Part shown: positions 1 to 35,150 of the stretch, in pieces
How the letters are laid out: each line of letters begins with the position of its first letter
Position numbering within the stretch: the first letter of the stretch is position 1
Assembly (NCBI GenBank): GCA_005792725.1
Contig: SXQZ01000142.1
Coordinates: forward strand, 1-35,150
DNA length: 35,150 bases
Source: Actinomycetota bacterium
GTDB taxonomy: Bacteria > Actinomycetota > Thermoleophilia > Miltoncostaeales > Miltoncostaeaceae
Reading direction: 5' to 3'
The notes under the pieces: model-generated
What the model saw: the letters and a program-made list of their open reading frames with translations, nothing else
Databases searched by the model: none
What the model was told of the DNA's origin: nothing
Made by a program: the position numbers and the translations under genes

Positions 1-564
1 CTCGACCCCGGACGCGCCGTCGCCCTCGGCCAGGTGCTCTCACGGGGGCACACACGCCGGGCGGCGGCGACGGGGGGACGGCCGGGGGGGGAGGCGCGCG
101 TCGCCGGACTCACAGGTTACGCCCGCGCGCGCGGCCGGGACGCCATGGCGTGTGCGCAGTCCGCCGGCGAACGACGGCTGATCACCTCGGCGACCCGGGC
201 GGCGGCGGCGGCGGCGGATCTCGCGCGCGGCCCCGCGGCGGCGTTCGCCTTCCTGCACGGCGATCTCATCGAGGACAACGTCGTCTGGCCCACCGGCGGC
301 GGCGACCCGGTGCTCGTGGACTGGGAGTTCTGGCGCATGGGTGATCCCGCCGAGGACCTCGCCTACCTGAGCGCGATCAACGCCCTCCCACCGGAGGTCA
401 TGGGGCACGTGTTCCAGGGATACCGCGCCGACGGGTCCATCATGGCGAGGGTTGACCTGTGGCACCCCCTGGTGCTGGTGGACGCCGCCCTGTGGTACCG
501 GGCGCACGGCGACCACGAACCCGTCGCTCGGCTGCTGGACCGCGCACGCGACGCCCTCTCGTAA
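1..564 (+). CDS. APH/choline-kinase-type phosphotransferase, 5' end missing
   Basis: The reading frame is open from the first base of the window and stops with TAA at 562-564, so the gene starts upstream and only its C-terminal part is present. The recognisable part is the catalytic loop FLHGDLIEDNVVW (HGDxxxxN Brenner-type motif) followed by LVDWEFWRMGDPAEDLAYL, the DWE...GDPxxDLA metal-binding signature of the aminoglycoside phosphotransferase/choline kinase fold. These enzymes transfer the ATP gamma-phosphate to small hydroxylated substrates; nothing here fixes the substrate. The first 60 or so codons are Arg/Gly/Ala-rich and do not resemble the family, so the N-terminal lobe may be divergent or this stretch may be an insertion. 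The P-type ATPase gene starts 26 bases downstream but carries its own -10 box. Confidence 0.7.
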   Translation, partial: LDPGRAVALGQVLSRGHTRRAAATGGRPGGEARVAGLTGYARARGRDAMACAQSAGERRLITSATRAAAAAADLARGPAAAFAFLHGDLIEDNVVWPTGGGDPVLVDWEFWRMGDPAEDLAYLSAINALPPEVMGHVFQGYRADGSIMARVDLWHPLVLVDAALWYRAHGDHEPVARLLDRARDALS

Positions 565-578
565 GCCCCGCCCCCGGG

Positions 579-584
579 TAGGCT
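579..584 (+). promoter_or_regulatory. -10 box (TAGGCT) for ctpE-like gene
   Basis: TAGGCT fits the TAnnnT -10 pattern and ends 6 bases before the GTG at 591. Transcription would then begin at or next to the start codon (leaderless). No clear -35 hexamer is visible. The same spacing pattern recurs at many genes in this window. Confidence 0.5.
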
Positions 585-590
585 CGCCGC

Positions 591-2990
591 GTGCCCCCGG
601 CACCGCCCACCGACGCCGGCCTCACCTCCGCCGAGGCCGCCCACATCCTCGCGGAGCACCCCTACCGGCAGGGCCCGCGGGGCAGCCGGTCGTACGCGGA
701 CATCGTCTGGTCGAACACGTTCACCCTGTTCAACCTCATCCTCATCGTGCTGCTGGTGCCGCTGGGCGTCTTCTCCCTGTGGGGCGACATGCTGTTCGGC
801 GGGGTGCTGGTGGCCAACACGCTCATCGGCATCATCCAGGAGACGCGCGCCAAGCGAGCGCTCGACCGTCTGGCCCTGCTCGTCGCGCCCCAGGGGCGGG
901 TGCTGCGCGATGGCGCGATGGCAACACTGGACCTTCCCGCGATCGTCCCGGGCGACGTCGTGCGGCTGGACCCGGGCGACCAGGTGGTGGCCGACGGCGT
1001 GCTGGTGCGCTCGTCCGTGCTGTCACTCGATGAGTCGGTGCTCACCGGTGAGGCGGACGCCGTGGGGAAGGAGGTCGGGGACCATGTGCTGTCGGGTGCG
1101 TTCTGCGTGGCCGGCGCCGGCGCGTACCGCGTCACCGCAGTGGGGGCCGACTCGTTCGCCGAGCGCCTGGCCGCCGAGGCCAAGGGGACCCGCACGATGC
1201 TCTCGCCGCTGCAGCTCGACATCAACCGGGTACTGCGCGTCATCATCGCGGTGATGGCCCCGCTGGCCGTGCTGATGGTGGTGTCCACGATCTGGATCGA
1301 TCTGGGCGGGGCGGCCTCATCGGTGCAGCGGGTGGTGGCCGCTCTCGTGCCGCTGGTGCCCGAGGGGCTCGTGCTGCTGGCCAGCCTCACGTTCGCGGTC
1401 GCCGCCGTGCGGCTGGCGCGCATCGGCACCCTCGCCCAGAAGATCAACGCCATCGAGAGCCTGGCGAGCGTTGACACCGTCTGCGTTGACAAGACCGGGA
1501 CCCTCACCGAGAACCGGCTTGAGGTGGCGGGGGTGCTGACCGCGACCGGGGCCGCCGAGAACGACGTACGCCGCGCCGCCGGGCGGCTGGCGGCGAGTGC
1601 CGCCTCCCGGAACGCGACCGCCGAGGCGATCCTCGCGGCCATGCCCGCCGGGCCCGAGCACCCCGTGGCCGAGGTCCCGTTCGCCTCATCGCGCAAGTGG
1701 AGCGGGATCACGCTGTCCACCGGGGACAGCATCGTCATGGGTGCCCCGGAGATCCTCGCGCGCATCGGCGTGGAGGTGGAGGTGCCCCTCACCACGGCCA
1801 TCGCCGACGCCCAGGCCGCACGCCGCCGGGTCCTGCTGGTGGCCACCGGTGGCGGGGCGCTCGACCCCGAACCGGAGGGCATAGGCCACCTGCCCCCGAT
1901 GCGCGCCGTCGGCGCCGTGATGCTGGAGGAGGCCCTGCGCCCCGATGCCGCCGACACCGTCCGGTTCCTCGAGGAGGAGGGCATCGAGGTGAAGGTGATC
2001 TCGGGCGATGGCGTGGCCACCGTGCAGGCGGTGGCCACCGCCTGCGGGGTGACAGGCGCCGAGAACGCCGTACAGGGGGCCGACCTGCCCGACGACCCTG
2101 CGGCCCTGCGCGAGATCGTCACCCGCACCGCGGTGTTCGGCCGCATCACCCCCGAGCAGAAGCGCGCACTAGTGCAGGCCATGACGGCCAACGGCCGCTA
2201 TGTGGCGATGATCGGCGACGGAGTGAACGACGTGCTGGCCCTCAAGGACGCCCGCCTCGCCGTGGCCATGGGCAACGGCAGCCAGATGGCCAAGGGCGTG
2301 GCCGACCTGGTGCTGCTGACCAACGCGTTCTCGACGCTGCCCAGGGCCATCGAGGCGGGCCGGCAGATCATCCGCAACACCCACCGGGTCGCCAAGCTGT
2401 TCATCACCAAGTCGGTGTACTCGGCGGTCATCCTGCTCGCGTTCGCCCTCCTGCCCCTGGCGTTCCCGTTCCTCCCGCGGCAGCTGTCCATCACGTCGTC
2501 GCTCACCATCGGCATCCCGGCGTTCTTCCTCGCGCTGTCGCGCAGCGACGGCCCCGTGCACCGCGAGGGCTTCATGCGCAGCCTCGGCGCATTCGCCGTG
2601 CCCGCGGGCGCGGTGATCGCCGTGGCCATCACCGCGGCCTACCTGCTGGCGCGCGGACCCTTCGATGCCGACCTCCAGGAGGCCCGCACCGCCGCGGTGC
2701 TCACGGCCACCCTCCTCGGCCTCGCGGTGGTCGTGGAACTCGAACGCGGCATCGAGCGGCGGCCCGTGCGCCGCTGGGTGTGGCTGATGGTCGCCGGGTT
2801 CGTCGTGGTGCTCACCGTCGGCCTGCAGGTCCCCCTGCTGCGCGACTTCTTCCAGGTGGGCGTGCCGACGCCGGCCCAGTGGCTGCTGATCGCCGCGGTG
2901 GTCGTGGCGGGGGTCGTGGCGCTGCTCGCCATGCGGCGCATCCCATGGCTGCGCCGCATCGAGGACCCGGCGCCGCGCGAAACGCCGTAG
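591..2990 (+). CDS. ctpE: P-type cation-transporting ATPase, CtpE-like
   Basis: This 799-aa integral membrane pump couples ATP hydrolysis to cation transport. All core P-type motifs are visible: TGEAD at residues 152-156 (actuator domain), a PEGLV segment in the ion-site helix, DKTGTLT with the phosphorylated Asp at 300, and GDGVND at 542-547 (hinge). Hydrophobic helices flank the actuator domain, and a C-terminal helix bundle follows residue 600. The combination PEGLVLLASLTFAVAAVRLA and the missing N-terminal heavy-metal domain resemble mycobacterial CtpE, reported to be a Ca2+ transporter; specificity here is inferred. The GTG start at 591 lies 6 bases after a TAGGCT -10 box, which suggests a leaderless mRNA. 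A KVISGDGVATV segment replaces the more usual GDNPxTA, a conservative family variation. Confidence 0.9.
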   Translation: MPPAPPTDAGLTSAEAAHILAEHPYRQGPRGSRSYADIVWSNTFTLFNLILIVLLVPLGVFSLWGDMLFGGVLVANTLIGIIQETRAKRALDRLALLVAPQGRVLRDGAMATLDLPAIVPGDVVRLDPGDQVVADGVLVRSSVLSLDESVLTGEADAVGKEVGDHVLSGAFCVAGAGAYRVTAVGADSFAERLAAEAKGTRTMLSPLQLDINRVLRVIIAVMAPLAVLMVVSTIWIDLGGAASSVQRVVAALVPLVPEGLVLLASLTFAVAAVRLARIGTLAQKINAIESLASVDTVCVDKTGTLTENRLEVAGVLTATGAAENDVRRAAGRLAASAASRNATAEAILAAMPAGPEHPVAEVPFASSRKWSGITLSTGDSIVMGAPEILARIGVEVEVPLTTAIADAQAARRRVLLVATGGGALDPEPEGIGHLPPMRAVGAVMLEEALRPDAADTVRFLEEEGIEVKVISGDGVATVQAVATACGVTGAENAVQGADLPDDPAALREIVTRTAVFGRITPEQKRALVQAMTANGRYVAMIGDGVNDVLALKDARLAVAMGNGSQMAKGVADLVLLTNAFSTLPRAIEAGRQIIRNTHRVAKLFITKSVYSAVILLAFALLPLAFPFLPRQLSITSSLTIGIPAFFLALSRSDGPVHREGFMRSLGAFAVPAGAVIAVAITAAYLLARGPFDADLQEARTAAVLTATLLGLAVVVELERGIERRPVRRWVWLMVAGFVVVLTVGLQVPLLRDFFQVGVPTPAQWLLIAAVVVAGVVALLAMRRIPWLRRIEDPAPRETP

Positions 2991-3086
2991 CGCGCGGCCG
3001 CGGGGAACCGGCCCGGGCACCATCGGCCCGGTGATGATCGGGACGGCCCCGGAGAGCGCCGGCAATGCGCCCGGGGTGACTGCGCC

Positions 3087-3102
3087 CCCCCTGATGGGGG
3101 TT
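3087..3102 (+). terminator. possible terminator after the P-type ATPase gene
   Basis: A CCCCC-TGAT-GGGGG hairpin followed by TT lies about 100 bases after the ATPase stop and before the lipoprotein gene. The stem is short and there is no proper U-tract, so this is tentative. Confidence 0.3.
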
Positions 3103-3215
3103 CCCCTGCAGGGACGACGCGGCGAAATGGGTGCCCGGGAGGCCCTGGGCACGGTGCCCGTGGCATGCTCCCAGCACGAACGATCGGTTTCCGCCGCCGG
3201 ACCAGGAGGAACACC

Positions 3216-3755
3216 ATGAAGGCCCGCACGAGCCGCATCGCCGTCGCCGCTCTGCTTACGGCAGGAATCCCCCTCATCGCCGCGGGTTGCGGCGCCGCCG
3301 ACGAGGAGCCATCGGCCACCCAGGCACCGGCGGCCACCGCGACGACCGCCGCGCCCGCGGCCACCACGGCCTCGGCCACGTCGTCGGCGAGTCTGCCCGC
3401 GCCGCCGTCCGGCGCCACGCAGATCAGCACCAAGGCGGCCAACGGCGCCATGTACGTCCACTACTCCGTCTCCGGCCAGACCCCCGCAGACGTGGTGGGC
3501 ACCTACCAGTCGGCCCTGGAGTCATCCGGGTTCGCCGTCAAGAGCACGGGTGGCGGTGGCGGTGGATGGGGCGGTTATGGGGGATCCGGCGCGGGCATCA
3601 GCGCCGACAACGGCACGGAGTGGATCGACGTCGAGGCCGGCGGGCAGGACCGCGGGCCCACCTACTGGGAGGTCTGCATCGGGCCGAGCGCGCAGTCGGT
3701 GGACGACTGCCGGGAGATGAGCGACGGGAACGACTCCACCAGCAAGCAGAGCTAG
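3216..3755 (+). CDS. secreted lipoprotein of unknown function
   Basis: This 179-aa lipoprotein has a signal sequence with basic residues (KARTSR) and a hydrophobic stretch ending in a lipobox, IAAGC, with Cys25 as the lipidation site. The ATG at 3216 was chosen because AGGAGGA (3204-3210) sits 5 bases upstream; an in-frame ATG at 3165 would place 17 Arg-rich residues before the signal peptide. A low-complexity Ala/Thr linker (residues ~28-65) leads to a small domain, then a Gly-rich patch (GGGGGGWGGYGG), and a C-terminal part with Trp and two Cys. It probably sits on the outer face of the membrane. The stop TAG shares its G with the GTG start of apbE, so the two genes are translationally coupled, which hints at a joint role in extracytoplasmic flavin or redox chemistry. 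The domain is not recognised. Confidence 0.8.
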   Translation: MKARTSRIAVAALLTAGIPLIAAGCGAADEEPSATQAPAATATTAAPAATTASATSSASLPAPPSGATQISTKAANGAMYVHYSVSGQTPADVVGTYQSALESSGFAVKSTGGGGGGWGGYGGSGAGISADNGTEWIDVEAGGQDRGPTYWEVCIGPSAQSVDDCREMSDGNDSTSKQS

Positions 3756-4678
3756 TGCCGGACGGCGCGCCCGCCCCCCGGGGTGAGTCGCGCTTCCGGG
3801 CGATGGGCTCCGACTGCCAGATCATCATCCTCCGGGGCGGGGATGATGATCTGGCGCTGGCGGAGGCAGAGGTACGGCGCCTTGAGGCCCTCTGGTCACG
3901 CTTCCGTCGCGGCAGCGAGATCTCCGGCCTCAACGCGAACGCCGGGCGTGCCATGGCGGCCTCGGCCGAGACCCGCATGCTCGTGCGCCGGGCGCTGCGT
4001 GCGGAACACCTCACCGGCGGCCGCTTCGATCCGCTGCTGGGCCGCGAGATGATGGTGCTCGGGTACGACCGCGACCATGCCGCGCTGCCGCGACCCGATG
4101 GCCCCACCGCGACCGTGGCGCTGCCGCAGGTTGTGCGTCCCCGCGGTGCCTGCCTGCGCATGGACGAGGCCACGGGGCTCATCACCGTGCCGGGTGGGTG
4201 GGCGCTGGACGCCGGGGGCATCGGCAAGGGGCTCGCGGCCGACATGGTCACCGCACGCCTCATGCGCCGCGGGGTGCCCGGCGCGCTGGTCAACCTGGGC
4301 GGGGACATCCGGTGCCGTGGCATCACCCCACCGGGCGGATGGCGCATCGGCATTGATGATCCCCGGAACCCGGACGCCGCGCAGGTCGCGCAGGTGACGC
4401 TGACCCGGGGGGCGGTGTGCACTAGCGGGGTGCGCCGGCGGCGCTGGCGGCGACCCGACGGCACGGTGGCCCATCACCTGCTCGATCCGCAGACGGGCGC
4501 ACCCACCGATGCCGAGTTGGCCTCGGTGTCCGTGATCGCCCGGACCGGGTGGTTGGCCGAGGCGCTCACCAAGGCCGTGATCCTGGCGGGGCCGGAGACG
4601 GGCCGCCGGCTGCTCGCCGCCCACGATGCCGGTGCGGTGGTGGTGCTCTCCGACGGCGCCGTGCACCGCCTGCCCTGA
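3755..4678 (+). CDS. apbE: FAD:protein FMN transferase (ApbE)
   Basis: ApbE attaches FMN from FAD covalently to Thr/Ser of target proteins, usually outside the membrane. Family motifs appear in order: FRAMGSDC near the N-terminus, ALDAGGIGKGLAAD (flavin pocket), LVNLGGDIRCRG, CTSGVRRRRW, HHLLDPQTGAPT and SVSVIARTGWLAEALTKA. The last motif has E and K where many bacterial ApbE proteins have D and T (DALAT) as Mg2+ ligands; actinobacterial members often carry an AExLxKA version. GTG at 3755 overlaps the lipoprotein stop by one base and gives the 16 or so residues usually found before the AMGS motif; ATG at 3803 is the alternative. No signal peptide is seen. The protein is 307 aa, normal for the family. 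Confidence 0.88.
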   Translation: MPDGAPAPRGESRFRAMGSDCQIIILRGGDDDLALAEAEVRRLEALWSRFRRGSEISGLNANAGRAMAASAETRMLVRRALRAEHLTGGRFDPLLGREMMVLGYDRDHAALPRPDGPTATVALPQVVRPRGACLRMDEATGLITVPGGWALDAGGIGKGLAADMVTARLMRRGVPGALVNLGGDIRCRGITPPGGWRIGIDDPRNPDAAQVAQVTLTRGAVCTSGVRRRRWRRPDGTVAHHLLDPQTGAPTDAELASVSVIARTGWLAEALTKAVILAGPETGRRLLAAHDAGAVVVLSDGAVHRLP

Positions 4679-4754
4679 CCGGTCGGGGGACGTCGGCGCA
4701 CCACCACATCCCGCCGGGCACCCGGTGGCCGATCGCGGTCGGCATGGTGCGATG

Positions 4755-5159
4755 TCAGACCGGACGCTCCACGTGCATGCCGTGATCACGTGCAGCATCG
4801 GCCTGCCGGTCGTCGTAGGTGACGAAGCCCCGCAGGCGATCGCCGAGATCAAGGGCGACCACCACGTGGATGGTATCGAGGGTGCGCAGGTGCGCGGGTG
4901 CGATGAGGGCCGCACGGCTGAGGTGCGACCTGTCCACCGGCACGATATCGACGGTGCTGAGCACGGCCTGTGCCCGGTCGAGCAGGGCGGTGTCCACGCG
5001 CCGCACGGCGCGCAGCACCTCGGCCTCGCCCAGATCGCTGGTGACCAACCGGTCCCCGGCCTCCTCCTGCCAGTGGTACATCGCGGAGGAGTGCACCTCG
5101 GCGGCGACCAGCTTCACCAGCGCGGATGAGTCGAGATACCAGATCCCGATGGTGCTCAG
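4755..5159 (-). CDS. vapC: PIN-domain toxin (VapC-like)
   Basis: This is a PIN-fold ribonuclease toxin of about 134 aa, expected to cleave RNA and to be neutralised by the upstream antitoxin. The acidic active-site residues are visible: IWYLDSSALVKL (first Asp), DLGEAEVLRAV (Glu), LDTIHVVVAL (Asp) and FVTYDDRQ (Asp). The start is a puzzle: no ATG, GTG or TTG precedes the first catalytic Asp in this frame. I placed it at CTG 5159-5157, which overlaps the antitoxin TGA (CTGA) just as other genes here overlap by ATGA/GTGA. ATC at 5150 is the alternative, close to where homologues begin. The next Met would delete the catalytic Asp. Family assignment is firm; the start is not. Confidence 0.75.
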   Translation of the reverse strand: MSTIGIWYLDSSALVKLVAAEVHSSAMYHWQEEAGDRLVTSDLGEAEVLRAVRRVDTALLDRAQAVLSTVDIVPVDRSHLSRAALIAPAHLRTLDTIHVVVALDLGDRLRGFVTYDDRQADAARDHGMHVERPV

Positions 5160-5428
5160 CGGTCGTCCTCGTCGCGCATCGCGCGAAGGGCATCGCCCAG
5201 GCTCCGTCCGCCGCCATGCCGGACCGGCGGCCCGATCCCGGCGGCCGTCGCGCGGGCGACGCGCAGCAGCCCCGCCTGCTCGAGGGCGGCCAGGCGATCG
5301 GTCGGCAACGGCATGATCTGGGCCACCGGGCGGCCGTTGTCCGTGATGACAATGGCCTCGCCCGCCGCGGCGCGGGCCACCACCGCCGACGCGTTCTGCT
5401 TGAGCGCCCGGATCCCGACCCGTTCCAT
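5156..5428 (-). CDS. vapB: Phd/VapB-type antitoxin
   Basis: This 90-aa protein begins MERVGIRALKQNASAVV and continues with AGEAIVITDNGRPVAQIMPL, the Phd/YefM-type N-terminal DNA-binding fold seen in antitoxins. The C-terminal part (residues ~45-90) is the likely toxin-wrapping tail. Such proteins block the partner toxin and repress their own operon. ATG at 5428 was preferred to an in-frame ATG at 5467 because TACGGT (5441-5436, minus strand) lies 7 bases ahead, the leaderless spacing common in this window, and because family members start at this point. The gene precedes and overlaps the PIN toxin gene, the usual vapBC order. Confidence 0.8.
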   Translation of the reverse strand: MERVGIRALKQNASAVVARAAAGEAIVITDNGRPVAQIMPLPTDRLAALEQAGLLRVARATAAGIGPPVRHGGGRSLGDALRAMRDEDDR

Positions 5429-5435
5429 GTGCTTC

Positions 5436-5441
5436 ACCGTA
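5436..5441 (-). promoter_or_regulatory. -10 box (TACGGT) for the toxin-antitoxin operon
   Basis: On the minus strand TACGGT lies 7 bases before the antitoxin ATG, consistent with a leaderless start. No separate operator palindrome is obvious. Confidence 0.45.
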
Positions 5442-5532
5442 GCACGGCGTCCTGCGTGGCCCTTCACCCCCAGATGGGGCCGCCGTCCACGCGAGCACCC
5501 GGCGGCCCGGCACCGCGGGGGCGCCGCGCGGC

Positions 5533-6327
5533 CTACGAGACCGGCAGGTCGAAACGCTCGATTGAGGTGGCGCGGCCCGTCGCCTCGGCCCGTACCACGA
5601 CGCCCTGCACCCGCACGTCGCCGGTTGCCGGCTCGAACCGTGCGGGCAGACCGGTGAGGAAGCGGCGGAGCACGGGGGCGTCCTGCACCCCGATGACCGA
5701 GTCGTGGGGGCCACTCATGCCGAGGTCCGTGATGTAGGCCGTACCACCCGCCAGCACGCGCTCGTCGGCGGTGGGCACATGCGTGTGGGTGCCCACCACG
5801 GCGGTCACCCGGCCGTCCAGGTGACGCGCCAGCGCCAGCTTCTCGCTGGTGGCCTCGGCGTGGATGTCCACGATGATGAGGGGGGTCTCACGGCGCATGC
5901 GATCCACGAGATCGTCGGCCACGGCGAAGGGACTCTGCGCCGCCTCGATGAATACCGCTCCGATGAGGTTGATCACACCTACCCGGAAGCCCCCGCGGGC
6001 ATCCACCACCACCGTGCCCGAGCCCGGCCCGCGCACGGTGAGGTTGGCGGGCCTCAGCACGCGCGGGTCCTTCTCGAGCACCGGCACGATCTCCGGCCGG
6101 CGGAACGTGTGATTGCCCCCCGTGAGCACATCGGCGCCGGCCGCGAGCAGCGCCTCGGCCTGCTTGGGGGTGGTGCCCGCCCCATTCGCGGCGTTCTCGG
6201 CGTTCACCACCACGAGGTTGGCCCCATGGCGCTCGCGCAGCCCCGGCAGGGCGTCCTGCACCGCGCGCATGCCCGCGCCCCCGAACACGTCGCCGAGGAT
6301 CACGGCAGTGAAGGCTGCGGACGCCAC
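5533..6327 (-). CDS. ymdB: YmdB-family metallophosphoesterase
   Basis: A 264-aa calcineurin-like phosphoesterase of the TIGR00282/YmdB family, whose Bacillus member hydrolyses 2',3'-cyclic AMP and affects biofilm and motility decisions. Metal-site motifs appear in order: ILGDVFGGAG, VVNAENAANG, LTGGNHTF, IIVDIHAEATSEK, VGTHTHVPTADE and YITDLGMSGPHDSVIG. The length is standard. In many genomes the gene lies near rny (RNase Y), but rny is not seen here. The GTG start at 6327 is immediately adjacent to the TAG of the upstream LytM-like gene, so the two probably form one operon driven from the 7.1-kb promoter. Function by family is well supported; the physiological role in this organism is unknown. 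Confidence 0.88.
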   Translation of the reverse strand: MASAAFTAVILGDVFGGAGMRAVQDALPGLRERHGANLVVVNAENAANGAGTTPKQAEALLAAGADVLTGGNHTFRRPEIVPVLEKDPRVLRPANLTVRGPGSGTVVVDARGGFRVGVINLIGAVFIEAAQSPFAVADDLVDRMRRETPLIIVDIHAEATSEKLALARHLDGRVTAVVGTHTHVPTADERVLAGGTAYITDLGMSGPHDSVIGVQDAPVLRRFLTGLPARFEPATGDVRVQGVVVRAEATGRATSIERFDLPVS

Positions 6328-7089
6328 CTAGACGCCGGGGCCCGTGGTCTGGTGCAGCAGGTCAACCTGCACGTTGTTGCCGGCGTCGTTGGTGTAGCGG
6401 GCGATGTCGAACGTCGCGACCCGCGACAGGTCGCGTACGCGCCCCAGCACCGTGCGCCCGGCGCCGACCGGCGATCCCACCCGCGGCACGATGCCGTCCG
6501 GGCCCGGCTCGATGTGACTCAGGCGCACCGCCACGTCGGGCACGCCGGCCGGGGTGAGGACGATCTCGAGGCCCTCGGGACGCCCGGCGATGCGGTGCGG
6601 CATCACGGCGGTCACCACCCCGTCCACGGGGCTGTAGACCGTGGTGCCCGCGGGAGCGCCCACATCCACGCCCGCGGTACCCGTGTCGCCGCCGTCATCG
6701 GACATGACGTTATGCGCGACCCCCGCAGCCGGGACCATGTTGATGGCGCCCGCCTCGGCGACCGGATGGAACAGCACTGCCGTCACCTGCTTCTGGGCGA
6801 CGGGGAGGACGACCTCGACCTGGCCCGCCCGGGCCAGCACCACCCGCTGCGGCGTACCGGGCTGGCTGATGCCCGACGGCGGCACGGGCGACGCCACCTG
6901 ACCCGCAGGCGCGGCGGCACCGGACGGTGCGCCGCCGTCATAGAAGGCCAGCACGACCGCAGTGATGATGGCCGCCACCAGGAGGGCCGGGGCCACGATG
7001 GTGAGCATCACATGGTTGCTGCGGTGCCGGTCGGCCTGCCGGCGCACGGCGCGGCGCAACCGGAGCTGATCGCGGGTCAGTGGCGGCAT
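6328..7089 (-). CDS. membrane-anchored LytM/M23-like protein, catalytic site degenerate
   Basis: A 253-aa protein with a basic cytoplasmic N-terminus, one transmembrane helix (residues ~27-50), a Pro/Gly linker and a C-terminal lysostaphin/LytM-like beta domain. The domain shows GVDVGAPAGTTVYSPVDGVV, typical of M23 peptidases, and later VRLSHIEP and VQVDLLHQ. An active M23 enzyme needs HxxxD and HxH zinc ligands. Here the first His is replaced (TAGVD), only one His remains in the LSHIE strand, and the last HLHFE-type motif reads NVQVDL. It is therefore probably a non-catalytic wall-binding or regulatory protein. ATG at 7089 is preferred over an in-frame start at 7155, because TAGCCT lies 10 bases ahead and the longer form would overlap the divergent gene. 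Confidence 0.75.
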   Translation of the reverse strand: MPPLTRDQLRLRRAVRRQADRHRSNHVMLTIVAPALLVAAIITAVVLAFYDGGAPSGAAAPAGQVASPVPPSGISQPGTPQRVVLARAGQVEVVLPVAQKQVTAVLFHPVAEAGAINMVPAAGVAHNVMSDDGGDTGTAGVDVGAPAGTTVYSPVDGVVTAVMPHRIAGRPEGLEIVLTPAGVPDVAVRLSHIEPGPDGIVPRVGSPVGAGRTVLGRVRDLSRVATFDIARYTNDAGNNVQVDLLHQTTGPGV

Positions 7090-7099
7090 CGGCCTCGCA

Positions 7100-7105
7100 A
7101 GGCTA
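7100..7105 (-). promoter_or_regulatory. -10 box (TAGCCT) for the LytM-like/ymdB operon
   Basis: On the minus strand TAGCCT sits 10 bases before the ATG at 7089, the same spacing as at lipA and at both repeat-protein genes in this window. Confidence 0.4.
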
Positions 7106-7117
7106 GACCAGCGGGGA

Positions 7118-7123
7118 TACCAT
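7118..7123 (+). promoter_or_regulatory. -10 box (TACCAT) for the AI-2E permease gene
   Basis: TACCAT is followed by 7 bases and then ATG at 7131. It overlaps the first ATG (7122), which argues that 7131 is the real start on a leaderless mRNA. It lies about 13 bases from the divergent -10 box at 7100-7105. Confidence 0.4.
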
Positions 7124-7130
7124 GACGCCC

Positions 7131-8366
7131 ATGACCGGCCGCCCGGCCACAGCACCGCCGTGGGTCTGGATCGGAACGGTGGCCGCCCTCGTCGTGATCG
7201 TCTGGATCGCAGGCCAGACGCTCGGACGCGTGCTGTTCGTGTTCCTGGTCTCGGTGGTCATCGCCCTGCTGCTCAACCCGCTGGTGCGTATGGCCCGCCG
7301 GGCGCACGTACCCCGCGGTCTCGCGGTGGCGACCGTGGTCCTCGGTTTCCTGGGTGCGGTGGCGGCAGCGGTCGTGCTGCTCATCCCGCCGATCCAGCAG
7401 CAGATCAGCACGATCCGGGCGAACCTCCCGCTCTACACCGACCAGGCCCAGCGGCAGGTGCAGAACCTGCAGGCCTTCTTCGACCGCAACGGCATTGACA
7501 TCGACGTGGCCGAACGCGCGGGGGCCGCGCTACGGGCGATCCGGGGGTGGGCCAACGACCTGTCGGGCAACGCCGTGTCGTACTCTCTGAGCGCCATCGG
7601 GGCGCTCGTCGTGACGATCATCATCATCGTCGCCGCCGTCTACATGCTGCTGGACGCACCCCAGATCGCCCGCGCGGCCCGGCGCATGGGCGGGCCCTCG
7701 GCCTCGCAGTTCCTGCGCCGCACCGAGCACACGCTGGTGCAGTACATCAAGGCGCAGACCCTCGTCTGCCTGATCATCGCCGTGAGCGCCGGGGTGATCC
7801 TCTGGATCTTCGGCGTCACGGGAATCTTCCCGCAGGGCGCCACCTACGCGGTGCTCTTCGCGGCCTGGGTATTCCTGATGGAGTTCATCCCCTACATCGG
7901 ACCCATCCTGGGCGCCGTACCACCGGTGCTGCTCGCGCTCTTCTTCTCCCCGTGGACCGCCCTATGGGTGCTCATCGCCTTCATCGCGATCCACCAGTTC
8001 GAGGGGCACGTCGTGGTGCCTCAGGTGATGAGTGGTGCCGTCGGCGTGCACCCCCTCGTCGTCATCTTCGGCGTGCTCATCGGCGAGGAGCTCTACGGCT
8101 TCATCGGCATCATCCTCGCGGTGCCGGTGGTGGTCATCCTCAAGGAGACGGCCGTGTACCTCACCGACCGGATGGGCTGGTTCGGGGCCACCCCGGTCAT
8201 CACGGGCGCACCGGACGATGCCGCCGGGGATGACACCCGCACGGACCTCGCGCCGCCGCCGCGCCGTGGATCGCCATCGCCGTCCGACGCACCGGGCGAC
8301 GGCGACACGATGGACGTGACCGGCGTCATCGACTCCCACACCGTGCGGCCCACCGGCGCCGAGTAG
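7131..8366 (+). CDS. AI-2E family transporter (PerM/YdiK-like)
   Basis: This is a polytopic membrane protein of the AI-2E exporter-like family (PF01594). Hydrophobic helices occur near the N-terminus (WIGTVAALVVIVWIAGQTLG, then LFVFLVSVVIALLLNPLV), followed by a hydrophilic region of about 65 residues containing IPPIQQQISTIRANLP and then five or so helices. The family-typical EFIPYIGPILGAVPPVLLAL and the HQFEGHVVVPQVMSGAVGVHP segment are present. Members move small molecules or ions; some export autoinducer-2 or act as Na+/H+ antiporters, so the substrate cannot be named. The last 60 or so residues are an acidic/Pro/Ser-rich tail that looks disordered. ATG 7122 is an alternative start three codons upstream. 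The ABC transporter pair follows 9 bases after the stop. Confidence 0.87.
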   Translation: MTGRPATAPPWVWIGTVAALVVIVWIAGQTLGRVLFVFLVSVVIALLLNPLVRMARRAHVPRGLAVATVVLGFLGAVAAAVVLLIPPIQQQISTIRANLPLYTDQAQRQVQNLQAFFDRNGIDIDVAERAGAALRAIRGWANDLSGNAVSYSLSAIGALVVTIIIIVAAVYMLLDAPQIARAARRMGGPSASQFLRRTEHTLVQYIKAQTLVCLIIAVSAGVILWIFGVTGIFPQGATYAVLFAAWVFLMEFIPYIGPILGAVPPVLLALFFSPWTALWVLIAFIAIHQFEGHVVVPQVMSGAVGVHPLVVIFGVLIGEELYGFIGIILAVPVVVILKETAVYLTDRMGWFGATPVITGAPDDAAGDDTRTDLAPPPRRGSPSPSDAPGDGDTMDVTGVIDSHTVRPTGAE

Positions 8367-8375
8367 ACCATCCAT

Positions 8376-9059
8376 ATGGGAGAACCGCTGCTGGAGACCC
8401 GGGGCATCACGCGCCGGTACGGGGGTGTGACGGCGCTCGCCCCCCTCGACCTCGTCATCAACCGGGGCGAGCGCGTCGCCCTCACGGGCCCCAACGGCGC
8501 GGGCAAGACGACCCTGCTCGCCCTGCTCGCCGGGGTGGGGACGCCGGGCGGCGGCGACATCCGGTGGGTGGGTGACGCGAGCCGCTCAGTGGGCTGGGTG
8601 CCCCAGCGCCCCGCCCTGTACCCGCGCCTCACCGTGCGCGAGAACCTGCGGCTGTTCGCGGGCCTTGAGCGCGTGGACGACGCCGTCGCCACGGCCGACC
8701 GGCTGATCACGCGGGCAGACCTGGGCGAGTTCGCCGACCGCCGGGCCAACGTACTCTCCACCGGCACGCTGCAGCGCCTGAACCTGGCCATCGCCCTCGC
8801 GGGGGCACCCGCGCTGCTGCTGCTCGACGAGCCGACCGGCACCCTGAGTCCCGACCAGCGGGTGCGCCTGTGGGCCTGGATGGATGACCTGGTGCGCACC
8901 GATGGCATGACCTTGGTGTTCTCCACGCAGTCAATGGACGAGGCGGCCCGCAGCAGCGACCGGATGCTGGTGCTCGCACGCGGGCGCCTGGCGCACGACG
9001 GCCCGGCCGGGGCCATTGACGAGGCCGCGTTCATGACGTTGGTCGAGGAGGCGCCGTGA
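8376..9059 (+). CDS. ABC transporter ATP-binding protein
   Basis: This 227-aa nucleotide-binding subunit forms an exporter with the permease that overlaps it downstream. The Walker A motif GPNGAGKT lies at 38-45, the Q-loop region is VPQRPALYPRLTVREN, the signature is an unusual LSTGTLQR (normally LSGGQ/M), and Walker B is LLLLDEP with Asp151-Glu152. The switch (H-loop) His is replaced by Gln185 in VFSTQSMDEA, where most homologues have STHxMDEA. Loss of this His often lowers ATPase activity, so the pump may be slow or use another residue. The architecture (CcmA/NatA-like, ABC-2 partner) points to export of a drug, lipid or polymer, but the substrate is unknown. Start ATG at 8376 is supported by the family N-terminus. 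Confidence 0.88.
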   Translation: MGEPLLETRGITRRYGGVTALAPLDLVINRGERVALTGPNGAGKTTLLALLAGVGTPGGGDIRWVGDASRSVGWVPQRPALYPRLTVRENLRLFAGLERVDDAVATADRLITRADLGEFADRRANVLSTGTLQRLNLAIALAGAPALLLLDEPTGTLSPDQRVRLWAWMDDLVRTDGMTLVFSTQSMDEAARSSDRMLVLARGRLAHDGPAGAIDEAAFMTLVEEAP

Positions 9060-10408
9060 GGGCCCTGCGCGCCGGCCGGCTGCTGTTCACCAAGGACCTG
9101 CGCGTGCTGGTACGCAGCCGCGGCCTGCTCGCGGTGCTCATCGGCTACCCCATCGTCATCGGAATCCTGCTGGCTCTCGCGCTGTCGGGCGGCGACCGGC
9201 GACCGGCCATCGCCTTCGTCAACCTCGACGCCACATCGGGGCGAACGGTGCAGGTAGGCGACGAGCGGCTGTCCATGGAGGACTATGCGACGAGCCTCGA
9301 GGAGCACGTGGATCTGGTGCGCCTCGACCCGGCCGCGGCCGAGGAGGCGCTGTCGGCGGGCCGGGTCAGCGCCGTGCTCACCGTGCCCAAGGGGTTCATC
9401 GCCGACCTGCAATCGGGCCTGAAGCCCCCGGTCCTGCAACTCGCCACCAACCCGCGGTCGCCGATCGAGGCCCAGGCGATCGAGCGCAACCTCGAGTCCG
9501 CAATCTTCCGGTTGAACCAGGAACTGGCCACCGCGTACGTCACGCAGGTGCTGAACCTGGTGGATCTCATCCAGAAGGGCGGCACCATCGGCATCTTCGG
9601 CCGCTCGGGAACGCTGATGGGCCTCGACGACAGCAACCGCATGCTCGCGCAGGTGCAGGCGCAATTGCGCCGCGACGGCCGCGGCGCCCTCGCCACGCGC
9701 CTCGAGCCGCTGCGCGTGTACATCTCGGAGATCGGTGGCAACCTCGAACTCGCGAAGCCCGCGGCCCAGGCAATCGCCAGCCCCATCCGGCTGGACATCC
9801 GTGACGGCGCGCCCGGGCGCGAGCCGCTGTCGGCCCTGGGCATCGCCGGTGCCCTGGTCGTGGGCATCGGCCTCGTGGGCGTGCTGCTGGCAGCGGCACT
9901 GCTGTCGGCCGAGCGTGAGGACCGGGTTCTCTCCCGGCTGGGCCGCGGGCTCGCGGGCCCGGGCACGATCATCGGGCAGAAGGCGGTGCTCGCGGCGGTG
10001 GCCTGCATGATCGTCGGTGTCGTGCTGCTGGGCGTGGTCGCCGTCAGCACCTCGGTGGAGGTGGGGCGCTGGCTGCTGTGGCTGCCGGCGCTCCTGCTCG
10101 CGGGCCTGGCCTCCGGCGCCTTCGGGCTGCTGGTCGGCGCCCTCGCCCGCGAGACGCGCACGGCGCTGCTCGCGGGCCTCATGCTCGCCCTCCCCCTTGC
10201 CGTGATCTCGCTGATCCCCGGCAACGACATCGCCTACTGGGCCAGCGCCCTCGCGGGCTTCGGACCCGCGGCGCGCACGTTCCAGGGGCTGCTGGTGGAC
10301 CCGGAGGTCACCTCATCCACGTATTCCGGCATGGGCATCATGGCCGTGGTGGCCGTGGTGTACGGCGTGGCGGCCCGCGTCGCGCTGGGCCGCCGCATGC
10401 ACGCCTAA
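9056..10408 (+). CDS. ABC-2 type transporter permease
   Basis: This 450-aa permease starts with GTG overlapping the ATPase stop (GTGA), so it is translationally coupled. It has one N-terminal transmembrane helix (LLAVLIGYPIVIGILLALAL, about residues 22-42), a large loop of about 210 residues that should face outward, and five or six helices in the C-terminal third (for example IAGALVVGIGLVGVLLAAAL and WLLWLPALLLAGLASGAFGL). This is the ABC-2/YhgE-like layout. With the ATPase it forms a homodimeric exporter of unknown cargo. Its TAA stop overlaps the TAG stop of the convergent aat gene (the four bases CTAA at 10405-10408), leaving no room for a terminator between them. Confidence 0.85.
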   Translation: MRALRAGRLLFTKDLRVLVRSRGLLAVLIGYPIVIGILLALALSGGDRRPAIAFVNLDATSGRTVQVGDERLSMEDYATSLEEHVDLVRLDPAAAEEALSAGRVSAVLTVPKGFIADLQSGLKPPVLQLATNPRSPIEAQAIERNLESAIFRLNQELATAYVTQVLNLVDLIQKGGTIGIFGRSGTLMGLDDSNRMLAQVQAQLRRDGRGALATRLEPLRVYISEIGGNLELAKPAAQAIASPIRLDIRDGAPGREPLSALGIAGALVVGIGLVGVLLAAALLSAEREDRVLSRLGRGLAGPGTIIGQKAVLAAVACMIVGVVLLGVVAVSTSVEVGRWLLWLPALLLAGLASGAFGLLVGALARETRTALLAGLMLALPLAVISLIPGNDIAYWASALAGFGPAARTFQGLLVDPEVTSSTYSGMGIMAVVAVVYGVAARVALGRRMHA

Positions 10409-11040
10409 CCCAGATCGCGCGTGCGGACGAGGTGCCCCGTGAACTCATCATGGGGCATGCCCCGGGCGCCGAACCGGGCCAGATGCGGTGACTCCATCTG
10501 CACGTCCACGAGCGTGGCCCCCTCGGCGCGCGCGATCCCGATCAACCCCGCGATCGCGGCATTGCCGCCGTCAGGCGCCCGGTGGAACATGCTCTCGGCG
10601 GTCAGGACGCGGCCCATCCGCACCCCGAAGAGGCCGCCGACCAGCACGTTGCCCTGCCAGGCCTCCACGCTGTAGGCGATCCCACGTGCGAACAGCGCCT
10701 CGTAGCCATTCATCAGGCGCGGGGTCAGCCACACCCCGCCGCGGTCGCCCCCGCAGCGCGTGAGCACATCGCGGAATGCCGTGTCCATCCGCACCTCGTA
10801 CCGGCGCCGTCGCAGCATGCGCCGCACCGTCGCGGGGATGCGGGCGTCGGGCATCGGAATGACCCACCGGGGGTCGGCCGTGTACCACCCCACCGGCCCG
10901 TCGGCGCCCAGGATGTCCATCGGGAATGCGCCCGCGCGGTACCCGGCCACCATCTGCGGCGGCGCAATGCCCGCGGCGGCGAGGTCCGGGTCACCTGACC
11001 CCAACCTCCCGGCCCCGCGCGCACCCCCGTCGCCACCCAC
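10405..11040 (-). CDS. aat: leucyl/phenylalanyl-tRNA-protein transferase
   Basis: Aat adds Leu or Phe from charged tRNA to proteins with N-terminal Arg or Lys, marking them for ClpS/ClpAP degradation (N-degron pathway). Family motifs are visible: MVAGYRAGAFPM, GWYTADPRWVIPMP, VWLTPRLMNGYEALFARGIAYSVEAW, GGLFGVRMGRVLTAESMF, NAAIAGLIGIARAEGATLVDVQ and FGARGMPHDEFTGHL. The length of about 211 aa is normal. GTG at 11040 was chosen because TATCGT (11053-11048, minus) is 7 bases ahead, the leaderless spacing seen elsewhere. TTG at 11004, directly after GGGAGG, is a shorter alternative. The gene is divergent from hemB, with overlapping promoters, and convergent with the ABC permease, with overlapping stops. 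Confidence 0.9.
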   Translation of the reverse strand: MGGDGGARGAGRLGSGDPDLAAAGIAPPQMVAGYRAGAFPMDILGADGPVGWYTADPRWVIPMPDARIPATVRRMLRRRRYEVRMDTAFRDVLTRCGGDRGGVWLTPRLMNGYEALFARGIAYSVEAWQGNVLVGGLFGVRMGRVLTAESMFHRAPDGGNAAIAGLIGIARAEGATLVDVQMESPHLARFGARGMPHDEFTGHLVRTRDLG

Positions 11041-11047
11041 GACGGCG

Positions 11048-11057
11048 ACGATACACT
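11048..11057. promoter_or_regulatory. symmetric bidirectional -10 element for aat and hemB
   Basis: The ten bases ACGATACACT read as TACACT on the plus strand (11052-11057, 7 bases before hemB GTG 11065) and as TATCGT on the minus strand (11053-11048, 7 bases before aat GTG 11040). The two -10 boxes share the central TA. Both genes would be leaderless, with starts 25 bases apart. No -35 boxes are clear. Confidence 0.5.
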
Positions 11058-11064
11058 CGGACCC

Positions 11065-12087
11065 GTGGCACCCGAGATCGCCGACACCATGCCGCGTACG
11101 GGCGGGTTCCCCGCCGTCCGGCACCGTCGGCTGAGAACCACCGAGGGCATGCGGCGCCTCGTGCGCGAGACGGCGCCGCGGCCATCGCAGTTCGTGCTGC
11201 CGATGTTCGCCGTCGCGGGCGAGGGCGTGCGCCAGCCGGTGGATGCCCTGCCGGGCATTGCCCGCCTCTCCCCCGACCTCCTGGTCGAGGAGGCCCGCGC
11301 TGCCCGCGACGCCGGGGTCGGAGGCGTGCTGCTCTTCGGGGTCACCGACCTCAAGGATGCCGACGGGTCGTCGGCCCATGCCGCGGACGGGGTGGTGCAG
11401 GAGGCCGTGCGGGCGCTGAAGACCGCGCTGCCCGATCTGGTGGTCATCACCGATGTCTGCCTGTGCGGCTATACCGACCACGGCCACTGCGGCCTGCTCG
11501 GCGGCGGCGGCGAGGTGGACAACGATGCGTCGCTCGCGGTACTCGCGCAGACCGCCGTGAGTCACGCACGGGCCGGAGCCGACGTGGTGGCCCCCAGCGA
11601 CATGATGGACGGCCGGGTGGCGGCGATCCGCTCCGCCCTCGATGAGGCCGGATACGAGGACGTGGCGATCATGTCCTACTCCGCGAAATACGCATCCGCG
11701 TTCTACGGGCCCTTCCGCGAGGCGGCGGGCTCGGCACCGGGCCACGGCGACCGCCGCGGCTACCAGATGGACCCGCCCAACGCGCGCGAGGCGGTGCGCG
11801 AGGTGCGCGAGGACGAAGCCGAGGGCGCCGACCTGGTGATGGTGAAGCCTGCCGCCACCTACCTCGACGTGATCCGGGCCGTGCGCGAGGCCACCGGACT
11901 GCCCGTGGCCGCCTATCACGTGAGTGGTGAGTACGCGATGGTGAAGGCGGCCGCGGAGCGCGGATGGCTCGACGAGCGCAGCGCCATGCTCGAGGTTCTC
12001 ACGGCCGTCGTGCGGGCGGGCGCCGACATCGTCATCACCTATGCGGCCGTGGACGCGGCGCGGTGGATCCACGAGGGGGAGCGATGA
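11065..12087 (+). CDS. hemB: delta-aminolevulinic acid dehydratase (porphobilinogen synthase)
   Basis: HemB condenses two 5-aminolevulinates to porphobilinogen, the first common tetrapyrrole step. The 340-aa protein has the Zn-type metal site DVCLCGYTDHGHCG with Cys132, Cys134 and Cys142. The two active-site lysines are Lys208 in MSYSAKYASAFYGPF and Lys261 in LVMVKPAATYLD. The C-terminal PVAAYHVSGEYAMVKAA is also typical. GTG 11065 follows a -10 box by 7 bases; ATG 11089 is an in-frame alternative eight codons in. It heads an overlapping gene chain (hemB, ahbAB, hemL, orphan, ubiD): its TGA overlaps the next ATG by ATGA, with GAGGGGGAG upstream as the ribosome site for the next gene. Confidence 0.95.
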   Translation: MAPEIADTMPRTGGFPAVRHRRLRTTEGMRRLVRETAPRPSQFVLPMFAVAGEGVRQPVDALPGIARLSPDLLVEEARAARDAGVGGVLLFGVTDLKDADGSSAHAADGVVQEAVRALKTALPDLVVITDVCLCGYTDHGHCGLLGGGGEVDNDASLAVLAQTAVSHARAGADVVAPSDMMDGRVAAIRSALDEAGYEDVAIMSYSAKYASAFYGPFREAAGSAPGHGDRRGYQMDPPNAREAVREVREDEAEGADLVMVKPAATYLDVIRAVREATGLPVAAYHVSGEYAMVKAAAERGWLDERSAMLEVLTAVVRAGADIVITYAAVDAARWIHEGER

Positions 12088-13166
12088 CGACCGCGGCCGC
12101 CCGGCCCACGCACCACCGGCCCGACGAGGTGGACAAGCGCCTGCTCAATGCCGTGCAGGCGGGCATCCCGCTCACCCGACGGCCCTACCTGGGAATCGCC
12201 GAGGCCGTCGGGATCGACGAGGATGAGGTGCTGCGCCGTATGGGCGTGCTGAAGGACGCCGCGATCATCCGCCAGGTGTCCGCCATCTTCGACACCCGCG
12301 CGCTCGGCTACGAGAGCACGCTGGTGGCGGCTGCCTACCCCGATGACCGCCTCTTCGAGGCGGCCACGGTGGTCAACGGGCACCCGGGCGTGAGCCACAA
12401 TTACCGCCGCACGCACCGCTTCAACATGTGGTTCACACTGGCCGTGGAGCCGGGTGCACGCATGTCCCTGGAGGACACCCTCGACGTGCTGACCCGCGAG
12501 ACCGGCGCCCTGTCCATGCGCATCCTGCCGACGCTCACGCTCTACAAGATCAACGTGCAGCTCGACATGACGGGGGCCAGTGGAACCACCGCACGCGCCG
12601 AGCCGGTGGCACCGCCCCGGCGCGGTGACGGTCATCCGCCCTCCGACGAGGACCGTGCGGCCATCCTCATCCTCCAGGAGGATCTGCCGCTGGTGCGCGA
12701 GCCGTTTGATCTCTGGGCGCAGGCGGCGGGCTGGGACGTGGACCACCTGCTCGCGAAGGCCGCGGAGATGAAGGAGCGCACGGTGATGCGGCGGTTCGCC
12801 GGCGTGCTGAACCACCGCCGGGCCGGGTTCGGTGCCAACGGCATGGCCGTGTGGAAGGTGCCCACCGACCGGATTGACGACTTCGGCAGCCGCATGGCCA
12901 CGTTCACCTCGGTGTCGCACTGCTACCGCCGGCCGACCTACGACGACTGGCCCTACAGCCTCTTCACGATGGTGCACGCGCGATCACGGGACGCCTGCGA
13001 CGAGACCATCGCCGCGCTGGCGGGCGAGGTCGGTCTGGGTCCCGACGACTACTCGGTCCTGTACTCGACCTTCGAGTTCAAGAAGATCCGCCTGCGCTAC
13101 TACTCGCCCGAGTACCGCGCCTGGGAGGACATCGCACGGGCGGGATCATCCCTGCCGACGGCGTGA
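12084..13166 (+). CDS. ahbAB: fused siroheme decarboxylase AhbA-AhbB
   Basis: This 360-aa protein has two Lrp/AsnC-like halves in tandem, each with a winged-helix segment and an alpha/beta ligand domain. Half one (residues ~13-165) has DKRLLNAVQAGIPLTRRPY and HNYRRTHRFNMWFTL. Half two (~185-355) has ILILQEDLPLVREPFDLWA, VMRRFAGVLNHR and HCYRRPTYDDWPYSLFTMVH. The HxYRR...NxWFT and HCYxRP...WPYxLFTMVH motifs are those of AhbA/AhbB and the heme d1 proteins NirD/L/G/H, not of transcription factors. AhbAB removes two acetate carboxyls from siroheme to give 12,18-didecarboxysiroheme. Its place between hemB and hemL supports a tetrapyrrole role. AhbC, AhbD and siroheme synthase genes are not in the window, so siroheme-to-heme versus a heme d1-like product cannot be decided. 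Confidence 0.85.
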   Translation: MTTAAARPTHHRPDEVDKRLLNAVQAGIPLTRRPYLGIAEAVGIDEDEVLRRMGVLKDAAIIRQVSAIFDTRALGYESTLVAAAYPDDRLFEAATVVNGHPGVSHNYRRTHRFNMWFTLAVEPGARMSLEDTLDVLTRETGALSMRILPTLTLYKINVQLDMTGASGTTARAEPVAPPRRGDGHPPSDEDRAAILILQEDLPLVREPFDLWAQAAGWDVDHLLAKAAEMKERTVMRRFAGVLNHRRAGFGANGMAVWKVPTDRIDDFGSRMATFTSVSHCYRRPTYDDWPYSLFTMVHARSRDACDETIAALAGEVGLGPDDYSVLYSTFEFKKIRLRYYSPEYRAWEDIARAGSSLPTA

Positions 13167-14449
13167 GCACGGTGACCGGCGCTCCCCGCGGCGCCCGCAG
13201 CGCCGAACTGTTCGACCGGGCCCGACGCGTACTGGTGGGCGGCGTCAACTCGCCCGTGCGCGCCATGCGCGGCATCGGGCGCGACCCGCTGTTCATTGAC
13301 CGCGCCGAGGGTGCCCACGTCTGGGACGCCGACGGCAACCGCTACGTGGACTTCCTGGCCTCGTGGGGGCCCGCCATCACCGGGCACGCCGACCCGGTGG
13401 TGATCGGTGCCCTGCGCGAGGCCCTTGCGCGGGGCACCTCGTACGGGGCACCCACCGAGCGGGAGGTGCGGTTCGCCGAGGTGGTCACCGGGGCGTTCCC
13501 CTCGATCGAGCGGCTGCGCATGACCTCGTCGGGCAGCGAGGCCGTGATGGGCGCCGTGCGCCTCGCGCGCGCCGCCACCGGACGCGAGGCCATCGTCAAG
13601 GCCGAGGGCGGCTACCACGGGGCCATTGACGGCCTTCTGGCCCAGGCCGGGAGCGGGGCGACGACCCTCGGCGTACCCACCAGCCCGGGGGTCACGGCGG
13701 GCGCGACCGCCGCGACCCGCCTGGTGCCCTACAACGACCTGGCGGCTGCCGAGGCAGCGCTCGACGGCGCGGCGGCCATCATCATCGAACCGGTCGCCGG
13801 GAACATGGGCGTGGTGCCCCCCGCCCCCGGGTACCTCGCGGGGCTGCGCGCTGCCTGCGACCGCACGGGGGCGCTGCTGATCCTCGACGAGGTCATCACG
13901 GGGTTCCGTGTGGCGCGCGGCGGGGCGCAGGAGCGGTTCGGCGTGCAGGCCGACCTCACGTGCCTCGGCAAGGTCATCGGCGGCGGCCTGCCCGTGGGTG
14001 CCTTCGGCGGTCGCGCCGACGTGATGGCCGAACTCGCGCCCGAGGGCCCGTGCTACCAGGCCGGCACCCTCTCGGGGAACCCGCTGGCCACCGCCGCGGG
14101 CCTCGCCGTCCTCGCGCGGCTCGCCGCGCCCGGTACCTACGAGCGGCTTGACGAGGCGGGTGCCCGGCTCGAGGAGGTCATCCGCGGCAGTGGCGCGCCG
14201 GTCACGATCAACCGGGTCGGCTCGATGCTCACGGCGTTCCTCACCGATACCGAGGTGACCGACTACGCGGGTGCCACCGCCTGCGACACGGACCTGTATG
14301 CAGCCATCGCGCGCGGCCTGCTGGCCCGCGGGGTGTACCCGCCGCCGTCGCAGTTCGAGGCCTGGTTCGTGAGCACCGTGCACGGCGAGGCCGAGTTCGA
14401 TGCCACGGCCCGCGCCCTGGCCGGGGCCCTTGAGGAGGCCGGCGCATGA
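13163..14449 (+). CDS. hemL: glutamate-1-semialdehyde 2,1-aminomutase
   Basis: HemL converts glutamate-1-semialdehyde to 5-aminolevulinate with PLP, supplying HemB. The 428-aa protein starts SAELFDRARRVLVGGVNSPVRA, a family hallmark, and has TSSGSEAVMGAVRLARAATG, LLILDEVITGFRVA, the PLP lysine at 270 in CLGKVIGGGLPVGAFGG, and YQAGTLSGNPLATAAGLAVL. GTG at 13163 overlaps the ahbAB stop (GTGA). Its own TGA overlaps the next ATG. hemA (glutamyl-tRNA reductase), which would complete the C5 route, is not in the window. The assignment is secure. Confidence 0.95.
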   Translation: MSTVTGAPRGARSAELFDRARRVLVGGVNSPVRAMRGIGRDPLFIDRAEGAHVWDADGNRYVDFLASWGPAITGHADPVVIGALREALARGTSYGAPTEREVRFAEVVTGAFPSIERLRMTSSGSEAVMGAVRLARAATGREAIVKAEGGYHGAIDGLLAQAGSGATTLGVPTSPGVTAGATAATRLVPYNDLAAAEAALDGAAAIIIEPVAGNMGVVPPAPGYLAGLRAACDRTGALLILDEVITGFRVARGGAQERFGVQADLTCLGKVIGGGLPVGAFGGRADVMAELAPEGPCYQAGTLSGNPLATAAGLAVLARLAAPGTYERLDEAGARLEEVIRGSGAPVTINRVGSMLTAFLTDTEVTDYAGATACDTDLYAAIARGLLARGVYPPPSQFEAWFVSTVHGEAEFDATARALAGALEEAGA

Positions 14450-14970
14450 TGATCCCCGGGGCGGACCGGGTCAGCGAGGTACTCGCCGAGCAGCCGGCCC
14501 TCGCCGGGCGCACGGTGGACGCCGAGGAGGTTCTCGTCCCGATGATCAGCCCGCCCCTTCCCCGCGGGAACGCCCTGGGGCTCGAGTTGATCCTCGAGGG
14601 GTTCCTGCTGCACCACGGACGCCCGCGCCACGTGGACCACGTGCCGATGGGCGCGGCGGTGCTGGCCGGCGACTACTGCTACGCGCAGGGGCTGGTGCGC
14701 ATCGCGGCCACCGGCGACCTTGCGATGGTGGAGGCCCTCGGCGACCTCGTGGCGCTGTCGGCGGCGGCGATGGCCGCCGGGCGCGAACAGGACCTCGTCC
14801 CGCGGTGGCGGTCCACCGCGGCGGCCATTTCGGGGGAGTCGGGCCCGGACGGGGCGGAGGTCGCGCGCACCGCGCGATCGGCACTGCGCGCGGGCGTGCC
14901 CGGGCCCATCCACGAACTCGCCGCAGGGCTGCCTCCGGCCCCGGCGCTTCAGGAGGCCCTGCCGCGATGA
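14446..14970 (+). CDS. orphan 174-aa protein, possible non-catalytic prenyl-synthase-like fold
   Basis: I do not recognise this gene with confidence. The protein is helical and Ala-rich. Residues ~68-115 (MGAAVLAGDYCYAQGLVRIA...ALGDLVALSAAAMAAG) resemble the middle of trans-polyprenyl diphosphate synthases, where a GDYLFARA-like helix follows the first Asp-rich motif. Upstream, GNALGLELILEGFLLHHGR sits where the synthase would have its first helices. There is no DDxxD at either expected site, so it is unlikely to be a synthase by itself; a regulatory or partner subunit is one idea. It is embedded in an overlapping chain: ATG overlaps the hemL TGA and its own TGA overlaps the ubiD ATG. That position suggests a role in menaquinone or heme synthesis. 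The gene itself looks real by codon use and coupling; its function is inference. Confidence 0.75.
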   Translation: MMIPGADRVSEVLAEQPALAGRTVDAEEVLVPMISPPLPRGNALGLELILEGFLLHHGRPRHVDHVPMGAAVLAGDYCYAQGLVRIAATGDLAMVEALGDLVALSAAAMAAGREQDLVPRWRSTAAAISGESGPDGAEVARTARSALRAGVPGPIHELAAGLPPAPALQEALPR

Positions 14971-16412
14971 GGGACCTGCGCGAGTGGATCCGGGTGCTCC
15001 GTGACAGCGGCGAGCTGGTCGAGGTGGATGCCGAGGTGGACCCGTACCTCGAGATCACCGAGATCTCCGACCGTGTGATGAAGGCCGGGGGGCCCGCGGT
15101 GCTGTTCCGCAACGTCAGGGGCTCCGCCCTGCCGGTCCTGATCAACCAGTTCGGCAGCGAGCGGCGCATGGCGCGGGGTCTGGGCGGGGAGGACCTTGAC
15201 CAGATCGCCGCGCGCATCGCCCACATCGCCGAGATGCAGCCGCCTCAGGGCCTCATGGACAAGGTGAAGGCGCTCGGCACACTCAAGGACCTCGCCTCAC
15301 TGGGGACGAAGTCGGTGCGGTCGGGACCCTGCCAGGAGGTCGTGCTGCGCGGTGACGAGGTGGACCTCGACCTCCTGCCCATCCTCACCTGCTGGCCCGG
15401 TGATGGGGGGCCCTTCGTCACGCTGCCCCTGGTGTTCAGCCACGACCCGCACACGGGGTCGCGTAACTGCGGCATGTACCGCGTGCAGAAGGTCGACCGG
15501 AACACCTGCATCATGCACTGGCAGGTGCACAAGGACGGGCGGCGGCACCTGCTGAACTCGGATGGCCGGGTGCCCGTGGCCGTGGCGATCGGCACCGACC
15601 CGGCGGTGACCTACTCGGCCACCGCGCCGCTGCCGCCGGCCCTCGACGAGATGATGTTCGCGGGGTTCCTGCGCGGCGAGCGGGTCGAGATGGTGCAGGC
15701 CGTGAGTCAGGACATCGAGGTGCCGGCCCACGCCGAGGTGGTGCTGGAGGGCTATGTGGATGCCACCGACATCCGCGACGAGGGCCCGTTCGGTGACCAC
15801 ACGGGCTTCTACACGCCGGTGGACCGCTACCCCGCGTTCCACGTGACCGCCCTCACCATGCGCCGCGATGCCATCTACTCCACCACCATCGTCGGCATGC
15901 CCCCCATGGAGGACTACTGGCTGGGCAAGGCCACCGAGCGGCTGTTCCTGCCGCTCATCCGCATGACGCTGCCCGACCTGGTGGACATGAACCTGCCGCT
16001 CGAGGGCATCTTCCACAACTGCGCGATCGTGTCGGTCCGCAAGCGCTACCCGGGCCATGCGAAGACGCTGATCAACGCGGTGTGGGGCCTGGGGCTGCTG
16101 TCGCTCAGCCGGTGCGTGATCGTGGTGGACGCCGACATCGACGTGCACGATGTGTCGCAGGTGGCCTTCCGTGCGTTCTCCAACGTTGATGCGAAGCGGG
16201 ACGTCCTCATCGTGGACGGCCCCGTGGATGCCCTCGACCACGCGGCCCCCCACTTCGCCTACGGGGCCAAGATCGGCTTCGACGCCACGGCCAAGTGGGT
16301 GGGCGAGGGTGAGGTGCGGCCGTGGCCCGACGAAATCCGCATGAGCGACGAGGTCCGCGAGCGCGTGAGCGACCGGTGGGCGGAGTTCGGCATCCCGGTG
16401 CCACCGGCGTGA
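14967..16412 (+). CDS. ubiD: UbiD-family prenylated-FMN decarboxylase
   Basis: UbiD enzymes decarboxylate aromatic or unsaturated acids with prenylated FMN made by UbiX, whose gene lies 2.7 kb downstream. In futalosine organisms the family member MqnL acts on the prenylated dihydroxynaphthoate, the likely role here. The 481-aa protein begins MRDLREWIRVLRDSGELVEV and contains INQFGSERRMARGLG, the conserved EGPFGDHTGFY loop beginning at Glu272, MEDYWLGKATERLFLPLIR and a C-terminal VVDADIDVHD. AGGAGG (14951-14956) lies 10 bases before the ATG, which overlaps the upstream TGA. The TGA stop at 16410 lies inside the first of two GTGAC-N14-GTCAC elements. 4-Hydroxybenzoate or another aromatic acid is an alternative substrate, less likely in this context. 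Confidence 0.9.
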   Translation: MRDLREWIRVLRDSGELVEVDAEVDPYLEITEISDRVMKAGGPAVLFRNVRGSALPVLINQFGSERRMARGLGGEDLDQIAARIAHIAEMQPPQGLMDKVKALGTLKDLASLGTKSVRSGPCQEVVLRGDEVDLDLLPILTCWPGDGGPFVTLPLVFSHDPHTGSRNCGMYRVQKVDRNTCIMHWQVHKDGRRHLLNSDGRVPVAVAIGTDPAVTYSATAPLPPALDEMMFAGFLRGERVEMVQAVSQDIEVPAHAEVVLEGYVDATDIRDEGPFGDHTGFYTPVDRYPAFHVTALTMRRDAIYSTTIVGMPPMEDYWLGKATERLFLPLIRMTLPDLVDMNLPLEGIFHNCAIVSVRKRYPGHAKTLINAVWGLGLLSLSRCVIVVDADIDVHDVSQVAFRAFSNVDAKRDVLIVDGPVDALDHAAPHFAYGAKIGFDATAKWVGEGEVRPWPDEIRMSDEVRERVSDRWAEFGIPVPPA

Positions 16413-16432
16413 CCGGCATGTCCTGGCGTCAC
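16409..16432. repeat. GTGAC-N14-GTCAC element, copy 1
   Basis: An inverted pair GTGAC/GTCAC separated by 14 bases, inside a 29-bp direct repeat whose ends (CCGGCGTGACCGG and TGGCGTCACC) are shared with copy 2. It overlaps the ubiD stop codon. Possible operator for the Rieske/cytochrome operon; no regulator is identified. Confidence 0.45.
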
Positions 16433-16480
16433 CGCGATTGCGCTCCGGTGCCTCGTAGCCGATGGCCCGCTGCCCCCGGC

Positions 16481-16504
16481 GTGACCGGGGTGCCGTGGCG
16501 TCAC
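16481..16504. repeat. GTGAC-N14-GTCAC element, copy 2
   Basis: Second copy with identical half-sites and spacing, 72 bases after copy 1 (about seven helical turns, so both face the same side of the DNA). It lies about 75 bases upstream of the proposed -10 box at 16579. Confidence 0.45.
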
Positions 16505-16578
16505 CCCGGGATGGGGACATCCGGCCCGATCTCGGCCGCACCCACGGGCGATTTGTCGCAGGCCGGACTCCCCTCCGT

Positions 16579-16584
16579 TAGTCT
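16579..16584 (+). promoter_or_regulatory. -10 box (TAGTCT) for the cytochrome b6-type operon
   Basis: TAGTCT fits the TAnnnT pattern. It would give a leader of about 25 bases carrying the strong ribosome site GGAGGT (16607-16612) before GTG 16617. This is one of the few promoters here with a real 5' leader. TTGTCG about 20 bases upstream is a weak -35 candidate. Confidence 0.35.
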
Positions 16585-16616
16585 CGCTGCCCACGTGAAC
16601 GTTTACGGAGGTGGGA

Positions 16617-17486
16617 GTGGCTGAGGACGAGCCGGACGTCGGCGTGCCCGGGACCCGTGGTGGTCCCTACACGGGCCCGCGGGCAGCCGACTACACGCCG
16701 GAGCCGGATCACTCGGATGATCCCGGCTACATGACGCGTACCCGATTCCTCTCCAACGCCGCCATCGCCGGCGGCGGGGTGCTGACCGCTGCCATCGTCG
16801 TGCCCGTCGTCGGGTTCGCCGTCTCCACCCCACTGCACAGCGAGGAGTTCCGCTGGGTGGACATCGGGCCGGCCGGTGACTACCTGAAGAACGCGCCCCC
16901 GTACCCGAAGCCGGCGCCCAGCACGAAGATCGGTGAGGTCACCTCATTGGCCGTGTCCGGTCCGTCGGCCGACGCCGACCGGCGCATCTTCGTGGTGTAC
17001 GGCCTGAAGGACCCCTCGACCCGGCCGGTGCCGACCCCCGGCGAGGACAGCGCGGTGTACGAGGCCGCGTTCGCCAAGTGGGCGTCGGCGCTCAGCGCCA
17101 GCGACTTCGACCTCGTCGCCATCTGGAACCGCTGCGCCCACCTGGGCTGCCCCGTGGCGTACTCCCCCGGCTCGTCCGGGTATGTGTGCCCGTGTCACGG
17201 CGGCGCATACGACTCGCGTGGTCTGGTGATCGGTGGTCCGCCGCCGCGTCCCCTCGACCGCGTGGACATCAAGGTCGTGGACCCCCGGAAGTCGTTCACC
17301 CCCGAGCAGATCGCCAAGGGCGACGACCGCGTGCCGCTGGCCGTGGCCGCGAAGAGCGGCGGTGCGGGACTGCGTGTGCTCGTCGGCAAGCCGTACTCGA
17401 TTGACCAGCAGCAGCAGGCGTTCGAGCTGCATTCCCCCGGGGAGCCCGTGTCGGGCGCCCTCTCCCACCTCTACCCGTTCACGTAG
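16617..17486 (+). CDS. qcrA: Rieske iron-sulfur protein of the quinol:cytochrome c reductase
   Basis: This is the Rieske subunit that takes an electron from menaquinol at the Qo site and passes it to cytochrome c. The 289-aa protein has a hydrophilic N-terminus of about 40 residues, one membrane anchor (residues ~47-70) and a C-terminal [2Fe-2S] domain. The cluster ligands are in CAHLGC (Cys173, His175, with Cys178) and CPCHGG (Cys191, Cys193, His194). The sequence before the anchor, TRTRFLS, has only a broken twin-arginine pair (RTR), unlike the RR/KR of most Tat-exported Rieske proteins. GTG 16617 is preferred to GTG 16611, because GGAGGT at 16607-16612 would be inside or too near the latter. 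First gene of a three-gene operon. Confidence 0.92.
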   Translation: MAEDEPDVGVPGTRGGPYTGPRAADYTPEPDHSDDPGYMTRTRFLSNAAIAGGGVLTAAIVVPVVGFAVSTPLHSEEFRWVDIGPAGDYLKNAPPYPKPAPSTKIGEVTSLAVSGPSADADRRIFVVYGLKDPSTRPVPTPGEDSAVYEAAFAKWASALSASDFDLVAIWNRCAHLGCPVAYSPGSSGYVCPCHGGAYDSRGLVIGGPPPRPLDRVDIKVVDPRKSFTPEQIAKGDDRVPLAVAAKSGGAGLRVLVGKPYSIDQQQQAFELHSPGEPVSGALSHLYPFT

Positions 17487-17495
17487 GAGCGCAGG

Positions 17496-18329
17496 GTGAC
17501 GACAAAGGACATCGGGCCGAAGGGCACCGTCCAGAAGTCCGCCGAGGGCGCACTCGACTTCGTGGACGAGCGCTCGGGCGTGAAGACAGGTGCCCGATGG
17601 TTCCTGTTCCGCAACATCCCCGCGGGTACGAGCTGGTTCCAGACGCTCGGGTTCACGGCGATGGTCGTGTTCGGCATGCAGGCCATCACCGGGATCATCC
17701 TCGCGATGTACTACGTGCCCGACACCAGCGGTGGGGCCTACGCGAGCATCCAGCGCATCACCGAAGAGGTGACGTGGGGATGGATGGTCCGCGGCATGCA
17801 CAAGTGGGGCGCCTCGGTGATGATCATCGTGGTCTTCCTGCACATGGCACGCGTGTTCATCTGGGGCTCCTACAAGTACCCGCGTGAACTCACCTGGGTG
17901 ACGGGTGCGGTGCTGCTCATGTTCACCCTGTTCATGGGCCTCACCGGGTACCTGCTGGTGTGGGACCAGAAGGCCTACTGGGCCACGGTCGTCGCCGTGA
18001 ACATCTTCGCGAGCGCACCGATCGTCGGGCCGTACATCGGCGACATTCTGCGGGCCGGTCCCGAATTCGGACCATCCACGCTATCGCGCTTCTATTCGAT
18101 CCATATGCTCGTGATACCAGCGGGAATAGCGGCCTTCATCGGCTTGCATCTCTACTTCATCATGCGCCTGGGCATCTCCGAGCCGCCCTGGGCGAAGCGC
18201 CGGCTGCGCATCGAGCGTGATGAGGAGGACGCACGACGCCGGGCTGCGCGCGAGCAGGCCGCGGCGTTGCCCGGCACGGTGACCTACCCGGCGGGCGCGC
18301 CCACCGGGGCCGGAGGGGACGACCGATGA
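17496..18329 (+). CDS. qcrB: cytochrome b6-type subunit
   Basis: This 277-aa, four-helix cytochrome b N-terminal-half protein carries the two b hemes and the Qi/Qo quinone sites. The heme ligands are His102/His116 (MHKWGASVMIIVVFLH) and His203/His218 (FYSIHMLVIPAGIAAFIGLH). The second pair has 14 residues between the histidines, as in cytochrome b6 and Bacillus QcrB, against 13 in mitochondrial-type cytochrome b. The C-terminal 50 residues are a charged tail (RIERDEEDARRRAAREQ). GTG 17496 follows AGGAG overlapping the Rieske stop. A local patch at about 18043-18152, covering the second His pair, uses AT-ending codons (ATA twice, CTA, TTG, CAT, TAT) unlike the rest of the window. The stop overlaps the next ATG (ATGA). 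Confidence 0.93.
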   Translation: MTTKDIGPKGTVQKSAEGALDFVDERSGVKTGARWFLFRNIPAGTSWFQTLGFTAMVVFGMQAITGIILAMYYVPDTSGGAYASIQRITEEVTWGWMVRGMHKWGASVMIIVVFLHMARVFIWGSYKYPRELTWVTGAVLLMFTLFMGLTGYLLVWDQKAYWATVVAVNIFASAPIVGPYIGDILRAGPEFGPSTLSRFYSIHMLVIPAGIAAFIGLHLYFIMRLGISEPPWAKRRLRIERDEEDARRRAAREQAAALPGTVTYPAGAPTGAGGDDR

Positions 18330-19063
18330 AGCCGGCCGACAAGCGGGCATACGACCGGGACTACGCGCAGGCCAAGAAGACCGGCAAGCCGTTCTTCCCC
18401 TACGCGATCTTCAAGGACACCGTCATCGCGACGCTGACGGTGCTCGGCATCATCATCCTCGCGATCGTGGTGCGGGTCGAGGTGGGCGAGCCGGTGAACC
18501 CGGCCACGACCGACTTCGTGCCGAGGCCGGAGTGGTACTTCTACTTCGCCTTCGAACTCCTGAAGATCTTCAAGAACCAGGACGTCTTCACGCCGCTGAT
18601 CATGGCGACGTTCATGGTGCCGAACATCCTCATCATCCTGCTGGTGGTGTGGCCGTTCATCGACCGGGGTCCGGAGCGCCGAATCTGGAAGCGCCCGTTC
18701 GCCCTGGGCCTCACCGTCATCGTCACCGGCATGCTCTGCTACCTCACCTGGATGGGCGCCAACTCGCCCGCCGGGGTGGCCAAGGGCGGCCTGCCCGTGA
18801 GCGGCCTCGACGAGGAGGCCACGAAGGGCATGGGGGTCTATCTGGCCAACGGGTGCGGCAGCTGCCATATGGTGGCGGGCGTCGGCGCCCCGGGGCCGGG
18901 TCCCGACCTCACCAACGAGGGAACCAAGGGCTGGGACAACGCGAAGATGATCGCGTGGTTCAAGGCGCCCAAGCCGCCGATGCCCTCGTACGCGTCGCTG
19001 CCACCCGCCGAGCTGGAAGCGCTGGCCACCTTCATCACCGGCCTGGGGACGACGTACAAGTAG
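18326..19063 (+). CDS. qcrC: subunit IV fused to cytochrome c (QcrC-like)
   Basis: This 245-aa fusion joins a three-helix subunit IV (C-terminal half of cytochrome b) to a single-heme cytochrome c domain, the arrangement known from Bacillus QcrC. The Qo-site PEWY motif is at residues 68-71 (RPEWYFYFAFELLK). Three hydrophobic helices cover about residues 33-50, 90-115 and 125-145. The heme c site is CGSCH at 177-181, with Met219 (PPMPSYASL) as the probable sixth ligand. The heme domain would face outward and pass electrons to an oxidase, whose genes are not in the window. This organisation differs from the full-length cytochrome b plus diheme QcrC of Mycobacterium and relatives. A strong hairpin follows at 19095. 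Confidence 0.92.
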   Translation: MKPADKRAYDRDYAQAKKTGKPFFPYAIFKDTVIATLTVLGIIILAIVVRVEVGEPVNPATTDFVPRPEWYFYFAFELLKIFKNQDVFTPLIMATFMVPNILIILLVVWPFIDRGPERRIWKRPFALGLTVIVTGMLCYLTWMGANSPAGVAKGGLPVSGLDEEATKGMGVYLANGCGSCHMVAGVGAPGPGPDLTNEGTKGWDNAKMIAWFKAPKPPMPSYASLPPAELEALATFITGLGTTYK

Positions 19064-19094
19064 GCCGCTCCCCGGGCATGGCACGGTTCATCGC

Positions 19095-19118
19095 GGGGCC
19101 CCGCCACGGCGGGGCCCC
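19095..19118 (+). terminator. terminator after the cytochrome operon
   Basis: GGGGCCCCGCC and GGCGGGGCCCC are perfectly complementary 11-base arms with only two bases between them, so the stem is effectively 10 bp with a 4-base loop. It lies 32 bases after the qcrC stop. No U-tract follows, as is common in GC-rich actinobacteria. Confidence 0.6.
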
Positions 19119-19142
19119 GGCCGCCTTCCTGCCATGCGGGGC

Positions 19143-19148
19143 TACCAT
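19143..19148 (+). promoter_or_regulatory. -10 box (TACCAT) for the ubiX-mqnC operon
   Basis: TACCAT lies 9 bases ahead of the ubiX ATG at 19158, just after the terminator of the preceding operon. This gives a near-leaderless start for the six-gene chain. Confidence 0.45.
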
Positions 19149-19157
19149 CACAGGGCC

Positions 19158-19796
19158 ATGCGGATCTTCCTGGGGGTAACCGGGGCCAGCGGCGCCCTCT
19201 ACGGCGGGCGCGCCCTCGCCGCGCTCACCGACGCCGGTCACCACGTGGGGCTGTGCGTGTCGGACGCGGGCGCCCGGGTGATCAGCCACGAGGTGCTGGG
19301 GGAGGGTCCCCGACCCGCCGATTACCACGACGTGGCCGAGCGCTTCGCCGCCATGTTCGCCCGGCCGGCCGGTGCGGTTGACCTGCTCAGCGCCGACGAC
19401 ATCGCATCCTCATTCGCCTCGGGCTCCGCGGGCGCACGCCAGGCCCTGGTGGCCCCGTGCTCCACGTCCACCCTGGGCCACATCGCCCACGGCACGGGCG
19501 GCAACCTCATCCACCGGGTCGCCGAGGTGATGCTGAAGGAGCGCGGAGGGCTGATCATCATCCCGCGCGAGACGCCCGTGTCGCTGATCCAGTTGAGGAA
19601 CATGGTCGCGGTCACCGAGGCCGGTGGCGTGGTGCTGCCTGCCTCGCCCGGCCTGTACACCCTGCCGGCGACCGTTGAGGACATGGTGGACTTCGTCGTC
19701 GGCAAGGCCCTGGACCTGATGGGCGTCGAGCACGCCCTCTTTCCCCGCTGGGGGCAGCCCGACGTGCCGGCCGGGACCCTGGGGGACCACCCGTGA
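19158..19796 (+). CDS. ubiX: flavin prenyltransferase UbiX
   Basis: UbiX joins a dimethylallyl group to FMN, making the prenyl-FMN cofactor needed by UbiD (gene at 14967). The 212-aa protein shows RIFLGVTGASGALYGGRALA (FMN-binding start), PCSTSTLGHIAHGTGGNLIHRVAEVMLKE and the family signature LIIIPRETPVSLIQLRNM. ATG 19158 is preferred to the in-frame ATG 19134, because it begins exactly at the family N-terminus and follows TACCAT by 9 bases. Its TGA overlaps the GTG of the methyltransferase gene. Presence in the menaquinone operon fits the UbiX/UbiD step of the futalosine route. Confidence 0.94.
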   Translation: MRIFLGVTGASGALYGGRALAALTDAGHHVGLCVSDAGARVISHEVLGEGPRPADYHDVAERFAAMFARPAGAVDLLSADDIASSFASGSAGARQALVAPCSTSTLGHIAHGTGGNLIHRVAEVMLKERGGLIIIPRETPVSLIQLRNMVAVTEAGGVVLPASPGLYTLPATVEDMVDFVVGKALDLMGVEHALFPRWGQPDVPAGTLGDHP

Positions 19797-20485
19797 GTAC
19801 GGCGTCGCCCGACCGGGCGGTCTTCGACCGGATCGCACCGCGCTACGACCTGGTGAGTGGCCTCATGACCCTGGGCATGGGGGACCGCTGGCGCCGGGCC
19901 GCGGCCGAGGCCGCCGACGCAACCGCCGGCCAGCGGGTGCTCGATGCCTACACGGGCACGGGGGACCTGGCGCTGCTGCTGGCCGACCGCGTGACGCGTC
20001 TCGGCGAGGTGGTGGGCGTGGACCTGTCACCGGAGATGATCGCGCGGGCGCGGCTGAAGGCCACGGCCTCCGGACGCGAATGCCGCTTCGAGGTCGCCGA
20101 CTGCACCGCCCTACCCTTCGCCTCCGATTGGTTCGATGCCGCCACCGCGTCGGGCGGGCTGAGGAGCCTGGCCGACCCGGCACCCGGCGTGGCCGAGTTG
20201 GTGCGGGTCGTGCGCCCCGGCGGGCGCATGGTGATCCTCGAGGTCACGCCCCCCGCCCGGCTCCGTGGCGCACACGCACGGGTGCTGCGCTTCACCACCC
20301 CGCTGCTCGGCGGGGCGCTCGGCGGTGACCCGGATGCTTTCCGGCACATGGTCGCGACCATCGGGCACGTGCCCGCCCCGCAGGACATGGCGGCCATCAT
20401 GGGTGATGCCGGCCTGCTCGGGGTCGGCTGGCGCACATTCGCCGGGGGCATCGCGACGCTCCACCACGGCGTGGTGGCACCATGA
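19793..20485 (+). CDS. menG: demethylmenaquinone methyltransferase
   Basis: This 230-aa SAM-dependent methyltransferase of the UbiE/MenG family methylates the naphthoquinone ring as the last menaquinone step. The N-terminus, FDRIAPRYDLVSGLMTLGMGDRWR, is the UbiE/MenG signature. The SAM motif I is LDAYTGTGDLA (residues ~50-60), with GVDLSPEMIARAR and VRPGGRMVILEVTPP following. A GTGA overlap couples it to ubiX, and an ATGA overlap couples it to the prenyl synthase gene. There is no sign of a ubiquinone pathway, so MenG is preferred over UbiE. Confidence 0.9.
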   Translation: MSTASPDRAVFDRIAPRYDLVSGLMTLGMGDRWRRAAAEAADATAGQRVLDAYTGTGDLALLLADRVTRLGEVVGVDLSPEMIARARLKATASGRECRFEVADCTALPFASDWFDAATASGGLRSLADPAPGVAELVRVVRPGGRMVILEVTPPARLRGAHARVLRFTTPLLGGALGGDPDAFRHMVATIGHVPAPQDMAAIMGDAGLLGVGWRTFAGGIATLHHGVVAP

Positions 20486-21453
20486 CCACCGCCCCGCCCG
20501 TCCACGATGTCGTCCAGCCGTTCCAGCCATGGATGGCCGAGTGCGAGGACATGCTCGGGCGCTTCGCCGGCGGACACGTGCCCGAGGTATCGGGGCCCGC
20601 CACGGACACCCTCGTGGCGGGTGGAAAGCGGGTGCGCCCCGTGATGCTGTTCTGCTGTTCGTCACGCCGTGAGGATGACCGGCAGGCCCTGGTCAGCGCC
20701 GCGGCCGCCGTGGAGCTCGTCCACATGGCCACTCTGGTGCATGACGACCTCATTGACGGCGCCACCACCCGCCGGGGCCGGCCGACGGTGGCACGCGCCC
20801 ACGGAGCCGATGCCGCCATCAACGTGGGCGACTTCCTGTTCGCGCGGGCCTTCGCGGAGCTCACGCGCCTCGGGTCGCCCGCCGCCGTCAGCGCCCTGGC
20901 CGAGGCGTCCCTCGACCTGGCCCGGGGCGAGATGGACCAGCAGCGGGCGGCCGGCGACCTAGCGCTGCCCGTGGATGCCTACATGGCACGCTGCCAGCGC
21001 AAGACGGGGGCGCTCTTCGCCGTGGCGTGCCGCCTGGGCGCGCTGCTGTCGGGGGCGTCGGACGAGGCCCAGCGGAGGCTGGCGGCATTCGGCACCCACG
21101 TGGGCGTGGCGTTCCAGATCCTCGATGACATCCTCGACCTTGCGGGCGCCCCAGCCGACACGGGCAAGCGCCGCGGCACCGACATCCTCTGCGGCACCGT
21201 GACGCTGCCGCAAATCCTTGCGATGGAGGTGGACCCGGATCTCGGCGCCGAGATCCGGCGCGTCGCCGCCGGCGAGGACGGGCTTGGCACCCTGTGCGAC
21301 CGCCTGGCGGCGCATCCGGGTACCGCGGCCGCGCGGCAGCGGGCCATCGGCGAGGTGGAGATGGCCTTGGAGTCGCTCGACGGCGACATCGGTGGCGCCG
21401 ATGCGGCCGCCCTGCGCATCATCGCCGCGGGCGTGGTGGACCGGTTCGCATGA
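20482..21453 (+). CDS. long-chain trans-polyprenyl diphosphate synthase
   Basis: This synthase makes the isoprenoid side chain of menaquinone by successive condensation of isopentenyl diphosphate. The 323-aa protein has both Asp-rich sites: HDDLID (Asp88, Asp89, Asp92) and DDILD (Asp215, Asp216, Asp219). GGKRVRPVM lies near the N-terminus and VGDFLFARAFAELTRLG after the first site. Residues just before the first DDxxD are small (MATLVHDD, Ala83 and Thr84), not the aromatic residues that limit farnesyl synthases, which predicts a longer chain such as C35-C45. Position between menG and mqnA supports menaquinone use. ATG 20482 overlaps the menG stop. Confidence 0.92.
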   Translation: MTTAPPVHDVVQPFQPWMAECEDMLGRFAGGHVPEVSGPATDTLVAGGKRVRPVMLFCCSSRREDDRQALVSAAAAVELVHMATLVHDDLIDGATTRRGRPTVARAHGADAAINVGDFLFARAFAELTRLGSPAAVSALAEASLDLARGEMDQQRAAGDLALPVDAYMARCQRKTGALFAVACRLGALLSGASDEAQRRLAAFGTHVGVAFQILDDILDLAGAPADTGKRRGTDILCGTVTLPQILAMEVDPDLGAEIRRVAAGEDGLGTLCDRLAAHPGTAAARQRAIGEVEMALESLDGDIGGADAAALRIIAAGVVDRFA

Positions 21454-21911
21454 CCCGCGAGGAGATCGTCGCCATGCTCGATGCCCGCGACCCGCTGGCC
21501 GCCGCGAAGGGCCTGCCGACGCCGGGCGAGGTCGGCTGGCGGCGTGGGCCGGCCGGCGACGAGGGCGTGGCGGCACTGCGCTACGGCGCAGGCACCACCA
21601 CCGGCCAGATCGCCGACCGCCTGCTCGAGATCGCCGGATGGGGATCCGGCGTGCGTGCCGTGCAGCTGGTGCCCGGGCCGGACACGGCGGGACGCCCCGG
21701 GTCGTGGGGCACGGAGGATCTCCTCGTCACCGCGGTCACCCGGCGCGTGCTGCCCGACGTGGCGATCCGCCCCGACTGGCAGGCGCTCGGCGGGCCCGCG
21801 TGCCAGGTGGCGGTGTCATTCGGCGCGGACGAGTGGGTCATCCCGGAGGACGACGACGCCGACCCCGACCGCCTGGCCGCGGCCGTGGGCGCGAGGGCGG
21901 TGGCCCGGTGA
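21450..21911 (+). CDS. orphan 153-aa protein resembling the C-terminal part of MqnE/MqnC/CofH without the radical-SAM core
   Basis: Not a recognised gene. The sequence TREEIVAMLDARDPLAAA at the start recalls the N-terminus of MqnE/CofH proteins. RYGAGTTTGQIADRLLEIAG, VRAVQLVPGPD, TEDLLVTAVTRRVLPD and ACQVAVSFGADEW match, in order, the last third of those radical-SAM enzymes (YGH-ET...R..HLL, F-IPL, DLRTIAVARLMLDN, AQVALSFGADD). The cluster motif CxxxCxxC and the first half of the barrel are absent: only one Cys is present, in the C-terminal segment. It may be a regulatory or assembly partner of the futalosine enzymes, or a relic kept for structure. ATG 21450 overlaps the prenyl synthase stop, and its TGA overlaps the mqnA GTG, so it is co-translated with pathway genes. 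The homology is by eye and needs a profile search. Confidence 0.72.
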   Translation: MTREEIVAMLDARDPLAAAKGLPTPGEVGWRRGPAGDEGVAALRYGAGTTTGQIADRLLEIAGWGSGVRAVQLVPGPDTAGRPGSWGTEDLLVTAVTRRVLPDVAIRPDWQALGGPACQVAVSFGADEWVIPEDDDADPDRLAAAVGARAVAR

Positions 21912-22720
21912 GCGATCTCCGGGTGGGGCGCATCAGCGCACTCAACATGTTCCCCGTCTACCACCACCTCGAGCGGGCCCACCTGCCGGGGGTGGCGTTC
22001 ACCGACGGCCTGCCGGCGGCGCTGAACGCGGCGGTGCTGGGTGGGGCGCTCGATGTGTCGGCGGTCTCGAGCATCACATACGCGCGCAACGCCGGGCGCC
22101 TGCGCCTGCTACCCGTGGGCTGCATTGCCTGCGAGGGGGCGGTGGGCTCCATCCGCCTCATGTCGCCCGTGCCGCTCGACCGGGTGCAACGCGTGGCCGT
22201 GACCCCGCACAGCGCGAGCAGCGTCACGCTGCTGCGCGTCCTGCTGGGTCCGGGGGTGCCCTTCCGCGCGCTGGCGTCCGACGACGATGCCCCATCGGCG
22301 CTCGCCGGCGGCGAGGCCGTGCTGCTCATCGCCGATGCCGCCCTGCTCGCGCACCGCGACGGCCTCGCCCCGTACTCCATCGATCTGGGTGAGGCCTGGC
22401 AGGAACGCACCGGGCTGCCGATGGTCTTCGCCGTGTGGGTGGCGAGGAGCGAGGTGGCCGGCACCCGCACCGCGGACGTTGCGGCGCTCAGCACCGTGAT
22501 CAGCGAGGCCCGCACGGCGTTCGAGACGGACCCCGACGCGGTCGCGGCCGCCGCCGCGTGGCGCTTCCCATTCGACGAGGCATACGTCCGGGAGTATCTG
22601 CAGCGCCTGCGGTATGGGTTCGGCGACGCCGAGCGCGCCGGATTGCTGCGGTTCCTCGATCTGGCGCAGGATGCCGGTGAGCTCGGCGAGGTACCCGCCC
22701 TCGGAGCCCTGGCGGCATGA
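21908..22720 (+). CDS. mqnA: chorismate dehydratase MqnA
   Basis: MqnA dehydrates chorismate to 3-[(1-carboxyvinyl)oxy]benzoate, the first committed step of the futalosine menaquinone pathway. The 270-aa protein has a periplasmic-binding-protein-like fold. The N-terminus LRVGRISALNMFPVYHHLE, then LNAAVLGGALDVSAVSSITYA, and the central VAVTPHSASSVTLLRVLL are typical of MqnA. The C-terminal YLQRLRYGFGDAERAGLLRFLDLA is also conserved. GTG 21908 overlaps the upstream TGA; its own TGA overlaps the mqnC ATG. Confidence 0.92.
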   Translation: MSDLRVGRISALNMFPVYHHLERAHLPGVAFTDGLPAALNAAVLGGALDVSAVSSITYARNAGRLRLLPVGCIACEGAVGSIRLMSPVPLDRVQRVAVTPHSASSVTLLRVLLGPGVPFRALASDDDAPSALAGGEAVLLIADAALLAHRDGLAPYSIDLGEAWQERTGLPMVFAVWVARSEVAGTRTADVAALSTVISEARTAFETDPDAVAAAAAWRFPFDEAYVREYLQRLRYGFGDAERAGLLRFLDLAQDAGELGEVPALGALAA

Positions 22721-23808
22721 GCACCATCGCACCCACCCGCCACCACGCGGTCATCGACGGCCTCGACGCCGGCCGGCGCCTCGATGCCGAGGGCGCCCGG
22801 GTGCTCCTGGACTCACACGATGTGGTGGCCGTCGCGGCGGCCGCCCGGCGGGCGCGCGACCGGGTGACCAACCCGGGCGAGGTCACGTTCGTCATCGACC
22901 GCAATGTGAACTACACGAACTTCTGCGTCACCGATTGCGACTTCTGCGCCTTCTACCGCCACCCGCGCGACCCCGGGGGCTACGTGCTGGGCAAGCCCGT
23001 GATCTTCCGCAAGATCGAGGAGACCCTCGCCCTTGGCGGCACGGCGTTGCTCATGCAGGGCGGGCACCACCCCAACCTGCGCATCGAGTGGTACGAGGAC
23101 CTCTTCCGCGACATCAAGGCCCGCTACCCGATCCACCTGCACGCCCTGTCGCCCAGCGAGGTGCTGCACATCGCCCACTACTCGCGCCTCGATCTGGGGG
23201 ACACCCTCGGCCGCCTCATCCGCGCCGGGCTCGACTCCATTCCCGGAGGCGGAGCCGAGATCCTCGTGGACCGGGTGCGCGATGTCATCGCCCCGCGCAA
23301 GACGATGACCGCGGAGTGGATCGGGGTCATGCGCGAGGCACACCTGCGGGGCCTGCCCACCAGCGCCACCATGATGTACGGCACGATTGACACCGTGGAT
23401 GACCGCGTGGAGCACCTGCGCGTGCTGCGCGACCTGCAGGACGAAACGGGGGGCTTCCGGGCCTTCGCGTGCTGGTCGTACCAGCCCGGTGGGGGCTCGG
23501 CGCGCGGCGATGACCACCTCGGCCTCACGGCGGCCGACTACCTGATGATGAACGCGGTCGCGCGCCTCTACCTCGACAACATCCCCCACATCCAGTCCTC
23601 GTGGGTCACCCAGGGGCTGCGCATCGGGATGCTGGCGCTCGAAGCCGGATGCGACGACATGGGCTCCATCATGATCGAGGAGAATGTGGTGCGCGCCGCC
23701 GGCACGCAGTTCACCCTCGACACCCCGCGCATGGTGGAGGCCATCGAGGCCACCGGCCGCCGCGCGGTCCAGCGCGACACCCTCTACCGCGTGGTGCGGC
23801 GCTTCTAG
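22717..23808 (+). CDS. mqnC: cyclic dehypoxanthinyl futalosine synthase MqnC
   Basis: A radical-SAM enzyme that cyclises dehypoxanthinyl futalosine to the cyclic form in the futalosine pathway. The 363-aa protein has the cluster motif CVTDCDFC (Cys70, Cys74, Cys77) after RNVNYTN, then AFYRHPRDPGGYVLG, LMQGGHHPNLRIEWYEDLF, DSIPGGGAEIL, TSATMMYGTIDT and the MqnC-specific NIPHIQSSWVTQGLRIG followed by DDMGSIMIEENVV. These separate it from MqnE and from CofH. It is the last gene of the six-gene chain; a large palindrome follows at 23952. MqnE, MqnD and the MqnB/MqnX nucleosidase or deaminase are not in this operon. Confidence 0.93.
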   Translation: MSTIAPTRHHAVIDGLDAGRRLDAEGARVLLDSHDVVAVAAAARRARDRVTNPGEVTFVIDRNVNYTNFCVTDCDFCAFYRHPRDPGGYVLGKPVIFRKIEETLALGGTALLMQGGHHPNLRIEWYEDLFRDIKARYPIHLHALSPSEVLHIAHYSRLDLGDTLGRLIRAGLDSIPGGGAEILVDRVRDVIAPRKTMTAEWIGVMREAHLRGLPTSATMMYGTIDTVDDRVEHLRVLRDLQDETGGFRAFACWSYQPGGGSARGDDHLGLTAADYLMMNAVARLYLDNIPHIQSSWVTQGLRIGMLALEAGCDDMGSIMIEENVVRAAGTQFTLDTPRMVEAIEATGRRAVQRDTLYRVVRRF

Positions 23809-23951
23809 CCCCAATGGACGGCGGCGCCCGACGAAGGGCCACGATGGCCGCCGTGCGCGCCGGCCTCGCCACCCCCGACATGCCCTGAACCGCGGCCCGC
23901 GGAACCCCGGGGCGGGCACGTAACCCTCCGCCCCGCGACCCCACCCCCGCC

Positions 23952-23984
23952 GGTGCCCGCCCCCGGGCCCCGGGGGCGGGCACC
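23952..23984. terminator. long perfect palindrome, probable bidirectional terminator
   Basis: Arms of 16 bases around one central base form an almost perfect 33-base palindrome in the gap between the convergent mqnC and rhodanese genes. Flanking it are further inverted segments (about 23911-23925 and 24030-24043, sharing GGGCACGTA/TACGTGCCC). The rest of the 23809-24071 gap shows no credible gene. Confidence 0.6.
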
Positions 23985-24071
23985 CGGGCGTGCCACCGGG
24001 GTCCGGCGTGGGGGGCGGTAACCGGCGGGGGTACGTGCCCGGCACCGGGGCCGGCCGGAGGTGCACCCTCA

Positions 24072-24374
24072 TCACGGGCTGACCGGCAGGCCGGCCTGTG
24101 CCCAGGCGACGATCCCGCCCTCCAGGTTCACGAGGCCGGCGAAGCCCTCGTTCTCCTCGAGGTACCGGCAGACCGTCTCCGAACGGCCGCCGCTGTGGCA
24201 GGTGAAGATCACCGTGCGGTCGCGGGGCACCTCGGCGAGACGGTCCAGCAGGTCGCCCATGGGGATGTGAATGGCACCCGGGATGGCCGCCTGCGCCAGT
24301 TCGTCGGCCTCGCGCACATCAATGATGACGGCATCGCCAGCGTCGGCGGCGCCCTTCGCCTGCCCCGGGGTCAT
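24072..24374 (-). CDS. single-domain rhodanese-like sulfurtransferase
   Basis: This 100-aa rhodanese domain (GlpE/PspE-like) starts MTPGQAKGAADAGDAVIIDVREADELAQAAIPGAIHIP in family style and carries the active-site Cys59 in the loop CHSGGRS. Such proteins carry sulfane sulfur as a persulfide on that Cys. ATG 24374 shares its A with the lipA TGA and is preceded by GGAGGTG, so translation is coupled to lipA. Longer in-frame starts would run into the lipA sequence and encode Arg-rich nonsense. Coupling to lipoyl synthase suggests, but does not prove, a sulfur-supply role. Confidence 0.87.
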   Translation of the reverse strand: MTPGQAKGAADAGDAVIIDVREADELAQAAIPGAIHIPMGDLLDRLAEVPRDRTVIFTCHSGGRSETVCRYLEENEGFAGLVNLEGGIVAWAQAGLPVSP

Positions 24375-25465
24375 CACCTCCACGATGTCACCGGGGCGGC
24401 GCCGGTCGCGGCCTCGTCGGCCACGCGGTCGGCCTCGAACGACGACCGCACCAGCGGACCCGCCTCGACATGCGCGAGGCCCAGCGAGTGGCCGAGGGCA
24501 GCGAGCGCCGGATACTCGGCAGGCGCATAGAAGCGCACGACCGGCAGATGGGCAGGTGACGGGCTGAGGTACTGCCCCACGGTCACCACGTCGCACCCGG
24601 CGGCCGCCAGATCGGAGAACACCGTGGCGACCTCGGGCAGATGCTCCCCGAGACCCACCATGATGCCGCTCTTGGTCAGCAGCCCCGCCGCCCGCGAGCG
24701 CTCGAGCAGCTCAAGGGTCCGCTCGTACCGGGCGCCCGGGCGCACCCGACGGTACAGCCGCGGCACGGTCTCGGTGTTGTGGTTGAGCACGTCAGGCCGT
24801 GTCTCGATCACCAGATCGAGCGCGTCCCAGTTGCCCCGGAAGTCGGGGATGAGCACCTCGACGCGGGCATCGGGCACCCGATCGCGAAGCGCGTGGATGA
24901 CGGCCGCGAAGTGCCCGGCGCCGCCGTCGGGCTGGTCATCGCGGGCCACGGCGGTCACCACCACGTAGCGAAGGCCCATTGCCGCCGCGGCATCCGCGAG
25001 CCGTGCGGGTTCACCGGGATCGGGCGGCAGCATGGGCTTCCCCGACGTCACGTCGCAGAAGCGGCATCCGCGGGTGCACGTCTCACCGGCGATCATGAAC
25101 GTGGCCGTCCCCCGGCTCCAGCAGCGCTGGATGTTCGGGCATGCGGCCTCCTCGCACACCGTCACCAGGGACTCTTGCCGCATCAGTGCCTTCAGGCGCA
25201 CGTACCCGGGCCCGAACGACCCCTTCTCCACGACCCACCGGGGCAGGCGGGTGCCACTCACCAGCTGCCGCAGCTCATCGGGCGTCACGCCCACGGGGTC
25301 GAGCCCATCCCCGGGGCCATCCCCCACCAAGGCCCCGCCCACGATCACATCGGGTACCGCGCCCCGGGCCCGTGCCTCCCGGACCACGCAGAGGAGGTCC
25401 TCATCGGGCACCGCGTCCACCACGAAGGCGCGCTGCCGGCCCGACCCCTCGTCCGAGGACCACAT
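24374..25465 (-). CDS. lipA: lipoyl synthase with an N-terminal extension
   Basis: LipA inserts two sulfurs into protein-bound octanoyl groups to make lipoate. The radical-SAM cluster motif is CTRGCRFC (Cys130, Cys134, Cys137). The sacrificial auxiliary cluster motif is TVCEEAACPNIQRCW (Cys104, Cys109, Cys115). The C-terminal ligand serine lies in GPLVRSSFEA. Other signatures are TATFMIAGETC, VTAVARDDQPDGGAGHF, NHNTETV and LTKSGIMVGLGE. The core begins near LPRWVVEKG (residue 74). The first 70 or so residues (MWSSDEGSGRQRAFVVDAV...TPDELRQLVSG) are not part of standard LipA and are unassigned. ATG 25465 follows TAGCCT by 10 bases. The gene is coupled to the rhodanese gene downstream. Confidence 0.93.
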   Translation of the reverse strand: MWSSDEGSGRQRAFVVDAVPDEDLLCVVREARARGAVPDVIVGGALVGDGPGDGLDPVGVTPDELRQLVSGTRLPRWVVEKGSFGPGYVRLKALMRQESLVTVCEEAACPNIQRCWSRGTATFMIAGETCTRGCRFCDVTSGKPMLPPDPGEPARLADAAAAMGLRYVVVTAVARDDQPDGGAGHFAAVIHALRDRVPDARVEVLIPDFRGNWDALDLVIETRPDVLNHNTETVPRLYRRVRPGARYERTLELLERSRAAGLLTKSGIMVGLGEHLPEVATVFSDLAAAGCDVVTVGQYLSPSPAHLPVVRFYAPAEYPALAALGHSLGLAHVEAGPLVRSSFEADRVADEAATGAAPVTSWR

Positions 25466-25475
25466 CACGTCCCGC

Positions 25476-25481
25476 AGGCTA
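25476..25481 (-). promoter_or_regulatory. -10 box (TAGCCT) for lipA
   Basis: TAGCCT on the minus strand lies 10 bases ahead of the ATG at 25465. It matches the box and spacing at 7100-7105 exactly. Confidence 0.45.
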
Positions 25482-25536
25482 GACCACACGGGCCGGGGAA
25501 CCGGCACCGGACCGGGGGCCCCGCCGATGCACGGAG

Positions 25537-26335
25537 GTGGCGACGGTCTTCGGGGGGACGAGACCCAATACGAGACCGCTGGCGATCACGATTGACTCCG
25601 CCGGGAACATCTACACGGCGAACTTCAACGCGGCCTCCGTCACCAAAGTCACCGGCGCCCCCCGCCACGCCGGCCGCGCCGTCGGCCGTGGCAGCAAGCG
25701 GATCCGCATCGGTCACCGTGAGCGCGAACGCGCCCTCAGCGCGATTCGGACCGCCGAGTTCCTACCTCGTCACCACGGTTGAGGACCCCACGCGGCAGTG
25801 CACCGTGACCCCTCCGGCGACCGCCTGCACCCTCAGCGGGTTGGCAGCCGGAACCTCCTACACCTTCACCGTGAAGGCATCCCTCAACACATGGCTGACC
25901 GCGCCCTCAGCGCCATCGGCCACCGTGACCCCCACCGCACTGCCGGCCCCGGCGCCGTCGCCGGACCCCGCGCCGCCCCTGTCGCTGTCGCCATCACCAT
26001 CGCCGTCGCCCGTCCCGAATCCCCGGGCGAGGATCCGCTGCACCACCGTCCGGTGCACCACCACCGGTCCGGTGCCCCGGCGCGCATCGCGCATCACCCA
26101 GTCGGCGGTCACCACCACGGTGGCGACCGCCTCCATCCGTGACGGCGCGCGGGCCATGGCCAGGACCGCCCGGGGTACGTGCGCCATCAGGACGACCGGC
26201 GCCGGGACAACGGCGAAGCGCACCTACACGTGCTCCCTCCGCCTGCCGAAGGGCACCTGGACCATCACCACCACGGCGCTGTCGAAGGCCGGGGCCGTGG
26301 TGGAGCGCTCCCGGGTGGTGAAGCGGATCCGGTAG
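25537..26335 (+). pseudogene. frameshifted NHL-repeat/FN3 exported protein remnant
   Basis: Two reading frames encode pieces of one protein. From GTG 25537 (with CACGGAGG just upstream) one frame gives PLAITIDSAGNIYTANFNAASVTKVTG, an NHL-type beta-propeller repeat. Then the +1 frame takes over with an Ala/Pro linker, an FN3 domain (YLVTTVEDPTRQCTVTP, GLAAGTSYTFTVKA, PSAPSATVTP), a Pro/Ser spacer and a basic C-terminal domain ending VVKRIR at 26335. The switch falls at a run of six C (25658-25663); one C fewer would join the frames. No signal peptide or other propeller blades remain, so the 5' part is also lost. It could be a pseudogene, a sequencing error in the C run, or a slippage switch; the truncated 5' end favours decay. 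Confidence 0.6.
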
Positions 26336-26368
26336 GCACCCGGCCGCCGGGCGCCGCCCCCGATGCGC

Positions 26369-26374
26369 TAGCCT
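26369..26374 (+). promoter_or_regulatory. -10 box (TAGCCT) for the FN3 protein gene
   Basis: TAGCCT lies 37 bases ahead of GTG 26412. The leader carries GAGGGGG (26401-26407) as a ribosome site, so this gene is not leaderless. Confidence 0.35.
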
Positions 26375-26411
26375 CAATCATCCCGGTAGCCACGTTCCCT
26401 GAGGGGGCTCC

Positions 26412-27113
26412 GTGCGTCCATCTGCCATTGCCACCGCGCTCGCCATGGCGGCGCTCGCCCCGGTCGCCCTGGCCGGGACCGCAGGTGGCGGTGCCACCGG
26501 GCTCGCCGTCACGGCAGGTGACGGGCAGGTGGTCGTTTCATGGACCGCCCCGGTCGCCAACGGCGGCTCGGCCATCACGTCCTACGCGGTCACCGCCGCG
26601 CCCGGCGGGGCCACCTGCACCGCGACCGCGCCCGCCGTCACCTGCACCGTCACGGGGCTGACCAACGGCACGGCCTACACGTTCACCGTCACGGCCACGA
26701 ATGCGCTCGGCACCTCGCCCGCCTCGGCGGCATCTGCGGCGGTGACCCCCCGGGGCGCTGCGCTTGCCGTGACCGTGGTGCCCTCGCGGACGCGCATCAC
26801 GAGCGGTCAGCGGATGACCGTGACCCTGCGCACCCGGAGCACCGGCACGTGGGCCGCCACGGCGGTGACGCCGTGCCTCACGCTGCCCCAGAGCCTCACG
26901 GCCGTCAGCACGAGCGGCGCCACCCGGACGGGGCGCACCCTGTGCTTCGCGCCCGGGGACCTCGCCGTCGGCAGGGCGCGGGCGCGGACGGTGACCGTCA
27001 CGGCGGCGGCGACCCGGGCGATCACCCGCACCATCACCGCACGCACCACGGCCGGGAACGCCCAAGCGGCCACGGGGACCTCGCCGGCCGTGCTCATCAG
27101 CCCGCGCCGCTAG
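26412..27113 (+). CDS. exported FN3-domain protein
   Basis: This 233-aa protein has a signal peptide ([22 protein letters not shown]), one fibronectin type III domain (residues ~30-115: [45 protein letters not shown]), and a Thr/Arg-rich C-terminal beta domain with two Cys. It should be secreted or wall-associated; FN3 domains bind carbohydrates or proteins in extracellular enzymes, but no catalytic domain is present. GTG 26412 was chosen for the GAGGGGG 4 bases upstream and the signal peptide. The FN3 part is paralogous to that in the broken gene just upstream, so the pair arose by duplication. Confidence 0.8.
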
Positions 27114-27169
27114 GGCGTCCCGGGCTCCGGTCGGCCCCGCCCGGACGGGAGGCCGGGGGGTGCATCGGG

Positions 27170-27175
27170 TAGCGT
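27170..27175 (+). promoter_or_regulatory. -10 box (TAGCGT) for dcd
   Basis: TAGCGT lies 8 bases before ATG 27184 with no Shine-Dalgarno sequence between, consistent with a leaderless mRNA. Confidence 0.45.
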
Positions 27176-27183
27176 CCTCGCGC

Positions 27184-27738
27184 ATGGTCCTGTCCGACCG
27201 AACCATCCGCGAGCAGATCGCCGCCGGGCGCCTGGTGATTGACCCCTTCGACGAGGGGCTCCTGCAGCCGTCGTCGGTGGACATCCGGGTGTCCGACGCG
27301 TTCCGGGTGTTCCGGAACAACCGCCAGCCGTTCATCGACCCGAGCCTGCCCGAGGCCGATCTGACCGAGGTCGTCACCGTCGCCGAGGGCGAGCCGTTCA
27401 TCCTGCACCCCGGTGAGTTCGTGCTGGGCTCCACGCTCGAGCGCGTGGGCATCCCCGACGACCTCGTGGCCCGGCTCGAGGGCAAGTCGAGCCTCGGGCG
27501 CCTGGGCCTGCTCATCCACTCGACCGCCGGCTACATCGACCCCGGCTTCACGGGGCAGATCACGCTGGAGTTCTCCAACGTCGCCAGCCTCCCCATCGCC
27601 ATCCACGCCGGGATGCGCATCGGGCAGATCTCATTCCTGCAGATGACCACCCCGGTGGACCGGCCGTACCAGGGGAAGTACCAGGGGCAGTCCGGACCGA
27701 CGTCCAGCCGCTCCCACCGCGACTTCGCCCGGGAGTAA
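27184..27738 (+). CDS. dcd: dCTP deaminase, dUMP-forming
   Basis: This enzyme deaminates dCTP and, in the bifunctional type, also removes pyrophosphate to give dUMP for thymidylate synthesis. The 184-aa protein follows the Mycobacterium-type sequence closely: [84 protein letters not shown] and [17 protein letters not shown]. The [10 protein letters not shown] segment distinguishes the bifunctional group from E. coli-type Dcd (VTAHRIDPGW). ATG 27184 is the family start and follows TAGCGT by 8 bases; an in-frame start at 27160 would add eight unrelated residues. Confidence 0.93.
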
Positions 27739-27781
27739 CGGTGGCGGCCACGCCCCGGTGGCGGCGCCCCGGTCCGGCCCG

Positions 27782-28153
27782 CTAGTACCGGCGGCGCAGC
27801 CGCCGGGTGCTGTAGCGGCGCTCAGCCGCCAGGCCGCCGACCACCGCGGCCAGCAGGGAGCCCGCGGCGATCAGCAGTGCGGCGCCACCGGTGCCCGGGG
27901 CGAACTCCGGATCGGCCGGGCCGCCAAGGGCCGCCACGATGGCCAGCACCACCCAGATGACGCCCCACAGCAGCCAGCCGAACACCCATGCGGCCACGGC
28001 ATTGAGGGCGCGGCGGTCGAGGGTCCGGACCCCGGACAGGAATCCGCCGACCAGGAACGCCCCGATGACCGCGGCGGCGCGCACCCACAGTGCGGACCCC
28101 GACGACGCGACCAGGCCGATCGTCCCGATCAGGCCGCCCCAGCCGACCGCCAT
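27782..28153 (-). CDS. small membrane protein of unknown function
   Basis: This 123-aa protein has about four hydrophobic helices (GGLIGTIGLVASSG, AAAVIGAFLVGGFLSG, AVAAWVFGWLLWGVIWVVLAIVAAL, AALLIAAGSLLAAVVGGL) and a basic C-terminus (ERRYSTRRLRRRY) that should be cytoplasmic. I do not recognise the family; the pattern resembles actinobacterial TM small proteins of unknown role. It converges on dcd and diverges from tatA, sharing a symmetric promoter element at 28208-28217. A perfect 12-base palindrome, GGACTCGAGTCC (28154-28165), sits directly upstream of the ATG, in the leader, and could bind a regulator. Confidence 0.72.
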   Translation of the reverse strand: MAVGWGGLIGTIGLVASSGSALWVRAAAVIGAFLVGGFLSGVRTLDRRALNAVAAWVFGWLLWGVIWVVLAIVAALGGPADPEFAPGTGGAALLIAAGSLLAAVVGGLAAERRYSTRRLRRRY

Positions 28154-28165
28154 GGACTCGAGTCC
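28154..28165. repeat. perfect 12-base palindrome before the membrane-protein start
   Basis: GGACTCGAGTCC abuts the ATG of the minus-strand gene at 28153. It could be an operator or could occlude the ribosome-binding region as a hairpin. Chance occurrence is possible. Confidence 0.3.
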
Positions 28166-28207
28166 GATTCCGCCACCCCCCCCGCCGCATCGCCGGTTTA
28201 CGCACCC

Positions 28208-28217
28208 ATGCTAACGT
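28208..28217. promoter_or_regulatory. symmetric bidirectional -10 element for tatA and the divergent membrane gene
   Basis: ATGCTAACGT reads TAACGT on the plus strand (28212-28217, 47 bases before tatA) and TAGCAT on the minus strand (28213-28208, 54 bases before the ATG at 28153). The boxes share the central TA exactly as in the aat/hemB element at 11048-11057. Confidence 0.4.
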
Positions 28218-28264
28218 CGCCGCACGCGGACCCCCGCCGGGGGTCCCCGACAATGAGGTAACCC

Positions 28265-28492
28265 ATGCCCTTCGGCATCGGCCCGCTTGAGCTCATCATC
28301 ATCCTGGCCATCATCCTGCTGGCCTTCGGCGCAAAGCGCCTTCCCGAGATCGGCAAGAGCCTGGGCAGTGGAATGCGCGAATTCAAGAAGGGCGTCACCG
28401 GCGAGAAGGCCGCGGACGAGACGCTGACCGCCACGCAGTCCTCGGACGCGGCGCTGCCCCAGAAGACCGACGAAACCACCCCCGCCGCCTAG
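28265..28492 (+). CDS. tatA: Sec-independent translocase subunit TatA
   Basis: TatA forms the pore-like assembly of the twin-arginine pathway that exports folded proteins. The 75-aa protein has the standard layout: a short N-terminus with FGIGPLELIIILAIILLAFGAKRLPEIGKSLG (helix, FGxKRLPEI hinge, amphipathic helix) and a charged, Ser/Thr-rich tail. GAGG at 28256-28259 precedes ATG 28265. Unlike many genomes, tatC is not adjacent. TatA versus TatB is decided by the FGAKRLPEIG hinge and the short length. Confidence 0.92.
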   Translation: MPFGIGPLELIIILAIILLAFGAKRLPEIGKSLGSGMREFKKGVTGEKAADETLTATQSSDAALPQKTDETTPAA

Positions 28493-28532
28493 CAACGGAG
28501 CGCCCGCCGTCCTCATCCGGGCGGCGTGGGTT

Positions 28533-29828
28533 GTGCCCGTGGAGGGCCCGGTCGTCCGGGACGGGTGCGTGCTGGTTCGCGGCGGCACCATTGTGGCCGT
28601 TGGCCGCGAGCGCGACCTGCCGCCCTGCGACGGGGGTCCGGTCACCGACCTCGGCGACGCGATCCTCATCCCCGGGCTGGTGGATGCCCACTGCCATCTC
28701 GAGTGGGGCCTCATGGGCGGCCTGGTGTCCGATGCACGCTTCGGCGAGTGGCTGGGCGCGTTCGTGCAGCGCACGGCCGGCGTCACGCCGGTTGATCGCG
28801 AGCACGCGGCCCGCTGGGCCGCGCTGACGGCGCTCCGCAGCGGCACCACGACCCTCGCCGATTCCGGCCCCAGCGGCTTCGGGGTGGCCGCGGCCGGGGA
28901 TACGGGTCTGCGGGCCATCGTCCACATGGAGATCTTCGGCCGCGACACCGGCTCTGCCGCGCGCGACAAGGTGGTGCGCCATGGCGAGGCGCTGCTGCAG
29001 GCCCGCGACACGGCCGGCCCGCGCGTGCGCGTGGGCGTGTCACCCCACTCGCCCTACACGGTCGGGCCCGCGCTCTGGAGCGAGGTGCTGGCCGACCCGA
29101 TCCTCGGCGCGGGCTCGGTGGCCACGCACATCGCCGAGTCGCCCGACGAGGTCATGCTGCTCGACGAGGGCATCGGCCCGCTGGCCGAGGCCATCCGCGT
29201 GGTGGCCCGCGATCCGGCCGAGTGGCCGGGCGGCGGACCCGGCGTGGTCTCACGCCTCGGGGCCGCGGGCGCCCTGACCGCAGGTCTCATCGCCGCCCAC
29301 TGCGTGCAGGTTGACCCCGACGACGTGCTCCTCCTCGCCGATCACGGCGTGCGCGTGGCCCACTGCCCGCACTCGAACGCACGCCTCGAATGCGGCGACG
29401 CACCGGTGGAATTGCTTCACCTGCTGGGGGTTCCGGTGGGGCTCGGAACCGACAGCCCCGCGAGCGCCGGCGCCTACGACCTGCGCGACGAGGCCCGCTG
29501 GGCGGCCGAGGCCATGGCCCGCCGGGGGCAGCGGCCCGTGGCCGCCGACCTGCTGGCGATGGCCACCATCGGCTCCGCGCGGGTCCTCGGAATGGATGCC
29601 GACGTGGGATCGCTCGTCGCCGGCAAGCGCGCCGATCTGGTCGCCATCCGGCCGTTCGCCGGGGCTCCGGTGGAGGCCGACCCGTCCCTCGTCGTGCTCG
29701 ATCCCCGCTCACGCGTGATCGCCTCGTGGATTGATGGCGAGCCGGTGCTGGGGCCCGACGGCCCCGCCCGCCTTGACGTGGCGGGCATCGTGGCCGATGC
29801 GCGCGAGGCCCGGGACCGGATCATGTAG
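28533..29828 (+). CDS. amidohydrolase-superfamily deaminase (MtaD/MqnX/SsnA-like)
   Basis: A 431-aa metal-dependent hydrolase of the cytosine/adenosine-deaminase branch. Metal ligands are visible: HCH (His53, His55) in LVDAHCHLEWG, His199 in ATHIAES, His256 in IAAHCVQ and Asp307 in GLGTDSPAS. SPHSPYTVGP and VAHCPHSNARL are subgroup signatures. Because mqnA and mqnC are 5 kb upstream, it could be the 6-amino-6-deoxyfutalosine deaminase (MqnX); MTA/SAH or guanine deaminase are alternatives. The start is uncertain: the family N-terminus (VLIRAAWVVPVEGP) continues upstream of GTG 28533 to GTC 28509, which lies 8 bases after CGGAG, but no ATG/GTG/TTG is present there. GTG 28533 omits the first strand. 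Confidence 0.85.
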   Translation: MPVEGPVVRDGCVLVRGGTIVAVGRERDLPPCDGGPVTDLGDAILIPGLVDAHCHLEWGLMGGLVSDARFGEWLGAFVQRTAGVTPVDREHAARWAALTALRSGTTTLADSGPSGFGVAAAGDTGLRAIVHMEIFGRDTGSAARDKVVRHGEALLQARDTAGPRVRVGVSPHSPYTVGPALWSEVLADPILGAGSVATHIAESPDEVMLLDEGIGPLAEAIRVVARDPAEWPGGGPGVVSRLGAAGALTAGLIAAHCVQVDPDDVLLLADHGVRVAHCPHSNARLECGDAPVELLHLLGVPVGLGTDSPASAGAYDLRDEARWAAEAMARRGQRPVAADLLAMATIGSARVLGMDADVGSLVAGKRADLVAIRPFAGAPVEADPSLVVLDPRSRVIASWIDGEPVLGPDGPARLDVAGIVADAREARDRIM

Positions 29829-29831
29829 CGT
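29826..29831 (+). promoter_or_regulatory. -10 box (TAGCGT) for the TPR-like membrane gene
   Basis: TAGCGT starts at the stop codon of the amidohydrolase gene and ends 6 bases before GTG 29838. It matches the tRNA promoter box and its spacing, though overlap with a stop codon makes chance more likely. Confidence 0.35.
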
Positions 29832-29837
29832 CGCCGC

Positions 29838-30482
29838 GTGCTCTTCGACGGCAGGCACCAGAAGACCCTCACCAAGATCGTCGCCATCATCGCGATCGTC
29901 GCCTTTGCGGGCTTCGGCCTGGTGGCGGGGGGCCTTGCGGTGAGCGGCGGCTGCGGAACGGCCGACCCCCTGCAGCAGGCGGTCGCCGATGCGACATCAC
30001 GGCTGGCGACCGAGCAGGCGGCCGTCAAGACTGCCCAGAAGGCGGCCACGGCCGCGCCGGACAGCGCGAAGGCCAAGGCCGCCCTCGTCAGCGCGAAGGC
30101 GGATCTCGCGCAGGCGTTCTCGACGCTCGCACAGGCGAAGATCGCGGTGAACCCCGCAGACCCCACCGCGCTTGCAGACGCCATCACCGCCACGAAGACC
30201 GCCCCCGACGACGGCGACCTCGTCCTCGGGCTCATCACCATCGCGAGCGCCCAGAACAACCCCGCCGCCGGGCTGACGGCGATCGCCGCCTACACCCGCC
30301 GCAACCCCAACGACGCGCAGATGTTCGCCTACTGGGGCCAGGTGGCCGAGCAGGCCGGGCAGCGCAACCAGGCGATGCTCGCCTACCAGCGCTTCCTCGA
30401 ACTCGCCCCCGACGACACGCTGGCCCCGGATATCCGGAACCGCCTGGAGCAGCTGTCCAAGCAGGCCGCCACCACGGGCTGA
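29838..30482 (+). CDS. membrane-anchored TPR-like protein
   Basis: This 214-aa protein has a short basic start (LFDGRHQKTLTK), one membrane helix (IVAIIAIVAFAGFGLVAGGLAV, residues ~13-35), a long Ala/Lys-rich stretch likely to form a coiled coil (QQAVADATSRLATEQAAVKTAQKAA), and C-terminal helical hairpins that look like tetratricopeptide repeats (AYTRRNPNDAQMFAYWGQVAEQAGQRNQAMLAYQRFLELAPDD). TPR proteins scaffold protein complexes; no partner is evident. GTG 29838 follows TAGCGT by 6 bases. It is followed by a hairpin at 30492 and the tRNA gene. Confidence 0.8.
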   Translation: MLFDGRHQKTLTKIVAIIAIVAFAGFGLVAGGLAVSGGCGTADPLQQAVADATSRLATEQAAVKTAQKAATAAPDSAKAKAALVSAKADLAQAFSTLAQAKIAVNPADPTALADAITATKTAPDDGDLVLGLITIASAQNNPAAGLTAIAAYTRRNPNDAQMFAYWGQVAEQAGQRNQAMLAYQRFLELAPDDTLAPDIRNRLEQLSKQAATTG

Positions 30483-30491
30483 TCCCCGCCC

Positions 30492-30507
30492 CCGGGCCTG
30501 CGCCCGG
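30492..30507 (+). terminator. possible terminator between the TPR gene and the tRNA
   Basis: CCGGGC-CTGC-GCCCGG gives a 6-bp stem with a 4-base loop, 9 bases after the stop of the upstream gene. It also occupies the region where a -35 box for the tRNA would lie. Confidence 0.35.
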
Positions 30508-30510
30508 TGC

Positions 30511-30516
30511 TAGCGT
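30511..30516 (+). promoter_or_regulatory. -10 box (TAGCGT) for tRNA-Lys
   Basis: TAGCGT ends 6 bases before the mature tRNA 5' end at 30523. The transcript would therefore start at or very near the tRNA 5' end, needing little or no 5' processing. Confidence 0.45.
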
Positions 30517-30522
30517 GCCCGC

Positions 30523-30595
30523 GGGCCGTTAGCTCAGCTGGTAGAGCAGGGGACTCTTAATCCCAAGGTCGCAGGTTCGATCCCTGCACGGCCCA
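30523..30595 (+). tRNA. tRNA-Lys (anticodon CTT)
   Basis: A full cloverleaf can be folded by eye. The acceptor stem GGGCCGT pairs with ACGGCCC (30588-30594), discriminator A at 30595. The D stem is GCTC/GAGC. The anticodon loop is CTCTTAA with CTT at 30556-30558, and the T arm is GCAGG-TTCGATC-CCTGC. The first anticodon-stem pair is a G-A mismatch (30549 with 30565); the other four pairs are normal. CCA is not encoded. The 3' end borders what looks like an accessory region, but no copy of the tRNA 3' end was found downstream as an attachment site. Confidence 0.93.
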
Positions 30596-30867
30596 TACGC
30601 CACCCCCCGGACGGGCCCCCACGCGGACGTCGCGCGACGGGGTGCCGCTGTCCGTCGGGAACGACCTGAGCGGACCGCGCGGGAGTGAGTGCCACACGGT
30701 CGCCCGCCGTGCCGTGGAGGTGGTCGCCGATGGTGGTCCCCCGCGCGCCGGATGCGCCGGACGGAGGGCGCCCCGGGGCCGGAGGTGACCGGTCGGCCGA
30801 GGTTCCGGGCACACGCTGATGATGGTCACGGCCGGCCCGCGGGCACTGAGTGGGGCCTGAGCGCGAC
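30596..30867. other. gene-free stretch after tRNA-Lys
   Basis: No credible gene or strong hairpin is seen here. An open frame on the minus strand reads through the tRNA and encodes a low-complexity product typical of antisense-tRNA artefacts. The stretch leads directly into the 23-bp repeat array at 30868. Confidence 0.6.
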
Positions 30868-30959
30868 ATGCGTGAGACTGGGAGTGTGGGGTGCGTGTGA
30901 GTGGTAGTCCCGTGTGCGTGTGAGTGGTAGTCTCTGGTGCGTGAGTGCGATACTCAACC
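30868..30959. repeat. four-copy tandem array with 23-bp period
   Basis: Copies begin at 30868, 30891, 30914 and 30937. Copies 2 and 3 share the 19-base core GTGCGTGTGAGTGGTAGTC exactly. Copy 1 matches 14 of 19 bases, and copy 4 is degenerate (GTGCGTGAGTGCGATACTC). The array ends just before the ATPase ATG at 30967. A TAGTCT box (30928-30933) lies inside copy 3. The regular spacing of just over two helical turns suits cooperative binding by an autoregulator. Confidence 0.7.
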
Positions 30960-30966
30960 GGTTGCC

Positions 30967-32202
30967 ATGACGCGGGGCCGACTCGTTGACACAACACTGC
31001 GTGCATGTCTGGATGCCCACCCGATCATCCTCATCACGGGACCGAGGGCCTGCGGCAAGACCACGACCGCAACCCACGTCGCCGGCGACGTGATCCGTCT
31101 GGACCGTGGGTCCGAGGCCGCGGTCTTCCGCGCTGACGCCGCGGCCGCGCTGGCGTCATTCCCCGCACACCCCCTCCTGCTCGATGAGTGGCAGGAGGTA
31201 CCGGAGATCATGCCCGCGCTCAAGGCCGCCGCGGACACGGGTGCCCCGCCGGGCCGCTTCATCCTGACCGGGTCGGTGCGACCCGAACCCGGGATCGCCT
31301 GCCCCGCGACGGGACGCTTGATCGAGTTGCGCCTGAGCCCGTTGACGATGCGCGAGATGACCGGCGACGCCACCCGTCCGGGATTGGTCGCCGCCCTCAT
31401 CGAAGGTCACACGCTCTCGGTCGATTCCACCACCCCGCTCGATCTGGGCGGCTACATCGACCTGGCGCTCGCCGGTGGCTTCCCCCACCCGGCACTCGCC
31501 CTCGGCGAACCCGCCCGGCGACGCTGGTACGACTCCTACGTCGACCAGGTCACCGGCCGCGACGCGCTCACGGTGCTCCGCCGGGCCGACCCCGATCGCG
31601 TGCGCCGGTACATGGAGGCCTACGCGCTCCACTCCGGCTGCGTTGTGGACCACAAGACGTTGTTCGACGCCGCCGGCATCAACCGGAAGACGGCTGAGGG
31701 CTACGAGGCGATTCTGTGCCGGCTCTTCGTAACCCACGCGGTGCCCGCGTGGTCAACCAACCGGCTCCGGCGCTTGGTCAGGCCCCCGAAGCGGTTCGTC
31801 ATTGACGCCGGGCTCATGGCGGCGGCCGCGCGCATCGGCCGGGCCGACGTCATGCGCGACGGCGGCCTGATGGGGCGCCTCATCGAGACGTTCGTGCATG
31901 CCCAACTGGCCCCCGAACTTGCGGCACGCCATCCGTCGGTCCGTCTGTACCACCTCCGCACCGACAGCGGGGGGCGGCACGAGGTGGACTTCATCCTCGA
32001 CCTCGGCGGCAACCGCATCATCGCAATCGAGGTCAAGAGTGCAGCCGGGCCCACGGCCGCCGATGCACGCCATCTGGCCTGGCTGCGCGATCAGCTGCGT
32101 GACGACTTCATCGAGGGCGTCCTCCTCCACACGGGGAACCACGTCTATCCGCTGGGCGACCGCCTGCGAGCCATTCCGATCCGCGCGCTTTGGCAGGCCT
32201 GA
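30967..32202 (+). CDS. AAA-type ATPase with DUF4143 C-terminal domain
   Basis: This 411-aa protein has an AAA_14 ATPase domain with Walker A GPRACGKTT (residues 25-33) and Walker B LLLDEWQEVPEI (Asp73-Glu74). A sensor-like FILTGSV follows, and then a DUF4143 C-terminal domain in which HEVDFIL and AIEVKSA look like a PD-(D/E)xK nuclease-type core. These proteins are patchily distributed accessory genes, often suspected of defence or toxin-like roles, with no firm function. Usual members have GPRQVGKTT; the AC pair here is a small deviation. ATG 30967 was chosen; GTG 30937 lies inside the last repeat copy and is less likely. The gene stands alone beside a tRNA gene, a typical island position. 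Confidence 0.88.
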   Translation: MTRGRLVDTTLRACLDAHPIILITGPRACGKTTTATHVAGDVIRLDRGSEAAVFRADAAAALASFPAHPLLLDEWQEVPEIMPALKAAADTGAPPGRFILTGSVRPEPGIACPATGRLIELRLSPLTMREMTGDATRPGLVAALIEGHTLSVDSTTPLDLGGYIDLALAGGFPHPALALGEPARRRWYDSYVDQVTGRDALTVLRRADPDRVRRYMEAYALHSGCVVDHKTLFDAAGINRKTAEGYEAILCRLFVTHAVPAWSTNRLRRLVRPPKRFVIDAGLMAAAARIGRADVMRDGGLMGRLIETFVHAQLAPELAARHPSVRLYHLRTDSGGRHEVDFILDLGGNRIIAIEVKSAAGPTAADARHLAWLRDQLRDDFIEGVLLHTGNHVYPLGDRLRAIPIRALWQA

Positions 32203-32204
32203 TC

Positions 32205-32228
32205 CCGGGCCACCCGCTCCGGGCCCGG
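32205..32228. terminator. possible terminator between the ATPase gene and the convergent repeat-protein gene
   Basis: CCGGGCC (32205-32211) pairs with GGCCCGG (32222-32228) across a 10-base loop, directly after the ATPase stop. The remaining bases to 32320 show nothing else. Confidence 0.4.
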
Positions 32229-32320
32229 CCCTGCGCCCGCGGCGCACACCCGACCCATTCCGGACGCCGTGCGGGCCCGCGTGCGCACACCGAGCCGGCC
32301 CCGCCGCCCCGCCCCGGGAC

Positions 32321-33145
32321 TCACTGCGCCGGCGTGGTCCAGTCCGGCGGGGACACCCCGGTCGGCGGTTGGGGCAGCGACGTACACGCGAGGATCACCG
32401 AGAACGCGTAGTCAGACGGCCCGTCGTTCTTGCCCTGGAGGGTGGCGTACACGTACTGACCCGACGTGGTGAGCATGATGCGGTTGTCCCACCCGAAGGA
32501 GCTGGTGGTGTTACCCGCCAGCGACGCCACGCTCAGCGCGCACCGCGCCACCGACCGGCTGAAGGTGATGCGGTACTTGCCCGGGTACGTGTGCACCACC
32601 GCGGTCGCGCCCAGCGACCGCGTGCGCTGCAGGGCCCCCGTGGCCGAGACCGTGGCGTACATCATGGGCATGGCCGTGGTGGTCGTCCCGGATCCGGAGC
32701 CCGGGCCGGGAAGCACCGGCGTGACGGTGCCGACCCCCGTCGCCGACGCCGAGCATGCGAGCACGACCGACGATGCGAAGTCGGCCGGGCCGTCGTTTTC
32801 TCCCTGCAGGGTGAGGTACAGGTTGCTGCCGGAGGTGGTCGCCATGATGCGGTTGTTCCACCCGAAGGAGGTGGTGGTGTTCCCCGCCAGCGACGCGGTG
32901 CTGATGGCGCACCGCGAGAGCGACCGGTTGAACGTGATGCGGTACTTCCCCACGGACGGGTGCAGGACCGACACGGCCCCGCTCGAGCGCGACTTCACCA
33001 GGCTGCCGTCACTGTTCACCGTGGCGGTGAGCAGCACGGGATCGGAGGACTTCGCGTTCTCGGATGCGCCGCTTCCCGCCAGGGCATAGGTGCCGCCGAC
33101 AACGGCGATCCCCGCGAGCACAAGGGTGGGGAGGGTGCGGGCCAT
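32321..33145 (-). CDS. exported two-repeat protein, paralogue A
   Basis: This 274-aa protein has a signal sequence or N-terminal anchor (RTLPTLVLAGIAVVGGTYALAG) and two tandem domains of about 95 residues joined by a Gly/Ser/Thr linker. Each domain follows the plan ATVxxxGxLxxxRSxGAxxV, GKYRITFxRSxxRCAxSxASLAGNT, FGWxNRIMxTTSGxxxYxTLQGxNDGPxDxAxSVxLAC. The two Cys per domain (RCA and LAC) probably form a disulfide. The C-terminus ends PDWTTPAQ, similar to paralogue B. Function unknown; a secreted or surface beta-rich protein is likely. ATG 33145 follows TACGGT by 10 bases and begins the signal peptide; a longer in-frame start would add 66 Arg/Pro-rich residues. Confidence 0.82.
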   Translation of the reverse strand: MARTLPTLVLAGIAVVGGTYALAGSGASENAKSSDPVLLTATVNSDGSLVKSRSSGAVSVLHPSVGKYRITFNRSLSRCAISTASLAGNTTTSFGWNNRIMATTSGSNLYLTLQGENDGPADFASSVVLACSASATGVGTVTPVLPGPGSGSGTTTTAMPMMYATVSATGALQRTRSLGATAVVHTYPGKYRITFSRSVARCALSVASLAGNTTSSFGWDNRIMLTTSGQYVYATLQGKNDGPSDYAFSVILACTSLPQPPTGVSPPDWTTPAQ

Positions 33146-33155
33146 GACCCGTGGC

Positions 33156-33161
33156 ACCGTA
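33156..33161 (-). promoter_or_regulatory. -10 box (TACGGT) for repeat-protein paralogue A
   Basis: TACGGT on the minus strand lies 10 bases before ATG 33145, the same spacing as in paralogue B. Confidence 0.4.
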
Positions 33162-33203
33162 CGCCGCACCCTGCAGTGCGGCAAGCCGGGGCGTTCCCGG
33201 GGA

Positions 33204-33608
33204 CTACCGGGTACCCGCCACGGCGGGCTGCCCGCCTCCGGCCCGGTGACCGGGGGCCCGGCGATCCCGGACCCCGCAACGGCTGGCGGCGTCCCCCGAC
33301 GTGAGCGCGAGCGGCTCGTCGGGATCGGCCTCGACGATGACATCCGCGAACGCGATGCACTTCTGCATCACCGCGGCATCGTGGCCCGGCCGGGCCCTCA
33401 TGGTGAACTCGGCGGCGGCGGGCATGGGATCCTCCGGCGGGGTTGCGTGGCAGACGGTGATCTCCGCGGGCTCCGGCGGCGGGCCGTCCCGCGCCCCCGT
33501 GATGCGCCCTGCCCCGTGGGGTGCGGGTGCCAGCGCGGCCGTCATCGCGGCCCGGGGCCTCTCACCGGTGCCGGTCGTCACCGGCTGGGGCGCACGCCCG
33601 TGGCACAT
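33204..33608 (-). CDS. uncertain small ORF with CHATPP motif
   Basis: A minus-strand frame between the two paralogues shows coding-like third-position GC and a plausible protein: EITVCHATPPEDP, EFTMRARPGHDAAVMQKCIAFADVIVEADPDEPLAL, then an Arg/Gly-rich end that looks out of frame. ITVCHATPP resembles a motif I know from actinobacterial exported proteins. The start is unclear: ATG 33608 includes the motif but no signal peptide, while ATG 33425 has a perfect GGAGG 5 bases upstream but drops it, giving 73 aa. It may be a decaying gene. The product is unassigned. Confidence 0.35.
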   Translation of the reverse strand: MCHGRAPQPVTTGTGERPRAAMTAALAPAPHGAGRITGARDGPPPEPAEITVCHATPPEDPMPAAAEFTMRARPGHDAAVMQKCIAFADVIVEADPDEPLALTSGDAASRCGVRDRRAPGHRAGGGQPAVAGTR

Positions 33609-33651
33609 CACGCGGGCGACCGGGGGGCGGCCCCGGCACCCCGCTCCCGGA

Positions 33652-34800
33652 TCACGGTACCGGAACCGTCCAGTCCGGCTCGGCAACGGGTGCCGCAACC
33701 TTGGGCAGCGACGAGCAGGCGAGGATCACCGAGAACGCGTAGTCGGACGGCCCGTCGTTCTTACCCTGGAGCGTGGCGTACACGTTCTGGCCCGATGTGG
33801 TGAGCATGATGCGGTTGTCCCACCCGAAGACGTAGGCGCTGCTGCCCGCCAGCGACGCCACGCTCACGGCGCACCGTGCCACCGACCGGTTGAAGGTGAT
33901 GCGGTACTTGCCCCCCGAGGGGTGCACCACCGAGGTCGCGCCCCGTGATCGCGTGCTCTCCAGAGTCCCCGTGGATGAGACCGAGGCATACATGATCGGC
34001 ATCCGGGTGGCATTCATCCCCGGCGATGCGCAGGCGAGGATCACCGAGAATGGGTAGTCGCTGGGCCCGTCGTTCTTGCCCTGGAGGGTGGCATAGACGT
34101 ACTTGCCCGATGTGGTGAGCATGATCCGGTTGTCCCAGCCAAAGGTGGTGCGGGTGGTATCGCCGGCCAGCGACGCCGCGGTCACCGCGCACCGTGCCAC
34201 CGACCGGTTGAAGGTGATGCGGTACTTGCCCCCGAACGCGCCCCCGGAGGGCAGCACCGACGTCGCGCCCAGGGATCGCGTGCGCTCCAGGGTGCCCTTG
34301 GATGAGATGGTCGCGTACATGATGGGCATGGCGGCGGTGATCACGCCGGGTGCCGCGCCCGGTAGGACGGGTGGGTTGGCGCCCACGCCGGTGACCGCTG
34401 ACGAGCATGCGAGGACGGCCGACGATGCGAAGTCGGCCGGGGCGTCGTCCTTGCCCTGCAGCGTGAGGTAGAGGTTGCTGCCAGAGGTGGCCGCCATGAT
34501 GCGGTGTTGCCACCCGTAGGTGTTGGTACTGGTATTCCCGGCGAGCGACGCCGTGGCCACGGCGCACCGTGCGAGCGACCGGTTGAAGGTGACCCGGTAC
34601 CTGCCCGTGGTGGGATGCGAGACCGACACCGCACCGGTCGAGCGCGACCTCACCAGGCTGCCGTCACTCTCGAGCGTCGCCGTGAGAAGCACAGGCCCGG
34701 AGGAGGTCGCGTGCCCAGATGCGCCGGTGGCGGCGAGGGGGGCGGTGGCACCGCCGAGGGCGATCCCCACGAGCACGATGATCGGGAGGCGACGTGTCAT
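33652..34800 (-). CDS. exported three-repeat protein, paralogue B
   Basis: This 382-aa protein is built like paralogue A but with three domains of about 95 residues. It has a signal sequence (TRRLPIIVLVGIALGGATAPLAA), domain 1 (VLLTATLESDGSLVRSRSTG onwards), and domains 2 and 3 starting IMYATISSKGTLERTRSLGA and IMYASVSSTGTLESTRSRGA. Each has the RITFNRSxARCA, GWDNRIMLTTSG and TLQGKNDGPSDYxFSVILAC blocks. Domain 2 has a small insertion (LPSGGAFGGKYR). The first domains of A and B are closer to each other than to the later domains, so gene duplication followed internal domain gain. The tail ends PDWTVPVP. ATG 34800 follows TACCGT by 10 bases. Role unknown; presumably surface or secreted. Confidence 0.83.
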   Translation of the reverse strand: MTRRLPIIVLVGIALGGATAPLAATGASGHATSSGPVLLTATLESDGSLVRSRSTGAVSVSHPTTGRYRVTFNRSLARCAVATASLAGNTSTNTYGWQHRIMAATSGSNLYLTLQGKDDAPADFASSAVLACSSAVTGVGANPPVLPGAAPGVITAAMPIMYATISSKGTLERTRSLGATSVLPSGGAFGGKYRITFNRSVARCAVTAASLAGDTTRTTFGWDNRIMLTTSGKYVYATLQGKNDGPSDYPFSVILACASPGMNATRMPIMYASVSSTGTLESTRSRGATSVVHPSGGKYRITFNRSVARCAVSVASLAGSSAYVFGWDNRIMLTTSGQNVYATLQGKNDGPSDYAFSVILACSSLPKVAAPVAEPDWTVPVP

Positions 34801-34810
34801 GTCCCGCCCG

Positions 34811-34816
34811 ACGGTA
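34811..34816 (-). promoter_or_regulatory. -10 box (TACCGT) for repeat-protein paralogue B
   Basis: TACCGT on the minus strand lies 10 bases ahead of ATG 34800. The rest of the gap to 35017 shows no gene. Confidence 0.4.
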
Positions 34817-35017
34817 CCCCGCGCACGACCGGTCGGCAACCGGGGTGTTCCCGACGACCCATCGGATCCGGACGTGCCGCCGGCGCTCGCCTGCGGCCCG
34901 CGTGACCCGGGGCGGCGGATGGGCGACCGGCGCGTCCGGACCCCAGGAGCGCCCGCGAGCGGGCCCTGCTGGGGATGGCGCTCGCCGGTGGTGCGCTCCC
35001 TGACGACTGGCCCGGGC

Positions 35018-35037
35018 CCGTCAGGGCACCCTGACGG
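35018..35037 (-). terminator. terminator of the truncated gene at the window end
   Basis: CCGTCAGGG and CCCTGACGG are perfect 9-base arms around CA. The hairpin lies 14 bases after the stop of the minus-strand gene at 35052, in the right place to end its transcript. Confidence 0.5.
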
Positions 35038-35051
35038 TGCCCGGTGCGCCC

Positions 35052-35150
35052 TCACTCGTCGTCGCGCCCACCCATCTTCCGCCACGCCGCCGCCGCGCCG
35101 AATCCCACGCCGGCGACGATGAGGAATATCAGCCAGCCAGCCAACAGGAC
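35052..35150 (-). CDS. C-terminus of a small membrane protein, truncated by the window
   Basis: The last 32 codons of a minus-strand gene are present. They encode a hydrophobic helix (LLAGWLIFLIVAGVGFGAAAA) followed by a short charged tail (WRKMGGRDDE) and TGA at 35054-35052. Codon use is G/C-ending and a terminator hairpin follows, so a real gene is likely. It looks like a tail-anchored or polytopic membrane protein; the family cannot be told from so little. Confidence 0.55.
   Translation of the reverse strand, partial: VLLAGWLIFLIVAGVGFGAAAAWRKMGGRDDE

Follow-up and report, generated by a model that had tools for sequence, protein, structure and literature searches.

A symmetric -10 element between aat and hemB as a putative bidirectional promoter of two leaderless mRNAs

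The divergent genes aat and hemB are very probably served by a bidirectional housekeeping promoter, in which one pseudo-palindromic -10 element would drive two leaderless mRNAs. The element, AnnnTAnnnT (ACGATACACT), lies between the two start codons in a window of 35,150 bp, the term being used here for the whole stretch of DNA analysed, which belongs to a metagenome assembly of 1.55 Mb that is 73% complete. The features on which the argument turns are the following:

10405 to 11040, minus strand: aat, leucyl/phenylalanyl-tRNA--protein transferase, 211 aa, GTG start, predicted leaderless (PF03588, E 4e-48, above cut-off)
11046 to 11058, no strand: invariant 13-bp block CGACGATACACTC (column counts, 19 species)
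11048 to 11057, no strand: shared symmetric -10 element (direct sequence reading; unchanged in 19/19 genus members)
11053 to 11048, minus strand: aat -10 box TATCGT (A at 11048, the mirrored base, present in 19/19 genus members but 0/12 outgroups)
11052 to 11057, plus strand: hemB -10 box TACACT (CGA, a CGN triplet, directly before the box; TAnnnT upstream of hemB also in 12 outgroups)
11065 to 12087, plus strand: hemB, porphobilinogen synthase, 340 aa, GTG start, predicted leaderless (PF00490, E 3e-142; NF006762, E 3e-145)
12039 to 13166, plus strand: fused siroheme decarboxylase AhbA-AhbB, start provisional (NF040708 and NF040707 in one ORF; PF22451, PF17805)
13163 to 14449, plus strand: hemL (TIGR00713, above cut-off; 4-bp overlap with the AhbA-AhbB ORF)

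The geometry described in the initial annotation is exact in the sequence: the boxes TACACT (plus strand) and TATCGT (minus strand) overlap in the central TA at 11052-11053, and each is separated by 7 nt from a GTG start codon, that of hemB at 11065 (+) and that of aat at 11040 (-). The two start codons are only 24 bp apart, and the intergenic space measures 22-25 bp across species. RNA polymerase would bind this single element in either orientation, each TAnnnT box beginning with the central TA. The two start sites, on opposite strands, would lie roughly 23-25 bp from each other, each on the start codon of its gene or no more than 1-2 nt away, so that both mRNAs would be leaderless. From the sequence we infer transcription in both directions from these positions, together with mutual exclusion of the two polymerases. 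The forward box is preceded by CGA, whereas the reverse box is without a CGN extension and is preceded by GTG, so hemB would be the stronger direction; promoters inside hemB could also feed aat. Matches to a -35 motif averaged 2.6 and 2.9 of 6 positions in the two directions, against 2.4 in the control, and neither was clearly above control. A TAnnnT box stands 7 nt before the aat start and 7-8 nt before the hemB start, and no Shine-Dalgarno-like motif was found before aat or hemB in any of 19 species (19/19). A search of the window for RNA families returned as its sole match a tRNA gene (Rfam RF00005, 30523-30595, plus strand), and no known RNA element at the junction.

The genes downstream of the element on the plus strand overlap one another, with the AhbA-AhbB ORF extending over the end of hemB and sharing 4 bp with hemL. 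These three genes probably form one operon, and the overlaps therefore suggest that the plus direction drives a heme operon. The AhbA and AhbB halves are fused in a single ORF placed between hemB and hemL. On the opposite side, aat stands by itself, apart from a 4-bp overlap with a convergent ABC-transporter permease gene; its match to TIGR00667 (E 7e-39, 133 bits) falls slightly under the 143.6-bit cut-off.

Conservation was read in a genus sample of 20 genomes, of which 19 have a readable junction, the contig of the remaining one (G010) ending inside hemB. If the T of the shared TA is numbered 0, there is no variation from -6 to +6 in 19/19 species, and +7 (11059) is G in 18/19. Beyond them, positions -10 to -7 and +8 to +13 are all variable, -11 is G in 18/19, and the bases at -14 to -12, which complement the aat GTG, are invariant again. 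The conserved footprint is thus symmetric, with seven positions on each side of the dyad centre (the last one in 18/19), and an invariant block centred on the TA with equal reach on both sides fits a situation in which both directions matter rather than one. The surrounding sequence has diverged considerably: the fourfold degenerate sites of hemB have a mean pairwise identity of 0.58, and just 6 of 114 are invariant in 18 species; the 19 species have a common ancestry, however, and do not represent 19 independent trials. Free drift in close relatives, which would have spoken against the initial annotation, was not what the columns displayed, as the 13-bp block is identical in all 19 species while the spacers vary. 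Together with the gaps to the start codons, these columns also support a part of its proposal, namely a single symmetric -10 element that would give leaderless mRNAs in both directions and is conserved in relatives. The aat start is a GTG at gap 7 in 19/19 species. The hemB start (ATG or GTG) lies at gap 7 in two species and at gap 8 in the remainder, two of which additionally carry a GTG at gap 5; the gap of 8 nt in most congeners implies a leader of 1-2 nt or a slightly shifted start.

By itself, AnnnTAnnnT shows no enrichment in the window (3 occurrences against 5.5 expected), and the case therefore rests on the flanking start codons and on conservation. When CAY and RTG are required exactly 7 nt away on the two sides, one instance is found against 0.01 expected. 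The exact 10-mer ACGATACACT has a single copy in the 1.55-Mb assembly, and the exact 13-mer CGACGATACACTC occurs once per genome in 19/19 readable genus genomes, always at the aat/hemB junction; copies with one mismatch are few and scattered.

Leaderless signatures were surveyed in 1.47 Mb of congener G008 and 0.78 Mb of congener G018. In G008, the frequency of TAnnnT at gaps 6-8 before candidate starts is about ten times that at other gaps, a signature suggesting that the lineage uses leaderless initiation. The counts are approximate and probably too low, since even the aat/hemB pair of the window escaped the rough gene finder: in G008, TAnnnT stands at gap 6-9 before 266 of 1396 predicted genes, and 30 of 190 divergent pairs have leaderless TAnnnT on both sides. 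Seven A/T control motifs of identical layout gave far fewer cases at divergent pairs in this survey. Three pairs in G008 share the TA, namely aat/hemB, C9:4667 (a PHP-domain gene and a SUI1-like gene) and C18:16206 (two small genes without assigned function), the gene descriptions coming from reading the translations, and two further divergent pairs have boxes that overlap in other registers. In G018 there are two, aat/hemB and C2:181435. Like aat/hemB, the three additional pairs combine AnnnTAnnnT with in-frame starts 7-9 nt away on both sides. A palindromic CTAAGATTAG was also seen between divergent leaderless-type genes, at L161:12648 on contig C9 of G008, where the genes are RNase D-like and ABC-F ATPase genes, and at L244:5435 on contig C1 of G018; in both genomes, its -10 boxes overlap in another register.

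The same survey bears on the mirrored base. In G008 and G018, A occupies the position four bases before an ordinary leaderless box in 5-6% of cases, against about 14% in the nearby background, and is also scarce at -3 and -2, so that the forward promoter seems to prefer other bases there. Depletion at -4 to -2 also keeps most leaderless promoters one-directional. The fixation of A11048 against this tendency supports a second function for it.

This observation speaks against the reading of the element as a one-way hemB promoter, in which TACACT alone is used, the mirrored half is kept for other reasons, such as upstream contacts of the forward promoter, and aat has its promoter elsewhere. In favour of this reading, the hemB box is kept throughout the family, and a CGN before TAnnnT, common in mycobacteria (PMC3898074), accounts for C11049 and G11050. 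However, A11048, a base that ordinary boxes tend to avoid at this position, is left unexplained, as are C11046-G11047, the symmetric footprint and the constant 7-nt distance to the aat GTG (19/19); with an intergenic space of merely 22-25 bp as a further objection, this reading is unlikely. The idea that the block overlaps the promoter as an operator, bound by a DNA-binding regulator of heme genes, would find an argument in the partial dyad CGA-N8-TCG and in middle bases conserved beyond the bare TAnnnT consensus, but this dyad falls exactly on the pair of -10 boxes. This candidate was rejected, as the 13-mer is unique in each genome and does not recur at co-regulated genes, its one-mismatch copies being few and scattered, and we consider it very improbable.

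The least credible proposition is that the mirrored box is a chance by-product, that reverse transcription is spurious and that aat begins at an internal ATG, the M of M..GY..G.FPMD. This methionine is conserved in 19/19 species and the N-terminal linker before it varies in length. Nevertheless, across the 19 species the linker has 9, 19 or 29 codons and is always open and in frame from the GTG, which supports translation from the GTG, although its codon-position statistics are only weakly coding-like in the largest length class. The motif presumably sits well inside the Aat protein of E. coli, which would also count against an internal start, and invariance of a chance box is hard to expect where 95% of hemB fourfold sites change. 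A bidirectional promoter shared by aat and hemB remains the preferred reading.

Promoters of this type are already known in bacteria, and the aat/hemB element appears to be a well-supported instance of them. In E. coli, 19% of RNAs come from bidirectional promoters with symmetric -10 elements, the start sites being commonly 18, 10 or 23 bp apart, with 18 bp the commonest distance (PMC12825309); the definition used in Salmonella asks for divergent start sites separated by 7-25 bp (PMC10268837). The initial annotation had taken the service of two coding genes by a symmetric -10 element as their sole promoter to be the novel aspect, a view that does not stand, as 24% of the E. coli bidirectional promoters are located between divergent genes and make two mRNAs (PMC12825309). 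The overlapping opposite-strand -10 hexamers in one symmetric element are present here, and so is constraint on both half-elements, a supporting feature that does not strictly define the class. Like the E. coli and Salmonella promoters, the element has a single pseudo-symmetric -10, and the spacing predicted for it from box geometry is 23-25 bp. However, the five pairs examined in E. coli include acrA/acrR and soxS/soxR, while both mRNAs are predicted to be leaderless here; the E. coli case rests on transcription and that of aat/hemB on genus-wide conservation. Class membership in the strict sense requires start-site mapping, and by its sequence the element would fit.

A resemblance in promoter architecture is also seen in Mycobacterium tuberculosis. 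Leaderless promoters of this species and of other high-GC bacteria have TANNNT about 7 nt before the start and no Shine-Dalgarno sequence, as in aat/hemB (PMC3898074, PMC3160421). The TANNNT promoters are described there without a -35 consensus and often with CGN before the box, and the aat/hemB element is likewise without a recognisable -35 (PMC3898074). Closely juxtaposed divergent promoters also occur in M. tuberculosis, such as PrpD/Rv1129c, with both mRNAs leaderless, but the available text does not present the -10 boxes of such a pair as one shared element, unlike those of aat/hemB (PMC3898074, PMC3160421). To the known cases, aat/hemB may add a pair of mRNAs both predicted to be leaderless, comparative evidence that each half is under selection, and a plausible account of how such a promoter arose. 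Since the footprint is symmetric and the mirrored base is limited to the genus with a close facing gene, the comparison suggests that the bidirectional -10 has been selected as such and not merely tolerated.

Outside the genus, TAnnnT is found 6-9 nt before the hemB start in 12/12 genomes from other genera of the family, and the base four positions before the T of the box is G or C in these 12 outgroups, never A. In a quick HemB tree, the family joined mixed phyla with weak support. An SDR gene was found in nine outgroup genomes, in most of which it sits between hemB and aat, transcribed away from hemB and close up to aat. In G020, G031, G061 and G062, which belong to one genus, aat lies next to hemB, the aligned coding parts being 130-204 bp apart, and the mirrored box was not found in this wider spacer. 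In the spacer of G031, G061 and G062, GATCTTGACA recurs. The SDR gene is absent from the part of congener G008 that was read, save for a paralogue of 29% identity, which suggests its loss in this genus. As the SDR gene often separates hemB from aat outside the genus, its loss was probably the event that gave rise to the shared element. In the simplest history, aat would once have followed the SDR gene in an operon that diverged from hemB; with the SDR gene gone, aat transcription would have begun right at the hemB promoter, where the mirrored A was then acquired. Such a gene loss may thus be a route by which bidirectional promoters originate, and a CGNTANNNT promoter requires just one A ahead of CGN to acquire the mirrored TAnnnT.

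A further proposal, which we regard as speculative and rather unlikely, is that the shared -10 acts as a fixed ratio-setter, with polymerase exclusion tying heme-operon and Aat output together by sequence alone, in an arrangement that arose by deletion of the intervening gene and little more than one mirrored A. If true, the N-end-rule transferase Aat would be tied to the heme operon without a regulator or a 5' UTR. In five E. coli bidirectional promoters that were tested, competition was seen only after activation, the basal activity being too low for it (PMC12825309). The aat/hemB pair may offer a minimal natural test object for polymerase competition of this kind.
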